Below are positions 1 to 64,000 of a stretch of DNA of 64,000 nt, piece by piece (the stretch's first letter is position 1; the number at the start of each line of letters is the position of its first letter). The stretch comes from an uncultured Chlorobiaceae bacterium (GTDB lineage: Bacteria > Bacteroidota > Chlorobiia > Chlorobiales > Chlorobiaceae). The DNA lies in the NCBI GenBank assembly GCA_903882665.1, contig CAIRXW010000017.1, forward strand, positions 1-64,000, written 5' to 3'. The position numbers and the translations under genes are program-made. Below the pieces are notes generated by a model, which did not search any database, had not been told where the DNA came from, and saw nothing but the letters and a program-made list of their open reading frames with translations.

Positions 1-527
1 ATCTGGCGAAACGCTGACTTGATGGTTGCGTTTTCATCAGCAGCGTTTTTCAGTTCGAGCACCACCAGAGGGATGCCGTTGACAAAGAGCACTATGTCGG
101 GGCGTTTGTTCTGGTGGTTCTCAATAACCGTAAACTGATTTGCCACCACAAACTCATTGTTTTCGGGAGTATCAAAATCAATGAGCTTCACCAGATCGCC
201 GCGCTCGTTGCCATTCTGCTGATAGCTCACCCCAACACCCTCAGTAAGCAGGCGATGGAAGGCTTCATTGTTGGCCAGAAGATCAGGCGAATGGATGCGC
301 TGTACCTCTTTCAGTGCAGCCTGAAGCACCGTTGGCGAATGCCGGGGGTTAATGCGGCGAAGCGCCGATTCAAGTCGCCCAGTGAGCAACACATCATCGT
401 AATGGCGGCGCTCAGGACTGGTCCCGTCAGGGGCAATATCCGGCCCGTAGAGAGAGCTGTATCCCTGCCGCTCAAACAGATGAATGGCAAACGCTTCTAT
501 GGCTGATTCAGTCAGCTTTTGTGTCAT
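1..527 (-). CDS. hsdR: Type I restriction enzyme R subunit (HsdR), N-terminal part, cut by window edge
   Basis: Reading leftward from the ATG at 527 gives about 175 residues beginning MTQKLTESAIEAFAIHLFE and running off the window. The segment matches the HsdR N-terminal nuclease region: a run ending RPDIVLFVNGIPLVVLELK holds the Asp and Glu-x-Lys of a PD-(D/E)XK centre. In the family this subunit carries the endonuclease and the DNA-translocating motor of the type I complex; the motor domains lie outside the window. It is the last gene seen of the minus-strand hsdM-yhcG-hsdS-darTG-hsdR block, about 590 bp after darG. The family is secure; whether the full gene is intact cannot be seen. Confidence 0.93.
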   Translation of the reverse strand, partial: MTQKLTESAIEAFAIHLFERQGYSSLYGPDIAPDGTSPERRHYDDVLLTGRLESALRRINPRHSPTVLQAALKEVQRIHSPDLLANNEAFHRLLTEGVGVSYQQNGNERGDLVKLIDFDTPENNEFVVANQFTVIENHQNKRPDIVLFVNGIPLVVLELKNAADENATIKSAFRQ

Positions 528-1114
528 GCTTTCGTTGTCACGTTCATCATCCTGAACTGGTTTCAAAGCTCTTTACTGATCTCTTGTTGTCTTTCTTTAA
601 GAGATTGTAACCTTTTTTATTTTATACGGTTATTTCAATCCTTCTCTTAAACCTTCTCTTAATCTTTCACTTAAAAATGTCTCTTCACTGACATTTAAGA
701 GAAGAGTTACAACGATATCGCCCCCCAACGGGTCTGGGGCAAGTTGTCGGTAAACATAAACATCAATAAAATTGGCAAACTTGCCTTCGTGTCTCGTAAA
801 ACTTTTCATAAAACAAAATTTACGAGACACTAACCTGCTAATTTTATTCATGTTAAATAAATGACATTAAGTTTTCTTTACGTAATTTTTTTCTTCTCGA
901 TCTATTTTACGAGAACCTTTTGTCAGGCATAAGCACAAGCCAGAAGGCATATTTCACGTTGATGCTACGCAGCAAATTTCTTTAACATTTCTGGTTGATA
1001 GCGTTGATCCCACTATATAATGTCAGCACACTTACTTTTCAGGGCATCCAAATACTCCCTCTTTATCTCCATGTCTTCATTATTTATATGGCGTGTGTTG
1101 AGCAATCATGCTTT
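528..1114. other. Stretch between darG and hsdR with one doubtful small frame
   Basis: This 590-bp gap separates darG from hsdR. It is AT-rich. The only frame of note is a minus-strand reading of 73 codons at 630-851, ending in the tandem LREGLREGLK; I do not recognise it, see no clear ribosome site, and think it may be a remnant. A perfect inverted repeat with 12-nt arms lies at 789-800 and 819-830, and a further partial copy of the arm follows near 903-913. I see no other gene here. Confidence 0.4.
789..830. repeat. Perfect 12-nt inverted repeat between darG and hsdR
   Basis: The arms GTGTCTCGTAAA (789-800) and TTTACGAGACAC (819-830) are exact reverse complements separated by 18 nt. A third arm-like copy, TTTTACGAGAA, lies near 903-913. 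It could be an operator or a transcript hairpin ahead of hsdR; no T-run follows either side, so it does not look like a classic terminator. Confidence 0.7.
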
Positions 1115-2146
1115 TTATGCAAATTCAGCATGTTGCAATTGTTGTAGTGAAATATCAATATATTTGGGATTTGTAAACAAACTCCTTTTTCTATCACTCC
1201 AATTTTCAAGTTGTTCACATATCACCTCTTTTTCAAATGAGTTTTTATTTACAGTAATAAAATCAATAGATGACAACAGTTCAAGCGCAAAATCCGAATA
1301 AAAACCAGTTAAAAAATCAATTGTCCTTTTAGCGATACTATGTAATTCAGAATTACTTTCAACATGTTTTTTTACTATATCATAACCATCTGACACCAAT
1401 GTTAGCGGCTCAAAAGGCTTTTTATTCATATCGCTATATCCCATTATATAGCTCCCATTTAATACATTTAATACAAATCGGACTTTACCAGAATATGGAC
1501 CATAAAAGTTTGGTCTAAAATCAAGATTAAAATATTTTATAGCTCCAAATCTTTGCAAAAAATAACATACTTTCTCACTTGAAAACTCAGAAACATATTC
1601 CCCATTCTTTACTAAATCAAATAAAATATAGAGTAGCAATGCTCTTGCATCTGTTAATTTTACTCTTTCTTTTTTTAATTGCTCTTTTATCTGTTGGGTT
1701 GGTTCATAAACAATTATCTCAACATCAAGATTACTTAATTTTTGCTCTAAAATCCTTTTAACTTTTTCCCACTCTAACCCGCCATTCCCTGAACCTAATG
1801 GAGGTATCGCAATACTATGTATTTTATATTCTTTTAAAACGCGAATTAAATCATCTAACCCAGCGACAATAAAACTATATTCTGATGGTTTTCTCCAATC
1901 TTTCTTCGTTGGAAAGTTAATAATGTATTTCACGCCTGAACTAAGGTTAGAGTCTTTAACCACAAATAATCGACCTATCTCAACTTCATTTCTTTTGCAA
2001 GCATCAATATAGGATTTATAATTATTATGATATGCTTTCTTGAATTGTAAAGCAATACCCTTTCCCATTACACCAACAGTGTTAACCGTATTGATTAATG
2101 CTTCTGCATTACTTTCAAGGATATTTCCTGTAATATATTTTATCAT
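1115..2146 (-). CDS. darG: DarG-type macrodomain antitoxin (DNA ADP-ribosyl glycohydrolase)
   Basis: A 343-residue protein. Residues 1-155 form a macrodomain: MIKYITGNILES, then NTVGVMGKGIALQF and a later PPLGSGNGGL, the usual ADP-ribose-binding loops. The remaining 190 residues match the C-terminal region of DarG that binds DarT. DarG removes ADP-ribose from thymidine in DNA and blocks DarT. An in-frame TTG at 2161 overlaps the darT stop, but I prefer the ATG at 2146, which starts directly at the conserved macrodomain strand. darT lies just upstream on the same strand, so the pair is surely co-transcribed. Base composition is markedly AT-richer than hsdM, which suggests the module was acquired separately. 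Confidence 0.9.
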   Translation of the reverse strand: MIKYITGNILESNAEALINTVNTVGVMGKGIALQFKKAYHNNYKSYIDACKRNEVEIGRLFVVKDSNLSSGVKYIINFPTKKDWRKPSEYSFIVAGLDDLIRVLKEYKIHSIAIPPLGSGNGGLEWEKVKRILEQKLSNLDVEIIVYEPTQQIKEQLKKERVKLTDARALLLYILFDLVKNGEYVSEFSSEKVCYFLQRFGAIKYFNLDFRPNFYGPYSGKVRFVLNVLNGSYIMGYSDMNKKPFEPLTLVSDGYDIVKKHVESNSELHSIAKRTIDFLTGFYSDFALELLSSIDFITVNKNSFEKEVICEQLENWSDRKRSLFTNPKYIDISLQQLQHAEFA

Positions 2147-2157
2147 AATCGTAAGTA

Positions 2158-2817
2158 TCAATAATACGCTTGAGGAATAACCTTAATTTTGTCTTCAGAG
2201 ATTCCAAATGAAATTAATTTGTTTTTGGCTTTCTCATTATAGCAACCAAAACCTATTATTATGTCTGGAGATAAATCAATAGCAACTAAAAATTCAGCTT
2301 GTTTTTTTCTTTTAATGTCCAGGTTTTCACTTCCTCCCCAATATAAGGATTTTACAGCTTCCCAATCAACAATATCAACAAGTTCATTTATTTTTGTTTT
2401 GTCATAAAATGAAGTCAGCAGATCTGTTGCATGACCATCACTGAAGAAAAAGTCAATATTTAAAGAAACTATTTTACTTAAAGAACAAGCTAAATAAATA
2501 ATATCAGAAGGAGATGTAGCTCGTTCCACAAAATTTCCTCCATGTTGAGCGACATAAAGCATTGGCATTCTAACTCCAAAATAAAATGGAATATAATCCC
2601 CTAATTTAATTGAGGATAATACATTTTTTGAATTATAATCACCATTATCAACGCGGACTATTTTTTTGCTTCTTGTTTCAATAAGGCTTAAGTCTCCAAT
2701 ATTTTTATAGTCAGTATTTTTATTTTGAGAATTTTTATGTGTGATGCCATATTGCAGAATATGAGAAATATTCTCTAAATGGGTAATTCTGTATACGACA
2801 ACTTTATTAAGTTCCAC
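2158..2817 (-). CDS. darT: DarT-type DNA ADP-ribosyltransferase toxin
   Basis: A 219-residue protein of the DarT (DUF4433) family, which transfers ADP-ribose from NAD+ to thymidine in single-stranded DNA. It starts VVYRITHLENISHIL, typical of the NAD-binding region, and has KQAEFLV near residue 175, where the family's catalytic glutamate sits. Length fits the family, and no frame damage is visible, so the toxin looks active. darG follows at once and supplies immunity. The pair sits inside a type I restriction operon between hsdS and hsdR, a setting known for DarTG. Codon use is AT-rich, unlike the flanking hsdM. Confidence 0.92.
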   Translation of the reverse strand: MELNKVVVYRITHLENISHILQYGITHKNSQNKNTDYKNIGDLSLIETRSKKIVRVDNGDYNSKNVLSSIKLGDYIPFYFGVRMPMLYVAQHGGNFVERATSPSDIIYLACSLSKIVSLNIDFFFSDGHATDLLTSFYDKTKINELVDIVDWEAVKSLYWGGSENLDIKRKKQAEFLVAIDLSPDIIIGFGCYNEKAKNKLISFGISEDKIKVIPQAYY

Positions 2818-2969
2818 AATATATCAATTCACATTGTTTATCAAATATACATCAATAATCAAATAATGATAAATTTGAACCTTCATAGGTTGTCAGGGGT
2901 TTCTTCGCATGTTGCCAAATGGTTGATGCTCTATTCAGCTTGTTCGTTCGATATTTTCATAAGTGTAAA

Positions 2970-4172
2970 TTAACTCATTACCCTCACTTCGCCGCTCATC
3001 AGCTTTGGGAGAAGGGTGTCACGGAGTTTTTCAAGTGTTCGAATTTGGAAATGATTCAAGTCTTTCTTTTTCCACCATGAAATAACAATTTCTGAAAATT
3101 CAGCAACCTTTTCTTTGGGAGGCAATTTGAACTTGGGTCTTTGTAAGCCGTCTATTGCAAGCATATTAACAGTTGAGCCATTTGTAGCAGATATAATTTG
3201 CTCCCTAAGATAAGGCGTCAGAAGGAGGTAATAAAGGTACTCTGTAGTGAGATAGCTATTTTCCTTTAAAATTACCCGGTAAATATGTTGACTGAATAAT
3301 CCTTTTTCTCCATAAAAAGACGGAACAATTGCGGGGCATCCGATTAACTTAAACTCATGTCCTTGCTCAGTGTTTGCAACAATAATCTCTCCATTTCTGA
3401 CGAGGTGGCGTTCTTTAAATTCGGCCGTGTAATACTTAATTCCGACTTCTTTATACCCACCACCTTCATAGATCGAATTCAAATTGTGCATTGGTATGCC
3501 CAGACCTGAATCGGATAACCCACTACCTTTATAGCTAAGTCCTCTCAGGACTTCACTATGGCAATCAAGTGTTGTATCTGCCCACTCCTCCTGCGCTTCT
3601 TCTATAAACCACTGGCGAAAGAGGGTTTCGGCCATGGATTCAAGGGTTTTGTTCTGTCGATGCAGCAGATCGATTTTGTCGTCAAGGCTGCTGAGGACGG
3701 CAGCAATGGCTTTTTGTTCGGGAAGAGGCGGAAGTAAAATATCTATCTCTTTTATCTTGTCACGACTAAGTTCGATTTGACCAGTTGAGCCTTCAGCGTA
3801 GCCTTCAATTTCAGTTTCTCTTTTTCTTAGGTTATAATAAACAAATAGAGGATGTGCTATGTTCCGATTTAATCTCAAAATAGAAATGTGGCTATCTGCA
3901 AAAACTTTTCCCGCTTGTCTAAATATTGCAACACGGCCAGCGGTTCCGACACCAGTTGAATTAATTAGAATATCCTCATTATGAACAATTTTTTCATTCG
4001 CGTGTTTTTTCTCTTTGTTCTGATATTTAATAAGGTCTAAAGAAATAGTCCCCCTCCTTATACACTTTTGATTTATTACAGGGATACCGTTATTCTCAAC
4101 ATATTTGGGCGAAATACCTCTGCTTACATATTCTGCAATATCGCCTAATTTGTAGTCACACCATTCACTCAT
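2970..4172 (-). CDS. hsdS: Type I restriction-modification specificity subunit (HsdS)
   Basis: A 400-residue protein with the two target-recognition-domain plan of HsdS. Residues 1-155 hold the first half, ending in LLPPLPEQKAIAAVLSSLDD, the conserved start of a spacer helix; a second recognition half follows and the protein ends in LPKLMSGEVRVMS. It chooses the DNA sequence for the HsdM methylase and HsdR nuclease. The ATG at 4172 is preceded by GGGAGG seven bases upstream and overlaps the yhcG stop by 8 bp, so the two are probably translationally coupled. An upstream ATG at 4196 would reach into yhcG and is less likely. The recognition halves are AT-rich, as often seen for swapped specificity modules. 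Confidence 0.93.
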   Translation of the reverse strand: MSEWCDYKLGDIAEYVSRGISPKYVENNGIPVINQKCIRRGTISLDLIKYQNKEKKHANEKIVHNEDILINSTGVGTAGRVAIFRQAGKVFADSHISILRLNRNIAHPLFVYYNLRKRETEIEGYAEGSTGQIELSRDKIKEIDILLPPLPEQKAIAAVLSSLDDKIDLLHRQNKTLESMAETLFRQWFIEEAQEEWADTTLDCHSEVLRGLSYKGSGLSDSGLGIPMHNLNSIYEGGGYKEVGIKYYTAEFKERHLVRNGEIIVANTEQGHEFKLIGCPAIVPSFYGEKGLFSQHIYRVILKENSYLTTEYLYYLLLTPYLREQIISATNGSTVNMLAIDGLQRPKFKLPPKEKVAEFSEIVISWWKKKDLNHFQIRTLEKLRDTLLPKLMSGEVRVMS

Positions 4173-5271
4173 CGCCACCTCCCAATTCTGCTTCAATTTG
4201 TTCGATACTCGGGAGGGATGACTGATATTCTGCGGGCAGATTTTTGGTAATCAGGTATTCACTGACACCAATCGGCTTGTGAATATCCTTGAGAGCATAT
4301 TCCACAACCACGTCATTTTTTGACTTGCATATAATGATGCCTATGGTGGGGTTATCCTGTTCGGTTTTCAGGATACCATCAACCGCAGAGACATAAAAAT
4401 TCAGTTTTCCGGCAAACTCCGGCTTGAACTTTACCGCCTTGAGTTCAATAACCACATAACAGTGCAGGCGTGTATGGTAGAACAAGAGGTCAATATAATA
4501 GTCATCGCCACCTACTTCGAGCTTGTACTGCCGCCCAATGTATGAAAAGCCTGCGCCAAGCTCCAGTAAAAATCGGGTAACATGCTCAATCAAGGCATCT
4601 TCAAGCTCTTTTTCATCATGCTTTTTGCGCAACAGAAGAAAATCGAAATTATAGGGGTCTTTGAGGATTTGCTGGGCCAAATCCGATTGCGGGGATGGCA
4701 GGGTTGCCTTAAAGTTGGTGATTGCTTTACCTTCGCGCTGGTAGAGGCGGCTTTCGATATGATGGGTTAATACAGCCCGCGACCAATTGTTCTGAATGGT
4801 TTGCTGTACATAAAAGAGCGCTTCACCCTGATCCTTGATCTTGCTGATGATGACAAGGTTGTGACCCCAAGGTATTTGGGCAACAAGCTGCTGCCCAAAT
4901 AGTGAGTTGTCTAATTGGGCAGCAGGCTGCTGCCCAATTGCAGATTGGTTCAATTGCGCAGCAGCCTGCTTCGCAATTGCATTCGTTCCTGACCAGAACT
5001 GGTACCACTGGCGCATATATTTCAGGTTACGCACGGAGAACCCTTTCATATCAGGAAATTCAGATTGCAGGTCATGGCTTATCTGCCCGAGAATGCCGTC
5101 ACCCCAGGCCGATGCCTGTTGGCGGGCAATAATGCGTTCAGCCAAATCCCAGTACAACCGAAGCATAGCCCGATTGACCGATACCGCAGCTTTGAGTTGT
5201 GCTGATTGAATGCGGATTTTGAGTTCCCTGATAAACTCCCTGTACTCTGTTGTGTTGAGCGGCGCGTTCAT
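4165..5271 (-). CDS. YhcG/DUF1016-family PD-(D/E)XK nuclease embedded in the hsd operon
   Basis: A 368-residue protein. The N-terminal DUF1016 helical region spans roughly residues 1-95 ([26 protein letters not shown]). The C-terminal nuclease domain has YYIDLLFYH with D261 and [10 protein letters not shown] with E276 and K278, a complete PD-(D/E)XK set. Between them, residues 99-137 are three 13-residue repeats rich in Gln and Ala, coded by 39-bp near-palindromic units. The start overlaps the hsdM stop (ATGA) and the end overlaps hsdS, so it is co-translated with the modification subunits. The family often travels with type I restriction loci; its exact role there is not settled. Confidence 0.88.
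4874..4978. repeat. Three 39-bp units, each a 27-nt near-palindrome, read in frame inside yhcG
   Basis: Near-palindromes lie at 4874-4900, 4913-4939 and 4952-4978, spaced exactly 39 bp. The middle one is perfect: 13-nt arms around one central base. The outer two carry a few mismatches. On the coding strand they give 13-residue repeats with the core QQ-x-x-A-Q. The unit length being a multiple of three keeps the nuclease frame open. Confidence 0.92.
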
Positions 5272-6812
5272 ATTTTTACCCTCGCCAAATTCTCGATAAT
5301 CACTTTGTTCAGCTCAGCCTCTTCCACCAACTGCGATTCAAACTCAGCCTTCAGTGTTGCAAAACGTTCAGCAAAATCAAAGTCATCCTCTTCCTCTGCA
5401 AGGCCAACGTAGCGACCCGGTGTAAGCACGTAGTCGAGTTCCTGCACTCGTTCCAACGGCACGGAGGCACAGAATCCTTTGTTATCCTCATACTCACCCT
5501 CTCCGGTTCGCCAGTCGTGATAGGTTTTGGCAATGAGGTCAATGTCGTCACCCGAGAGTTCACGGGTGCGGCGGTTGATGAGGTGGCCCAGGTTACGGGC
5601 ATCGATAAAGAGAATTTCGTTTTTTCGCGGGTGGCCATTGTTCCTTGCCCGGTTCAGAAACCAGAGGGCGGCAGGAATCTGTGTGTTCAGAAAGAGTTTG
5701 GCAGGCAGGTTGACAACACAGTCAATCAGGTTTCCATCGGCTATCATGGATTTACGGATATCGCCTTCGCCGCTGCTTTTGCTGGTGAGTGCGCCTTTGG
5801 CAAGTACGACTCCGGCAATGCCGTTCGGGGCAAGGTGAAAGATAAAGTGCTGCAGCCATGCGAAGTTGGCATTGCCTGCCGGTGGAATACCGTATTTCCA
5901 GCGGCCATCTCCACGGAGTTGTTCACCGCTCCAGTCGCTGTCGTTGAAGGGTGGATTGGCAATAACGTAATCGGCTTTGAGGTCTTTATGGGCATCGTTG
6001 AGAAAGGAGCCTTCGTTGTTCCATTTGACCTGGGAGCTGTCGATACCGCGAATGGCGAGGTTGATCTTTGCCAGACGCCAGGTGGTCTGGTTGCTCTCCT
6101 GACCGTAAATTGAGATATCCTTCACGCGGCCCTGATGCTCGGTGATAAATCGTTCGGACTGCACAAACATGCCACCGGAACCACAACAGGGATCCAAAAC
6201 CCTGCCTTTATAGGGCTCAAGCATGGAGACAAGGAGTTCGACTATGCTGCGCGGGGTGTAGAACTGCCCACCCTGCTTGCCTTCGGCGAGAGCGAATTCA
6301 CCGAGGAAGTATTCGAAGACGTGACCGAGCACGTCGCGGCTCCGTGACTTGGCGTCACCGAGGGCGATATTGCTCATGAGGTCAATCAGACCTCCAAGGC
6401 TTGCCGGATCAAGGTTTTGGCGTGCATAGACCTTGGGTAGGACGCCCTTGAGCATGGGGTTCTCTTTTTCAATAATATCCATCGCCTCATCGACAAGGAT
6501 GCCGATATCTGACTGGCGAGCACTCGTGAGCAAAAATGACCAGCGAGCTTGCTGAGGCACAAAGAAAATGTTTTCACCTTTGTACTCGTCTTTGTCTTCC
6601 GGGTCGGCTCCGGCATACTCCCCTTCCCCTGACTGAAGTATGGCGTACATCTCCTCGAAAGAATCGGAAATGTATTTGAGGAACATGAGCCCAAGGACGA
6701 TGTGCTTGTATTCAGCGGCGTCAATGTTTTTGCGCAGCTTGTCGGCGGCTTTCCAGAGCTGCTTTTCTATGGGTTCTTCTTTTATGTCTTTTGGTGACTT
6801 GGTTCTTGCCAT
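5268..6812 (-). CDS. hsdM: Type I restriction-modification methyltransferase subunit (HsdM)
   Basis: A 514-residue N6-adenine methyltransferase subunit. The N-terminal helical domain (residues 10-150) is followed by the catalytic domain: [15 protein letters not shown] near 181-195, the SAM-binding [11 protein letters not shown] at 206-216, and the catalytic NPPF at 286-289. Length is normal for the family. With HsdS it methylates the host sequence; with HsdR it forms the restriction complex. It is the first hsd gene of the block; its stop overlaps the yhcG start by ATGA. GC content and codon use resemble the core genes, unlike darTG and hsdS. Confidence 0.97.
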
Positions 6813-6931
6813 GATTATAAATGAGTCCTTTGCTGATCAATGGTTAGTTAGTCAAGAAGAGTCTGATTCCTGTTGTTCATAAAAAAAGAACGGGCTGCCT
6901 GATGCTGCAAATACTCACCCATGGAGAGGGA

Positions 6932-7180
6932 TCATATTGGTTTGTCAACAGGCTGCATTTCGGCAAGCAATGTCTCAGGAGCAATATCCTGCTCATTTGG
7001 CCATGTGACCGCACCAAAGAGTATGCTGACCTGATTGAAATAGCTGATATCACGCAGTTCGGAGAAAACCCCATGATCAAGATAGGGCTTGAGATCAAAA
7101 ATTCCTTTTTGCCCACCTGCGGTTTCGATGTAAATCCGATAATCTGACAAAGGCTTTACATTTTTTACATCCCAGTACAT
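6932..7180 (-). CDS. DUF2442 domain protein
   Basis: An 82-residue protein starting MYWDVKNVKPLSDYRIYI, with the conserved FDLKPYLDHGVFSELRD core of DUF2442. No molecular function is established for the family; members are often paired with DUF4160 proteins and resemble small toxin-antitoxin-like modules. The ATG at 7180 has GAGGTG six bases upstream, which favours it over the in-frame start at 7222. The DUF4160 gene ends 7 bp before it. A second, more diverged DUF2442 occurs at 35239-35529. Confidence 0.85.
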   Translation of the reverse strand: MYWDVKNVKPLSDYRIYIETAGGQKGIFDLKPYLDHGVFSELRDISYFNQVSILFGAVTWPNEQDIAPETLLAEMQPVDKPI

Positions 7181-7187
7181 AGTCACC

Positions 7188-7454
7188 TCATAATGGGTTA
7201 ATTTTATAAGGGGCCTCACCATTGACGGCTAATTCCCAGTCAGCGACCAATTCATCGCGACGCAACTCAATCCAAGCCTGCACCAAACGCAACTGTTTGC
7301 GCGGTAACTCTCCGATAAGAATCTCGCCATCCTGAATACCGACAGTCGCCTCAAACTCACCATATTTTGCATGGATATGCGGCAAATGATGCTGCTTGTT
7401 ATCAAGGAGATAAAGACGGATGATAATACCGTAAAACATTGAGATAATTGGCAT
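7188..7454 (-). CDS. DUF4160 domain protein, partner of DUF2442
   Basis: An 88-residue protein starting MPIISMFYGIIIRLYLLD, with the family signature HHLPHIHAKYGEFEA and the C-terminal LPRKQLRLVQAWIELRRDEL. DUF4160 has no proven function; its constant pairing with DUF2442 suggests the two act together. The ATG at 7454 follows CCAGGG and gives the usual family length; the in-frame start at 7523 would add an unrelated basic tail. It heads the minus-strand block that leads into hsdM after a 119-bp gap. Confidence 0.85.
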   Translation of the reverse strand: MPIISMFYGIIIRLYLLDNKQHHLPHIHAKYGEFEATVGIQDGEILIGELPRKQLRLVQAWIELRRDELVADWELAVNGEAPYKINPL

Positions 7455-7574
7455 TATGTACACCCTGGATAATTTATTTTGAAAACAACAGATACGCTTG
7501 CGAAACATCCTGCCAAGAGACAAGGTACGGTAAAATTAACCCTCCAGGAAATGCACACTGACAAGCAGATACAT

Positions 7575-8690
7575 CTACACCACCCGGTCAAGCACCGCAA
7601 TAATGCGCCCGGCGGCGGCTCCGTCCCATTTTTCGGGAATTTTTGATCGGCTGGTTATGTGCTTGTGCGTGCCGGGATGGAGAATGTCGTGGATGCGACT
7701 TTTGATATCCTCCTCATCAAGGCTGACAAGGGCGTTGGTGCCAATTTCGATGGTGGCAGGACGGGCGGATGTATCCATGATGGTGAGGCAGGGCACGTTC
7801 ATGACGGTGGCTTCCGACTGCATCTCTTCGATGTCGGTAAGGAGCAGCAGTGAATCGCGGAGCAGCTTCAACAACGTGGCGTGCTGCGGGGGCTCAATCA
7901 TCTTCACTCCCTCCATTTCGCCAAAAAGCTCAACCATGCCATGCTGCTGTAACAGAGCATCAAGCCCGGCAACAAGTGGTATGACGACGGTGACGTTGCC
8001 GGAAATCTCTTTGAGAAGCCGCTGCATCATTTCGAGCGGCTCTTTCGCGGAGAAACGGCCAGCAGGATTGAGAAGCAGCAGGGCATATTTTTTGGGTTTG
8101 GCGTCAGGAACCGGTGGTATATCGGAATTATTCGCCTCTTCCATCAGGCCGACGAGGCTGTCGATGAGAAGATTGCCTGCAAAGAAGACCTTTTCATCGG
8201 CAACACCTTCGTTGATGAGGTTATATTCACCGCTGTGTTCGCTGACAAAATGGAAGTCGGCCATGGCGTCAATAACCACGCGGTTGACCTCTTCGGCATC
8301 AGAACGCTCGTAACTTCGCAGCCCCGAATCGACTGCGGCAATGGGAAGGCCGAGCTTTGCGGCAGTTACTGCGGCTCCAAATGCTGCATTGTCGCTGCCG
8401 CAGACCAGCACAAGGTCAGGTTTTTCGATGAGCATGATCTTTTCCATGCCGGTCATGGCAGCGGCAAGCTGCTCAACCGGTGTACCATCCTGAAGGGTAA
8501 TGGTGTGGCTTGCTTCGCCAATGCCAAAGCTTGCAGCCAGTTCGCGGATGATCGGCTCTGCGCCCTGAGGGGCGGCCAGTATCACGACGGACTGATATGC
8601 TCCCTTTTTTTTCAGGGCTTTATAAAGTGGGGCAAGCAGAAGGGTGCCAGGCTTGCTGCCGGCGGCCAAAAGTAATTTTTTCACAGTCAA
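7575..8690 (-). CDS. UDP-N-acetylglucosamine 2-epimerase family protein (diverged WecB-like)
   Basis: A 371-residue protein with the WecB fold order: N-terminal AGSKPGTLLLAPLYKAL, PDLVLVCGSDNAAFGAAVTA (D100), VDSGLRSYERSDAEEVNR (D121, E133/E134), then AGNLLIDSLV. WecB interconverts UDP-GlcNAc and UDP-ManNAc. Several expected residues differ: the EAGLRT glutamate is Asp here, and the HRRE-type motif at about residues 207-213 reads LNPAGRF, lacking the histidine. It may be a non-canonical epimerase or a related hydrolase or carbohydrate-binding protein. It is divergent from the LptA-like gene with a 109-bp shared leader, which hints at an envelope role. Family fairly sure, activity unsure. Confidence 0.75.
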   Translation of the reverse strand: MTVKKLLLAAGSKPGTLLLAPLYKALKKKGAYQSVVILAAPQGAEPIIRELAASFGIGEASHTITLQDGTPVEQLAAAMTGMEKIMLIEKPDLVLVCGSDNAAFGAAVTAAKLGLPIAAVDSGLRSYERSDAEEVNRVVIDAMADFHFVSEHSGEYNLINEGVADEKVFFAGNLLIDSLVGLMEEANNSDIPPVPDAKPKKYALLLLNPAGRFSAKEPLEMMQRLLKEISGNVTVVIPLVAGLDALLQQHGMVELFGEMEGVKMIEPPQHATLLKLLRDSLLLLTDIEEMQSEATVMNVPCLTIMDTSARPATIEIGTNALVSLDEEDIKSRIHDILHPGTHKHITSRSKIPEKWDGAAAGRIIAVLDRVV

Positions 8691-8799
8691 AACAAAGCTT
8701 TGTTACATTAGAGAGAACGTTCTTTCAGGAACAGCTCCGGCTTTAAACGAACCACCCATGACACTGTCCCCGGTGTCAGGAAAAACCACACAGGATGCA

Positions 8800-9729
8800 A
8801 TGAGAAAAGTTTTTTCACGACCACTCTTCACCGCTTTTCTGCTGCTTTTTCTGGCAGCATCAGTCACTGTTCCGATTCATAATACACTCCAGGCGGAACA
8901 AAAGAAAATTATTCTCCAGCATGCCGATACCATAGAAGGCAGTGAGAGCGAAGGTGGACGCTACCGCTCGGTTATCGGCAATGTGGAGTTTCAGGACGGC
9001 ACCCTGACCCTCCGATGCGACCGTGCAACCAGTTACGAGCAGGAGCACAAAATTGTGATTGGCGGCAACATCATCATTACCGACACCGCCTTTGCAATCT
9101 ATGGCGACAGTGGTGTCTACTTCACAGACAAACAGGCTGGCGAAATAAACGGCAACGTCCGGGGCCGAATGCTCGACAACTCCCTCTTCGGCAAGTCACG
9201 CCGCGCGGTGATCAACAAGGCGAAAGGCCAGGTCTGGCTTTACGACGATGCAATTGCCTGGCACCAGCAGCAGCAGATGAGCGGAGATATTATTTTGCTC
9301 CACTTCACGGAGTCCGTGAGTAGCAAAAAGCAGAACATTGATGAAATACAGGTGCACAACAACGCTTTTTTTGCCTCTGCCGATACCCTTTCCCGCTCTC
9401 CGATCGTCTATGACCAGTTCAGCGGCAAAAAAATGATCATCCGGATCATCAATGGGTCGCAAATAGCGGGAATAACCGTCACCGGCCAGGCAGAGAGTCT
9501 CTATCACCTCTACAATGAGAAGCAGCAGCCATCGGGCATCAACTATTCGAGCGGGGATATGATCCGGCTCTTTTTTTCGAATGGCAATCTGAACTGGGTC
9601 AAGGTGACAGGCAATGTTGAGGGGAAGCAGTACCCCGAAAGCTTCAGGGGGGACAAAGGCGTCAATCTTTCAAAGTTTGCCTGGAGAGAGCGGGAGAATC
9701 CGTTCAGACAGCAGAAAAGCCTCCCTTGA
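8800..9729 (+). CDS. LptA/OstA-like periplasmic protein (LPS transport family)
   Basis: A 309-residue protein from the ATG at 8800, with a signal peptide MRKVFSRPLFTAFLLLFLAA and likely cleavage before AEQKK. The body has the OstA/LptA jellyroll pattern: HADTIEGSE, then repeated strands such as VIGNVEFQDGTLTLRCDRAT and INGNVRGR. In the family these proteins bridge the inner and outer membranes in LPS export, or form part of LptD-like proteins. An earlier ATG at 8758 would add 14 residues before the signal sequence. Longer than E. coli LptA (185 residues), as is common outside the proteobacteria. Divergent from the WecB-like gene. Confidence 0.8.
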   Translation: MRKVFSRPLFTAFLLLFLAASVTVPIHNTLQAEQKKIILQHADTIEGSESEGGRYRSVIGNVEFQDGTLTLRCDRATSYEQEHKIVIGGNIIITDTAFAIYGDSGVYFTDKQAGEINGNVRGRMLDNSLFGKSRRAVINKAKGQVWLYDDAIAWHQQQQMSGDIILLHFTESVSSKKQNIDEIQVHNNAFFASADTLSRSPIVYDQFSGKKMIIRIINGSQIAGITVTGQAESLYHLYNEKQQPSGINYSSGDMIRLFFSNGNLNWVKVTGNVEGKQYPESFRGDKGVNLSKFAWRERENPFRQQKSLP

Positions 9730-9813
9730 GAGGAAGACTTTTCAAAAAATATGCCGTTGCTGAAGCCGTGTCATAAATCAGGAAGTAGTCGCTGTACGGC
9801 GCAGTACTTGGCT

Positions 9814-10080
9814 CTATTTGGCCATGGGGCAGGTTCCGCCCGAGCAGGCTCCGGTTGAGCAAGGGCTTGGAGCTGCTGCGGCTGGTGCAGGCTTGCCGCT
9901 GCCGTAGTCATTTTTGTAAAAGCCGGAGCCTTTCAGCACAAATCCGCCGCTGGCGCTGATGACCCGCTCAAAGCTCTCTGTTTCACATTTCGGGCAGATC
10001 GTCAGAGAGGCATCACTCATCTTCTGGACTATTTCAAGCTCATTTCCGCAGTTTTTACAACGATACTGATAGGTTGGCAT
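9814..10080 (-). CDS. FmdB-family zinc ribbon protein
   Basis: An 88-residue protein starting [16 protein letters not shown], with a second CPKC at residues 34-37: the four cysteines of an FmdB/CxxC-CxxC zinc ribbon. The C-terminal third is Ala/Pro/Ser rich and has three further cysteines ([11 protein letters not shown]). FmdB-type proteins are small putative regulators of unproven function. It stands alone between the LptA-like gene and recO, which is read the other way. Confidence 0.88.
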
Positions 10081-10217
10081 CTCTCTATTTCTCCTTGATT
10101 AATCGCTTGCTGACGGTTACTCTTCTCCGTCACCCGGTTGTTTAAAAAGTTCGTGGGCTGCAAAAATGCGCCGTTTTCGTATATAGTGATATTTGCCGGA
10201 ATATAAAACCCTGTGCC

Positions 10218-11003
10218 GTGATCGTCAAAACCCGGGCTGTGATATTGCGGGAGATAAAATACCGCGACCAGTCGAAAATCTGCTCTATCTACACCCGAGA
10301 TTTCGGAAAAATGTCGGTAATCATCAAGGGTGGACGCAACCCTAAAAACAAGCTCTCCTGCCTCTTCAACGCAGGCAATGTGCTCGATCTGGTTCTGTAT
10401 AAAAAAAGCAACCGCGATATTCAGCTCGTCAGTGATGGTAACCTTGTTTTAAGCCCGATGGTTCCCGAGCCGGATCTGGAGCGCTTCGCCATCCTCTACC
10501 GCATCATCGACTTTGTTCGCCATACAACCCAAAGCGGGGAGAAAAACCTGCCGCTCTTTACCCTGCTGGCAGGAACCCTTGAGCAGCTCTATCATACCAA
10601 TCTTAATTTCGAGCAGCTCTATGCCTGGTTCCTGTTACGCTTTGTCTCTCTGCTTGGTTTTCAGCCCTCCCTTCGACGATGCGTCTTCAGCGGAGAGGAT
10701 CTGCTGCCTGCCGTCAAGGCGCAAAATCTGACGGAACTCTATTTTGTGATGAACCCCGGCGGGCTTGCGTTGCCCTCCGCTGCCGATCCGGGAATGGCAA
10801 AAAAGCGGCTCATTCCGGTACGACTCGCCATGTTGATGAGTACGCTTGCCGCAACGCGCCTTCCCTCCGGCAATACCATCAATGCTGACCCGGGAGAGAT
10901 TGAAACGATCTGGAATTTGCTTCAGGAGTATTGCTCCCTCCATCTGGAACATGCCCGGGGGCGCAAAAACCTGACCATCATCTCACAAATACTCCTGAAA
11001 TAG
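10218..11003 (+). CDS. recO: DNA repair protein RecO
   Basis: A 261-residue protein that starts with GTG at 10218 (VIVKTRAVILREIKYRDQSK), the usual RecO opening with an OB-fold: TRDFGKMSVIIKGGRN and LDLVLYKKSNRDIQ. The helical C-terminal domain follows. RecO anneals single strands and helps RecR load RecA in the RecFOR pathway. The zinc-binding cysteines present in some RecO proteins are largely absent: only a Cys near residue 155 (RRCVFSGEDL) remains. It precedes hemL on the same strand by 111 bp. Confidence 0.9.
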   Translation: MIVKTRAVILREIKYRDQSKICSIYTRDFGKMSVIIKGGRNPKNKLSCLFNAGNVLDLVLYKKSNRDIQLVSDGNLVLSPMVPEPDLERFAILYRIIDFVRHTTQSGEKNLPLFTLLAGTLEQLYHTNLNFEQLYAWFLLRFVSLLGFQPSLRRCVFSGEDLLPAVKAQNLTELYFVMNPGGLALPSAADPGMAKKRLIPVRLAMLMSTLAATRLPSGNTINADPGEIETIWNLLQEYCSLHLEHARGRKNLTIISQILLK

Positions 11004-11114
11004 GCGCACAGGCTCTTTTTGGGGTTTTATATCTTGCGGACTATTTCTATCTTGAGCAAGCCTTTTATTACTCTTATAACGTCCTCTCCAATCAATAAAA
11101 CAGCATAGTCCGAC

Positions 11115-12410
11115 ATGCCTCAACTCACCAAATCTGCTGAACTCTTTGAGAAAGCAAAGAAGTTTATTCCCGGCGGCGTGAACTCTCCGGTTCGAGCATT
11201 CAAATCCGTTGGCGGAACTCCAGTCTACATGGCCAAAGGGTCGGGAGCATACCTCACCGACGTTGATGGCAACACTTACCTCGACTATGTCGGCTCGTGG
11301 GGCCCCTTCATTCTTGGCAGCATGCACCCCAGAATCACGGCAGCGCTTGAGTATACACTGAAAAATATCGGTACCAGCTTCGGCACCCCGATTGAGATGG
11401 AGATCGAAATTGCCGAGCTCCTCTGCAAAATTGTTCCCTCGCTTGAAATGGTGCGCATGGTCAATAGCGGCACCGAAGCAACCATGTCGGCCGTCCGCCT
11501 TGCACGAGGCTACACAGGCCGCGACAAAATCATCAAATTTGAAGGGTGCTACCACGGCCACGGCGACAGCTTCCTCATCAAGGCAGGTTCCGGCGCACTG
11601 ACGCTTGGCGCTCCCGACAGTCCCGGTGTTACCAAAGGCACCGCGATGGACACGCTCAACGCCACCTATAACGATATCGATTCGGTAAAGCTTCTGGTCA
11701 ACGAGAACAAGGGTCAGATTGCGGCCATCATCATCGAGCCTGTAGCAGGCAACACCGGGGTTATCCCGGCGAAACCCGGCTTCCTTGCCGCGCTTCGCGA
11801 ACTCTGCGATCAGGAAGGCATTGTCCTGATTTTTGATGAAGTGATGTGCGGTTTCCGCGTAGCACTTGGCGGTGCACAGAGCCTCTACGGTGTTACACCT
11901 GATCTTACCACCATGGGCAAGATCATCGGCGGTGGTCTTCCGGTTGGCGCATTCGGCGGCAAACGTGAAATCATGGAGCGTGTTGCTCCGCTCGGCGATG
12001 TCTACCAGGCAGGCACCCTTTCAGGAAACCCGCTGGCACTGACCGCAGGTCTTGAAACCCTTAAAATCCTCATTGACGAGAACCCCTATCCGGAACTCGA
12101 AAGAAAAGCCGTGATCCTTGAAACCGGCTTCAGCGACAACCTGAAAAAACTCGGTCTGAACTATGTGCAGAACCGTGTCGGATCCATGTCATGCCTCTTC
12201 TTTACGGATACGCCGGTAGTGAACTACTCGACCGCCGTCACGGCTGATACGAAAAAGCACGGAAAATACTTCCACTCCATGCTCGACCAGGGCATCTACC
12301 TTGCCCCGTCGCAGTTCGAAGCGATGTTCATCAGCTTCATGCACACCGACGAGGATCTTGAAAAGACCATCAAGGCAAACTATAACGCCCTTGTCGCTTC
12401 CGGCAAGTAA
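11115..12410 (+). CDS. hemL: Glutamate-1-semialdehyde 2,1-aminomutase
   Basis: A 431-residue class-III PLP aminotransferase-fold enzyme. It has [17 protein letters not shown] at the N-terminus, the [14 protein letters not shown] motif, the [15 protein letters not shown] block, [16 protein letters not shown], and the PLP lysine in [18 protein letters not shown]. It converts glutamate-1-semialdehyde to 5-aminolevulinate in the C5 route, the feed for haem, cobalamin and bacteriochlorophyll. Length and motifs are complete. It is transcribed alone, with a hairpin at its 3' side shared with the convergent DUF190 gene. Confidence 0.98.
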
Positions 12411-12420
12411 GCTCAGCCTG

Positions 12421-12456
12421 TTATGAATGGGGGGGAACAAACCCCCTCATTCCATA
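12421..12456. terminator. Possible shared hairpin between convergent hemL and DUF190 gene
   Basis: A GC-rich stem with G-run at 12429-12435 and C-run at 12442-12446, extended by GAATG (12425-12429) against CATTC (12448-12452) and TTAT against ATAA, loop AACAAA. It overlaps the 3' end of the DUF190 frame and could terminate both genes, although neither strand shows a clear T-run after the stem. Confidence 0.5.
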
Positions 12457-12782
12457 ATGCCCACACGTACCTGTTCCCTTGTAATCATCACCCGTCCTGA
12501 CGCGTCCCTCACCAATTGCTGAATAATTGGCAGAAAACTGTCAATCTTCACCGTTTCATCAACAATCTCGATAATCATGGGAAGGTTTGTGCCTAAATCC
12601 ATGATTTTTGAAGTGTTGATCTGCAAGTCGTGACCGTAGGAGAGCACCCCTTTCAGCGCCGTGGCACCTGCAAGTCCAAAGAGGCGGGCTTCGCGCACAA
12701 TCTCTTCATAGAGTGGCCGATGACCATAGCGTACCTGCTCACCAACAAAAACCCGCAGCAGTTCCAGATTCTGTAGTTCCAT
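12447..12782 (-). CDS. DUF190 (PII-like) protein, CrcB partner
   Basis: A 111-residue protein of the DUF190 family: LLRVFVGEQVRYGHRPLYEEIV, then GLAGATALKGVLSYG and LPMIIEIVDE, the ferredoxin-like fold related to PII signalling proteins. Members are commonly encoded next to CrcB/FluC fluoride channels and are thought to modulate them; direct evidence is limited. It lies 15 bp downstream of crcB on the same strand, so co-expression is almost certain. Confidence 0.9.
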   Translation of the reverse strand: MELQNLELLRVFVGEQVRYGHRPLYEEIVREARLFGLAGATALKGVLSYGHDLQINTSKIMDLGTNLPMIIEIVDETVKIDSFLPIIQQLVRDASGRVMITREQVRVGIME

Positions 12783-12797
12783 CTCTCTTTACCTCCA

Positions 12798-13181
12798 TTA
12801 TGTCCAGAGTTTTGCAAAAAGCGCTCCTGTGTAGAGTGCAACGAACCCCCCAACGAAAGTGCCGGCAAGATAGATACCGGCATAAAAAAGCTGACCATCC
12901 TTGAGCAGTGCTGTATGCTCAAACATATAGGCGGAAAAGGTGGTAAACCCTCCACAGAAGCCGGTAACCAGAAAAAGCCGTGCTTCAGGAGAGACAAGGG
13001 TTGTCGAAACCGCCAGTTCACCCAAAAAACCGATAAGAAAACTGCCAAAAATGTTGACCGTCAAGGTAGCAAAGGGAAAGCCCGGTGCCAGGGGAGCAAA
13101 AATGAGCCCCACCATATAACGTGCCACAGAGCCAATAAAACCCCCTGTCCCGACAAGCATCACCGCCCCCGCCTGTTTCAT
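12798..13181 (-). CDS. crcB: Fluoride channel CrcB/FluC
   Basis: A 127-residue membrane protein with four hydrophobic helices. The motifs VGTGGFIGSVARYMVG, TLTVNIFGSFLIGFLGE and the TGFCGGFTTFSAYMFE pore segment match FluC. It forms a dual-topology dimeric fluoride channel that exports fluoride. A small two-helix membrane protein precedes it by 43 bp and DUF190 follows by 15 bp. I looked for a fluoride riboswitch upstream and did not recognise one. Confidence 0.95.
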   Translation of the reverse strand: MKQAGAVMLVGTGGFIGSVARYMVGLIFAPLAPGFPFATLTVNIFGSFLIGFLGELAVSTTLVSPEARLFLVTGFCGGFTTFSAYMFEHTALLKDGQLFYAGIYLAGTFVGGFVALYTGALFAKLWT

Positions 13182-13223
13182 AACCTGCCCTCCCCGGAAT
13201 GCGCTGCTGCTGTGGACATCGGC

Positions 13224-13454
13224 TCAGCGGTCGTGGCAGCCGGTTTGACCATCCTCAATGCGCTTGTGCGCACAACACATTTCATCAAGAATACCGAGCA
13301 GTGTATTGAAAATTCCGATACAGATGATGGTAGGTGCCCATAGCCCGATAAAAATGGCAATCAGCTCATGGTTCACACCTGTACCGAAAATAAAAAGGTA
13401 GATGGAGAGCAGTATCGAGAGCGTTGCTCCAATAAAGTAGTAGTGTGACTTCAT
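13224..13454 (-). CDS. Small membrane protein of unknown function upstream of crcB
   Basis: A 76-residue frame with two hydrophobic segments (about 8-26 and 30-55) and a polar Cys/His-containing tail (DEMCCAHKRIEDG). I do not recognise a family. It lies on the crcB strand with a 42-bp gap, so it may be transcribed with crcB and DUF190. The overlapping frame at 13178-13360 has no hydrophobic pattern and is probably not real. Confidence 0.6.
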   Translation of the reverse strand: MKSHYYFIGATLSILLSIYLFIFGTGVNHELIAIFIGLWAPTIICIGIFNTLLGILDEMCCAHKRIEDGQTGCHDR

Positions 13455-13551
13455 ACCATCTGCATTTAGTTACGTGATTCATCTCTTCTCAAAATGTAAG
13501 AATAATAAGTCCACTAAAAAATCTGCACACTGCCTCCTTGCATCTCAATCC

Positions 13552-14175
13552 TTACTCAATATCGATATGCACCTCGTTTCGCCGTAAAAATGGAAGGGTC
13601 CAGGGAGGATCGTAACTTGCTGCACGCGGTTGAGAGCAAACACGGTACCCTCTCTTACCAAGCCACTCGGTCAGCTTTCCGGCATAGTTCCGGAGGTTGC
13701 TTTCGGAATGCAAGCCGGAATAGCGGATAACGCCAACCTTTTTTCCCTGCACAGAGCGGAGTGTTACGGCCGGATCAAGCGGTACGGGTAGCGTTTCAAG
13801 CCGTGATCCTTCAGGCATCACAAATGCCATCACCCAGGCACTTCCCCTCTTTTCCTGAAGCACCGGTGCCGTCATGGAGAGTTTCTCACTGACAGGCTCC
13901 TGCAGCACCGGAGCGGTCATCGACAGTTTCTCTTTTGAACGGTTCTTGCCAAAAATATATCCGGCAAGACGGCTGAACCCCGGCGCTCCTGTCTGCCCGT
14001 ACGCTCCCTCAATAACCGTTTCAGCAACAATCATCTCTCCATATTGCCTGACCTCAACATCCCCATCCTTCTCTACCACCTTGTACGAAGGCTCACTTGC
14101 CGTACGTTTTCCCAATACCGAACAGCCGGCAAGCATTAAACTTGTCATCAGCAACAGCGATAATCCCCCCATCAT
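13552..14175 (-). CDS. SOUL haem-binding family lipoprotein
   Basis: A 207-residue protein with a lipoprotein signal ([12 protein letters not shown], Cys 18 as the lipid site), followed by the SOUL domain: [26 protein letters not shown], and VGVIRYSG in the C-terminal half. SOUL proteins bind haem or other hydrophobic ligands; the bacterial role is not settled. The usual single KxxMTAPV loop is duplicated: [11 protein letters not shown] occurs twice, 15 residues apart, from a 45-bp tandem repeat at about 13854-13935. AGGAGG precedes the two adjacent ATG codons (14175 and 14172). Confidence 0.88.
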
Positions 14176-14376
14176 ATCCTCCTCAGATAGTTTTTGTTTT
14201 CAAACCCAACTCTAAAAAGGGAAACAACCAGAACAGGAAAAAGGTTTGGAGATGAAACGATATCAGTGATCAAAGTGCACGGTTCACTTGATAAAGTTGC
14301 TATATTTTACCGATTCGGAAACCGCTTCATGCAACAATATTTCACAACTCATTCAATCAAGAGAAAGGGCGTGGCC

Positions 14377-14814
14377 ATGAGCCTGACTCAAAAAAAAAGG
14401 GTTGTCTCCATCGACTACGGAACAAAACGCATCGGAGTGGCCCAGAGCGATCCCCTCTGGCTCTTCGCCCAACCGGTCGGCACCTTTGACCGCGCCGGAC
14501 TTTCCGTGACGCTTGAGGAGATGATCAGAAAGGATGATATTGATCTCCTCATTGTCGGATACCCGCTCAGTGAAGGTGGCGGGAAAAATGCCATGACCGG
14601 AGTTCTTGACCGTTTTATCGAAACACTGCACCATGAGTTCCCCCAACTGAAGATTGAAACCGTCGATGAGCACCACTCCTCAAGGGATGCTCGCAGCATC
14701 CTCGTCGCATCGGGAAAATCGAGAAAGGTACGGCAGCAGAAGGGGCGGCTCGACAGTGCGGCAGCCTGCGTCCTGCTCAGCCAGTACCTTGAAAGCCATG
14801 AGAGAGGACAATAA
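14377..14814 (+). CDS. ruvX: Putative pre-16S rRNA nuclease / Holliday junction resolvase-like YqgF
   Basis: A 145-residue RNase H-fold protein. RVVSIDYGTKRIGVAQSD carries the first catalytic Asp, LLIVGYPLSEGG the second strand, and VDEHHSSRDARSIL the later acidic motif; RLDSAAACVLLSQYL closes it. The family trims the 5' end of 16S rRNA in E. coli. The in-frame extension upstream to 14194 has no family similarity, so the ATG at 14377 is chosen; GAGAAAGGG precedes it. pyrE follows after 111 bp. Confidence 0.92.
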   Translation: MSLTQKKRVVSIDYGTKRIGVAQSDPLWLFAQPVGTFDRAGLSVTLEEMIRKDDIDLLIVGYPLSEGGGKNAMTGVLDRFIETLHHEFPQLKIETVDEHHSSRDARSILVASGKSRKVRQQKGRLDSAAACVLLSQYLESHERGQ

Positions 14815-14925
14815 GGTGCCGCGCAAGGGAGAAGCGCAACCGCTCAAATGTTTTTCCTTTAGCTTTTGGGGGCGGCTTCTTTATCTTTATCGTTTTCAGC
14901 AACCCTTTTTATCACTCCTTCAGCC

Positions 14926-15492
14926 ATGCTTGATGTTTTCAAAACAACCGGCGCCCTGCTTGATGGCCATTTCAGGTTAACTTCCGGTCGCCACAGCAAT
15001 GCCTATTTTCAGTGCGCCAAGGTGCTGCAGCACCCGGAACACCTGACGGCAATTTGCAGCGAAATTGCTGGCCACTTCAGGGGCAAGGGGATCGAAACGG
15101 TTATCTCTCCCGCCATTGGCGGAATTGTAGTCGGAACGGAGGTTGGACGCCAGCTCGGAGTCAAAACCATCTTTGCCGAGCGCAAGGAGGGAGCCATGAC
15201 CATCCGCCGAGGCTTCACCCTCGAGCCCAACGAGCGGGTTCTGGTTATTGAGGATGTCATCACCACCGGCGGATCGGTTGCCGAGGTCATTGAGCTGATC
15301 AAGAGTACCGGAGCCTCACTTGTGGGGGTCGGCTCAGTGGTTGACCGCAGCAACGGAAAAGTGAAGCTTGCTGACGACCATTTTTCGCTCCTTTCAATGG
15401 AGGTAATAAGCTATACTCCTGAAGAGTGCCCTCTCTGCAAGGATGGAGTGCCAATCGATGCCCCCGGAAGCAGGGCAAACAAGCAAAACTAA
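14926..15492 (+). CDS. pyrE: Orotate phosphoribosyltransferase
   Basis: A 188-residue enzyme joining orotate to PRPP in pyrimidine synthesis. It shows [52 protein letters not shown] and the PRPP-binding [14 protein letters not shown] with its paired acidic residues. The C-terminal [13 protein letters not shown] is typical of the longer, archaeal/thermophile-like PyrE. The ATG at 14926 opens directly on [14 protein letters not shown]; the frame extends upstream without similarity. tyrA follows 12 bp later, so the two probably share a transcript. Confidence 0.96.
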
Positions 15493-15504
15493 CCGACACC
15501 GGCT

Positions 15505-16368
15505 GTGAAGTCACCTATCAGGAGCATCTCATTTATCGGCCTCGGGCTGATTGGCATGTCGCTGCTGCGTGCCATGAAGCGCTCTCCGCTTGCCCTTGAG
15601 AGCGCCATTCTCTTTCAGGGGTTCGACCCGAACTTTACCGCCAGCGACCGTGAAAGCGTTGAAAAACTTGGCCTTGACCTCTTTACGTCCGACAAAACCA
15701 CCCTCTATACGGCGGACCTGATTATTCTTTCGGCCCCGGTCGAGGTCAATATCGCCCTGCTCGACGAGATCAGCCATCTGGCCCCCACATCAACGCTGGT
15801 GAGCGACGTCTCAAGCACAAAATCGCTCATCGCCCGGAGAGCTCGCGAGCTCGGCCTCCCCTTTCTCGGTATGCACCCGATGGCGGGCAAGGAGCAGCAG
15901 GGTTACCGCGAAAGCCATGAAGAGCTGCTGCAAGGGCGTCGCATTATCCTCTGTGACGAAAACAATCTGCTTGCGGGCGACAAAGGCGCCTTTCTCGTCG
16001 CCCTGCTTGAATCGGCTGGCTGCACAACGCTCTCAATGACCCCGGACGAGCATGACCGCATCATCGCAAAAGTGAGCCATCTGCCCCAACTGCTCTCGAC
16101 ACTGCTGATGACCCACTGCCGGGAGTCGATCAGTAAATCAGGCCCCGGTTTTGCCACCCTTGCAAGACTTGCAGGCAGTCCATGGGAGATCTGGCGGGAT
16201 ATCATCGCAACAAACAGCGACAACATTGCCGGGGAACTTGAACGCTTTTCGCATGAACTTGCCCAACTCTCCGGCGAAATACGGCAGCACAACCTTACGT
16301 TGCTCGAATCGCGCTTTAATGAGGCAAATCAGCTCTACCAAACCCTTAAAGAGATGAACCGGCCATGA
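15505..16368 (+). CDS. tyrA: Prephenate/arogenate dehydrogenase
   Basis: A 287-residue protein starting with GTG. The Rossmann motif [17 protein letters not shown] is at residues 8-24, and [10 protein letters not shown] and the catalytic [14 protein letters not shown] region follow; the helical dimer domain makes up the C-terminal half. It oxidises and decarboxylates prephenate (or arogenate) in tyrosine synthesis; substrate choice cannot be told from the sequence. No fused chorismate mutase or ACT domain is present. The stop overlaps the nadK start by ATGA. Confidence 0.93.
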
Positions 16369-17231
16369 AATTCGCCATTGTTGTCAACGTTTCACGGCAG
16401 AACGCAATCGATCTTGCCCGCAAGCTCGCCACCTGGCTTGAGGAGCGGAAGGTGGACTATATTTTTGAAAGCCTCTCGGCAGAAAAACTGCAAACCGAAA
16501 ATTCGGCCCCGATCGAAGAGCTCAACACCCGCTGCGACGCCTTCATCTCTCTTGGCGGCGATGGCACCCTTCTCTTTACCTCGCACTACGCAGCAACAAA
16601 GCCGGTTATCGGCATCAATGTCGGCTACCTCGGCTTTCTGACGGAGTTTACCCAGGAAGAGATGTTTTCGGCCATCGAGCGGGTACTGAATAATACCTAC
16701 ACCATCCATAACCGCTCACAACTCGAAGTGGCGGTACGTATCGGCAATGAGATGCAGCAGCTCAGGGCACTGAACGACGTGGTCATCGAAAAAGGGGCCT
16801 ATCCGCGTATTCCCACCTTCATCATAAAACTTGACGGCGAGCTGCTCAGCTCCTACCGGGCTGACGGCATTATCATTGCCACCTCAACCGGCTCAACCGC
16901 CTACTCCATGTCTGCCGGAGGCCCAATCATCGCGCCAAAATCGAGCGTCTTTGTCATCACGCCGATCTGCCCGCACATGCTCACCGTCCGGCCCATCGTC
17001 ATCAGCGACGAAAAAATTATCGAGGTCTCGGTCGATGCCCCCGACGGCTCTTTTCCCCTGAACTGCGACGGCAACCTGAGAAAAATGCTTGCACCGCAAG
17101 AAAACATCACGGTCAGAAAATCGGCTGTCGTTATCAATCTTGTAGCCAATGAAAGCCGCAATTACTGTGAAGTCCTGCGCACCAAACTGCTCTGGGGGCG
17201 CGAGCATAATTTCGGGCAGCAGGGCAGTTGA
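16365..17231 (+). CDS. nadK: NAD kinase
   Basis: A 288-residue protein with the [12 protein letters not shown] motif near residue 64, the [10 protein letters not shown] motif, and the [17 protein letters not shown] loop of the NAD kinase C-terminal domain. It phosphorylates NAD to NADP. It starts within the tyrA stop (ATGA). A run of short degenerate repeats lies just after its stop, before the next gene. Confidence 0.97.
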
Positions 17232-17280
17232 GAGTTGTCAGTTATCAGTTGTCCATTATCCATTATCCCTTGTCCATTGA
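17225..17280. repeat. Short degenerate repeat (GTTATCAGTTGTCCATTATCC type) after nadK
   Basis: About 55 bp of stuttered TTGTCAG/TTATCAG/TTGTCCA/TTATCCA words. Such low-complexity strings are known between genes in several bacterial groups. It is unlikely to be translated, and so sets the left limit for the start of the next gene. Confidence 0.75.
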
Positions 17281-18761
17281 AGAGTAACAGAATCAGTTCC
17301 CATTCACTCCACCTCCTCCTCGGAATTCCTCTCGATACTCCGCTGGGGATTGATGAGATGTGCAAAAGGCTCAGGCCGGTGCTCTATCCGGCACCGGCAC
17401 TCTCGCCACGGCTTGAACGCTTTTGCTGCGCCCTTGCCGACGCCATGCTCGCTTTGGGGATTGCGGTGCGTTCAGAAGAGCAGGCTGCGGGAAATGACGG
17501 ACGGTTTGCTCCCGGTACCGTCATTCTTGCGCCGGGCTTTTTCCCCGACAATTTGCTGGCCATCAACCGCGTCACAACGCTCTACAACAACATTATTGTC
17601 GGCATTTACGACGAAGCACCGCCGCTTACCCCAAACTCCCTGCCACAGGAGCGGCTCGACGCCATTGTGGGCCGACTTGCCCGCGACATGGTACATATCC
17701 TCATCTTTGTGACCGATCACTCCTGGAGCATCTGCACCATGAACGGCGGAGTGGTCACTTTCAATACTCCGCTTCCCTTGCCGGAAGATGTCCGAAACAC
17801 ACTGGTACCCAAGCTCACGGCACAGGTTGTTCCGCCAAGGGGTGAGGATATTGACATGGAGCTGGGAACGATGGAGTGCCGAACAACAGAGTTCGAGAGT
17901 GTTGCACAGGATTTTCTTGAATGCAGCGCCCTCTGGGGCAGCAATGCCTGCCTCTTGACGCATACCTCAACCGAGGGGCTCGAATACCGCAGCAACTTTT
18001 ACAAGCGGATTGTTGCCCGCTATCTCGACCAGCGAAGCGGCATGAGCTACGGCTTTTTTGCCCGCCAGTTGCCCATTTCTGTACAGCCCGCCATCATACT
18101 CGAAGAACCGGAAGCGATGGACGAACATGGGGAGATGATGGCAGGGATGGTACGGGTCAGTGTGCAGGGGCAAACCCTGCTGGTGCCGGTACCGCAGCTC
18201 CGCGTCATCACCACCCGATCGGGATGCAAAAAAAATCATCTTGAAACAAAGAACGATCTGCTGGAGATCGGGTTGGTGCAGCGCAACGGAAGGGGGCGTG
18301 CCTACCTCAAGACCCCGATGGGCTGCCCCCCGGAGGTTATCGTCAAACCCTCCTTCGACACCCTCACCATTCTGGCTCACGCTCTCGGTAATGCCCTGAC
18401 GGCAAGCATCCTGATGACGCTTCGGCCTGAAGCGCGCTTCCCCCGCCATCTGGCCAGTTTCGGCGCGTCAATGACACACTGGCATGATTATCCGGAGAGC
18501 GGGCTGCTGCCCGAGGGGTACCATAGGCACGGAGAAGAAAATCCGCCGGTCGCCTGCTCAACGCCGCAATCGGCGGCATACAGCATGCTTGGCAAAATAG
18601 CCGCACTTGAAATTGCTCTCGAAGAGGGGAAAAGCTACCGGGGAGATGTGCATGTGGAACCGAACCACGGCACCAACATTGTCGGCATACTTTCACTGGC
18701 AGAAACCGCACGGCTCATGAACCCTGCCCGAACGCCTGAGTTACTTCATGAGGAGCCGTAG
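17277..18761 (+). CDS. Conserved-looking protein of unknown function downstream of nadK
   Basis: A protein of about 490 residues that I cannot assign. Codon use matches the core genes and the frame is long and clean, so it is real. There is no signal peptide, membrane segment, nucleotide-binding loop or metal motif that I recognise. Notable stretches are TEGLEYRSNFYKRIVARYLDQ in the middle (20-residue-scale helix) and DYPESGLLPEGYHRHGEE near the end. The start is uncertain: the frame opens at a TTG at 17235 inside a non-coding repeat; TTG at 17277 keeps LLLGIPLDTPLG, and the first ATG is at 17358. It follows pyrE-tyrA-nadK on the same strand and may be co-transcribed. Confidence 0.7.
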   Translation: MKSNRISSHSLHLLLGIPLDTPLGIDEMCKRLRPVLYPAPALSPRLERFCCALADAMLALGIAVRSEEQAAGNDGRFAPGTVILAPGFFPDNLLAINRVTTLYNNIIVGIYDEAPPLTPNSLPQERLDAIVGRLARDMVHILIFVTDHSWSICTMNGGVVTFNTPLPLPEDVRNTLVPKLTAQVVPPRGEDIDMELGTMECRTTEFESVAQDFLECSALWGSNACLLTHTSTEGLEYRSNFYKRIVARYLDQRSGMSYGFFARQLPISVQPAIILEEPEAMDEHGEMMAGMVRVSVQGQTLLVPVPQLRVITTRSGCKKNHLETKNDLLEIGLVQRNGRGRAYLKTPMGCPPEVIVKPSFDTLTILAHALGNALTASILMTLRPEARFPRHLASFGASMTHWHDYPESGLLPEGYHRHGEENPPVACSTPQSAAYSMLGKIAALEIALEEGKSYRGDVHVEPNHGTNIVGILSLAETARLMNPARTPELLHEEP

Positions 18762-18767
18762 AGGAGG

Positions 18768-19319
18768 CTACTCCTCCTCGACTCCACTCTCGATATAGGG
18801 CCATTTACCCTGCTTCATGAGAATCATCTCGACCAGCTCCCGCACACACCCTTTTCCACCCTCATAGCCCGAAATATAGCCGACACGGTTCCGGAGATAA
18901 TCCGCTCCGTCAATGGCGGTTGCGGGCAGGCCGACTTTTGCAAGCACCCCGATGTCACCGATATCATCGCCGATATAGGCGCACTCCTCATCGGCCAGAT
19001 CGTGCCGCTGGAGAAAGGCTTCGTAGGAGTAAAGGAGGTTTTCACCGTTGAGGTAGAGATCCTGCACGCCGAGCGCCTCAAGCAGGGGGCGGTACCCTTC
19101 TGCATCCCGTTCCGAGAGGACGGCAATATGCACACCCTGCTTCAGCGCCTCCTTGATGGCAACAGCATCGCGGACCGAAATTGAACAGAGCTCCCCTCCG
19201 TTGGAGTCAAAGGTAATGCGGCTGCCGTTCAGAACCCCGTCAACGGGAAACAAAAGCGCCCGGACAGCTTTGAGGGCGAGATCTATTCTTGACGTTGGAT
19301 CAGCTTGCGATGGCTGCAT
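18768..19319 (-). CDS. KdsC-like HAD protein with the nucleophile replaced
   Basis: A 183-residue protein that aligns along its length with 3-deoxy-D-manno-octulosonate 8-phosphate phosphatase: VRALLFPVDGVLNGS, ISVRDAVAIKEAL, IAVLSERDAEGY, YIGDDIGDIGVLAKVGL. In active KdsC the first motif is DxDGVLTDG; here the first Asp is Pro (P25, codon CCC at 19245-19247), so the phospho-acceptor is missing while D27 and the GDD motif stay. It may be inactive, structural or regulatory. It follows kdsA by 38 bp. ATG at 19319 gives the family length; an ATG at 19385 would overlap kdsA. Confidence 0.85.
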   Translation of the reverse strand: MQPSQADPTSRIDLALKAVRALLFPVDGVLNGSRITFDSNGGELCSISVRDAVAIKEALKQGVHIAVLSERDAEGYRPLLEALGVQDLYLNGENLLYSYEAFLQRHDLADEECAYIGDDIGDIGVLAKVGLPATAIDGADYLRNRVGYISGYEGGKGCVRELVEMILMKQGKWPYIESGVEEE

Positions 19320-19357
19320 ACCGAAATATTGAAACCCTTCCAAGAGCGTATAATATT

Positions 19358-20188
19358 TTAAAGTGAATGAAGAGTGTGCACACACCGGTAAAGGTGGAGC
19401 AGTTGTTTGACCATCGTGCCGAAATCGGCCAGAGCAATCTGTGTGGTGGCATCCGAGAGCGCTTTGGGCGGATCGGGATGAATCTCAAAAAAGAGGCCAT
19501 CAACACCAGCGGCAACCGCTGCACGGGCCAGAGGCATCACATACTGCCGCTCTCCGCCTGAAACCCCCTGGCCTGCCCCCGGCAGTTGCAGACTGTGGGT
19601 CGCATCATAGAGCACCGGATAGCCTGATTCCGCCATTTTGGCCAGCCCCCTGAAATCAACAACAAGGTTGTGATAGCCGAAGCTTGATCCCCTTTCGGTC
19701 AGCATGACCCGCCGGTTGCCGGTCTGGACAACCTTGTCTGCGGCGAGGACCATGTCCTCAGGAGCCATAAACTGCCCCTTCTTGATATTAACCGCAAGAC
19801 CGCTCTCTCCGGCAGCCACCAGAAGCTCCGTCTGACGGCAGAGAAATGCCGGGATCTGCAGCACATCAACATAGCGGGCTGCAAGAGTAACATCCTTTGT
19901 TTCATGCACATCGGTAATCACCGGCATGTCATAGCCCTGGCGAATTTCGGCAAGCACTTCGAGCGCCTCGACATCGCCGATACCGGTAAAAGAGGAGCCG
20001 GATGTTCGGTTTGCTTTTCGGTAAGAGCCCTTGAAAATAAAACGAACGCCCTCCTGACGGCTTATGCGCTGCAACTCTTCGGCTGTCTGCATAGCCATGG
20101 TCCGGCTTTCGATCACACAGGGACCCGCTATAAACAGCGGAGTGCTGTCGTCAGGAACAGAGAGTGCGCCAATTGAGAACTTTTCCAC
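19358..20188 (-). CDS. kdsA: 3-deoxy-8-phosphooctulonate synthase
   Basis: A 276-residue enzyme that condenses PEP with arabinose 5-phosphate to make KDO 8-phosphate for LPS. Motifs: [76 protein letters not shown] and [13 protein letters not shown]. The C11-type cysteine region (GPC) suggests a metal-dependent class, but that assignment needs alignment. It is divergent from the short clpB gene and leads into the KdsC-like gene. Confidence 0.96.
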
Positions 20189-20307
20189 GTTATTATCCGT
20201 TACTTTTTTTTAGCATTGCATGGGTGCCGATGATGACTTTAATGTTTTAGTGCTTAAATTTACAACAATAATTCTTATTCACACTCCGTAATCAAACGCG
20301 AAACAGT

Positions 20308-21630
20308 ATGAGCATCGCCGACACGAAACAACGGCTTGAGGAGATAGAAAAACAGCTCGCAAACCTCATCGAGGAACAGACCGTCATCAAGGCAAAATGG
20401 GAGAGCGAGAAGGAGCTGATTCAGTCATCACGCAACCTGAAATCGCAGCTCGAGGAGCTCCGTGTGCAGGCCGAGGAGTTTGAGCGGCAGGGCGACTACG
20501 GCAAGGTGGCCGAAATCCGTTATGGAAAAACAGTCGCCATTGAACGGCAGATCGAAGAGAACCGCCAGAAAATCGAAGCGAAAAAGGCCTCCGGCGACCT
20601 GATCATGAAAGAGGAGATCGACGCCGAAGACATTGCCGATATTGTCTCAAAATGGACCGGCATCCCCCTCAGCAAGATGCTCCAGTCGGACCGCCAGAAG
20701 CTGCTGCTTATCGAAGAGGAGTTGCACAAACGGGTGATCGGGCAGGAGGAGGCCGTCACGGCGGTCAGCGAAGCGGTCAAGCGCTCCCGGGCAGGCATGG
20801 GTGACGACAAGCGGCCAATCGGCTCCTTTATCTTCCTTGGGCCGACAGGTGTCGGAAAAACCGAGCTTGCCCGCACCCTGGCCGACTATCTTTTTGACGA
20901 CGAAGAGGCGATGATACGCATCGACATGAGCGAATACATGGAGTCGCATACCGTCAGCCGTCTGGTGGGTGCCCCTCCCGGATACGTCGGCTATGAAGAG
21001 GGGGGTCAGCTCACCGAAGCGGTGCGCCGCAAACCCTTTGCCGTTGTGCTGCTCGACGAAATCGAGAAAGCGCACCCCGACGTCTTCAACATCCTTTTAC
21101 AGATTCTCGATGACGGACGCCTGACCGACAGCAAGGGACGGACGGTGAACTTCAAAAACACCATCATCATCATGACGAGCAACATCGGCGCCCAGCTCAT
21201 CCAGTCGGAAATGGAGAAGCTTGAGGGAGTGAACCGCGATGTCATGCTCTCCGGCCTTCAGGAAAAGCTCTTCCTGCTCCTGAAGCAGAAGGTAAAGCCC
21301 GAGTTTCTCAACCGCATTGACGAGGTTATCCTCTTCACGCCGCTGACAAGGGAAGATTTGAAAAAAATTGTGTTGATCCAGTTTGACCGCATCAAGGCGA
21401 CGGCATTGCGGCAGCGCATCAACCTCACCATCTCTGAAGCGGCCATACAATGGTTTGCCAATGCTGGCTTCGATCCGGCGTTCGGCGCCCGGCCACTCAA
21501 ACGGGTGATGCAGCGCAAAATCACCAACCGTGTTTCAGCACTTATTCTTTCGGGTGAAATCGGGGAGGGAGAAGAGGTGGCCATCGACATGGCCGATGGC
21601 GAACTGAGCATCATGAAAGCGGTCTCCTGA
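20308..21630 (+). CDS. Short ClpB paralogue: middle domain plus second AAA module only
   Basis: A 440-residue protein. Residues 1-100 are the coiled-coil ClpB middle domain, including [13 protein letters not shown]; a linker ends in [13 protein letters not shown]; then the second nucleotide-binding domain follows with Walker A GPTGVGKT at 178-185, Walker [14 protein letters not shown] and the C-terminal small domain [11 protein letters not shown]. The N domain and first AAA domain of full ClpB (about 860 residues) are absent. A start codon, clean leader and divergent neighbour (kdsA) show it is a free-standing gene, not a cut one. I recall a similar short ClpB annotated in Chlorobaculum tepidum, unchecked. 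The next gene starts at its stop. Confidence 0.88.
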
Positions 21631-22760
21631 TGCCGAATAAAAACCCATCGCGTGTGCTGGCGACAGTGCTGCTCCTCACCCTTCTTTGCCTGCCCGCACA
21701 AGCCACAAAAAAAGCCGACAGCCTCTCCGTTAAAATCGGACAAATGCTCATGATCGGCTTCCGGGGAGTCAGCCTTGCCGAGACTCCCCAAATCGCGGCG
21801 GACATTTGTGAGCGCCATATCGGCGGAGTGGTGCTCTTCGACTACGACGTCCCCTCGCACTCTCCATCAAGGAACATCAGCAGCCCGGAGCAGCTCGCCC
21901 GCCTGACGCAGGAGTTGCAAAAGATGAGCAAGATCCCGCTCCTGATTGCCATCGACCAGGAGGGGGGAAAGGTCAACCGCCTCAAACCGGCAAGGGGATT
22001 TCCTCCCAGCACGTCAGCCGACCATCTTGGAGTGCTCAACAATCCGGACAGCACCCGCGCCGCAGCCCTGCAGTGCGCCCGAACGCTGAAGGCGATGCAC
22101 ATCAACCTCAATCTTGCCCCCGTGGCCGACCTGAACGTCAACCCTGACAATCCGGTCATCGGCAAACTTGGCCGCAGCTTTTCAGCCGACCCCGCCGTCG
22201 TCATCAGCAACATCAACCTCACTTGCAGCGCATACCGTGAGGAGGGCATTATTGAGACGCTGAAACACTTCCCCGGCCACGGCAGCTCAACCACCGACAC
22301 CCATCGCGACTTTACCGACATCACCGAAAGCTGGACGGAAAAAGAGCTGGAGCCCTACCGTGTCCTCATTGCCGCCGGCTACCGTGACCCCATCATGACC
22401 GCACATGTCTTCAATGGCAAGCTCGACCCGCTCTATCCGGCAACACTGTCGAAGGCAATTCTCGACGGAGTACTCCGCGGAAAACTCGGCTTCACTGGAG
22501 TGATTGTGAGCGACGACATGCAGATGAAGGCAATTGCCGACCATTACGGCCTTGAAACAGCCATCCAGTTGGCCATTGAGGCGGGTGTCGATATACTGCT
22601 CTTTGGAAACAACACCTCTTACGACCCGGAAATTGCCTCAAAAGCAACAGCAATCATCCACTCGCTGCTGCAAAAAAAGATTATTACCGAGGAACGCATC
22701 AACCGTTCATACCAGAGAATCATGGAACTCAAACAACGTTACCACATCAACCGAACATGA
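21630..22760 (+). CDS. Exported glycoside hydrolase family 3 beta-N-acetylhexosaminidase
   Basis: A 376-residue protein with a signal peptide (RVLATVLLLTLLCLPAQA) and a GH3 barrel: IGQMLMIGFRG, IDQEGGKVNRLKPARGFPP, LAPVADLNVNPDNPVIG, the substrate loop KHFPGHGSSTTDTHRD and the nucleophile strand GVIVSDDMQM. NagZ enzymes cleave GlcNAc from anhydro-muropeptides; the E. coli enzyme is cytoplasmic, so the export signal here suggests periplasmic peptidoglycan or chitooligosaccharide turnover. It begins within the stop of the short clpB gene and its own stop overlaps the next gene. Confidence 0.92.
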   Translation: MPNKNPSRVLATVLLLTLLCLPAQATKKADSLSVKIGQMLMIGFRGVSLAETPQIAADICERHIGGVVLFDYDVPSHSPSRNISSPEQLARLTQELQKMSKIPLLIAIDQEGGKVNRLKPARGFPPSTSADHLGVLNNPDSTRAAALQCARTLKAMHINLNLAPVADLNVNPDNPVIGKLGRSFSADPAVVISNINLTCSAYREEGIIETLKHFPGHGSSTTDTHRDFTDITESWTEKELEPYRVLIAAGYRDPIMTAHVFNGKLDPLYPATLSKAILDGVLRGKLGFTGVIVSDDMQMKAIADHYGLETAIQLAIEAGVDILLFGNNTSYDPEIASKATAIIHSLLQKKIITEERINRSYQRIMELKQRYHINRT

Positions 22761-23251
22761 AAACTATCTACCTTGTCCGTCACGCCAAATCAGACTGGGG
22801 AAACGCCAATACCGGCGATTTCGACCGGACGCTGAACGCTCGTGGCATGAAAAATGCCCCCGTCATGGCGGCACGGCTGAAGCAAAAAGGAATTCTCCCG
22901 GAAGTTGTCATTTCGAGCCCCGCAACAAGGGCCCTCACCACAGCGGAGCTCTTCAGCGAAACGCTCGGCTTCCCGGAAGAGAAGATCCTGCAACGCATTG
23001 AAATCTACCGGGGAGGAGTACTCGATCTGCTTAAAATTGTCCAGCAAATCCCCGACACCTGCGAGTCATCCATGCTTTTCGGCCACAACCCGACGCTGAC
23101 AGAGTTTTCGAACCTGCTTGCCGGGAGTTACATCGAAAATGTGGCAACCTGCGGAGTGGTCAAAATTGAGCTCGATATCGAATCGTGGAAGAGTGCAAAT
23201 CCTGATGGCGGCAAACTGATCTGGTACGACTTTCCCAAAAAACACCAGTAG
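22757..23251 (+). CDS. SixA-like histidine phosphatase
   Basis: A 164-residue protein of the histidine phosphatase superfamily. The phospho-accepting motif YLVRHAKSDWG (His 9) is at the N-terminus, SSPATRALTTAE carries the second Arg, and MLFGHNPTLTEFSN carries the second catalytic His. SixA dephosphorylates phosphohistidine proteins in enteric bacteria; the target here is unknown. It overlaps the GH3 gene by ATGA, completing a clpB-GH3-sixA operon, and ends 4 bp from the convergent gpsA. Confidence 0.9.
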   Translation: MKTIYLVRHAKSDWGNANTGDFDRTLNARGMKNAPVMAARLKQKGILPEVVISSPATRALTTAELFSETLGFPEEKILQRIEIYRGGVLDLLKIVQQIPDTCESSMLFGHNPTLTEFSNLLAGSYIENVATCGVVKIELDIESWKSANPDGGKLIWYDFPKKHQ

Positions 23252-23255
23252 AGGC

Positions 23256-24257
23256 TCAGTCGCGCTCCTGTTTCGGGTCGCGGGTCATAAGATCGAGAAT
23301 TGCCTGCTGAACCGGCTTTTGCTGAAAGAGCATCTCGTAGACAGCCCGAGTGATGGGCATATCAACGCCGACAGAGCAGCTCAGCTCATAAACCGACCTT
23401 GAGCTGTGAACACCTTCGGCAATCATGTTCATCTGGCTGATAACCTCATCAAGCGAGCGACCCCGCCCGATCTCCTCACCAACATAGCGGTTTCGGCTGT
23501 GACGGCTCAGGCAGGTAACCACAAGGTCGCCAATCCCGGCAAGACCCGAGATGGTAAGGGCTTCGCCGCCAAGCTTGATGCAGAGTCTTGAAATTTCAGC
23601 CATCCCGCGGGTAATGATTGCCGCCTTGGCATTGTCGCCGAATCCTATGCCGTCAGAGATTCCCGCCGCAATGGCAATGACATTCTTGACCGACCCGGCA
23701 ATTTCAACCCCGATGATATCGGTATTGACATAGACGCGGAACATGCTTGTATGAAAAACCTCCTGCACCTGTTCAGCCGTAGCAAGCGAGGAAGAGGAGG
23801 CGACCACGGTGGTGGGCTGCTCCTTTGAGACCTCCTCGGCATGGCTCGGGCCGTAGAGCGCCGCAACCTGGGATGAAAGCAGGCCGGGAAGCACTTCAAG
23901 CAGCACCTCCGACATCCGCTTGCCCGTCCCGATCTCAATCCCCTTGGCCACATTAACCAGAACTTTTCCACTCAAATCAAGATCACGAAAGCCGAGGATG
24001 GTCTCACGCAACGCCTGCGACGGCACAGCAGTAACAATCATCTCCGACCAGGAGAGCAGATCCTGCAAATGGGGGGCTATCTGCAAGCTCGCAGGAAAAG
24101 GAACTCCCTTGAGATAACGGCGGTTTTCACGTTCAAGGCTGAGCGTGCCGGCAAATTCGGGGCGATGTGCCCAGAGGCGAACCTCATGCCCTTTTTTCGC
24201 AAGCAGCACCGCAAGGGTAGTACCCCAGCTTCCCGCCCCCAGTACAGCAATATTCAT
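23256..24257 (-). CDS. gpsA: Glycerol-3-phosphate dehydrogenase [NAD(P)+]
   Basis: A 333-residue enzyme making sn-glycerol 3-phosphate for phospholipids. [24 protein letters not shown] is the Rossmann loop at residues 3-26; [53 protein letters not shown] and the [10 protein letters not shown] motif are all present. It is the last gene of the lysC-purM-plsY-gpsA run and sits next to its pathway partner plsY (15-bp gap), which uses its product. Confidence 0.97.
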
Positions 24258-24272
24258 AAATGTATCAGTAGC

Positions 24273-24986
24273 TCAATGCTTTTTTCCAAAGGTAATACGA
24301 CTTTCAGTACCAGAAAGCAATCTTCTGATGTTGGTACGGTGCGTATAGAGAATTCCAAGCGCAACAACAAGCCCGAAAATCATGAGGTGATAATCGAGAC
24401 TGTCGTGAATGGAGAACGGTTGCCCGAAGAGCCCTACATAGTAATCGAGGCCGGCGCCAAGCTCAAAAATATATTTGCGGATGGCAATAATCAGCGGAAA
24501 GGCAATGGCCGCAAGCATCGAAGCAACAGATACGTGGCGCGAAAGATAGACCGTCAAAAGAAAAATACCAACAACCATCAACATGCTTACTGGGGCAATC
24601 CCGATCAGCATACCGGCGGCCGTACTGACACCCTTGCCCCCCTTGAATCCTGCAAAGAGCGTAAAGACATGGCCAATCACCGCGCTCATTCCCGCAAGCA
24701 GGCGCAAGGCAACCTCATTCATGTCAGGAAAGGCGCCAATCGGGTGGTGGCGAAAAAAGGCAACAACCGAGACCGCCGCAACAACGCCCTTGACAATATC
24801 AATCAGGGTTACAATAAGGCCGGGCTTCCAGCCAAGCACCCTGAAGGCATTGGTGCCCCCGGCATTGCCGCTGCCAAAGTTCCGGATATCAATCCCCTTG
24901 AGCAGCTTTCCTGCCACAAGGCTGGTAGGAATAGATCCGATGATGTAGCTCACCGCCAAAATGGCCAGTAACGTCAGCATAAGCAC
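24273..24986 (-). CDS. plsY: Acyl-phosphate:glycerol-3-phosphate acyltransferase
   Basis: A 237-residue integral membrane protein with five or more hydrophobic helices. It has the PlsY loops: [34 protein letters not shown] (residues about 35-53) and [15 protein letters not shown]. It acylates glycerol 3-phosphate with acyl phosphate, the first committed step of phospholipid synthesis. Slightly longer than usual (about 200) because of a central loop. gpsA, which supplies glycerol 3-phosphate, is directly downstream. Confidence 0.95.
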
Positions 24987-25022
24987 CCCTGAATATTGCT
25001 CTGTTTCAAGAAATAAAGAAGA

Positions 25023-26012
25023 TCAAACTTTGGAGACAACCCCTATAATGTATGCATTTTCCTGTCTGGATTTCAAGGTTGCGAACACCCGCTCAACTGT
25101 ACTTTTTTCCACAACCATCACCAACCCCAACCCAAGATTAAAGGTTCTCCGCATATCCTCTTCAGGCACACCCCCTGCCTGACGAATGATATCAAAAATC
25201 AGCGGTTCCGGCCACGAGTCCCACGCAACATCAAGCCTCAGCCCCTCAGGCACAATGCGCATGGTGTTGCCCATCAGGCCGCCACCGGTAATGTGCGAAA
25301 GCCCCCTGATATCGGGCGAACCAAAAAAGGGCTCAATCAGAGAGAGATAGGAGCGATGCACCTTCAGCAGCTCCTCGCCAATGGTGCCATCAAGGCCAGG
25401 AACCCTCTCCTGCATTCTCCCCTCAAGCACTTTCCTCGCAAGCGAGTAGCCGTTGGTATGCAAGCCATTCGACGGAAGTCCGATGAGCACATCGCCCTCC
25501 CGGATGGCCGATCCATTGATGATTTTTTCATGATCCACAACCCCGACAATGGAGCCTGCAAGGTCAAAATCCCGCTCCTGATAAAGGCCCGGCATCTCCG
25601 CCGTTTCGCCGCCAATCAAGGCACAGCCATTTTCACGGCAGGCATTGACCATACCGGTCACCACCGCCGCCGCAATGGCGGGAGTCAATTTTCCGCAGGC
25701 ATAGTAATCGAGAAAAAAGAGCGGTTTTGCGCCGCAGACCAGAATATCGTTCACACAATGGTTGACCAGACAGGAACCAACCGTCTCATACTGGCCAAGC
25801 TCAATGGCAATCTTCAGTTTTGTTCCGACACCGTCAATGCTGCTGACCAGCACCGGTTTTTTGTATGCAGAAAAATCAGGCAGAAAAAAACCGCCGAACG
25901 CGCCAATATCAGTAATGACGCCGGGGGTAAATGTCTGGCGAACCTGGGGCTTAATCATGCGGACAAACTCTTCACCCGCACCAATATCAACTCCAGCTTT
26001 TTTATAGTCCAT
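25023..26012 (-). CDS. purM: Phosphoribosylformylglycinamidine cyclo-ligase
   Basis: A 329-residue AIR synthetase, fifth step of purine synthesis. It opens [20 protein letters not shown] and shows [14 protein letters not shown], the [22 protein letters not shown] block, [34 protein letters not shown] and [16 protein letters not shown]. The ATG at 26012 is chosen because the family starts at MDYK; an in-frame start at 26039 adds nine residues. It lies between lysC and plsY on the same strand. Confidence 0.96.
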
Positions 26013-26056
26013 GTGTACAGTACCTTTTTTTATAGCCAATTAAACTGCTTTATGCG

Positions 26057-27472
26057 CTACCGGCTCCCTGCCGGTGTTTCAAAAATACCCTCATCCTGCC
26101 AGTTGGAGAAAAACTCCCGGTGCAGATTGTTGACCGCTGTGACCACCTCGGGCTCCTCAACCACAAAGCCGACATTGATCTCCGAAGCACCCTGTGAAAT
26201 CATCCGAAGATTGACATCCTTCAAGGCGCTGAAAATTCTGCCTGCAACCCCGCGCGACATGCGGAGATTATCACCGACAACGCTGATGGTTGCCACACCA
26301 TGCTCAATATCAACCTCGCCAAGCCCCTTCAGCTCCCCGATAAGCTCATCACTGAAGCTCTTTTCATCAACCGTCAGCGAAACCGAAACCTCGCTGGTGG
26401 CAATCATCTCAACCGAGACGCCGTAACGGGCATACACATCAAACAACTCCTTCATGAAGCCGTGCCGACCGAACATCCGGTTTGAGCGCACATTGATAAT
26501 GCACTGCCCCTTCTTGACCGCAATCGACTTCACCAGCCCCTCATAACTCATCCCCGAAAGCCGCTCGGGATCATTGGTAATAATAGTGCCTTTGGCATCA
26601 GGATGCAATGAATTGAGCACATAGACCGGAATATTTTTCTGCACAGCCGGAGCAATGGTATCGGGATGAAGCACCTTTGCGCCAAGATAGGCAAGCTCCG
26701 CCGCCTCCGAGAAGGTCATCACCCTGATGCTCCTCGCTTCGGGCACCATACGCGGATCGCAGGTCATGACGCCATCAACATCCGTCCAGATCTCTATCGA
26801 CTCCTCATTGAGCCATGAACCAAGCAGCGCCGCCGAAAAGTCGGAACCACCCCGACCAAGCGTCGTCGTCCGGCCATCCAGCGTTGAACCAATATAACCC
26901 TGCGTCACAACGGTTGTGCCGCCATCAAGCAGCGGGCGGATAATGCGGCTCACGCGCGCTTCGCACACCTCCTGCAAGGGACGGGCTATCCCGAAATTGT
27001 CATCAGTAATCATCACCGTCCGAACATCCACCCACGCTGCCTTGTGCCCCAGCTCCTTCATGGCCGCCGCAAAGACGGTGGTAGAAAAGAGCTCACCGAA
27101 GGAGCAAAACATATCCCTCGAACGCTCCGTCAACTCGCCAACAATATCAACACCCTTGATCAGCATTTCAAGCCGACCGGCAAGCTCCTCTATTTTGGCC
27201 GCAAGTTCCACCTTCAGCTCCCCATCCTTGATCAGCTCATCGAGCAGATCGAGATGGAAATGGCGTACCTCACCAGCCAGAGCCATCGCCTCATCAAGAG
27301 CACTGCGCCCGGAGGCATCAGCAATGCGCACCAGTTTGTTGGTAATGCCACTGCACGCACTCAGCACCACAAGAGGCACCCGCGTCTGCTCTTCCCTCGC
27401 CACAATGGAGATCGCCTGCCGTATGGCCTGGGCTGTCCCCACGGAAGTTCCTCCGAATTTCATCACCGCCAT
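26057..27472 (-). CDS. lysC: Aspartate kinase
   Basis: A 471-residue aspartokinase, the entry to lysine, threonine and methionine synthesis. It has [19 protein letters not shown] at the N-terminus, [30 protein letters not shown] and [17 protein letters not shown]. Two ACT domains follow from about residue 315, where end-product inhibition acts ([14 protein letters not shown]). Length and layout fit the monofunctional class III (ThrA/LysC-like) form. First gene of the lysC-purM-plsY-gpsA run, divergent from the NlpC/P60 lipoprotein. Confidence 0.96.
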
Positions 27473-27578
27473 ATCTTCACTCGAATAATTAAATGTAGTA
27501 TCTTGACTCTTGAGTTATTTCGCCCGCTTCTTTTCACCGGAAGCCCGACATTGGTTTCTCTTTTTAAAAAACAGAACA

Positions 27579-28202
27579 ATGACTCTCATGCAGCAACAAT
27601 CCCGCCCTCCTTCATCACAAAGCCTGCAATGCCGCAAGGCCCTGATCCTCTGCACCATAATAGGAGTGGTACTCAGCTTTACCGGTTGCCAGAGCTACTG
27701 GAGCGGCTCGGCAGGATACCGTATGGAGAGCAAATATAGTTTAAAAAACAGAAAATCGCATATCTCCTGCCGCCCGGAAGGCCGCAGCTCCGCCCTCACC
27801 TGCGCCCTGCCGCTGAAGGTGACGCCGCAGTCGCTCGACCAGCTCTTTTCATCCATAGACGAATCCCTCGGCACCCGGTATCGCTACGGCGGAGCCTCAC
27901 CGGATGGGTTCGACTGCTCAGGGCTGGTACTCTACCTTTATGGAAAAAACTTCCGTATGATTTTGCCACGCACCGCCAGTGAACTTGCCGAACTCGGAGC
28001 CATTGTACCGAAAAACAGCCTGCTCCCCGGTGACCTTGTTTTTTTCAGCAACGCAGGGAGCACCATCGACCACGTCGGCATCGTTACCGGCCACGAGAGC
28101 TTTGCCCATGCGGCACGGAACGGCGTCAAGCTCAGCCACCTCTACGAACACTACTACGAAAGCCATTACGCTTTTGCCTCGCGCCTCATCACAACCGAGT
28201 AA
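27579..28202 (+). CDS. NlpC/P60 family lipoprotein endopeptidase
   Basis: A 207-residue protein with a lipoprotein signal (ALILCTIIGVVLSFTGC) and a C-terminal NlpC/P60 domain: GTRYRYGGASPDGFDCSGLV with the catalytic Cys, DHVGIVTGHESFAHAA with the catalytic His, then the third polar residue region. Such proteins cut peptide stems of peptidoglycan. The ATG at 27579 is chosen; upstream codons in frame lack similarity. It is divergent from lysC and precedes prmA by 88 bp. Confidence 0.92.
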   Translation: MTLMQQQSRPPSSQSLQCRKALILCTIIGVVLSFTGCQSYWSGSAGYRMESKYSLKNRKSHISCRPEGRSSALTCALPLKVTPQSLDQLFSSIDESLGTRYRYGGASPDGFDCSGLVLYLYGKNFRMILPRTASELAELGAIVPKNSLLPGDLVFFSNAGSTIDHVGIVTGHESFAHAARNGVKLSHLYEHYYESHYAFASRLITTE

Positions 28203-28290
28203 GCACACTGCGTGGCATCCATCTCAATTTTGCCGGGGGAAATCAGTATATTGAGGTACAAACCATTTAAATAACTGCCCGACCCATTTT

Positions 28291-29157
28291 ATGCCTCAAC
28301 CCGGAACACACCACTTTATCGAACTGGCTTTTGCAATAGCCCCAGACCTCCATGAGCTCTACATCGGCCTGCTTGCCGCTGAAGGCATCGACTCCTTTCT
28401 CGAAGAGGATCAGCAGCTCCTCGCCTACCTGCCCGAAACCGAATGGAACGAGGAGAAAAAGCAGAGCCTCCACACCATGCTGCAGGAAAGGGCGGGCACG
28501 CTTCCCCTCTACACCGCAACCTTCATCGCCGACCGGAACTGGAATGCCGATTGGGAGGCAACCCTGCAACCCATCGAAATTTCCGACCGCCTTCTGATTA
28601 TCCAGAAAAGCAGCGACGTCAAGCCAAAACCCGGCCAGATCGTCATCGAAATAAACCCGAAAATGTCGTTCGGCACCGGCTACCACGCCACAACACGCCT
28701 GATGCTGCGCCAAATGGAGCATCTCGACCTGAAAGAGAAAAAAATGATGGACATCGGCACCGGTACCGGCGTCCTTGCCATAGCCGCCCGCAAGCTCGGC
28801 AACAACCGCCCCATCCTCGCCTTCGACAACAACTCCTGGGCCGCCGAAAACGCCATCGAAAACATTGCAGAAAACCACGCCGATGACATCAAGGTCGAAC
28901 TCCTTGACGCCGAAGAGGATCTTATCGTCAACCTCAAAGAGGGGTACGACCTCATTCTGGCCAACATCAACAAAAACGTCATCGACCGGATTCTGCCCGT
29001 CATCCGCAAATACGCTCCTGCGGCGCCGGTTCTGCTCTCAGGCATTCTTGTTTATGACGAACCGTGGCTGAATAAACTGCTCAAGCGGCTTGGCTATACC
29101 GCAGTGCAGACTATTTATGAAGATGAATGGCTTTCGAGCTTTATCAAACCGGTATGA
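28291..29157 (+). CDS. prmA: Ribosomal protein L11 methyltransferase
   Basis: A 288-residue SAM methyltransferase. The N-terminal recognition region (residues 1-110) leads into the catalytic domain: VIEINPKMSFGTGYHATTRL, MMDIGTGTGVLAIAARKLG (SAM loop), and YDLILANINKNVIDRI, the PrmA NINxxV motif. It trimethylates ribosomal protein L11. Its stop overlaps the next gene's ATG (ATGA at 29154), so prmA and ppx are coupled. Confidence 0.95.
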   Translation: MPQPGTHHFIELAFAIAPDLHELYIGLLAAEGIDSFLEEDQQLLAYLPETEWNEEKKQSLHTMLQERAGTLPLYTATFIADRNWNADWEATLQPIEISDRLLIIQKSSDVKPKPGQIVIEINPKMSFGTGYHATTRLMLRQMEHLDLKEKKMMDIGTGTGVLAIAARKLGNNRPILAFDNNSWAAENAIENIAENHADDIKVELLDAEEDLIVNLKEGYDLILANINKNVIDRILPVIRKYAPAAPVLLSGILVYDEPWLNKLLKRLGYTAVQTIYEDEWLSSFIKPV

Positions 29158-30092
29158 CAAAACGGGTTTCATGCATCGACATCGGCACCAACACCGCCCT
29201 GCTTCTCATTGCCGACCTTGATCCGGCTACGGGCACCATCCTGCCGGTCTACCACAAGCAGACCATTGTGCGGCTTGGCAAGAATGTGGATGCCGACAAA
29301 GTGATTGACCAGCAAGGCTTGCAGCGCCTCATCGACTGCATGATTGACTATCGCCAGCTTAGCGATGAGCACGCGGCCGACACCATCATTGCCGCAGGCA
29401 CCAGCGCCCTGAGAGATGCCAAAAACCGCACGGAGGTGATAGAGGCGGTTGAGCGTGCTGCGGGAATAACTATTGAGTGCATCTCCGGCAAAGAGGAGGC
29501 TGACCTCACCTTCAGCGGTGCTGTTGCCGGTATGAGCGAAATTCCCGAACTCTTCACCGTCATCGACATTGGTGGCGGCAGTACGGAGATCTCTATGGGA
29601 TCACCTGGCGCCATCACGGAGAGCGTCAGCCTTGACATCGGTTCAGTAAGGCTCACCGAGCGCTTTTTTACCACACTTCCCCCGTCGGCAAGTGAAATTG
29701 AGGCTGCCAAAAGCTGCATCGACCTGCTCCTTACAGCAAACATCATCCCCTTTTTTGCCTCCAGAGAGCACGTCTACGGCGTTGCTGGCACCATCACTAC
29801 CATCGCCCAGGTTGATCAAGGGCTGAAACACTTTGATGCCCTGAAGGTGCACAACTACCCTCTCACCTACGAGGAGGTGCACGCCTTTCTCGACCGTCTC
29901 AAAACGAGCACCCTTGAGCAAATCATCGAGCTTGGCATCCCCGAAGGAAGGGCCGACGTCATCACCATGGGTATGCTCATCCTCCACCAGTTCATGCGCC
30001 TGCTTGGCGTCGGCGAAATCCGTGTCAGCATTCAGGGGCTGCGCTTCGGCCTTGCCCAGAGGGAGCTGCTTCGTCTTCAGGGAAACACTTGA
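29154..30092 (+). CDS. Exopolyphosphatase / (p)ppGpp phosphohydrolase family (Ppx/GppA)
   Basis: A 312-residue actin-fold phosphatase: RVSCIDIGTNTALLLIAD at the N-terminus (phosphate-1 loop), GTSALRDAKNR, GKEEADLTFSGAV, and VIDIGGGSTEISMG (phosphate-2 loop). Members cleave polyphosphate or guanosine pentaphosphate; only the N-terminal Ppx/GppA domain is present, as in short Ppx proteins. ATG at 29154 overlaps the prmA stop. Its last 27 codons are part of a three-copy repeat; the other copies are at 32510-32640 and 33578-33700. Confidence 0.92.
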   Translation: MTKRVSCIDIGTNTALLLIADLDPATGTILPVYHKQTIVRLGKNVDADKVIDQQGLQRLIDCMIDYRQLSDEHAADTIIAAGTSALRDAKNRTEVIEAVERAAGITIECISGKEEADLTFSGAVAGMSEIPELFTVIDIGGGSTEISMGSPGAITESVSLDIGSVRLTERFFTTLPPSASEIEAAKSCIDLLLTANIIPFFASREHVYGVAGTITTIAQVDQGLKHFDALKVHNYPLTYEEVHAFLDRLKTSTLEQIIELGIPEGRADVITMGMLILHQFMRLLGVGEIRVSIQGLRFGLAQRELLRLQGNT

Positions 30093-30140
30093 GGGTGTAG
30101 ATGCAGAGCGGGCGCCCTGTTTGCCTTTTGCCGAGGAACC
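30020..30140. repeat. Copy 1 of the ppx/methyltransferase 3'-junction repeat (intact ppx end)
   Basis: The last codons of ppx plus about 45 bp after the stop recur at 32510-32640 and, more degraded, at 33578-33705. Shared words include CTTCGGCCTTGCCCAGAGGG and GTAGATGCAGAGCGG. This copy carries the true ppx end. Confidence 0.9.
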
Positions 30141-30193
30141 ATAGAGGTTGAGGTTTGCGACAAAATACCGTTACCATTAATTTTAAAATGGTT

Positions 30194-30484
30194 CTACGAT
30201 CTCTTTTCTTTGCTGTGCCAGACACGAATAAGAACAACAGTGTCGTTTTCGTCCCGCGTGTGGCGAAGAACATAAGCCCCAGCACCAAAAGGTACAACCA
30301 ATTCGCGTCTGCCAGTATCATCGTCCATTGGTCGTCCAATGTCTGGTATTGATTTCAGAAAACCGGCACCGTCCAGAATGGCACGCGCTGCCCGAGCAGC
30401 CGCAACGGGGCTTTTTTCGTGGAGGAAGGCGTGAAGCCGCTCAACATCCGCTAATGCCTCCGGTAGCCATTTTATTTCGGGCAA
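30194..30484 (-). CDS. RelE/ParE-family toxin
   Basis: A 96-residue protein with the RelE/ParE fold pattern: IKWLPEALADVERLHAFL, a middle helix AARAARAILDGAGFLKSIP, then GRPMDDDTGRRELVVPFGAGAYVLRH and the C-terminal strand VVLIRVWHSKEK. These toxins either cut mRNA on the ribosome or poison gyrase; the basic C-terminus ending HSKEKRS is typical of the ParE side. The antitoxin gene lies upstream and overlaps it by 13 bp. Confidence 0.9.
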   Translation of the reverse strand: MPEIKWLPEALADVERLHAFLHEKSPVAAARAARAILDGAGFLKSIPDIGRPMDDDTGRRELVVPFGAGAYVLRHTRDENDTVVLIRVWHSKEKRS

Positions 30485-30741
30485 GTCGTCACCTTACCTT
30501 GCGCCAGATTTTCAAGCCATTCTGCCGCTTTTTCATGGGGTATCGCCACGCCGGTTAGTTGATAACGCTCCCAACGTTCCATATCCTCGCGTTTTTCTCG
30601 CTCGTAATTTTCTTCGCGCTCCAGAAATGTTTCGATTGCCCTGCATATAAGCCAGTGCGACGATCGGTCTCGGATACGAGCCAAATCGGCAAGCCGTTGC
30701 AGAGTGTTGTCATCCAATTTAACACCTTTTGTCTGTGCCAT
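30472..30741 (-). CDS. Ribbon-helix-helix antitoxin of the ParD/CopG type
   Basis: An 89-residue protein. The N-terminal MAQTKGVKLDDNTLQRLADLA strand-helix and RSSHWLICRAIETFLEREE helix form a ribbon-helix-helix DNA-binding fold; the acidic C-terminus (residues 50-89) would wrap the toxin. The ATG at 30741 has AAGGAG eight bases upstream, which decides against the in-frame TTG at 30747. It is upstream of and overlaps the ParE gene, the usual type II order. Confidence 0.9.
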   Translation of the reverse strand: MAQTKGVKLDDNTLQRLADLARIRDRSSHWLICRAIETFLEREENYEREKREDMERWERYQLTGVAIPHEKAAEWLENLAQGKVTTCPK

Positions 30742-30891
30742 GACCAAATCTCCTTTTAGCGCAAGGTAGCACTTATCGCAACCTTTGGCAACTACGCTTC
30801 GTGGAGTTTCTTCGTTTTCGAGTAAAGCGCGGTTGTGGTCTAAAAAAATTTGATCATTTAGGGTTCCGCCTTTCGTGTCGTGTTGTGGGGA

Positions 30892-31740
30892 TTAATCTTC
30901 AATAATTTTCATCCTGTCAGCCAACTGCATGAAATATTCTTTTGACCAAATTTGCAGCGGTTTTACATCCTGCACAAATCTCGAAATATCATCCACCGCC
31001 AATGGTACATCCAGAGAGCCGATCTTTTGGGTTAAAAGTACCCGAAACTCCTCTTCAGAAAGCGGCAGAGTTTCGATGTGGCCACTCTGCATGGCACGCT
31101 GGGCAAAATGTGAAAGGTTGAGCGGCACCCCTTTTTTCACATACCATTCAAAATCAAACCAATCACGTCCCTTGATACGATGTTTCCAGCGCCTGAAAAG
31201 CAAGGCATGCATTTTTCCGGCAAACAAATCCGGTAAAACGAAACACTTTGCGTAAAAGGAAAATGGCTCCAGCAGCAACTTCTCTTCAGTGCCAAAACCG
31301 GGAGGAGGAAGCGTATCAACCTCAAATTTTATTTTGATAGTTTTATTCCACTGTACGGCTAAATCAAAAACCTGGGTATTGTTTTTCAGAAAAGCAGACT
31401 CTATGCCCCGCTGCACCGTTTTTTCTTTAACTGCGATGGAAACATCCAGACCGAGAGCGGTAAATTCCTCTTTCACTGCTTTGAAATAGGGCTCCAGCGA
31501 AAAGCCAGTTTCTTGCTGCAACAAGGAAAAATCCAAATCCTCTGAAAATCTTGGCAGCCCGTAAAAGATTCGCAAGCAAGTCCCGCCATAAAAAGCCGCC
31601 CGATCAAAAAATCCTCCACGATAAAGCCCGGCCAAAGCAATTTCCTGCATCACCTCACGCAATCCATTGCTGGCGCCCTCTGCACTTGTTGCGTCATATT
31701 TGGCAAGCATCTGCTCCAAAACACTCATCATAGGCACCAT
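30892..31740 (-). CDS. abiEii: AbiEii-family nucleotidyltransferase toxin
   Basis: A 282-residue type IV toxin of the AbiEii/AbiGii family. It has the nucleotidyltransferase signatures AAFYGGTCLRIFYGLPRFSEDLDFSLL (GG, then S-x-D-x-D) near residues 52-78, and FAGKMHALLFRRWKHRIKGRDWFDFEWY downstream. AbiEii blocks growth during phage infection; recent work on relatives points to nucleotide transfer to tRNA. The catalytic motifs look intact. The start overlaps the abiEi stop (TGATG), so the pair is coupled. Confidence 0.9.
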   Translation of the reverse strand: MVPMMSVLEQMLAKYDATSAEGASNGLREVMQEIALAGLYRGGFFDRAAFYGGTCLRIFYGLPRFSEDLDFSLLQQETGFSLEPYFKAVKEEFTALGLDVSIAVKEKTVQRGIESAFLKNNTQVFDLAVQWNKTIKIKFEVDTLPPPGFGTEEKLLLEPFSFYAKCFVLPDLFAGKMHALLFRRWKHRIKGRDWFDFEWYVKKGVPLNLSHFAQRAMQSGHIETLPLSEEEFRVLLTQKIGSLDVPLAVDDISRFVQDVKPLQIWSKEYFMQLADRMKIIED

Positions 31741-32405
31741 CACTCTTGACAAGAACGCACAATTTGCGCGAACATCTTTAAAATTTTAACTTTACCACCA
31801 GCATTCATGCAGGCTTCAATCACCCGGATATCAAAACCTCGCAGGAGTTCTTCATCAATGCGTAAATCGTCAAACAAACATTCTCGTAACTCATGAACCG
31901 AGTTGACCGCTAACTTTTTTGTAAAAATCAGCGTATCACACAACGCCTTTTCCGGAGATGCTATTAAAAACCCGGTTTGATCAGAGAGGATAATCCGGGT
32001 AATACCGACAGAATAGAGTTTCAGGGGAGAGTGCTTATAAGAAAAGCGGCCAAAAGGCAAATCATAGCGCTTCGTTTGCCTGGTCGTTACCGATGTCACT
32101 TCGACCACCCGTTCAGGAATAAGCCCATAAAAATAAAGCGCATACTCCAGAGAGACATAGGATGGCCCATAGAGATGGTTTGCCACCAACGGCATGGAAA
32201 CCAGTGAGGAGGTGAGCGCTGGCGCAACAACATAGAGCCCCCTTTTTACAGAGAGGAGCACGCCATCAGCAATCAATTGAGCTATTTTGTCGTTCGGCGA
32301 GCGATACCCTTGAAGAACGGATAAAAGTGTTCCATGCGTCAGAGGAACACTGCCAAATCTTATGAGCTGGTTTTCAATTCTCATGGTCGATAGATCATAT
32401 TTCAT
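31740..32405 (-). CDS. abiEi: AbiEi-family antitoxin and autorepressor
   Basis: A 221-residue protein with an N-terminal winged-helix region (GTLLSVLQGYRSPNDKIAQLI, then GVLLSVKRGLYVVAP) and the AbiEi C-terminal antitoxin domain (ASPEKALCDTLIF). AbiEi neutralises AbiEii and represses its own operon through inverted repeats. A perfect 9-nt inverted repeat lies immediately upstream of the start (32408-32434). The leader and first nine or so codons are duplicated at 33457-33511. Confidence 0.9.
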   Translation of the reverse strand: MKYDLSTMRIENQLIRFGSVPLTHGTLLSVLQGYRSPNDKIAQLIADGVLLSVKRGLYVVAPALTSSLVSMPLVANHLYGPSYVSLEYALYFYGLIPERVVEVTSVTTRQTKRYDLPFGRFSYKHSPLKLYSVGITRIILSDQTGFLIASPEKALCDTLIFTKKLAVNSVHELRECLFDDLRIDEELLRGFDIRVIEACMNAGGKVKILKMFAQIVRSCQE

Positions 32406-32640
32406 TCAGTTAATCGGGAAAAAGTCGATTAACTTTACGAAATATAGTACCGAAACGATAAAAGAACAAAAACTCATCCGATTTTTTAGATCAGACCAGA
32501 TCGGAGCCTGCTTGGCGTTGGCGAGCTCCGCGTCAGCATCCAAGGGCTCCGCTTCGGCCTTGCGCAGAGGGAGCTGCTTCGTCTTCAGGGAAATGTCTGA
32601 GGGCGTAGATGCAGTACGAAAACACGGTTTTCCTTTTGCC
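32381..32640. repeat. Copy 2 of the junction repeat: abiEi leader plus ppx 3' fragment
   Basis: The right part (about 32510-32640) matches the last 30 codons of ppx, still readable as LLGVGELRVSIQGLRFGLAQ before a stop. The left part (32381-32497) is the abiEi start and leader. Both parts recur in the same order at 33457-33705. Apart from this and the operator, the gap 32406-32746 holds no gene that I can see. Confidence 0.9.
32408..32434. promoter_or_regulatory. Inverted repeat abutting the abiEi start, likely AbiEi operator
   Basis: AGTTAATCG (32408-32416) and CGATTAACT (32426-32434) are exact reverse complements with a 9-nt spacer, beginning 3 bp upstream of the abiEi ATG (32405). AbiEi proteins are known to bind inverted repeats in their promoters. 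The whole element recurs unchanged in its arms at 33485-33511. Confidence 0.7.
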
Positions 32641-32746
32641 CATCCCCCGAAATTGTAGAATCAGCTCACCGGAGATTCTTGCCTCTTCCGAAGCAAACCC
32701 AAATTCTTTTACTCTAAATTATTACAAAAATGAATTTTATGCTTGA

Positions 32747-33025
32747 TCACTCTTGCGGGCGAAACTGGGGATCAATATCACGGGCCCCGTTCAACACCCT
32801 CACAATCTCTATACCGCCAGGAATGATGAGATAGAAAATGATATACCGGCCAAATGGAAAACTTGATAACCCCGCCAAAAGCTCAGCCCGTGAACGGCCA
32901 ATATGGGGTGAGTCTGCCAACTCATGGAGTTTCCGGTCGATGGAATCAATAAAAGCATCTGCACGGTTTTCACTGTCTTCGACAATATCCTCAAAAACGA
33001 GGGGTCATTTAATGATTATCGGCAT
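32747..33025 (-). pseudogene. Broken ParE-family toxin gene next to an intact ParD
   Basis: From ATG 33025 the frame reads MPIIIK then TGA at 33007-33005, then continues in the same frame as a recognisable ParE: PLVFEDIVEDSENRADAFID, RKLHELADSPHIGRSRAELL, FPFGRYIIFYLIIPGG and VRVLNGARDIDPQFRPQE before the stop at 32749-32747. ParE proteins normally have about a dozen more residues between the first strand and the EDS helix, so a deletion seems to accompany the stop. GGAG precedes the ATG and the parD stop is four bases upstream, so the original operon order is kept. Confidence 0.85.
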
Positions 33026-33029
33026 CTCC

Positions 33030-33293
33030 TTAACCTGCCTTTGTGACGGTTCCTCTTTTTCGAACACTTCTCTTTATCTCTTCAGCATCCCAAGCGCTGG
33101 CAGTGCCACTCTCCATACCGTCCTGAATATCCTTCTGCAACTGGTCAAGCTTTGCTTTGCGAAGAGAGTCCTGCTCCGTCATAAGGCGCAATGCCTCACG
33201 GACCACCTCACTTGCCGATGTATAGAGACCGGATTTTACTTTTTGCCGAACCATCTCTTCAAGGAACGGCGTCAGGTTAACATTAATTGGCAT
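33030..33293 (-). CDS. ParD-family antitoxin, orphaned
   Basis: An 87-residue protein: MPINVNLTPFLEEMVRQKV, then SGLYTSASEVVREALRLM, the ParD ribbon-helix-helix signature, then an acidic/basic C-terminal helix that would bind ParE. ATG at 33293 gives the normal ParD start; an in-frame start at 33332 adds 13 unrelated residues. The adjoining toxin is interrupted by a stop, so this antitoxin has no local active partner, though it could still guard against a ParE elsewhere or repress its promoter. Confidence 0.9.
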   Translation of the reverse strand: MPINVNLTPFLEEMVRQKVKSGLYTSASEVVREALRLMTEQDSLRKAKLDQLQKDIQDGMESGTASAWDAEEIKRSVRKRGTVTKAG

Positions 33294-33322
33294 GGCTTTG
33301 TCATTTATACTCTTGGTCAGGG

Positions 33323-33372
33323 AAAATATCACAACGGATACCCTGTTGTCAATTTATGACAAATATTGACAA
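33323..33372 (-). promoter_or_regulatory. Likely promoter and operator of the second parD
   Basis: On the minus strand a consensus -35 TTGACA (33352-33347) is followed 18 bp later by TATTTT (33328-33323), 30 bp before the parD ATG. An inverted repeat TTGTCAAT (33346-33353) / ATTGACAA (33365-33372) covers the -35 box and would suit ParD autorepression. Confidence 0.6.
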
Positions 33373-33456
33373 TAATAAAACAGAAACGGCTGGGTGTTGC
33401 ACTACAGCTTTAGTCAGCAGCGCGGAAATGGATCTTTCACGTTCGACCCAAGATTT

Positions 33457-33705
33457 CTCATGGTCGATAGGTCACATTTCATACAGTTAATCGGGAAAAA
33501 GTCGATTAACTATGTAAAATCTATCACCAATAATGCAGAAAACAAAAACTTATCCGATTTTTTAGATCAGAGAGGAGATGCGCCTCCTTGGCGTCGGAGA
33601 AATCCCCTGTCATCATCCAGTGCTTGCGCTTCGGCCTTGCCCGGTGGGAGCCGCTTCCTCTCCGGGGAAACATCTGAGCGCGTAGATGCAGAGCGGATGG
33701 CCCGC
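33457..33705. repeat. Copy 3 of the junction repeat: abiEi leader and start fragment plus ppx fragment, at the methyltransferase 3' end
   Basis: Positions 33457-33575 repeat the abiEi leader and its first codons; read on the minus strand the frame goes MKCDLSTMRN then diverges. The inverted repeat arms (33485-33493, 33503-33511) are exact. Positions 33578-33705 repeat the ppx 3' end in degraded form and run into the real end of the methyltransferase gene. The rest of the gap 33294-33612 holds only the parD promoter. Confidence 0.9.
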
Positions 33706-34872
33706 CGCATCCCTGGTAAAAAAGAGAAAGGCCCTCTCGCTCTCAAGGATCCGGTATTTTTTCCGAAGCTCTTCCGCTGAAAGGGGAAAATCGCGCCGCT
33801 GGATGCTTGCCCCTGCAATGGCATGGCGCTCAAGAAAAGCCCTGAAGCTTTTTGGCTTGTATGGAACACACTCAACCACGCGGAATCTCCTGCCGGGAAA
33901 AGCCTCAATTTTGTGGTCAGCGGTGAGGTAATCAACACTCTTGTTCAAAAATTGGAGGCCGGAATCCCGCGCAACCACCGCCGAAAGCCTCGCCTTGATA
34001 ATGGCCGGATCAGGCTCATAGAGATACTCCTTCACTGCCGTCGCAACCACTCTCGGCGCCTCACCATTTCCCCCCGCAACTTCAGTTATCTCCTCCGATT
34101 CAGCGTTCAGGCAGACCGCTTTTACCTGCACGGGCCCATCCGCAGGGGAGGAGCGCTCAAGCAGCAGCAGAATCTCCTTGCATTCACGGTCAACCGAGAC
34201 CACAACAATCGTGTGCAGGGCAGGCAACAGCTTTTTCAACCCGCTGATTTCAAGTGCCGGAGAGGCCTTGATGCAGACCCTCTCTGCATGGCGGAGCAGC
34301 AGATCATGAGAGGCCACCACATCCGGACTTGCCGCCTCCAGCGCTATGGAGCGACGCCCCTCCTCACGGCGGGCCGGATCAACAAAAATCCAGTCGAAAG
34401 AGTCATCCGGGTACTCCGCAAGCAGGCTGATGCTGTCGCCGTTTTTTACCTCGACATTGGCAACTTCGCTCACCTTCAGGTTATGCTCAACCACTGCGCA
34501 AAGCACAGAATCTCGTTCGCAGTAAACCACCTCCTGAAAAGTCCGAGCCAGAAACATCGAATCGATACCAAGACCGCCCGTCAAATCGAGCGCCCTTTTG
34601 CCCGACATAAGCGAAGCCTTGTATGCCGCAGTGCGCTCACCGGAGGATTGCTCAAGCGCCAATGGCGTATAGAGCAAGTTGTGCTGCGAAAGCGTCGGTA
34701 GTTTTTTTACAGCCTTCTGGCGGCAGGCAAGCTGTTCAGCCATTGCCCGTACCGGCAACTCCGTGCGACCATGAAACTGCATGGCAAAAGCCGCCGGGTC
34801 GTCGGAGTGATGCGACGCAAGCAAGGCTTGTATTTCAAGTTGCAGGAGGTTATGGAGTTCTGCGATAGTCAT
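33613..34872 (-). CDS. Class I SAM-dependent methyltransferase with THUMP-like C-terminal domain
   Basis: A 419-residue protein. The SAM loop is ALDLTGGLGIDSMFLARTF (about residues 92-110), followed by VVYCERDSVLCAVVEHNL, NVEVKNGDSISLL and DWIFVDPARREEG, which carries the DPAR catalytic-type motif; a THUMP-like tail follows (YEPDPAIIKARL). The family is common in Bacteroidetes/Chlorobi; the substrate, probably an RNA, is not known. The last 25 or so residues are read antisense from the ppx-derived repeat, so the ancestral gene probably converged on and overlapped the end of ppx. Fragments of this gene recur at 35607-35652 and 38337-38470. Confidence 0.85.
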   Translation of the reverse strand: MTIAELHNLLQLEIQALLASHHSDDPAAFAMQFHGRTELPVRAMAEQLACRQKAVKKLPTLSQHNLLYTPLALEQSSGERTAAYKASLMSGKRALDLTGGLGIDSMFLARTFQEVVYCERDSVLCAVVEHNLKVSEVANVEVKNGDSISLLAEYPDDSFDWIFVDPARREEGRRSIALEAASPDVVASHDLLLRHAERVCIKASPALEISGLKKLLPALHTIVVVSVDRECKEILLLLERSSPADGPVQVKAVCLNAESEEITEVAGGNGEAPRVVATAVKEYLYEPDPAIIKARLSAVVARDSGLQFLNKSVDYLTADHKIEAFPGRRFRVVECVPYKPKSFRAFLERHAIAGASIQRRDFPLSAEELRKKYRILESERAFLFFTRDAAGHPLCIYALRCFPGEEAAPTGQGRSASTG

Positions 34873-35068
34873 TCAGCTTTCCCCGTTCCGCATTCCCCTT
34901 TCCTCCGCTTGATTATTGACCATTTACTATGTCCAGACATACCCTAAAATTTCACAAATGGCAACAAAGTTAGTAAATTAATCAAAATATTGAGTACAAT
35001 GAAAGAATATCAGTGTCGTTTTATTGGTAAAAGTTTGTGTTTTTAAAAAAACGCATATTCGTCCATAA

Positions 35069-35242
35069 CGACAAATAAAGATTATAAATATTTCAGAAGC
35101 ACGACCACTAAAAGGAAATGACCTTAAAGATTTCGAGCTCTTTCTTGAGAAATACGCCGACAAAATAATTGAAAAATGGATTAGCTATTTTGTTTATCAT
35201 AAAGATGTTGAGTTTGAAAAAATTACAAAAAGACTAAAATGA
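35069..35242 (+). pseudogene. C-terminal remnant of a DUF4160 gene
   Basis: After an in-frame TAA at 35066 the frame reads IINISEARPLKGNDLKDFEL, FLEKYADKIIEKWISYFVYH and KDVEFEKITKRLK, like the end of DUF4160 proteins, and its stop overlaps the DUF2442 start (ATGA). The HIH-containing N-terminal half is missing; the preceding 190 bp (34873-35066) are AT-rich with nothing I recognise. Confidence 0.5.
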
Positions 35243-35529
35243 GAATAATTGTTGACTATAAAGATTCACCGTCTGGATTTAACCAGTTAAGAATTGATTC
35301 TGCAAAATATTTGTCCGATTATGCAATTCGGATAATATTTAACGATGGAAATGAAAGACTTGTTGATTTCAAACCTTTTTTATCAAAATCGCTTCATCCA
35401 TCAATTACGAAATACTTGGACGAAAGTAAATTCTCCAGTTTTTCATTGACTGATGGAAATTTGAACTGGAATGATTACGATTTGATTTTTCCAATTTCTG
35501 ACTTATACAAAGGACAGATAAATGCATAA
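35239..35529 (+). CDS. DUF2442 domain protein (second copy)
   Basis: A 96-residue protein with AKYLSDYAIRIIFNDGNERLVDFKPFL and the C-terminal NWNDYDLIFPISDLY of DUF2442. It is AT-rich and far from the copy at 6932-7180 in sequence, so the two were probably acquired separately. Its DUF4160 partner upstream is truncated. Function unknown. Confidence 0.75.
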   Translation: MRIIVDYKDSPSGFNQLRIDSAKYLSDYAIRIIFNDGNERLVDFKPFLSKSLHPSITKYLDESKFSSFSLTDGNLNWNDYDLIFPISDLYKGQINA

Positions 35530-35606
35530 AAAAAACCGCCCGATCGTAACCTGGCGGGGTTCCGCAAGCCGAAGCCTGACGGGTGGTGATTTCTTAATTC
35601 GAATCT

Positions 35607-35652
35607 AAAACGAAGCCTTGTATTCCGCCGTGCGCTCCCCGGAGGATTGCTC
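35607..35652. repeat. Fragment duplicated from the methyltransferase gene (small)
   Basis: About 45 bp (CGAAGCCTTGTATTCCGCCG and the following GGAGGATTGCTC) match 34613-34657 inside the methyltransferase gene with a few changes, in the same orientation. It is too short to code for anything and marks the left side of the ATPase gene. Confidence 0.8.
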
Positions 35653-35658
35653 TGCTCC

Positions 35659-37101
35659 TCAGAAGAGTTGCTGTTTCTTCTGAATCAGCGCGTTTCGGCC
35701 AACAGTATACGCGTAAATCGATGCAGGGAGAAAGGTAAGCTGCACTCCATTTTCCTCTTTGACCCCCTGCTTGTCGATGGTGGTGACGACGGCCTTCTGG
35801 AGCTGGTTTGTGGCACAGAAGGAGATGAGTGATTTGAGTTCAGCAGGATGCTCAAAGTAGCGGTTGCTCCACTTGATTTCGACCGCCCAGAGTGGCTTGA
35901 ACTTTTTTTCATCAAGACAAATAAGATCAACCTCTCCTTTGCTCCACCGGGCATACCACGGCTCTATCCAGTCGCGATGCATCCACTGGGAAAAGACAGC
36001 AGTTTCAACCATTGCGCCGATATGGTCATCGGTAGCATGAAGCGGCGAAAAGAGTGCGCTGCGAAGCGAGGGGTTGGTCAAATACAGTTTAAACTGTGTT
36101 GACCGCCGGAAGTGCTTGACGTTATTATCGGTGCGTTTGACTGTTCTGACAAGAAACGCGGCTTCCAGATATTCGATGTATCGTTTCAGCGTGTTCTTGT
36201 CAACACCCCCTGAAGAGGTGCTGAGTGATTCCAAAGAAAATTCCTGCCCGGAATTATAGGCTATTGCCGTAAAGAGTGAGTTTAGCTCCGCAACATCCTT
36301 TATGCCGTACAACCCCGGCAGATCGCGCAACAAGACCTTGTCAATAATATCAGAACGGATATATCGGCCAGGATCGTCCTTAACTGCTTCCGAAAAAATA
36401 ACTTCAGGGTATCCTCCAAAATTGATATAGTTCAGGAAATGGTCGTTCAGCTTTCTGATGTCGGCAGCATCATAGAAGTCAGTGATGCCCCCATCCCAGG
36501 TAAAGGTTGATGGTCGAATCAGCGCATTGAGATTGAGCAGGTGAATGTACTCGTTGAAGGTCAGCGAGGGAAGCATGAACTCGGTAAATCGACCCGCACC
36601 GCTCTCCCTGCTTTTCAGTTTCAGGGCCGCTGCGGCTGAACCGGAAACGACAAAACGGGTTTCAGGATAGCTGTCAACCAGCGATTTCAAATGAACTTCC
36701 CAATCTTTCAGGTATTGTATTTCATCAAAAAAGACAAACCATCCCCTGGCATCAATTTGACCGGTTGTTTTAGTGCATAACCGAAAAAGCTGCTCCAGCG
36801 GGATATGGCTGTATATGGGGCTATCAATGGAGAGAAACGCAACTTTTTGCGGGTTTTGCCCATCCATAAGCAGATGCTGGATGGTATGATAGAGCATGAC
36901 CGTTTTGCCTACCCGTCTTGGCCCCATGAGTATGACGGCTCTTCGTACCGACACCTTAGCCACCAGAGGCTCAAAGAGATCAAGATAAAGGCGGGGGGTC
37001 ATGCTTCCGTAATACTCTTCAATCTTGCCACTGTGCCACCAGGGATTTTCAAAACGAATGCGGTCAGTGACCTGTTCTTCAGCAAAAGAATGGAGCGCCA
37101 T
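35659..37101 (-). CDS. AAA_14/DUF4143 ATPase
   Basis: A 480-residue protein of the AAA_14 plus DUF4143 family. The Walker A ILMGPRRVGKTVMLYHTI is near residue 57, Walker B WFVFFDEIQYLKDW near 122, and a sensor-like RFVVSGSAAAALK follows; the C-terminal DUF4143 domain has the PD-(D/E)XK-like GEVDLICLDEKKFKPLWAVEIKW. Function of the family is unproven; members are frequent in accessory DNA and have been suggested as toxin-like or nucleoid-acting proteins. Intact frame. Flanked by fragments of the methyltransferase gene on both sides. Confidence 0.88.
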   Translation of the reverse strand: MALHSFAEEQVTDRIRFENPWWHSGKIEEYYGSMTPRLYLDLFEPLVAKVSVRRAVILMGPRRVGKTVMLYHTIQHLLMDGQNPQKVAFLSIDSPIYSHIPLEQLFRLCTKTTGQIDARGWFVFFDEIQYLKDWEVHLKSLVDSYPETRFVVSGSAAAALKLKSRESGAGRFTEFMLPSLTFNEYIHLLNLNALIRPSTFTWDGGITDFYDAADIRKLNDHFLNYINFGGYPEVIFSEAVKDDPGRYIRSDIIDKVLLRDLPGLYGIKDVAELNSLFTAIAYNSGQEFSLESLSTSSGGVDKNTLKRYIEYLEAAFLVRTVKRTDNNVKHFRRSTQFKLYLTNPSLRSALFSPLHATDDHIGAMVETAVFSQWMHRDWIEPWYARWSKGEVDLICLDEKKFKPLWAVEIKWSNRYFEHPAELKSLISFCATNQLQKAVVTTIDKQGVKEENGVQLTFLPASIYAYTVGRNALIQKKQQLF

Positions 37102-37321
37102 TGTCAGTTATTTTTATTTTTTCGATAAAATAAGATAATCGAATAGATCTTATTCGCCAAAAACAACCAGAATAATATAATAAAAGCAATTTCAGGGGCT
37201 TATTCTCCATGATACTCCGGAGCATCCTGTTCAATTTCAACTAAAAGTTTCGGGAACTTCAGGAGCGATATCCGTCATGGCTTTTTCTATGAGCGGGTGC
37301 CACAGATCAACAATGCCCTGA

Positions 37322-37540
37322 GTGTGGTGGAGGATTGTTAATTTCAATCCATTGCCTCTCCTGGCAAAAGAAGCACTGGCACGGCTTGGCATTCAAACCG
37401 CTCCTTCCCGTCTGGAACAGGACTATAATGCCGGAAAGACAACGCAGGTACCTACTGGAAGACTGATTGCTGTCAAGGGGCGCATACATCGGAAAATAGG
37501 ATATGGAGGTGCTTATGTCAGTTATGAACAAGCAACCTGA
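37322..37540 (+). pseudogene. Remnant of a DUF6088/AbiEi-like antitoxin gene
   Basis: The frame ends ALARLGIQTAPSRLEQDYNAG, KTTQVPTGRLIAVKGRIHRK and IGYGGAYVSYEQAT, which is the C-terminal region of the DUF6088 proteins that pair with AbiEii toxins. The N-terminal winged-helix half is missing and the upstream 220 bp (37102-37321) have no start or similarity. The end overlaps the following AbiEii-like frame, as in intact pairs. Confidence 0.7.
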
Positions 37541-38196
37541 AAAAGAACTTTTTGAGGAGGTCGCTCTTCTCAAAAACATCGATCCCTCTTTTATCGAAAA
37601 GGATTGGTTTGTCACGCAAGTTATCGCCGTTCTTGCTGACCTCAATGCCGACGGTTCACAGTCACTTCTCCCGCTCCGGCGCACTCCGCCCGCATGTTCA
37701 GATTGAGATAACCATCAGAACCCTGCAATGCCCACAAAGTTATCTGCCTGTTTCTTCGTTTGTGAATGCGGTGACAAAACAGCCACCGGAAGTACACCGT
37801 ATTGCCTGTATTGACCCTGCAGAAAGCGCATCTGATAAATTAAGCGCCCTTGCATGGCGTATCCCTGACCGGGTGCGAGGCGGAAAAGAGGACGATCTGG
37901 CGTTACTGAAAGAGCTGGCCTTGGCCAATAAAAGTTTTCCAACCCTGGTTGCAGCATCAATGCAGGAAGATGACCGACGCTCAAAAAATAATCCTTCATT
38001 CGCCGGATTACCGATGTCAGAAAAATTTCGGCAACTGCTGACGATATTGGAAACTGAAAAAGACGCATACGCTCGCGAATATGATCTGTTCGTCAAAGGA
38101 GTCTCTTATGCTGCCGAAGGCGACATCCCTGACTTTGCTGCTGAGATAGAGGCTCTCCACTCCCTTGTGCAGATAACTTTAATATCCCACTCATAA
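37515..38196 (+). pseudogene. AbiEii-like nucleotidyltransferase gene with active-site deletion and frameshift
   Basis: The first part (37515-37706) reads MSVMNKQPEKELFEEVALLK and SFIEKDWFVTQVIAVLADL, the family's N-terminus. After about 37690 similarity moves to the frame ending at 38196: PPEVHRIACIDPAESASDKL and SALAWRIPDRVRGGKEDDLA, the C-terminal half. The GG and S-x-D-x-D catalytic stretch that should lie between is absent, so an internal deletion joined the ends out of frame. The gene cannot make an active transferase. Confidence 0.82.
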
Positions 38197-38336
38197 CAAT
38201 GCAATCGAATGAGTCCCAGAGTTATCGTAGCTATACCCCGTTTTGGGCACAAATTCTTTCATAAACACAAAGCCTTCAACCGCGACCAAAAGCATCTAAC
38301 TACTCTTTTTTAAAGAGTTGCGTTCTTAAACGCTAA

Positions 38337-38470
38337 TCAAACTCATAGAGATACTCCTTCACCGCCGTCACAACAATGGTGTGCAAGGCTGGTAACAGCT
38401 TTTTCAACCCGCTGATTTCGAGAGCCGGAGAGGCCTTGATGCAGACCCGCTGCGCATGACGGAGCAGCCG
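38337..38470. repeat. Rearranged fragments of the methyltransferase gene
   Basis: Positions 38337-38370 match 34012-34045 and positions 38370-38470 match about 34200-34308 of the methyltransferase gene, joined with the 155 bp between them missing. Orientation is kept. The rest of the gap 38197-38473 holds nothing I recognise. Confidence 0.85.
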
Positions 38471-38473
38471 AAT

Positions 38474-39385
38474 TCAGCTCTCTTCAAAATAATCCGAATC
38501 AAGCCGTTTCAGCTCATACACGGCATCTGTGGAGACAGCCACACCAAAATCAATCATGAAGTCAGCCAGCTCACGGCCACTGATCAGAACGATCTTGCTA
38601 TCGATGGCTTTGACAAACTCATGAGCGCTTTTTGAAAAATCAGATGTCGTAATAAAAATACCTTTTCGGGCACGCTTGCCTTGTAAAGCTCCGGCAAACT
38701 TTTGAATTTCCGGTCGGGAGACCGTCGTTTCCCATCTCTTTGCCTGAATATAAATGATGTCAAGACCCAGACGATCCTCTTTGATGATGCCGTCAATACC
38801 TTCATCCCCACTTTTTCCGACAGCCTCACCGGCATCTTTTATTGAACCACCATAGCCCATTTTTACCAGCACTTCGACCACCACTTTTTCAAAAAAAGCT
38901 GGTGACGATGATTTCAACTGGAGAAGAAGTTCATTCGCAAGGCTTTCACGCAACACCATGTACGCATCTTCCAGGCGTTCAGCGGGCGTCTTTGTTTCCA
39001 GCTCTTTTGATGTTGAATCTTCAGTGATCTGGTTATTCTGATGAGGCTCTCTGACGGAACGATATTCTGGAAACTTGCGGAGAAACGCAAGGTTGATTGC
39101 TTTTGGGGATTCACCCAATACTGCCATCCCCCTTTCCGTGATTCGAAAAACACCCCGACGCACATTTTCGAGAAGAGCCGCCATTTTCATGTGAGCCTTC
39201 GCCCAAGCCACACGATTATCAAAAACTCGTTGCTGAGCGCTTGGCAACATTTGCTTCAACTCTTCCGGAGTTAATCCAAACTCGCGAGCCAATGCCTCGA
39301 CCATTTCCCGGCTGGTGTGCTCTTGACCATCACGGCAGAGTTTAAGCAGGGGAAGCATAATGCTCTGAAAATCAGGTATCGGCAT
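38474..39385 (-). CDS. Mrr-family restriction endonuclease
   Basis: A 303-residue protein. The N-terminal winged-helix Mrr domain is at residues 1-95 (MPIPDFQSIMLPLLKLCRDG, ITERGMAVL), and the Mrr catalytic domain at about 150-290 has SSPAFFEKVVVEVLVKMGYG, GDEGIDGIIKED with the catalytic Asp, and IYIQAKRWE with Gln-x-Lys. Mrr enzymes cut DNA bearing foreign methylation. ATG at 39385 matches the family start; a start at 39433 adds 16 residues. Frame and catalytic residues are intact. Divergent from the 1361-residue gene with 426 bp between. Confidence 0.92.
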   Translation of the reverse strand: MPIPDFQSIMLPLLKLCRDGQEHTSREMVEALAREFGLTPEELKQMLPSAQQRVFDNRVAWAKAHMKMAALLENVRRGVFRITERGMAVLGESPKAINLAFLRKFPEYRSVREPHQNNQITEDSTSKELETKTPAERLEDAYMVLRESLANELLLQLKSSSPAFFEKVVVEVLVKMGYGGSIKDAGEAVGKSGDEGIDGIIKEDRLGLDIIYIQAKRWETTVSRPEIQKFAGALQGKRARKGIFITTSDFSKSAHEFVKAIDSKIVLISGRELADFMIDFGVAVSTDAVYELKRLDSDYFEES

Positions 39386-39481
39386 GTCATTTTTACGTTG
39401 TAATTGAATCGATACTTTATCTGACTGCGGCAAATAGCATTAGCTTAATTCCTGTTTGACCAGTATTTTTGCAATACTGAG

Positions 39482-39538
39482 AATGTAAGCAATGCCTGCA
39501 TCAATATTCAGAGGGCAACATGGTGCAGAAGATTTTTA
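39482..39538. repeat. Left copy of a 57-bp direct repeat flanking the 1361-residue gene
   Basis: AATGTAAGCAATGCCTGCAT and the following bases recur at 43919-43975 with about seven differences, in the same orientation. The two copies are 4.4 kb apart and bracket the large gene and the brnT relic. Confidence 0.88.
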
Positions 39539-39548
39539 TTGACACCGC

Positions 39549-39695
39549 CTTGTCTTTGATGAAGATCAAGTATTGTTGGATGATAATGAACAGGTTGAAA
39601 TTCCAACGAAAACGGTGGGAGAGCGGCGGTGTATTGTTATTGTCAATATTTCAGGCCGATGTTGGCCTGGAGTTATAACATTCAGATGTGAATAA
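39549..39695 (+). pseudogene. Decayed brnT fragment
   Basis: The frame reads VFDEDQVLLDDNEQVEIPTK then TVGERRCIVIVNISGRCWPG and VITFRCE before TAA at 39693. It aligns with residues of the intact BrnT at 44847-45116 (NNLVEIPAKTVGEPRFIVIG, KISGRCWSGVATFRGE). Both the N-terminus and the C-terminal strand are missing. Between it and the next gene (39696-39811) nothing is recognised. Confidence 0.85.
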
Positions 39696-39811
39696 TTCCG
39701 TAGGGAACCAACCATACATAAGAGGACTCGCTGAATGGCAAACCTTCGAATGGACATTTTTACGCTTACTCGTACTGCATTCTTCAACAATTTTTTCGAG
39801 GAAAATAAAGC

Positions 39812-42800
39812 ATGATCGTGAAGAAGCATAATCTGTCAATAGAGGAGCAAAAAGAGCTTCTTGATCCGTTTCCGGTTGATGCCAATTTAGAACCAACGTT
39901 AAGTGGCAGTTTGCCTTACGAAAAACTCGATGGATTGCAATTTGAGCGGCTGTGTTACGAAATCCTCTGCAGTGAAGGAAAGAACCCTCGTTACAATGGA
40001 AAATCCGGCCAACCAGACTATGGCGTTGACATCATTAACGAGGATAATGATACCCGATGTGTCTATCAATGCAAAAACATAAAGGATCGTCAAAGCATAA
40101 CCGAAACTGCCGGGGATATCAACAATGCCTACTCAAAAGTATTGAATCGCTGGATTGGAGAGCAACACTTACCCCCTCCAACACATTTTTTTTACTATTC
40201 ACGACAAGAATTGAATGGCATAAAACATAGTAGTGAATATACAATATTACGTGACTCAGCTCTCAAGACAGACAAGATTGATATCCAGTTATGGGGTCGT
40301 GAAGCACTTGACAGCAAACTACGACATCTGTATGCTGTGGTTTCGGGTGTATTTTCTGAACAGGTAGCAAAAGTATTCTGCACTGAACTCAGCCGTCCTT
40401 CAGATTCAAAATGGGAGCGCCTGAATACAACATCTGAATACCCGACCCTTCGTGAATTTTATTCGGACTGGAAAGAGAACAAACTCTATGTCGCGCCCAC
40501 TCTCCATGAGCAATTTCTTGCAGCACTTTCGACATCGCCGGTGGTGTTGGTGCAGGGCAATCCGGGTTCCGGAAAAACCACGACGACTCTCTCTTTACTG
40601 GCACAGCTTCAAAACAGACCGGAAAGAATATACTACACGGTTATCAGCAATTTTGACAAGATAACCGATCTGGCAGATTCGGTTAAAAAACGTGCTCATC
40701 TTCCATCGGTCTTCATTCTTGATGATTGTCACTCTGCACCAGAACTGGCAAATGAACTGATCCAGCGATTAAGAGGATCCGTGTTAAACAAAAATCATCC
40801 AGTTTCTGTCAAGGTTGTTCTGCTGACGCGCATAATTCCGAAACAAGAGGAATCGATATATTCTGATGCTCTTCAGGATCTTCTGGAACTTGAAAAAGAG
40901 AGCGTTATAGAGGTTTTATTGAGCGACAGCACCTCTTTACTGCGGGTATTGAAAAAACGTCTTCCCCATATTCAGGACATTACCATACGCCACGCGGAAC
41001 ATCTCTTCAATCTCACTGGTGGTAATCTCAAACTTGCCTCACTGACTGTCAAGGGGATTATTTCGGCAGATGAGCTGACTCGACTGGACGGCAATTCGGT
41101 GAAAGAGAATGTCTCTCGGCTATACATTAGGAATAAATATACTGCTATGGCCGATTTGCAGTACATGAAACAGCTTTGTGCACTTGCGATGTTCGATATT
41201 ACACCTCTAACCGATTATCTGGGGGAATCGCCAACTGTGATCAAGAGGGGGTTGGCAACAATATTATATCAACCGGTACGGGTTCGATTTTCCCATTCGA
41301 CCCTTGCTGAAGTGTTGTTTTATGTAATAAGTGATAAAATAACCGGAACTGTTCAGGAATATGACTTGAACCATCAAGTCACACAGGAACTTATCCAATA
41401 CTTCAAATACCTGACAAACTCTTCAGTATCACAACTCAATCCGTTTTTTCTTAATCTATCCACTTCACAACTAAGCTTTCCTGATTTAAGTACTGGTCAC
41501 ATTATTTCTGAATTTCTCAGTAGTTCGGATTTCAGGGCTATTCTGATCCCGGATCAATCTATTGTTAACCTTTCTATTCTCAGACTTCTGTTGGTAAAAG
41601 CTTCAGGGGTGACCCCTCAGGTAATGAGAGAGATTCATGATTCGATTTGCAGCAGACTTTCCTATCTGTTCAGCAAAGAAGAGGCCTGGAGTGAGGAAGA
41701 GATTATTGATTTTCAATCTGGACTGCTTAGAATCAGCAAATCCTCAGCAGCTCATCTTTCTGCCATTGAATGCTCTTGGGTTGTAAACAGAGTTATTGAA
41801 AAAATAAGACAAAATTTCTCCATACCTGAGCTGTTCAGATTGCTCCAGTATTCCACACCTTCACGAGCCGCTGAGCTTATTGATTCCTTGACTGCTGAAG
41901 ATATTGACGCACTCGTTGAGAAAACCAATCGCTCTGTTGGTACGCTGAATTTAACATTGCGTGATCTTGAACAGAAAACAGTGATTATTGAGGGCAAGGA
42001 ACAGAACCTGCTTGAGGCGCTTGAGAAAAAGGTCACCGCTAAACACCTCCTCCAGCTCATCATCAACAATGGGACGATTTTTGAGCTGTTCATGTTGCTC
42101 AAGCATTCAACACCCTCAAGAGCCGCTGAGCTTATTGATGCCTTGAATGCTCAAGATATTAACGCACTCGTTGAGAAAACCAATCGCTCTGTTGGTACAC
42201 TTGATCTGGCGTTGCATGATCTTGAACAAAAAAATGTGATGGTTGAGGGCAAGGAACTGAACCTGCTTGAGGCGCTTGAAAAAAAGATCACAGCAAAACA
42301 CCTCCTCCTGCTCATCATCAACAATGGGACTATTTTTGAGCTGTTTAGATTTCTACAGCATTCAACGCCGACAAGAGCCGCTGAGCTAATTGATTCTTTG
42401 ACTGCTCAACATATTGATACACTCGTTGAGAAAACCAATCGCTCTGTTGGGACGCTTGATCTGACGTTGCGTGATCTTGAAAAGAAAACCATGATTATTG
42501 AGGGCAAAAAACAGAACCTGCTCGAGGCGCTTGAAAAAAAGGTCACCGCTAAACACCTCCTCCAGCTCATCATCAACAATGGGACTATCTTTGAGCTGTT
42601 CAATTTGCTCAAGCATTCAACGCCCTCGCGAGCCGCAGAGCTTATTGATTCATTGAATGCTCAAGATATTGATAAGCTGGTTGGCAAAACTATTGAACAG
42701 CAGCGCTCTATAGAATCACTACACCCTACGCTGCATTATCTAAACTGTTATTACCATCACCTGCTTGATGCGTTACTGACTCAACTTTCTCCGGAACTTT

Positions 42801-43897
42801 TTGCCCTACTTATTGCCGGTGCGGGCACGTTGAACAGCCTGATGAATATCAGCAGAGAGCTTCCAGAGAGCTATCTTAAGAAACTTCAAGAAGAAATTTC
42901 CCGATTTACCATTGATGAATGGCCGCAACTTGTTTTTCGCGGAATGCCAGGAAATCTGATCAAATTTTTATCAGGCGATGTTCAGCATTATCCTGTTAGC
43001 ATCCGAAGTCAGTTGCGCACCATTGTGGAAACTGATGGTTATCGTTATCTGAAGGGGCGCACCTGGTTTGAATTGAACGCAGCAAACTATGAGAGTGAAG
43101 AAGCAACAATTGCTGCTCTTCGAGAAAAACTGGAGCTTGTTCTGGATGAAATTTCAATTGAAAAGCTGCATGGCCTTGACTTTAAAGAAGCTACGAGTGC
43201 TTTTTCGATATTATGGCGACACGCCATATCCCGACATGATGTTCTCAATGCGCAGATATGGAATATTCTTCCCTCAGCACATAAATGGCCGAAAGACTAT
43301 ACATTTGGATTTCTGAATCAGGTTATTGAACACCTTTGTCACAACGATTTTGATCCACATAATGCAGACACTCTGCTTTGCCAAGCCCGTGATCACGCAT
43401 TAAAAGTTAATTGGAACAAAGCTGCGCCTGAATTGTTGTTCCATTTTCTCTGGAAAATTTGGCAGGCGGGCTATCACCTTTCGACGGATAGTTCAACCAA
43501 ATACTTGCCCAAATCGTTGTCAGATAAAACAACAGGTTTACTGAAAACAGCACTGTCGAAAAAAGTATCTGGCAAAAGTGATAAAATAGCTCTCTATGGT
43601 TTGGCTGGTCTGTTATGGTTTATCTGTCCGGCAAAAAAATCTGATCTCGTTGTAATCATGAAAGGTCGGCTCAGAGGTCTCGACATTTACCGTAATGAGA
43701 TATACACCTCACTTGAAAATAACAGTATCAGCGTTGTCAGCGCATACTTCTCTCTTTACGGAATGGGACTTGTTTGCCCCCCAAAAGTAAATTTCACAGA
43801 ACCCCTGAAAAGTGCTCTAACAGCAAAAGCGTTGGCAATGCCATATACGACAAAAGCTGTTGAAAAACTGTTGGCTGATCTCAAGAAATACGATTAA
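39812..43897 (+). CDS. Large nuclease-P-loop ATPase with 85-residue tandem repeats (STAND-like defence candidate)
   Basis: A 1361-residue protein. Residues 35-130 are a PD-(D/E)XK (Mrr/REase-like) domain: FERLCYEIL with E45, GQPDYGVDII with D73, and CVYQCKN with Q86-x-K88. Residues 240-430 are a P-loop NTPase: Walker A GNPGSGKT at 249-256 and Walker B FILDDCH at 301-307, followed by a winged-helix-like region. Residues 681-968 are three and a half near-identical 85-residue repeats, then a helical C-terminus. Effector, NTPase and repeat sensor in this order resemble STAND/Avs antiphage proteins, but I cannot name a family. It stands alone, flanked by direct repeats. The frame is intact. Confidence 0.85.
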   Translation: MIVKKHNLSIEEQKELLDPFPVDANLEPTLSGSLPYEKLDGLQFERLCYEILCSEGKNPRYNGKSGQPDYGVDIINEDNDTRCVYQCKNIKDRQSITETAGDINNAYSKVLNRWIGEQHLPPPTHFFYYSRQELNGIKHSSEYTILRDSALKTDKIDIQLWGREALDSKLRHLYAVVSGVFSEQVAKVFCTELSRPSDSKWERLNTTSEYPTLREFYSDWKENKLYVAPTLHEQFLAALSTSPVVLVQGNPGSGKTTTTLSLLAQLQNRPERIYYTVISNFDKITDLADSVKKRAHLPSVFILDDCHSAPELANELIQRLRGSVLNKNHPVSVKVVLLTRIIPKQEESIYSDALQDLLELEKESVIEVLLSDSTSLLRVLKKRLPHIQDITIRHAEHLFNLTGGNLKLASLTVKGIISADELTRLDGNSVKENVSRLYIRNKYTAMADLQYMKQLCALAMFDITPLTDYLGESPTVIKRGLATILYQPVRVRFSHSTLAEVLFYVISDKITGTVQEYDLNHQVTQELIQYFKYLTNSSVSQLNPFFLNLSTSQLSFPDLSTGHIISEFLSSSDFRAILIPDQSIVNLSILRLLLVKASGVTPQVMREIHDSICSRLSYLFSKEEAWSEEEIIDFQSGLLRISKSSAAHLSAIECSWVVNRVIEKIRQNFSIPELFRLLQYSTPSRAAELIDSLTAEDIDALVEKTNRSVGTLNLTLRDLEQKTVIIEGKEQNLLEALEKKVTAKHLLQLIINNGTIFELFMLLKHSTPSRAAELIDALNAQDINALVEKTNRSVGTLDLALHDLEQKNVMVEGKELNLLEALEKKITAKHLLLLIINNGTIFELFRFLQHSTPTRAAELIDSLTAQHIDTLVEKTNRSVGTLDLTLRDLEKKTMIIEGKKQNLLEALEKKVTAKHLLQLIINNGTIFELFNLLKHSTPSRAAELIDSLNAQDIDKLVGKTIEQQRSIESLHPTLHYLNCYYHHLLDALLTQLSPELFALLIAGAGTLNSLMNISRELPESYLKKLQEEISRFTIDEWPQLVFRGMPGNLIKFLSGDVQHYPVSIRSQLRTIVETDGYRYLKGRTWFELNAANYESEEATIAALREKLELVLDEISIEKLHGLDFKEATSAFSILWRHAISRHDVLNAQIWNILPSAHKWPKDYTFGFLNQVIEHLCHNDFDPHNADTLLCQARDHALKVNWNKAAPELLFHFLWKIWQAGYHLSTDSSTKYLPKSLSDKTTGLLKTALSKKVSGKSDKIALYGLAGLLWFICPAKKSDLVVIMKGRLRGLDIYRNEIYTSLENNSISVVSAYFSLYGMGLVCPPKVNFTEPLKSALTAKALAMPYTTKAVEKLLADLKKYD
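41852..42720 (+). repeat. 255-bp tandem repeats inside the large gene
   Basis: Units start at 41852, 42107, 42362 and 42617, each exactly 255 bp apart; the fourth breaks off near 42720. They code for 85 residues beginning STPSRAAELIDSL and containing LVEKTNRSVGTL and LLEALEKK. DNA identity between units is high, so they arose recently or are kept alike by recombination. Confidence 0.95.
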
Positions 43898-43918
43898 ACA
43901 TAAATGGGGTGAATGTTA

Positions 43919-43975
43919 AATGTAAGCATTGCCTGCATCAATACTCTGAGGACAACATGGTGCCAAAGATTTTTC
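43919..43975. repeat. Right copy of the 57-bp direct repeat
   Basis: TGTAAGCATTGCCTGCATCA and the following bases match the left copy at 39482-39538. It begins 21 bp after the stop of the large gene. The gap 43898-44078 holds nothing else that I recognise. Confidence 0.88.
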
Positions 43976-44078
43976 AGACAGGAATCACGTCAAATTAAGA
44001 ACGCAATCGCCCGTATTTATTCATGAAGTGCGCAAAAGCAAATACTTGCAATCTCAGGCTACACTACACTACACCACC

Positions 44079-44210
44079 ATGAGCGAATACTCTCAAACCC
44101 CATATATTTACCGTGTCTTAACAGAGCCCGAAGCGTACGTACAAGTTGAGCCCTTAACACGCAGGCCCGTGCGAACAGCTCTCACAGCGCCAAGAGTGAA
44201 AACCCGGTAA
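44079..44210 (+). CDS. Small unknown protein ahead of the truncated restriction gene
   Basis: A 43-residue frame from ATG 44079: MSEYSQTPYIYRVLTEPEAY, then VQVEPLTRRPVRTALTAPRV. Codon use looks coding and it lies 28 bp before the restriction gene relic on the same strand. I do not recognise it; it could be a short partner gene or the tail of a lost upstream gene. Confidence 0.4.
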   Translation: MSEYSQTPYIYRVLTEPEAYVQVEPLTRRPVRTALTAPRVKTR

Positions 44211-44238
44211 ACTCTCTTTTCTCAACAGTGGTGATGCA

Positions 44239-44825
44239 ATGACTGATCAACCCATTTTCTTTGAACACCCGATACTGAACTTGCCTTACGAGTTAACAAA
44301 GCGCCACTGGGAGCTTGTTAAAGATGGCCAGCCAACACAGCGCATCATCGAAACCAGAAGACGGGCTGAGTTCATATCCCCGATTCCAAAGCCGAAGAAG
44401 CGCAAAGGGTTGACGGAGCAGCAGCAGATTATCTTTGACGAGGGCAAAGGGCTTTCGACTGAGGCGCAGCAGTATGAGCAGACTTCGCTGATTAATGCTG
44501 TTCGCCATGAGCTGGGCAAGTGGCGGGCTTTGCCGAATCCAAATACCTGGCAGGTGACGCCTGAAACTGCACGGCTGCTTCAGCATTGGAGGCATCACGA
44601 GTTCAACACTCTTCGCACCTTCTTCTGTCAGATTGAGGCTGTCGAGACGGCGATATGGTTCACCGAAGTCGCACCAACTTCTGGTAAGGCGGGGAAGGGG
44701 TTTCTGACCATCTTGATGATGCGAACCATAATGCCAATCCGGAAATCATGCATCTGTCGCTGAAATTTGCAACCGGTGCATGCAACTTTTTCTTTCAGCT
44801 CTTTCTTTATATATTTTTGGTATAA
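44239..44825 (+). pseudogene. Truncated, frameshifted helicase-type (type III-like) restriction enzyme gene
   Basis: The first 150 codons are the N-terminus of a DEAD/DEAH-helicase restriction endonuclease of the type III-like group I remember as 'BPTD_3080 family': HPILNLPYELTKRHWELVKD, PIPKPKKRK, QWRHHEFNTLR-like WRHHEFNTLRTFFCQIEAVE. At about 44700 similarity jumps frame (VSDHLDDANHNANPEIMHLS) and goes on to LKFATGA, where the helicase Walker A ATGAGKT should follow; instead the frame reads CNFFFQ and stops at 44825. The helicase and nuclease are gone. Intact relatives are over 800 residues. Confidence 0.8.
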
Positions 44826-44846
44826 AAAAAGCATCAATCGAATACC

Positions 44847-45116
44847 ATGCAGTTTGAGTTTGACCCTGAAAAAAGCATGCTGAACAAGATTAAGCACGGC
44901 ATCGACTTTATTGAGGCTCAGGCGCTGTGGAGTGATAATAATCTTGTTGAAATTCCAGCCAAAACAGTAGGAGAGCCTCGATTTATTGTTATCGGCAAGA
45001 TTTCAGGCAGATGCTGGTCCGGTGTAGCAACATTCAGAGGTGAAGCCATAAGAATAATTTCAGTAAGGAGATCCCGCCCAGAGGAGATAAAAGTCTATGA
45101 AAACAGAAGAATTTGA
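44847..45116 (+). CDS. brnT: BrnT ribonuclease toxin
   Basis: An 89-residue RelE-fold toxin: MQFEFDPEKSMLNKIKHGID, EAQALWSDNNLVEIPAKTVG and the C-terminal IRIISVRRSRPEE, the BrnT signature. It cuts RNA and stops translation. The antitoxin frame begins 20 bp before its stop, the typical BrnTA order (toxin first). A decayed second copy lies at 39549-39695. Confidence 0.93.
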   Translation: MQFEFDPEKSMLNKIKHGIDFIEAQALWSDNNLVEIPAKTVGEPRFIVIGKISGRCWSGVATFRGEAIRIISVRRSRPEEIKVYENRRI

Positions 45117-45381
45117 CAAAGCGTTTGATGAGGGTTCAGATATCACCCCTTACCTTGATCTGAGCCGGGCGCGTCGGATAAAACAAGAGCATAAGAGAGT
45201 AAATGTTGACTTTCCTCTCTGGATGATCGACTCACTCGATAAAGAGGCGACACGTCTCGGGGTATCGCGCCAGTCGGTGATCAAAGTGTGGCTTGGAGAG
45301 CGCATTGAGCACACCAGACTGGCTGGAGAGTGCGCAAAACTTGATCCTGCGGAAGTGCGCCAACTGGCGGAAGAAGGATAG
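45097..45381 (+). CDS. brnA: BrnA antitoxin
   Basis: A 94-residue protein with an acidic N-terminal toxin-binding part (MKTEEFDKAFDEGSDITPYL) and a C-terminal ribbon-helix-helix: RVNVDFPLWMIDSLDKEATR, LGVSRQSVIKVWLGERIE. It neutralises BrnT and autoregulates the operon. Overlaps brnT by 20 bp. The frame is intact. Confidence 0.93.
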   Translation: MKTEEFDKAFDEGSDITPYLDLSRARRIKQEHKRVNVDFPLWMIDSLDKEATRLGVSRQSVIKVWLGERIEHTRLAGECAKLDPAEVRQLAEEG

Positions 45382-45389
45382 AGAGCGGC

Positions 45390-47141
45390 TCAAGCCACAG
45401 CCTCGGCCACATGAGCCTCCACAAGCTTGCGGCGAAGCACTTTGCCTACGGTTGATTTTGGCAGAGCCGGGATAAATTCGACATATTTCGGGACTTTGTA
45501 GGCTGTCAGGTCTTTGCGGCAGTGTTCCCGGAGTTCCTCGACGGTAAGATGGTGGCCCGGACGCAGGACAACCCATGCCTTGACCGCCTCTCCCTGGTAG
45601 GGATCGGGTACTCCGGCTACGCCGACTTCGAGGACTGCGGGGTGCACGGCTATGGCCTCTTCAACATCGCGGGGCCAGACCTGGAATCCGCCGGGTTTGA
45701 TGACATCTTTTTTGCGGTCAACAATAAAGAGGTAGCCATCTTCATCGAGATAGCCGAGATCGCCGGTATAAAGCCAGCCGTCACGGAGCACAAGTGCGGT
45801 CTCCATCGGATTCTGCCAGTACTCTTTCATGAGCTGGGGGGCACGCATGGTGATTTCCCCTATTTCAAGCTCGGCAAGGGTTTCAAAGCCGGTTTCCGAG
45901 TCAACAATCCGTATCTCGACATCGGGCACGGGAACGCCTACCGAACCATGCTTGTAGGTGCCCAAAATCGGGGTAAAAACTGAGGCAAGTGCTGCTTCGG
46001 TAAGACTGTAGGCGTCGATAATTCGACCTCCCGTCAACTCTTCAAAACGTTTTTTAGTTTCGAGCATGAGCGGTGCTGCGCCCGAAACACTCAGTTTGAG
46101 CGATTTGAGCATTGAGTGGTCACGCTTGACTTTGGGATGGTTGAGCATTGCGGTAAAGAGAGTGGGCACACCGGGAAGTACTGCGGCTTTCAGGGTTTTA
46201 ATGGTGTGCAGCAGGTCGTCAATATCGCGTGGATTGGGCACCAGTGCCACAGGGTAGCGCTCAATCAATGCGGCGGTCAAAATGCCAACCTGGGCGTAGA
46301 CGTGAAAGAGAGGCATGTTGAGCAGGATAATATCTTTTCCTTTTTCAAGAATGACACTGAACCAGCTTGCGATCTGCATGCCGGTCATCACCATCGCCTG
46401 ATGGGAGATGACAACGCATTTGGGGTTGCCGGTCGTCCCGCCGGAAAAGAGAAAAATGGCTGGCTCATCATGATTGATGGCAACCGGTGTAAATTTTTTT
46501 CCTGATTGGGCAGCAAGAAGAGTGCTCAGCCAATAGTCTCCTTTGTGCAGTTGAACCTTGTGACCATCCTTTTTCTCTTTGAGGAGCCTGAAGAGGGTGC
46601 TGTTGAGCGGTGAAAGATACTCCTTGATGCTGGTTACAATCACCCTTTTCAGGCGCGAAACGGTTTGGGCTGCCTTGATTTTTTCATAGAAGGGGGTGAG
46701 CACAATGACCGTCTCCGCACCGCATTCATTGAGGGCATGTTCAAGCTCGTTGACGGTGTAGAGTGGATTCATGGACACCGCAATCGCGCCAGCTTTCCAG
46801 ACTCCGAACTCACTGATAATCAGTTGCGGTGAGTTGGGCATGATGAGGGCGACCCGGTCTCCCTTGCCCAAACCAAGCGAGAGCAGGGCTCCGGCAAGCG
46901 CATCGCTTTGACGCTCCAGTTCGAGATATGAAAGCGCTCTTCCCTTGAAGTACATCGCTGGATACCGGGGCTGCTCCTCTGCACTCCTCCGGAGAACATC
47001 GACCAGTGTCTCTTCCGGGTATGGATGAAGTGTGTGGGGAACTCCCTTGTCATAGTGGCGAATCCAGGGCTTTGCTCTCATAGCTTTTTTTTTGCGTTTT
47101 AATCTTTCAAGAATCGAATATAAGGGGATATCATGCATCAT
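45390..47141 (-). CDS. Long-chain acyl-CoA ligase (AMP-forming), FadD-like
   Basis: A 583-residue adenylating enzyme. AMP motifs are IFLFSGGTTGNPKCVVISH (about residues 229-247), DAYSLTEAALASVF, and YTGDLGYLDEDGYLFIVDRKKD near 455-476; the C-terminal catalytic lysine is in LPKSTVGKVLRRKL. It activates fatty acids as CoA thioesters. Its start lies 21 bp after the bioA stop on the same strand, so it may be the last gene of the biotin operon; a role in pimelate activation is possible but not shown. An ATG at 47081 is an alternative start. Confidence 0.9.
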   Translation of the reverse strand: MMHDIPLYSILERLKRKKKAMRAKPWIRHYDKGVPHTLHPYPEETLVDVLRRSAEEQPRYPAMYFKGRALSYLELERQSDALAGALLSLGLGKGDRVALIMPNSPQLIISEFGVWKAGAIAVSMNPLYTVNELEHALNECGAETVIVLTPFYEKIKAAQTVSRLKRVIVTSIKEYLSPLNSTLFRLLKEKKDGHKVQLHKGDYWLSTLLAAQSGKKFTPVAINHDEPAIFLFSGGTTGNPKCVVISHQAMVMTGMQIASWFSVILEKGKDIILLNMPLFHVYAQVGILTAALIERYPVALVPNPRDIDDLLHTIKTLKAAVLPGVPTLFTAMLNHPKVKRDHSMLKSLKLSVSGAAPLMLETKKRFEELTGGRIIDAYSLTEAALASVFTPILGTYKHGSVGVPVPDVEIRIVDSETGFETLAELEIGEITMRAPQLMKEYWQNPMETALVLRDGWLYTGDLGYLDEDGYLFIVDRKKDVIKPGGFQVWPRDVEEAIAVHPAVLEVGVAGVPDPYQGEAVKAWVVLRPGHHLTVEELREHCRKDLTAYKVPKYVEFIPALPKSTVGKVLRRKLVEAHVAEAVA

Positions 47142-47162
47142 GAAAGGATGCGGAACAAAAAG

Positions 47163-48455
47163 TTACGGCATCGACTCCACAATATCGCAAACTGCTGCGG
47201 TTAATTGGGTGAGCTCTTCGTCGCGTATGACATAAGGTGGCATAAGATAGACCAGTTTTCCAAAGGGACGAACCCACACCCCTTTTTCTACAAATTTTTT
47301 CTGGATGAGGGCCATATCGACCGGGTGGTGCAGTTCGACCACCCCAATGGCACCAAGCACACGCACATCGGCCACATTGGCTGCATCCCGGCAGGGTTCC
47401 AGCCCCTGACGAAGCCCCTCTTCGAGCCGCTGCACCGCTGTCTGCCAGTCGTAACTGCAAAGAAGACTAATACTTGCAGATGCGACAGCACAGGCGAGAG
47501 GGTTTGCCATAAAGGTTGGCCCGTGCATGAAGAGCCCCGGATTGCCGGAACAGATCGCTTCGGCAAGCTTATCTGTTGTCAGTGTTGCGGCAAGGGTCAT
47601 GTAGCCGCCGGTAAGCGCTTTGCCGACACAGAGGATATCGGGCACCACGTCAGCATGTTCAAGCGCAAACATTTTTCCTGTGCGCCCGAAACCGGTGGCG
47701 ATTTCGTCGAAAATAAGCAGCACATCATAATCGTCGCAGAGTTCGCGGAGGCGACAGAGATAGTGCGGGGAGTAAAAGCGCATTCCCCCCGCGCCCTGAA
47801 CCACCGGCTCGATAATCACTGCGGCAATTTCCCGTTGATGCTCTTCAAGCTTCCGGCGCAGATCAGCCATATCTTCTTCGGTGCAGGGATCATTAAACCG
47901 GGGGGCTGGAGCTTCGGCAAAGTAGTGCTCCGGCATCACCCCTTTGAAGAGGGAGTGCATACCGGTTACCGGATCGCAGACCGACATGGCGGCAAAGGTG
48001 TCGCCATGGTAGCCGGAGCGGACAGTCAGCAGGCGGTTTTTCAGGGGTTCACCAAGAGCTGCCCAGTACTGAAAAGCCATTTTGATGGCCACTTCAACGG
48101 CAACTGAGCCGGAATCGCTGAAAAAGAGCTTTTGCAGCGGCTCGGGGGTCAGTGACACCAACTGTTTTGCAAGGGAAACTGCTGGTTCATGGGTGAGACC
48201 TCCGAACATGACATGGCTCATCCGCTGAAGCTGCGTGACTAACGCCTGATTGAGCACGGGGTGGTTGTAGCCATGGATGGCGGCCCACCAGGAGGACATG
48301 CCGTCAACAAGCCGACGGCCATCCTCAAGCTCAAGAAAGACGCCACTGGCACCGCAAACCGGATAGACCGGCAGAGGTGCCGTTATGGAGGTGTAGGGAT
48401 GCCAGAGATGCCGGCGGTCAAAATCAAGATCAACGGGGGCTGGGTGTATGGCCAT
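47163..48455 (-). CDS. bioA: Adenosylmethionine-8-amino-7-oxononanoate aminotransferase
   Basis: A 430-residue class-III PLP enzyme. [20 protein letters not shown] is the BioA opening, then [71 protein letters not shown] and the PLP lysine in [17 protein letters not shown]. It makes 7,8-diaminononanoate using SAM as amino donor. Part of the birA-bioBFGCDA operon; the bioD gene ends 21 bp before it. Confidence 0.97.
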
Positions 48456-48476
48456 ACCGATAGAGGCTATAAGATG

Positions 48477-49154
48477 TTATGATAAAGAGAGCCGTGCGGC
48501 AGCGTCCAAATCGAGCAGCCCTTCACGCAGGCCGATGATCGGGGCATCATATCCCGCCTTTTCGAGATAATGACGGATAACCTCACGGGTATCATCGGCA
48601 ATCAGCTTGTCGATGTTCTGAAAAGAGTTGTAGATAACTCCCTGGATAACGATTCCCCTGTGCCGACAGGCCTCGATGGAGAGAAGGGTGTGGTTGATGC
48701 TGCCAAGCCGTGGACTCGTCACCAGAAGAAGGCTGTATCCCGCGTCGCGGATATAGTCGGCAAAAAGAAGATCTGCGGTGAGAGGGACAAGGAGCCCGCC
48801 AACCCCCTCAAGAAGCACCAGGTCGTAACGTTGCTGCAGGGCAAGGGTAGAGCTGCTGATTCGGTGAAGATCGACCTCAGTGCCTTCCAGACGGGCGGAA
48901 AGGTGCGGGGAGGCAGGATAGCAAAAAACAGAAGGGCAGGTGAGCCCCTCCCGGTCGGCATCCTGCACTCCAATCCCCATCAGGCGACGGTGTTCAAGGA
49001 TATCTTCCGCTATCCCTTCACAGCCCGTCTGGACAATTTTCTGTGTAATGACCTTTTTGCCTTGCTGAAGCAGTGCTTTGGCGAGCAGGCCGGTCGTGTA
49101 TGTTTTTCCGATTCCGGTATCGATACCGGCAACAGCAAGAACAGTTCCGCTCAT
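48477..49154 (-). CDS. bioD: Dethiobiotin synthetase
   Basis: A 225-residue P-loop enzyme: LAVAGIDTGIGKTYTTGLLA is the nucleotide loop, then KIVQTGC, LLEGVGGLLVPLT and the C-terminal region. It closes the ureido ring of dethiobiotin. ATG at 49154 overlaps the bioC stop (ATGA) and fits the family start; an in-frame start at 49178 adds eight residues. It lies between bioC and bioA. Confidence 0.95.
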   Translation of the reverse strand: MSGTVLAVAGIDTGIGKTYTTGLLAKALLQQGKKVITQKIVQTGCEGIAEDILEHRRLMGIGVQDADREGLTCPSVFCYPASPHLSARLEGTEVDLHRISSSTLALQQRYDLVLLEGVGGLLVPLTADLLFADYIRDAGYSLLLVTSPRLGSINHTLLSIEACRHRGIVIQGVIYNSFQNIDKLIADDTREVIRHYLEKAGYDAPIIGLREGLLDLDAAARLSLS

Positions 49155-49933
49155 GAGATTCTCTTTTTCATGCAGCAATAAAGGGGATGGTAGGTCAGGT
49201 AGACGCCATTGTCAGTGGAAAAGAGTCGCCGGTACTCTTTGATAAAATTGAGGTAACGGCTTTTTGTCCATGAACGGCGAAGCAGCCCGTTGACACCGGT
49301 AGAGCGGATATGGTGCAGCATCGCTTCTGGTGAGCTGAATTCCATGCGCAGCGTCTCTTCACGGCTGACGCTCATCTCAAAATAACGTCCGGCAAGAAGT
49401 TCAAGCTCACCGAGGGAGTGATAGCTGAGGCCGACCCCCTCAATGGCCAATATTTCTCGCATGTTAGAGGGGCCGAAGGTGGTGAAGGCGAGCATCCCGC
49501 CTGGCTTGAGATGAAGGGAAACTTTTCGAAAAAATCCGTCGAGGTCATTGAGCCATTGCAGTGTAGCACTGGAAACAACAAGGTCGAGCGATGAGGGCAA
49601 AAGCTCCAGGCTCTCGATGTCCCCGGCAAGAAAGTAGAACTCCCCGACAGCAAAGCGGTCAAGAACCCCCTGGAGAGAGGTGCGGCTCTCTGCGACAAGG
49701 TCATTGGCATAATAGCTCTTGACTGTGCAGCGAGCGAGCATCTCAGCCATAAGTGCGCCTGAGCCTGAGCCTACTTCGAGGATCCGCTCAAACGATCGTG
49801 CGGGCTCCTGCTCGCAGATGATCTCTGCAAGTTCCCGGGCCATCGCTTTCTGCACCACAGCATGGCGACCGTAACTGAAAAGCGTACGGCGAAAACGGTC
49901 GCGAACCAGTTGTTTGTCGATCAACGGATGCAT
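49151..49933 (-). CDS. bioC: Malonyl-ACP O-methyltransferase
   Basis: A 260-residue SAM methyltransferase: VRDRFRRTLFSYGRHAVVQK, the SAM loop ILEVGSGSGALMAEMLA, then LDLVVSSATLQWLNDLDGFF and KPGGMLAFTTFGPSNMREI, which is characteristic of BioC. It masks the malonyl carboxylate so that fatty-acid synthesis can build the pimeloyl chain. ATG at 49933 is chosen; it overlaps bioG by 13 bp. Confidence 0.95.
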   Translation of the reverse strand: MHPLIDKQLVRDRFRRTLFSYGRHAVVQKAMARELAEIICEQEPARSFERILEVGSGSGALMAEMLARCTVKSYYANDLVAESRTSLQGVLDRFAVGEFYFLAGDIESLELLPSSLDLVVSSATLQWLNDLDGFFRKVSLHLKPGGMLAFTTFGPSNMREILAIEGVGLSYHSLGELELLAGRYFEMSVSREETLRMEFSSPEAMLHHIRSTGVNGLLRRSWTKSRYLNFIKEYRRLFSTDNGVYLTYHPLYCCMKKRIS

Positions 49934-50610
49934 GCAAGCACCTCCTGCAGGTTCCTGAAATGAAAAAAGGGAAAGTGGGGCATATCGGCTATCACGGTTT
50001 GAGGAAGGCCTTTCCATGCGCGGTACTGCTGCTCTGCCGGAAAAACAAGATCACGTCCGCCAATAATGGCATGGTCATAGCGCCATGCGGTGCCGCATGG
50101 CGGGCTATCCGCCAGAAAGTGCTCCTGCAATTGCTCCAGTTCTTGCTGTTGATCCGCCGTGCTGCGGTCGGGCAACATGGAGGAAAAAAGGGCGAGTGCT
50201 TCGCCGGAGCCACACATCCTTCGGTTGAAGCGGTTTCGGCTCTTTTCTGACCAGGTGGCGAGGGTTGCCTCAAAAACCTGGGGGTTGATCCCTCTCTCGG
50301 CATTGACCGGATGCAGGGTGCCGTTGATGGCAATTGCGCGCTCTATCGGGGGTAGCTCAACATGCTGCGCTGCCCAGACACCAAATGACCAGGCGATAAC
50401 CGTTATGCGGCCATACCGGCTTGCCTCCCTCATAAAGCCCGGCTCTGTCTCCAGGGTTCGGTAGTCGTAACAGAGGAGCAAATCCGCATCAAACCCGTCA
50501 GAAAGCGACTCGGCAAGAAGATGGTCGCCAATACGGCGATCCATGCCCCACCCGTTAAAAAAAAGCAAAAGCTCTTCAGCTCCCTCTTTTCTGAGCCACG
50601 CTGTTTTCAT
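49921..50610 (-). CDS. bioG: Pimeloyl-ACP methyl ester esterase BioG
   Basis: A 229-residue alpha/beta hydrolase of the BioG (DUF452) family: LLLFFNGWGMDRRIGDHLLA, DLLLCYDYRTLE, and the nucleophile elbow ITVIAWSFGVWAAQHV with Ser in W-S-F-G. A histidine near the end (DMPHFPFFH) completes the triad. It frees pimeloyl-ACP from its methyl ester, doing the job of BioH. Its position between bioF and bioC supports the role. It overlaps both neighbours by a few bases. Confidence 0.93.
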   Translation of the reverse strand: MKTAWLRKEGAEELLLFFNGWGMDRRIGDHLLAESLSDGFDADLLLCYDYRTLETEPGFMREASRYGRITVIAWSFGVWAAQHVELPPIERAIAINGTLHPVNAERGINPQVFEATLATWSEKSRNRFNRRMCGSGEALALFSSMLPDRSTADQQQELEQLQEHFLADSPPCGTAWRYDHAIIGGRDLVFPAEQQYRAWKGLPQTVIADMPHFPFFHFRNLQEVLACIR

Positions 50611-51776
50611 GCGGTCGTTATCCTCCCGATGAGTTCAGGAATGCGCGCAATATCTGCCCATTGCAGCGTCGAGCGAAGCGAAATGCGGATTCGGGCGCTC
50701 TTTTCCGGGACGGTAGGCGGACGCACCGGCAAACAGAGAAAGCCAGCCTCCCGAAGACGGGCAGAGAGGGTAACGGCGAGCGCATTGCTGCCGGTAATCA
50801 CCGGGACAATATGGCTTTCACCCGGAACGTCGAGTGAGCAGGCAATCAGTTCACTGCGGAGCTTTGCAGCAAGCTGCAAAAGCGCCTGCCGCTCCCGATA
50901 CATGGATGTCTGCCGCTCAAGAGTGAGCAGACTCCAGCCGAGTATGGCGGGTGGCAGTGCTGTGGTAAAAATGAAGGAGCGCATGGTATTGATCAGGTAC
51001 TCCCTGAAGAGGCTGCTCATCACAGCGTAGGCTCCCGTTGAGGCAAGCGCTTTGCCGAATGTCCCGGTGATGATATCAATCTGCTGCACCACACCGGCCG
51101 TTTCACAGAGGCCGAGACCGCGCACTCCGAAGACTCCGACACCGTGCGCTTCATCGACAACAAGCAGAGCTCCATACTTCTCTTTCAGGGCAACAAGGCG
51201 GGAGAGGTCGGCAAGGTCTCCGTCCATGCTGAAGACCGATTCGGTGACAATGAATATCTGCCGGTAACGGTCGGCGGCAGCGGCAAGCAGCTCTTCAAGG
51301 TGATCGTAGTCGAGGTGGCGGTAGCGCTGGTAAGGAGCTTCAGCAATTTTCATGCCGTCAATGATGCTTGCGTGGTTTTTCCGGTCACTGAGCACCAGAT
51401 CGTGACGACCGCAGAGCGCCGGAATGATACCGATGTTGGCATGATAGCCGCTGTTGAAGACCAGCGCGGCTTCACGCCCGTAGAGCGCGGCAAGGGCACG
51501 CTCCAACTGGTCGTAAAGCGGATGGTTGCCGGTCAGAAGACGGGAGGAGGAGCTGGTCATGGCATAGTGCCTCTCCCTGAACTCTTCGGCGTAACCGGCA
51601 AGCAGTTCCCGGTCGTCGCCAAGGCCGAGATAGTCGTTTGATGAGAGGTTCAGAAGAGGCTGACCACCCACCGCAATATGGTTGCCATCCCGGGCCGTGA
51701 TATCGGGAAGTATCCGGTACCGGTCGAGGTCGCGAAGCTCTTCGAGCTCCCGACTGATCCTTTCCTGAAACTGCAT
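50607..51776 (-). CDS. bioF: 8-amino-7-oxononanoate synthase
   Basis: A 389-residue PLP enzyme of the alpha-oxoamine synthase family: LLNLSSNDYLGLGDDRELLA, SSSSRLLTGNHPLYDQLE, VFNSGYHANIGIIPAL, LLVVDEAHGVGVFGVRGLGL, and the PLP lysine in IITGTFGKALASTGAY. It joins pimeloyl-ACP with alanine. The ATG at 51776 gives the family start; the in-frame start at 51830 would overlap bioB. Confidence 0.96.
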   Translation of the reverse strand: MQFQERISRELEELRDLDRYRILPDITARDGNHIAVGGQPLLNLSSNDYLGLGDDRELLAGYAEEFRERHYAMTSSSSRLLTGNHPLYDQLERALAALYGREAALVFNSGYHANIGIIPALCGRHDLVLSDRKNHASIIDGMKIAEAPYQRYRHLDYDHLEELLAAAADRYRQIFIVTESVFSMDGDLADLSRLVALKEKYGALLVVDEAHGVGVFGVRGLGLCETAGVVQQIDIITGTFGKALASTGAYAVMSSLFREYLINTMRSFIFTTALPPAILGWSLLTLERQTSMYRERQALLQLAAKLRSELIACSLDVPGESHIVPVITGSNALAVTLSARLREAGFLCLPVRPPTVPEKSARIRISLRSTLQWADIARIPELIGRITTA

Positions 51777-51789
51777 GACGGCGGCGTCC

Positions 51790-52794
51790 TCAGTTAAACG
51801 TTGCAATCTGGCGGGCAAAACGGTCGTCATCGGCGATATCGCGTCCCCGTGTGGTCAGGTAACCACCTGTAAGATAACCGTTTGCACCCGACAGCATCAA
51901 AAGTCCCTGGAAATCTTTCATGATGGTCTCCCTGCCAGCGGCAAACTTGATGATTTTATTCGGATGAGCCAGACGGCAGATAGCAAAGGTTTTTACAATT
52001 TCTGCCACAGAAACCGGCTCTTTTCCTGCCAGAGGAGTACCGTCGATCGGTACCAGCACGTTGAGCGGTATGACAGAAACATCAAGTACCTGAAGGGCAA
52101 AAATCATGGAAATGCGATCATGCATGGTTTCGCCAACACCCATAATGCCGCCGCAGCAGACGGAGATATTGTTCTTTCTCAACAATTTGATGGTCTCAAT
52201 CCGCTCTTCGACGCCATGCGTATCGGCAATAAGCTCGCTGTACCTGTCGGGCGCAACCTGAATGTTTATATTGTAGTGAGCGATGCCGTGCGCCGCAAGT
52301 GCTTCCGCAGGTTCTGCGCCCAACATGCCAAGCGAGGCACAGACACTCAGTTCCGGCAGCTCTGCATGGAGGCGGTCAATCATGTCGAGCACCCGCTGAA
52401 ACTCCGGATTGATCCGTTTATAACCGTAGCCACTGGTCACGATTCCGAAGTGGGTGACTCCGGCGGAGAAACAGTTCCGCGCTTCAATCAGTACGGATTC
52501 TTCATCGACCAGATCATAGACCTCAATATCGGCCCGATTGTGGCGCGACTGTGCGCAAAAGCGGCAGTTTTCGCCGCATACCCCCGATTTGGCATTCATG
52601 ATGGAGCAGGCATGAAGCGCTTCAGGGCCGCTTCCGTAGCGGTTTTTGACTTTGTTGGCCAGCGAAGCCAAATCAAGTGCCAGCTCACCGGGCAACTCTG
52701 CAAGCAGCAGGGCTTCGGCATGGCTGATCGGTTCACCGGTCTCAAGAACACGGTATGCTGCAGCAATTTGAGGATGAAGCGTTGGTTGATCCAT
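51790..52794 (-). CDS. bioB: Biotin synthase
   Basis: A 334-residue radical-SAM enzyme: [20 protein letters not shown] carries CxxxCxxC, followed by the BioB motifs [49 protein letters not shown] and the [2Fe-2S] Arg/Cys region AAGRE. It inserts sulphur into dethiobiotin. It begins 5 bp after birA. Complete. Confidence 0.97.
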
Positions 52795-52799
52795 AAAAA

Positions 52800-53798
52800 T
52801 CAGGGGTTATATGATGATGGGCAGCTTCGTAAATGGGCCTCTCCCGACGAAACAAGGATAATCTCTCCCTCTGCACTCTCAAGCTCCAGCTCTCCAAAAC
52901 GTGAAATCCCTCTCACCGTTCCGCTTACGCTTCGTTTTAACTGGTCGACCATCACCGCTTTCGATTGCAGGAACGAATGGGTTTCGAGATAGGGAAGGAT
53001 AAAGCCGAGATCATCCTCCAATAGCCAGGAGTCATAGAGCGGTTCGAAATAATTCAGCACTGAGGCCAGAAGCTCCGGTCTCGAAGAGAGTTGCCCTGTT
53101 TCGAGAAAAAGTGAGGTTGCGCTCTCATGCAGGGGGGGCTGAAAAGCTGACTGGTTGACATTGATACCGATTCCAACGACGACAAAGTGTGTACAATCAG
53201 GCTCGGACTGCATTTCGCACAACACCCCGCACAACTTTTTTCCATTGGCCAAAATGTCATTCGGCCACTTGATCATCGCCGCAAAATCGACAGAGAGGGC
53301 GCTCAAGGCCTGATGAATAGCCGCCGCCACAAGCAGTGTCAGTTGCGGGACACGAATGGAAGGTATTCCCGGCCGCAGAATCAGGGAAAAATAGAGATTG
53401 ACGCCCGAAGGCGAGAGCCAGGTACGCCCCATTCGGCCACGACCACCAGTCTGGGAATCGGCCACGACCACGCAGCCCTCCACGGCACCCTCAACGGCAA
53501 GAGCCTTCGCAAGAATATTGGTCGAGGCTGTAACAGAGTGATAAGCAATCTTTCGGCCAAACCGGCGGGTAGTGAGAGATGGGCGCACCTCGGCCTCTAC
53601 AGGACGACCGGTCAGAGCTGATAGCCGGTACCCTCTGCCTGTTACCGCATCAATTGAATACCCTTCGCTGCGCAACAGGCTGATATGCTTCCAAACGGCA
53701 CTTCTGGTAATGCCAAATTCCCGGCAAAGCGCTTCACCTGATACAAAATCCGCATCGGTGATCATCTGGCTCAAAATTCGGGCGGTAATGTCGTTCAT
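52800..53798 (-). CDS. birA: Bifunctional biotin-protein ligase and biotin operon repressor
   Basis: A 332-residue protein with an N-terminal winged helix ([40 protein letters not shown]) and a ligase domain: [20 protein letters not shown], then [19 protein letters not shown]. The DNA-binding domain makes it the repressor class of BirA. It leads the bio operon and its promoter carries a matching operator 53 bp upstream, so it should regulate its own transcription together with bioB and the rest. The ATG at 53798 fits the family. Confidence 0.96.
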
Positions 53799-53850
53799 GA
53801 CTGGGAGCAAAATAGAGAAAAGGCAAACTATCGCCGCGTTTCCAGGAATA

Positions 53851-53880
53851 TGTGAACCCGAATGTAGCGCGAGGTTTACA
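53851..53880. promoter_or_regulatory. BirA operator ahead of the biotin operon
   Basis: TGTGAACC (53851-53858), a 14-bp spacer and GGTTTACA (53873-53880) form the BirA-box pattern TGTAAACC-N14-16-GGTTTACA, with one mismatch in the first arm. It lies 53 bp upstream of the birA start and covers the -10 region of the predicted promoter. Confidence 0.85.
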
Positions 53881-53889
53881 ACTTTGCAA
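53861..53889 (-). promoter_or_regulatory. Promoter of the birA-bio operon
   Basis: On the minus strand TTGCAA (53889-53884) and TACATT (53866-53861) are separated by exactly 17 bp. The operator arms overlap the spacer and the region after the -10, so BirA binding would block polymerase. Confidence 0.7.
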
Positions 53890-53939
53890 CAAGAAAAAGC
53901 GTTTTTGCCTTGATTCCGTTCGCTCGGAAAAGAAGCGTT

Positions 53940-55664
53940 TCAGCGCTCCATTGCGGCCATGCTGGAGGTTTCGTAGTTCTTGCGATAGGCCTGCACTCCC
54001 TGAAAAATAGTGTATGCGATTTTTTTCTGCTCCTGACGATCACGAAGAATCTTCTCTTCGCCTGGATTGGAGAGGTAACCCACTTCAACAAGCGCACTCG
54101 GCATGGAAGGACTCCATAACACCATAAAACCTGCCTGGTGCACTCCGCCTTTTTTATTGACCGGCTGCCGATAGTCCGGGTTGAGGATATGCTGGGCAAG
54201 CAAGGTGGACTGCCTGGCAAATGCACTCTGGGCCATGCTGCTCATGATGAGATACTCTTCAGTAAAACCTTTGTACGCAAGGGTGTAGTCGGCCTCCTGG
54301 CGTATAACCGAGTTTTCAAACAGAGCAACGTCAAGAGCCTGCTTTGTTTTATGCGCTCCAAGAATATAGACTTCGGAACCGCGAACACTATGGTTCAAAT
54401 TCGCATTGCAGTGAACACTGATAAAGAGTTTTCCTCCGCTCTGGTTTGCTATTTTTCCCCGTTGAAGCAGAGGAATAAAGGCGTCATCCTTTCTTGTGTA
54501 GATGACCCGCACATCAGGCCACTTCCCGGTGATAAACCGACCGAGATCACGAACGATGTTGAGTGCGACATCTTTTTCATTGGTGCCGTTTCCGCCTGTA
54601 GCCCCGGGATCCTTTCCTCCATGACCTGCATCAAGCACAATGGTATCAAGCCTCCACTTTTCAATATCGTGGCTGATAACCTGTGCAATCTGCCGTTCTT
54701 TGTCCTTTTTGCGAATTGCGTCCGTTCCGGCATCACTGCGGATAGAGATCACATAACGGTTGTGTTTGTTGTCACGCTGAAATTCAACAGAATTGATGAC
54801 AAACGCTCGATTGTCGAGTGCTATGGTAAACTGTAGCCCTGCTCTGGCAACCTGTTTGGGGGTGATTGAGCTGACCACACCTCCACGGTACACTTTTGTT
54901 AATGCGCTCATATCACAAGAGGCTTTTTCAAGGGAAAAATAGGTGACCCCCTCTTTGTTGAGCGTAACGAGTGATGCCTGGGCAGCAATACCGGAAGCTG
55001 AAAAAGTGATAACCGCTCCGTTCGATCGGTTCTTGACCTCAATTCCGCTAATCACCGTCCTGCCTTCAGCCTGCGTGCTGGAGCTCTCTGCATCAGAGCC
55101 CCCTTCCTGGCTGACCTCCCCGATTGTTGCGTCCGACTCCCCGAGACTTTTTCTGTCAAGCCGGACGCGTATCTGGCCAGAGGTGTGGTTGTAGACCACA
55201 TCCCGGTCCAGCCAGACGCTGAAGAGCCGGCATAACTGACTGACCGGCAGCAAGAGCCGTGATTGAATCAGTAAAGGAGCTGAGGATAGTTGGAGAATCC
55301 TTTGCGGAAGTTCAGGATTTCTGGAAATAACACGAACAAAATTATTGCCGCCCATGATCGTACAGATCGTGCCGGGCATCCCGAAAGATTCCTCAACAAC
55401 AAGTCCGCCCTGCTCATTACGGTAACTCATCCTCAAGGCCCGCACCATGGATTCAAGATCAATCATCACGATGCCCTCCCTTTTCTGGCCCGCCACCTTC
55501 ATGGTATAACCCTGATCCTCTCCTGTGATCACATGGAGAGAAACAGAACCCTGTCCGGACTGTCCGGACTGCAAAGATGGAAGAGCTGAAAGAGTGCTGA
55601 CGGAAAGCGTCAGCAGCATCAGAACGGCCAAACCGGAACGGAGAGAACGCAAAAAGTGAAGCAT
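53940..55664 (-). CDS. N-acetylmuramoyl-L-alanine amidase with AMIN-like N-terminal region
   Basis: A 574-residue exported protein. Signal peptide LRSLRSGLAVLMLLTLSVST at the start; a copper-amine-oxidase-like/AMIN region in residues 40-320; and an Amidase_3 zinc domain: TIVLDAGHGGKDPGATGGNG with the first His, FISVHCNANLNHSVRGSEVY with the second, and SALVEVGYLSNPGEEKIL with the catalytic Glu. It cuts the amide bond between muramic acid and the stem peptide during cell separation. The ATG at 55664 is chosen for its signal peptide; the frame is open further up to 55967 and overlaps topA. Confidence 0.92.
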   Translation of the reverse strand: MLHFLRSLRSGLAVLMLLTLSVSTLSALPSLQSGQSGQGSVSLHVITGEDQGYTMKVAGQKREGIVMIDLESMVRALRMSYRNEQGGLVVEESFGMPGTICTIMGGNNFVRVISRNPELPQRILQLSSAPLLIQSRLLLPVSQLCRLFSVWLDRDVVYNHTSGQIRVRLDRKSLGESDATIGEVSQEGGSDAESSSTQAEGRTVISGIEVKNRSNGAVITFSASGIAAQASLVTLNKEGVTYFSLEKASCDMSALTKVYRGGVVSSITPKQVARAGLQFTIALDNRAFVINSVEFQRDNKHNRYVISIRSDAGTDAIRKKDKERQIAQVISHDIEKWRLDTIVLDAGHGGKDPGATGGNGTNEKDVALNIVRDLGRFITGKWPDVRVIYTRKDDAFIPLLQRGKIANQSGGKLFISVHCNANLNHSVRGSEVYILGAHKTKQALDVALFENSVIRQEADYTLAYKGFTEEYLIMSSMAQSAFARQSTLLAQHILNPDYRQPVNKKGGVHQAGFMVLWSPSMPSALVEVGYLSNPGEEKILRDRQEQKKIAYTIFQGVQAYRKNYETSSMAAMER

Positions 55665-55894
55665 GAATTTCGAATCGTTATTTTTCCCTGATACCATGTC
55701 GGCCTGAAAGAATAATAATAAAATATCTCTCATCTCCCTCCGCTGCCACTTTTTACCGCCGAAAATGATCGATTCCAAAATGATACCGGCAGGCAAAATC
55801 GAGGGGTGAAAAATGGTAAAATTTGTTTTTTGCTCTTCAACACCTATCTTTTTCAAAATTTTACTTGTAATGCTCTTAATACCGGTACTGATCA

Positions 55895-58291
55895 ATGGCC
55901 TCAAAACCTGCAACACTCTCTGCCAGAAACAGGACCCTGATTGTCGTCGAATCCCCCTCAAAGGCAAGAACGATAAATAAATACCTCGGAGACAAGTATA
56001 CGGTTTTCGCTTCTGTTGGCCATATCAAGGATCTGCCGAAAAAGGAGATTGGTCTTGATTTTGACCATCATTACGAGCCGAGGTATGAAATTATTCCAGG
56101 GAAAGAAAAGGTTGTCCATCAGTTAAAAAAACTTGCGGCTGAAGCCAATGAAATTCTCATAGCGACTGACCCTGACCGCGAAGGAGAGGCCATTGCATGG
56201 CATATCTCAAAGGAAATCGGTGTAACAAACAAACCGGTATCCCGGGTGCTTTTTAATGAAATCACCAAAAATGCGATCATTGCGGCCATCCAGGCTCCAC
56301 GGCAGATCGACGACTGCCTTGTGCGCTCCCAGCAAACCCGTCAGGGGCTTGATAAAATTGTGGGCTACAAGATCAGCCCCTTTTTGTGGAATGTGGTGCT
56401 GCGCGGACTTTCTGCCGGCAGGGTACAATCCGTCGCACTGCGGCTGATCTGCGAGCGTGAGGCAGAGATCACCCGCTTCCAGATAGAGGAGTACTGGTCG
56501 ATTGCGGCTGATTTCACCACACCGGAGCAGGAGTCTTTCAGGGCAAGGCTTGTGCGCCTGGAGGGTGACAAGCCGGAGATATCCAATCAGCAGCAGGCTG
56601 AGGCCATTGCGGCACGCATCAGAAAGGGAAATTTTGCGGTACGGGAAATCGCTCCTCGCCTGCAGCAGCGCAAGCCTCCCCTTCCGTTTACGACATCTCT
56701 CCTCCAGCAGGCGGCATCGAACCAGCTCGGCTTCGGATCGCAGAAAACCATGCGCGTTGCACAACAGCTCTATGAGGGTATTGACCTTGGCGCCGAGGGT
56801 ACGGCAGGTCTGATCACCTATATGAGGACCGATTCAACGCGCATCGGTGAAGAGGCGGTCGTCGAGGTAAGAGGCTATATCAATAAGCAGTTCGGCAAAG
56901 AGTATATCGGTTTTGGCGGAGCAGCAAAACCTGGCAAAAATGCACAGGATGCGCATGAAGCAGTCCGGCCGACATCGATTTTTAAAAAGCCGGAGCAGCT
57001 CAAACCCTTCCTCTCAGCCGATCAGTTTAAATTGTATGAGCTGATCTGGAAGCGCTTTCTTGCCGCCATGATGGCTCCCGCAAAAATCGAACAGACGCGG
57101 GTTGATGTGGAGGACAGTGCTGAAAAGTTCCTCTTCAGGGCAACGGGCAGCAGGCTCCTTTTTGCAGGCTTTATGCGGGTCTATGATGACCAGAAAGAGC
57201 TTGATTACGAGGCGCAGACCTCTACGAAGGAGGATGTGGAAAAGGAGTTGACGGTTAAACTGCCGGAACACCTGTCGGTCAGCGACCCTCTTGCTCTTGC
57301 TGATCTTGACCAGAAACAGAGCTTTACCCGCCCTCCGGCGCGCTACAGTGAGGCGACACTGGTCAAGGATCTCGACCATTTTGGTATTGGACGGCCATCC
57401 ACCTATGCTTCCATTTTTTCGACACTGCAGGATCGGCGCTATGTGGAGCTGGAGAAGAAAAAGATTCTGCCCACGGAACTTGGCAAGGACGTCTCACTGA
57501 TTCTTGTTGCCAATTTTCCTGATCTCTTCAATGTTGACTTCACCGCCTTCATGGAGAATGAACTCGACAAAGTGGCAAGCGGAGAGGATGAATATGAAAA
57601 AGTGCTTGACAGTTTCTACAAGCCTCTTGAAGCGGTATTGAGCCTGCGCAAATCCAATCCTATTGTACCCCAGAACAGCGAACCAGAGCGCTGTGAAAAG
57701 TGCGGTGAGGGGCTGATGGTTGTCAAATGGACGGCAAATGGAAAATTTTTCGGCTGCTCATGCTATCCCAAGTGCAAAAATATCAAGGCGATAAGCAGCA
57801 ACAAGGCAAAACCGGTTGATACAGCAATCCTCTGCCCCTCCTGCAAGGAAGGGCACATGCTCTTGCGCAGCGGAAGATTCGGCGCTTTTCTTGCCTGTTC
57901 CAACTATCCCAAGTGCAATACGCTGCTCAATCTGAGCAAACAGCGCCACATTGAGCCATTGAAGACCCCGCCGGTCGTGACGACCATTCTCTGCCCAAAA
58001 TGCAGCTCCCCGCTCTACCTCAGAAGCGGAAAACGGGGGTTGTGGCTTGGCTGCTCAAAATTCCCCAAGTGCAAGGGACGCCTCGCGTGGAGCACCCTTG
58101 AGAAGAGCGCCCAAAGTCACTGGGAGGCAATTATGACTGAGCACCAGCATGCTCACCCTGCGGTCATGCTGACGATGATTGATGGGAAAGCGGTATCGAT
58201 GACCATGGCGGTTGATGATATCATACTGAAAGCGGAAGAGGCCGGGCTGATTGCCTCTCCCGTTGAAGAGATTGCAGAAGTCACCCCATAA
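55895..58291 (+). CDS. topA: DNA topoisomerase I
   Basis: A 798-residue type IA topoisomerase. The Toprim domain opens TLIVVESPSKARTINKYLGD and has ATDPDREGEAIAWHI; the active-site Tyr is in GLITYMRTDSTRI (about residue 310). Three C-terminal zinc ribbons follow: CEKCGEGLMVVKW..CSCYPKC, CPSCKEGHML..CSNYPKC and CPKCSSPLYL..CSKFPKC. It relaxes negative supercoils. It is convergent with feoB and the two stops overlap by 11 bp. Confidence 0.97.
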   Translation: MASKPATLSARNRTLIVVESPSKARTINKYLGDKYTVFASVGHIKDLPKKEIGLDFDHHYEPRYEIIPGKEKVVHQLKKLAAEANEILIATDPDREGEAIAWHISKEIGVTNKPVSRVLFNEITKNAIIAAIQAPRQIDDCLVRSQQTRQGLDKIVGYKISPFLWNVVLRGLSAGRVQSVALRLICEREAEITRFQIEEYWSIAADFTTPEQESFRARLVRLEGDKPEISNQQQAEAIAARIRKGNFAVREIAPRLQQRKPPLPFTTSLLQQAASNQLGFGSQKTMRVAQQLYEGIDLGAEGTAGLITYMRTDSTRIGEEAVVEVRGYINKQFGKEYIGFGGAAKPGKNAQDAHEAVRPTSIFKKPEQLKPFLSADQFKLYELIWKRFLAAMMAPAKIEQTRVDVEDSAEKFLFRATGSRLLFAGFMRVYDDQKELDYEAQTSTKEDVEKELTVKLPEHLSVSDPLALADLDQKQSFTRPPARYSEATLVKDLDHFGIGRPSTYASIFSTLQDRRYVELEKKKILPTELGKDVSLILVANFPDLFNVDFTAFMENELDKVASGEDEYEKVLDSFYKPLEAVLSLRKSNPIVPQNSEPERCEKCGEGLMVVKWTANGKFFGCSCYPKCKNIKAISSNKAKPVDTAILCPSCKEGHMLLRSGRFGAFLACSNYPKCNTLLNLSKQRHIEPLKTPPVVTTILCPKCSSPLYLRSGKRGLWLGCSKFPKCKGRLAWSTLEKSAQSHWEAIMTEHQHAHPAVMLTMIDGKAVSMTMAVDDIILKAEEAGLIASPVEEIAEVTP

Positions 58292-60407
58292 AAAGGGCTA
58301 TGTTGTAAACAACAAAAGAGAGCAGCCAGGCCACAGAGAGTGAATAGGCCGAATAGAGCAGCACCGGGCGCCAGCGACCGACCTCTTTTTTCATGACGCC
58401 GATAGCCGCCACGCAGGGGATATAGAGCAGTACAAAGACCATGAGGCTCAGAGCCGTTGCCCTGCTGAATGCGGGATCGTGCCGGAGAATCGTTTTCAGC
58501 TCCACCGGAGCGCCATCGCTTTGCCCTATGGAGTAGATGGTGGCAAGAGTGGAAACAACGACCTCCTTCGCGGCCAGGCCCGTTACAAGGGCAATGCCTA
58601 TCCGCCAGTCAAAGCCAAGTGGCCTGATAAGGGGTTCAAGCACTTTGCCTGCCCTTCCTGCCAGAGAGTACTCGAGCTGTTCCGACCTTATGCGCAAGTC
58701 AAGCGCTCTTTGTCCAGCCTTTTTTTCGCCCTCACCCATGCTGCTCGCAGCGATACGCGCAGTTTCTGCCGAAAGTTTTGCCTGAAGTGCCCCGGAACGG
58801 GGATAATTGCTTACCGCCCAGATGATGATGACCGCACCGAGAATTAGTGTTCCCGCTTTTTTTAGATACATCAACGCTTTCACCTTTGCCTGGAACAGGA
58901 CTGAGGCAAGTGTTGGCCAGCGATAGGGCGGCAGCTCCATAACAAAAGGCTCTGAATCGCTTTTCAGAACGGTTGACTTCAAAAGCCAGGCGGTCCAGAG
59001 GCCAACCACAATTCCGAGAAGATAGATGCCGAACATGACGTTGGCCGCCACATCGGGCGAAAAAAAAGCGGCGGTCAGCAATACATAGACCGGTAGTTTG
59101 GCCCCGCAACTCATGAAGGGAATAATCATGATGGTGACAAGCCGGTCGGTTGGGCTTTTGAGCGTCCGTGTAGCCATGATGGCCGGAATGGAGCAGCCGA
59201 ATCCTGTTATCATGGGAATGAAGGATTTGCCATGGAGACCAAAACGGTGCATCAGCCGATCAATCACAAATGCGGCACGGGCCATGTAACCGGAAGCCTC
59301 AAGAAAGGAGAGTCCGATGAAGAGCAGAACGATATTTGGCAAAAAGAGCAGGACACCACCAACACCGGCAATAATGCCGTCAATGACGATAGAACGAAGC
59401 GTTTCATTCGGCAGAAGCGGGGCAATCACGGAGGCGATAAAGCTGAAAAAGAGGCCAAGGGCGCCCATAATCGGCGAAGCAAGGGTAAAGGTCAACTGAA
59501 ATATGGCCCAGACCACCAGTAAAAAAATCGGCAGCCCAAGCACCCGGTTGAGCACCACCATGTCGATATAGTCGGTTGGCGTCGCCTTGACTCCTCCAGG
59601 GAAACGGACACACTCCTGCATGGCCCCCCGAATAAAGGCGTGACGGTCTTCGGTTATGAGGATTTCAGGCTCCGAATCATGCAGCCGTTCAGCCTCGCGG
59701 AGGGCATCCTGAAGGGCAAGTTCAACTTTTACCCAGACAGGATAGCGCCGGACTTCGTTATACACTTCCCGGTCGTTCTCCAGCAGCTTGATGGCAAGCC
59801 ACCGCGCATTGAAGCCGCTGAGTTCCCTCTGATGGAGAAGAAACGTGGTAATTTTTTCAACCGCAGCTTCAAGTTCAGGGCGAAAAAAAAGCTTGTTTTT
59901 ATGGATCTCGATATCCTTTCGGGAAAGTCGAATAATATGATCGAGCAGGGAATCGAGTCCAATACCCTTTTTGGCTGATGTCGGGACAATGTGGCAGCCG
60001 AGAAGCTTCTGCAACTGCTTGATCTCGATAACAATGCCCTTTTCTTCAACCTCGTCGATCATATTGAGGGCAACAAAGAAATCAACTTCGAGTTCCATGA
60101 GCTGCGTTGTCAAAAGAAGGTTCCGCTCAAGGTTTGGCCCTTCGACAACGTTGACAACAACATCGGGAGGTTCCTTGATCAGATACTCCCTTGTAACAAT
60201 CTCCTCTGGCGAGTAGGGGGTTAGGGAGTAAATTCCGGGCAAATCAACCACCCTGATCTGGTACCCCTTGTACGCAAGATAGCCCTCATGCTTCTCAACG
60301 GTCACTCCCGAAAAATTTCCGACTTTCTGGTGAGCACCGGTCAGTGCATTGAAAAGAGAGGATTTACCGCAGTTCGGATTCCCTGCAAGCGCAACCGTGA
60401 TCTCCAT
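58281..60407 (-). CDS. feoB: Ferrous iron transporter FeoB
   Basis: A 708-residue membrane GTPase. The G1 loop VALAGNPNCGKSSLFNALTG is at residues 5-24, G3 is VVDLPGIYSL, G4 is ALNMIDE; the membrane domain has GCSIPAIMATRTLKSPTDR and FMSCGAKLPVYVLL gates and a final run of helices. It imports Fe2+. The ATG at 60407 starts at the family position; a GTG at 60419 overlaps the feoA stop and is a possible alternative. feoA is directly upstream. Confidence 0.96.
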   Translation of the reverse strand: MEITVALAGNPNCGKSSLFNALTGAHQKVGNFSGVTVEKHEGYLAYKGYQIRVVDLPGIYSLTPYSPEEIVTREYLIKEPPDVVVNVVEGPNLERNLLLTTQLMELEVDFFVALNMIDEVEEKGIVIEIKQLQKLLGCHIVPTSAKKGIGLDSLLDHIIRLSRKDIEIHKNKLFFRPELEAAVEKITTFLLHQRELSGFNARWLAIKLLENDREVYNEVRRYPVWVKVELALQDALREAERLHDSEPEILITEDRHAFIRGAMQECVRFPGGVKATPTDYIDMVVLNRVLGLPIFLLVVWAIFQLTFTLASPIMGALGLFFSFIASVIAPLLPNETLRSIVIDGIIAGVGGVLLFLPNIVLLFIGLSFLEASGYMARAAFVIDRLMHRFGLHGKSFIPMITGFGCSIPAIMATRTLKSPTDRLVTIMIIPFMSCGAKLPVYVLLTAAFFSPDVAANVMFGIYLLGIVVGLWTAWLLKSTVLKSDSEPFVMELPPYRWPTLASVLFQAKVKALMYLKKAGTLILGAVIIIWAVSNYPRSGALQAKLSAETARIAASSMGEGEKKAGQRALDLRIRSEQLEYSLAGRAGKVLEPLIRPLGFDWRIGIALVTGLAAKEVVVSTLATIYSIGQSDGAPVELKTILRHDPAFSRATALSLMVFVLLYIPCVAAIGVMKKEVGRWRPVLLYSAYSLSVAWLLSFVVYNIALFMG

Positions 60408-60415
60408 CTCCTTGC

Positions 60416-60682
60416 TCACGACTCGCAACAGGAAAAGGAAGGCGCATCTCCCGGCTCCCCGACTTTACACACCATAACCCCCTCTGCCTCGGTTTTTCTC
60501 ATGGCAAGATAGAGCCCCTTGAAAAAAATCTCAATCGGATCACCGAGCGGAGCTACCCTGAGCACCTTGAATTTTGTCCCCTTTATCAACCCCATATCCA
60601 TAATCCTGCGCCTTATGACACTCTCCGCCTTCAAGGCCGTCACTTCAGCCTTGTCTCCCACCTTCAATTCGGATAACCGCAT
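60416..60682 (-). CDS. feoA: Ferrous iron transport protein FeoA
   Basis: An 88-residue SH3-like protein: MRLSELKVGDKAEVTALKAE, IRRRIMDMGLIKGTKFKVLR and VAPLGDPIEIFFKGLYLAMR. It assists FeoB. GGGAG precedes the ATG at 60682; in-frame codons up to 60715 lack similarity. The C-terminus ends FSCCES, an uncommon Cys pair. First gene of feoAB. Confidence 0.94.
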   Translation of the reverse strand: MRLSELKVGDKAEVTALKAESVIRRRIMDMGLIKGTKFKVLRVAPLGDPIEIFFKGLYLAMRKTEAEGVMVCKVGEPGDAPSFSCCES

Positions 60683-60724
60683 CGCATAATCTCCCTCAAA
60701 ACAATAAAAAAACAAACAGGACGA

Positions 60725-60753
60725 ATAATATCCTATTTAATGCATACCAACAA
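60725..60753 (-). promoter_or_regulatory. Likely promoter of feoAB
   Basis: On the minus strand TTGTTG (60753-60748) and TATTAT (60730-60725) are 17 bp apart and lie 43 bp upstream of the feoA start. No convincing Fur box could be made out by eye. Confidence 0.55.
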
Positions 60754-60780
60754 CAAAAAATTGCATCCCGGAAAAAGAAG

Positions 60781-61161
60781 TTACCCGTGTACCGCCGCTA
60801 CCCCGGGAAAGGGAGGCCAACCCATCCGTTCTCCACCAATCAGATGGGCGTGGATATGCAGAACGCTCTGCAGGGCATCCTTGCCGGTATTAAAAACAAG
60901 CCTGTAACCGGACTCCCTGATGCCGATGATCTCTGCCACGACTCCGGCGGCCAGAAGAATATGACCAGCAACAGCTTCATCTTCCGGGCAAAGATCGTTG
61001 AGCGATGCGATATGCTTGACAGGAATGATCAGCACATGCTCCGGAGCTACAGGCGTGATGTCACGGAAAGCAACAACATGATCATTGCGATAAACGACCG
61101 AAGCGGGTATCTCCCCCCGCACAATACGGCAAAACAGACAATCAGCTTCCTGTTGTATCAT
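60781..61161 (-). CDS. HIT-family nucleotide hydrolase
   Basis: A 126-residue histidine-triad protein of the HinT branch: CLFCRIVRGEIPASVVYRND, ITPVAPEHVLIIPVKHI and the triad HIHAHLIGGERMGWPP (H-x-H-x-H). Such enzymes hydrolyse adenosine phosphoramidates. It has a CxxC at residues 8-11, common in HinT. It lies between feoA and a lipoprotein gene, all on the minus strand. Confidence 0.94.
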   Translation of the reverse strand: MIQQEADCLFCRIVRGEIPASVVYRNDHVVAFRDITPVAPEHVLIIPVKHIASLNDLCPEDEAVAGHILLAAGVVAEIIGIRESGYRLVFNTGKDALQSVLHIHAHLIGGERMGWPPFPGVAAVHG

Positions 61162-61195
61162 AAGGGTTTCCTGTCCTGACTCTTTATGGTGGTTC

Positions 61196-61711
61196 TCAAG
61201 GCTCCTGAACGACAGAGAGTGACGCGGTGCCGTTGCCAGTCATGAGCACAACTTTAAGCTTCTCTTTTTCTCCTGAAACAACCCCCCCCGAGCTTTCACC
61301 GGAAGTCACAATGGTTGAAATATTTTTGAAACCATTGCTTTTAAGCTGGCTCTCGAACTCCTTGACAATATTCCCGGAAACGTTCTCGCAGACAACGCTC
61401 CAGTTCTTTCCTTCCGGCGTTTCTGCGCGGGTAACTGCCTTTATCTTGCCCCAGGAAAACTTCGGTACGTCAGCAGGCATATCTGCCGGCCAGACTCCGT
61501 TGTTTCCCTGAATTTCAATTTTCTGCCCTTCGGACTGTATCGTTATGTTGTTGCCGCCGGAATTGACGGCAACCTTCTTGCCTGTAGACTGCTCAATCGC
61601 TTTTTCAACCAGCACATCTTCAATCTTTTTCTGGCAGGAGGTGATGGTTGCACTGACGGCAAGGAGTGCCAGGAGAATCCCGGCAGAACGGACTTTTGAT
61701 GATAGAGGCAT
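61196..61711 (-). CDS. Lipoprotein of unknown function
   Basis: A 171-residue protein with a lipoprotein signal (ILLALLAVSATITSC). The mature part begins QKKIEDVLVEKAIEQSTGKK, then NITIQSEGQKIEIQ and VWPADMPADVPKFSWGKI; the WPADMPADVP stretch is found in several uncharacterised bacterial lipoproteins. No enzymatic motif. It is probably envelope-located. 34 bp upstream of the HIT gene, same strand. Confidence 0.8.
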   Translation of the reverse strand: MPLSSKVRSAGILLALLAVSATITSCQKKIEDVLVEKAIEQSTGKKVAVNSGGNNITIQSEGQKIEIQGNNGVWPADMPADVPKFSWGKIKAVTRAETPEGKNWSVVCENVSGNIVKEFESQLKSNGFKNISTIVTSGESSGGVVSGEKEKLKVVLMTGNGTASLSVVQEP

Positions 61712-61791
61712 CTTTTATAATTGTCTACGATAATGAAAAGATTCCAATAAAACTCCACTGCCATAATGTAGGCAAAAGCGGGGAAAACCTC

Positions 61792-63123
61792 TCACACCGT
61801 CGCGGAAGAATCTGCGGCATGAGTTGATGCCGGATTGGGAAGAGCAGACAACCTCAATGCAAGCACTTTATCGATCCTCTGTCCATCCAGGTCAACAATT
61901 TCGAGACTCCACTCTTCCCAGGTCACAATATCTCCAGTCCTCGGCATACGCCCAAGCAACCACATGATCAATCCACTGAGTGTATGATAGAGCCCTTTAT
62001 CCTCTTCGGGCACAGATTTCAGCTCAAGGGTGTCTTTCAGTTCGGGCACAGGAATAAGACCGTCAAGGAGCCAGGAACCGTCCTGGCGTTCCACAGCCCA
62101 TGAATCCTCAAGATTGCGGGGAACAAATTCTCCGGTGACAGCCTCAAGCATATCCTGAAGGGTAACCAACCCCTGAATTTCACCATACTCGTCCACAACA
62201 AAAACCATCTGGGTGCCTGAGGTTCTGAAATGGTCGAGCAGTTCCATGCCTGTAAGCGTTTCGGGGACATAGACGCAAGGCTGCAACTGCGAGGTAAACT
62301 CCGTAAGCCCCCCTTTCAGCGTTTTCGAGAGAAGCTGTTTGGCATTGACAACGCCAAGCAGTGATTGAAGACCACCATTGCAGACAGGAAAACGGGAGTG
62401 TTCCGATGCTGTCACCCTGTCGATATTCTCTTCAAGCGGCCGGGAAACGTCAAGAGAAACGATGTCTGCCCGTGGAACCATCAGGGAACCAAGTTGACGG
62501 TCATCGAGACGGAAAACATTTCGCACCATCTCATGTTCATGCTGCTCAATCACACCGGCTTCAGAGCCCTCCACAAGCATGGCATGAATCTCTTCCTCCG
62601 TAACGCTTGGCATGATGTGGGGGTGGTTTCCCGTCAGACGAAGAACGGCATCGGTGGAGGCCGTAAGCAGCCTGCCAAACGGACGGGTCAAGGTTGCAAG
62701 CGCAAGCATGGGGCGTGCAACCATACAGGCAATTCCTTCCGGATTGAACATACCCAGCCGTTTTGGAACCAGTTCGCCAATAACAATGGTGACGTAGGTA
62801 ATGGTAAGCACAACAACAACCGTGGAAATAATATGACTTATTTCCGCGTCCATGCCAAACGATTGCAACCAGATAGCAAAGGGACTGGCAAGAGCCCCTT
62901 CTCCGACAATACCGTTAAGAATGCCAATAGAAGTAATGCCTATCTGTATGGTCGAAAGAAAACTTGAAGGTTCACGACCAAGCTTCATGGCAACGGCGGC
63001 AGCTTTTTCACCATCCTCGGCAAGTCTTGACAGACGGGAGCGCTTTGCCGTTACCAACGCAATTTCCGACATGGCAAAAAGTCCGTTGACAACAATCAAA
63101 ACCAAAAGAAAGAGTATTTCCAT
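61792..63123 (-). CDS. HlyC/CorC (CNNM) family transporter with CBS pair
   Basis: A 443-residue protein. Four hydrophobic segments form the N-terminal CNNM/DUF21 domain (MEILFLLVLIVVNGLFAMSE, ITSIGILNGIVGEGALASPF). A CBS pair follows from about 215 (VPRADIVSLDVSRPLEENID, QMVFVVDEYGEIQGLVTLQD), and a CorC/HlyC C-terminal domain closes it. The family is linked to Mg2+/Co2+ transport or efflux. ATG at 63123 fits the family start; a start at 63177 would add 18 residues. Confidence 0.93.
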   Translation of the reverse strand: MEILFLLVLIVVNGLFAMSEIALVTAKRSRLSRLAEDGEKAAAVAMKLGREPSSFLSTIQIGITSIGILNGIVGEGALASPFAIWLQSFGMDAEISHIISTVVVVLTITYVTIVIGELVPKRLGMFNPEGIACMVARPMLALATLTRPFGRLLTASTDAVLRLTGNHPHIMPSVTEEEIHAMLVEGSEAGVIEQHEHEMVRNVFRLDDRQLGSLMVPRADIVSLDVSRPLEENIDRVTASEHSRFPVCNGGLQSLLGVVNAKQLLSKTLKGGLTEFTSQLQPCVYVPETLTGMELLDHFRTSGTQMVFVVDEYGEIQGLVTLQDMLEAVTGEFVPRNLEDSWAVERQDGSWLLDGLIPVPELKDTLELKSVPEEDKGLYHTLSGLIMWLLGRMPRTGDIVTWEEWSLEIVDLDGQRIDKVLALRLSALPNPASTHAADSSATV

Positions 63124-63374
63124 AAATTCAAAGGTTGAACTGCCCGGGACAAAAGAGAAAAAAATCACCGCCACCAAAACAAGTCAGACGGCAGCGTCCC
63201 GAACCGCTCTGTTTTTTGCATAATTTTTGATCACTATGCCATACAGCTATACATTTATTCTTTGACTTCCAAAACATCAATTTCAACTGGCAGTGACTGA
63301 AGCCATCCACGACGACCTCCAGATCGGTCAGGCAGAGATCGTCGCACCACCCGACCGAAGCATTACTCCACAGT

Positions 63375-63788
63375 TTACTTTCGGGCAATAAAGAGTGTCT
63401 TCACTTTTGCAATCAGTTGATTTTCTGTCAACCGCTCACAGGCTTCAACTCCCGTTACTTTTGTATGCAGATCATTGACCTTTTCGATCTCTTTGGCAAA
63501 TTCAAGTTTTGCCTCCCCAGGGCCAAAAACAGCAATCTTCGAGGAATCGCCGAGCAACTCAATTACCTTGACGAAAAATGCGTGATACTGGTGTTTTCGC
63601 CGCTCCTCCGCAGTGTGTTCATTGAAGACAGCCTGCGCCACAACGGTTCCCCCAGCTTTCCAGCCTCCGGCAGGCTTGAGATTACTTTCTGCACCAGACT
63701 CCACGTGTTGAACAACCGTTTGATCACCTTCAATTGAAACCAGAACAGCTTCCTTGTGGTCAATCCAGATACCCGTGTATTTTTTCAT
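63375..63788 (-). CDS. Small protein resembling the eRF1-like 'translational machinery' family
   Basis: A 137-residue protein: MKKYTGIWIDHKEAVLVSIE, VFNEHTAEERRKHQYHAFF, KIAVFGPGEAKLEFAKEIE and GVEACERLTENQLIAKVKTL. I recognise the pattern from small proteins named as translational machinery or eRF1-like in other bacteria, but no function is proven. ATG at 63788 has AAGGAG ten bases upstream. The 63124-63374 gap before it and 63789-64000 after it show no gene. Confidence 0.65.
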   Translation of the reverse strand: MKKYTGIWIDHKEAVLVSIEGDQTVVQHVESGAESNLKPAGGWKAGGTVVAQAVFNEHTAEERRKHQYHAFFVKVIELLGDSSKIAVFGPGEAKLEFAKEIEKVNDLHTKVTGVEACERLTENQLIAKVKTLFIARK

Positions 63789-64000
63789 GGCTGCCAAGCT
63801 CCTTCTGTGAAAATGTTTCTGAATGGTAAAAGAGATCCTTGATGATTCAACGACCGCGCTCCCTCAACAAGCTCAACTCCCAACAAAAGTTTGCGTGGCC
63901 ACTTACCTTGCAATGTAAGCAAAAATTATTATGTCATTACAGAGCTTTTACTTTTGACGCAGCAAGACCCCTTCAGTACGTCAACAAGCAAGGCTGCAAG

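Follow-up and report, generated by a model that had tools for sequence, protein, structure and literature searches.

KdsC, the 3-deoxy-D-manno-octulosonate 8-phosphate (KDO8P) phosphatase in the synthesis of KDO, an essential sugar of the outer membrane, is the closest described relative (TIGR01670, YrbI; HAD subclass C0; solved structure 4hgn) of the protein considered here, which is encoded in a window of 64,000 nucleotides, the whole stretch of DNA that was analysed. The two are alike in family assignment by sequence, in the C-terminal GGxGC-RE loop, in the second Asp of motif I, in the Asp pair of motif IV, in having kdsA as neighbour and in their grouping in the tree. They differ in that the window protein lacks the nucleophilic Asp and the motif III Lys, has Leu at the position of Arg64 of BT1713, and carries an additional N-terminal stretch, FQ(F/Y)FGMQP. 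The second system to be compared is the KDN9P phosphatase (BT1713, 3e81; NF058599). It is resembled not by the window protein, which is not of the KDN9P type, but by an intact paralogue encoded elsewhere in the same genome; these two share a Glu/Lys pair, a NeuB-like neighbour and one side of the tree.

In pseudophosphatases generally the catalytic residue is gone and the fold is kept, with a presumed role in binding or regulation. The window protein fits that description. We know of no described pseudophosphatase in the KdsC family, and a literature search, which left most subscription journals outside its reach, turned up no publication dealing with an inactive KdsC or with what KdsC does in Chlorobi.

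A KdsC pathway hole is described in Rickettsia and other bacteria with the CMP-KDO pathway (PMC5615194). The likeness to the present case is a CMP-KDO pathway without a working classical KdsC; the difference is that there the gene is absent, whereas here the gene is present and strong selection maintains it although the nucleophile is lost. The present case bears on which enzyme removes the phosphate where no working KdsC exists, and the likely true source of the activity is the paralogue. Since KdsC is annotated by homology, the genomes of this order would be credited with a KDO8P phosphatase for which the known mechanism is not available. The case would offer a clean and testable example of a pseudoenzyme that derives from a core enzyme of lipopolysaccharide synthesis and has been retained throughout an order.

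The window gene and its active site

A minus-strand ORF at 18768–19319 encodes a 183-residue KdsC-family protein, a homologue of KDO-8-phosphate phosphatase, which contains RALLFPVDGVLNGSRITFD. Motif I reads FPVDGVLNGS, and the coding-strand codon at 19245–19247 is CCC (Pro) in place of the nucleophilic Asp. Against the NCBIfam subfamily model TIGR01670 the protein scores 118.6 bits, above the cut-off of 106.95; against the KdsC equivalog NF007019 it scores 115.7 bits, below the cut-off of 208. The closest solved structure, at E 1.4e-33, is 4hgn, deposited as KDO8P phosphohydrolase and presumably from B. thetaiotaomicron; its site reads DVDGV. Relatives of the window protein that come from named genomes belong to Chlorobiaceae and Chlorobium. 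Directly upstream, at 19358–20188 on the minus strand, lies kdsA (TIGR01362, 355 bits against a cut-off of 314). The preliminary description, of a KdsC homologue without its nucleophilic Asp in a preserved kdsA neighbourhood, is borne out on both points by the sequence, by TIGR01670 and TIGR01362 and by alignment with 4hgn.

Where does the gene begin? Its start is probably the TTG at 19343 rather than the ATG at 19319, since the conserved FQ(F/Y)FGMQP begins before the ATG. A pattern search finds this stretch in 77 of the 78 nucleophile-less copies, and it can be recognized by eye in the 78th (L120). It is absent from the intact copy of genome G240 and from six Bacteroidota KdsC. Conservation was counted over three classes: 78 distinct nucleophile-less sequences, 48 distinct paralogues and 7 intact KdsC, with both copies from genome G093 (L070, L140) omitted. 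The features are as follows, residues being numbered from the ATG.

18768–19343, minus strand: kdsC-like gene of a putative pseudophosphatase; 191 residues from the probable TTG, 183 from the ATG at 19319
19287–19343, minus strand: conserved N-terminal stretch LEGFQYFGMQPSQADPTSR; in nucleophile-less copies, not in the G240 orthologue or the six Bacteroidota KdsC
19245–19247, minus strand: codon CCC, Pro25, at the HAD nucleophile position; aligned with the Asp of 4hgn and of E. coli KdsC
19233–19241, minus strand: Asp27-Gly28-Val29, with the second Asp of motif I; kept, 78/78 nucleophile-less sequences
19107–19109, minus strand: Arg71; 78/78 nucleophile-less copies, Glu in 48/48 paralogues
19035–19037, minus strand: Leu95 at the position of the motif III Lys; Lys in 11/78 nucleophile-less copies, 7/7 intact KdsC and 48/48 paralogues
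18963–18968, minus strand: Asp118-Asp119 of motif IV; kept
18837–18860, minus strand: C-terminal GGKGCVRE loop; GG-G and R invariant across all three classes
19358–20188, minus strand: kdsA (3-deoxy-8-phosphooctulonate synthase); same direction, upstream, 14 bases from the probable TTG start

If the nucleophile is gone, how much of the active site is left? The remaining motifs had been described as kept. This holds for the second Asp of motif I (the acid/base residue), which is invariant among the nucleophile-less sequences, for the motif II Ser (Ser69, retained in 68 of 78) and for motif IV, where Asp118 is found in all 78 and Asp119 in 76. It does not hold for the motif III Lys, Leu95 in the window protein and missing from 67 of the 78 copies, nor for the equivalent of BT1713 Arg64, which is Leu79 in the window protein and Arg in 10 of 78. 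Both Arg79 and the motif III Lys are mostly kept in the outer families f2 and f3 and gone in f1, the family of the window protein. This distribution suggests that the loss of the nucleophile was the first step, and that further active-site residues were lost afterwards in f1.

The nucleophile site across the order

Is the CCC codon peculiar to this genome? We searched 98 genomes of the order (Chlorobiaceae and relatives) for KdsC-like copies. A copy of the window type was present, and its motif was read, in 95 of them, that of G235 from two contig pieces. The nucleophilic Asp is replaced in 94 of these 95 copies, by Pro (68), Ser (17), Asn (4), Thr (3), Ala (1) or Val (1); the copy of G102 (L041), for example, has Ser. 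G240 is the sole genome of the 95 to retain the Asp. In the rest of the phylum both Asps are present in 60/60 copies of one sample, hand-picked from the match list in rough score order and then from single-copy genomes, and in 8/8 of another. A nucleophile-less KdsC is the order-wide state, not a lone mutation.

No copy of the window type was found in G110, G217 or G221, and a kdsA match is missing from the same three genomes. From G110 (99% complete, sister genus) kdsB and kdsD were recovered, while searches for kdsA, the dead kdsC and the WaaA domain found nothing; these gaps are either real losses or assembly gaps. The paralogue of G110 is at L137. In the single-contig genome G048, kdsA (L038:4597–5414) consists of two overlapping frames, by frameshift or sequencing error.

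Purifying selection on the gene was gauged by the Nei–Gojobori method on chosen pairs of loci among close relatives, several with dS values above 1. On this measure dN/dS is 0.024–0.074 for the window gene against 11 relatives, 0.037–0.060 for kdsA (11 comparisons) and 0.104–0.197 for the paralogue (9 comparisons), which evolves faster. Since selection on the window-type gene is strong (0.02–0.07) and like that on kdsA, this gene is neither an error nor decaying. The read error and the lone mutant that the preliminary description had entertained are thereby disposed of; together the order census and dN/dS rule out sequencing error, lone mutant and pseudogene. In favour of a sequencing error or a decaying pseudogene there is only the first reading of one sequence, and with 94 of 95 copies lacking the Asp at a dN/dS of about 0.05 we give it practically no credence. 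What marks a pseudoenzyme is a catalytic residue gone from a sequence that remains constrained, and both are found in the window-type protein.

Could the protein still act as a phosphatase by other chemistry, attack coming from the second Asp or directly from water? The retained Asp27, Ser69, Asp118 and Asp119 would be in keeping with this. However, HAD phosphatases require the first Asp, six chemically unlike residues occupy its site in this order, and the motif III Lys has gone from most copies. Such chemistry is highly improbable, and we consider it very unlikely, from the residues present, that the window protein is a phosphatase at all.

Into the tree went 40 of the 78 nucleophile-less sequences, together with 16 paralogues, 9 intact copies and six chains of solved structures. 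In it the window type groups with Bacteroidota KdsC and 4hgn (99/96). With the dead copies placed as one clade p-AU is 0.446, so that the tree leaves a single loss of the Asp and repeated losses undecided, and it does not settle the branch order among G240, f2, f3 and f1. In the history that we favour, the nucleophilic Asp would have disappeared from a KdsC orthologue while the order was at an early stage of its radiation.

The KDO pathway and the intact paralogue next to NeuB

If the window-type protein does not remove the phosphate from KDO8P, what does? Among the 98 genomes of the order, kdsA is found in 95, kdsB over its cut-off in 90, kdsD over its cut-off in 94 and the WaaA domain in 92. 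KDO was detected by HPLC in the LOS of Chlorobaculum tepidum (PMC12285230). With KdsA, KdsB, KdsD and WaaA encoded in these genomes and KDO measured in Chlorobaculum tepidum, the phosphate must be removed by something other than the window-type protein.

The genome was searched for a second KdsC, as had been proposed, and an intact paralogue was found on contig C30 of the source genome. It reads DNDGVFTDN, is 27% identical to the window protein and is followed by a NeuB-like gene. Within the order the paralogue is found in 93 of 98 genomes (it is missing from G203, G227, G235, G238 and G240) and a NeuB match in 96 of 98. Both Asps of its motif (DxD) are present in 55/55 loci of one set, which counts both copies from the outgroup G093 as well as some genomes twice, and in 13/13 of another. 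The NeuB-like protein next to the paralogue (L002:2054–2923, 289 residues) has a NeuB domain; a SAF domain was not found by Pfam.

What is the specificity of the paralogue likely to be? All 48 sequences have Glu71 and Lys82, a pair that we take to be the mark of KDN9P phosphatases, that is, of specificity for nonulosonate-9-phosphate rather than KDO8P; the deposited chain 4hgq has Ala at the Glu position. In the tree the paralogue groups with the KDN9P phosphatase 3e81 and the two G093 copies (99/97), 3e81 being a long branch that drew a warning from the tool. Against the KDN9P phosphatase model NF058599, however, the paralogue scores 142.1 bits, below the cut-off of 180.

The Glu/Lys pair and the NeuB neighbour are what would be expected if the window protein were dead, the paralogue served the NeuB product only, and an unrelated or nonspecific phosphatase made KDO from KDO8P. 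A candidate of that kind lies in the window itself, three genes past kdsA: a gene of the histidine phosphatase family (PF00300) at 22757–23251 on the plus strand, with ORFs resembling it at the equivalent place in L033 and L183. On the other hand, seven genomes of the phylum (G059, G086, G101, G160, G168, G192 and G196) have KdsA over its cut-off and no NeuB match, and the single KdsC-family protein detected in each of them is of the Glu/Lys type. KdsB is over its cut-off in six of the seven and below it in G059. The gene content of these genomes suggests that enzymes of the Glu/Lys type may carry out the KDO step. One more genome, G180, has KdsA without NeuB; its single copy belongs to neither type, with Lys/Thr at the pair positions. 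In six others (G047, G074, G132, G140, G164 and G184) the single KdsC-family copy adjoins NeuB, with KdsA also present. A pattern scan of neighbourhood ORFs, confined to the HAD motif and leaving aside other phosphatase families, saw no HAD-type DxDG/T candidate beside kdsB, kdsD, waaA or the relocated kdsA. All in all we think it fairly unlikely that an unrelated or nonspecific phosphatase is at work.

The paralogue beside the NeuB-like gene is thus, as we infer, the best candidate for the KDO8P phosphatase. Our preferred reading, to which we lean without great assurance, is that the window gene encodes a pseudophosphatase retained in a non-catalytic capacity, and that KDO-8-phosphate is most likely converted to KDO by this intact enzyme of the KdsC/KDN9P-phosphatase type. 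Redundancy with the paralogue would then have let the kdsA-linked copy give up catalysis.

Is the Asp kept where the paralogue is absent? In G240 (97% complete, 420 contigs) the paralogue was not found, and its NeuB-family matches are weak only (best 1.2e-12) and probably of the DAHP-synthase kind. Of the order genomes that are at least 95% complete, no other lacks both the second KdsC-like gene and a true NeuB. The KdsC of G240 keeps DLDGV and the motif III Lys, with Trp at position 79 (that of BT1713 Arg64), and, as in the window, its neighbours by ORF resemblance include pyrE, tyrA and NAD kinase. An Asp kept where the paralogue is absent is what takeover by the paralogue predicts, in this one lineage only; the absence of the paralogue may also reflect the NeuB pathway alone. 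Four other genomes in which the paralogue was not found have the Asp replaced nonetheless: G238 (91% complete, 40 contigs) by Pro, and G203, G227 and G235 (77–84% complete) by Ser, Pro and Pro. Since the paralogue and NeuB are neighbours, missing contigs may explain its absence from these four. As they stand, the four genomes count against the preferred reading, as do the reliance of the contrast between paralogue and Asp on G240 with its Trp79, the faster evolution of the paralogue, and a Glu71/Lys82 enzyme that adjoins NeuB and not kdsA.

Putative roles of the retained protein

The preliminary description had offered two outcomes, either another enzyme performing the step or a new role for this protein. 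Both are supported, and jointly: the genome does contain an intact paralogue, and the nucleophile-less protein is under strong constraint. What might that role be? The retained protein would most likely be a binding subunit, which either partners KdsA in allostery or assembly or joins the paralogue in a mixed oligomer. Features kept in this putative subunit are the C-terminal loop, the second Asp, Arg71 and the conserved N-terminal stretch. An AlphaFold2 model of the window protein, aligned with 21 of 29 loci, has a mean pLDDT of 56.9, too poor to use.

The adjacency to kdsA is kept in the f1 and f2 copies checked and in part of f3. In G075, G133 and G241–G243, by contrast, the best kdsA is 49–52% identical and located elsewhere, and the Asp-less gene is still kept. 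The proposal that the protein holds KdsA is weakened accordingly; KdsA is a putative partner, but one for which the original linkage is not needed, since the Asp-less gene stays in these five genomes.

The main alternative to a KdsA partner is the mixed oligomer, in which the dead subunit would shape or specify the active site of the paralogue; this overlaps with the binding role in the preferred reading. In KdsC tetramers neighbouring subunits give the active site its shape or specificity. Both genes co-occur in nearly all genomes of the order, GG-G and R of the C-terminal loop do not vary in either class, Arg71 does not vary in the dead class, and the dead protein remains in genomes that have lost the kdsA next to it. 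Against this, the dead protein and the paralogue are just 27% identical, their genes are unlinked, and residues 79 and 95 have also gone in most f1 copies. We judge the mixed oligomer unlikely. In a bolder form of the preferred reading, KDO synthesis would depend on the dead KdsC, conserved throughout the order, as a subunit without catalysis of its own that tunes KdsA or else gives the paralogue its specificity in a mixed oligomer. The KDO8P phosphatase of green sulfur bacteria would then be split over two proteins; this we put forward tentatively, as somewhat improbable.

Two further ORFs flank the pair in the window. A 508-residue ORF at 17235–18761 (plus strand) is convergent with the dead kdsC and has no Pfam match at E 0.001; ORFs with similar beginnings occupy the equivalent place in L033 and L183. 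On the other side of kdsA, at 20308–21630 (plus strand), is a ClpB-like protein of 440 residues in which Pfam shows the second AAA domain and the D2-small domain only. ORFs of about 440 residues with a similar start lie beside the equivalent locus in the relatives L033, L046 and L048.
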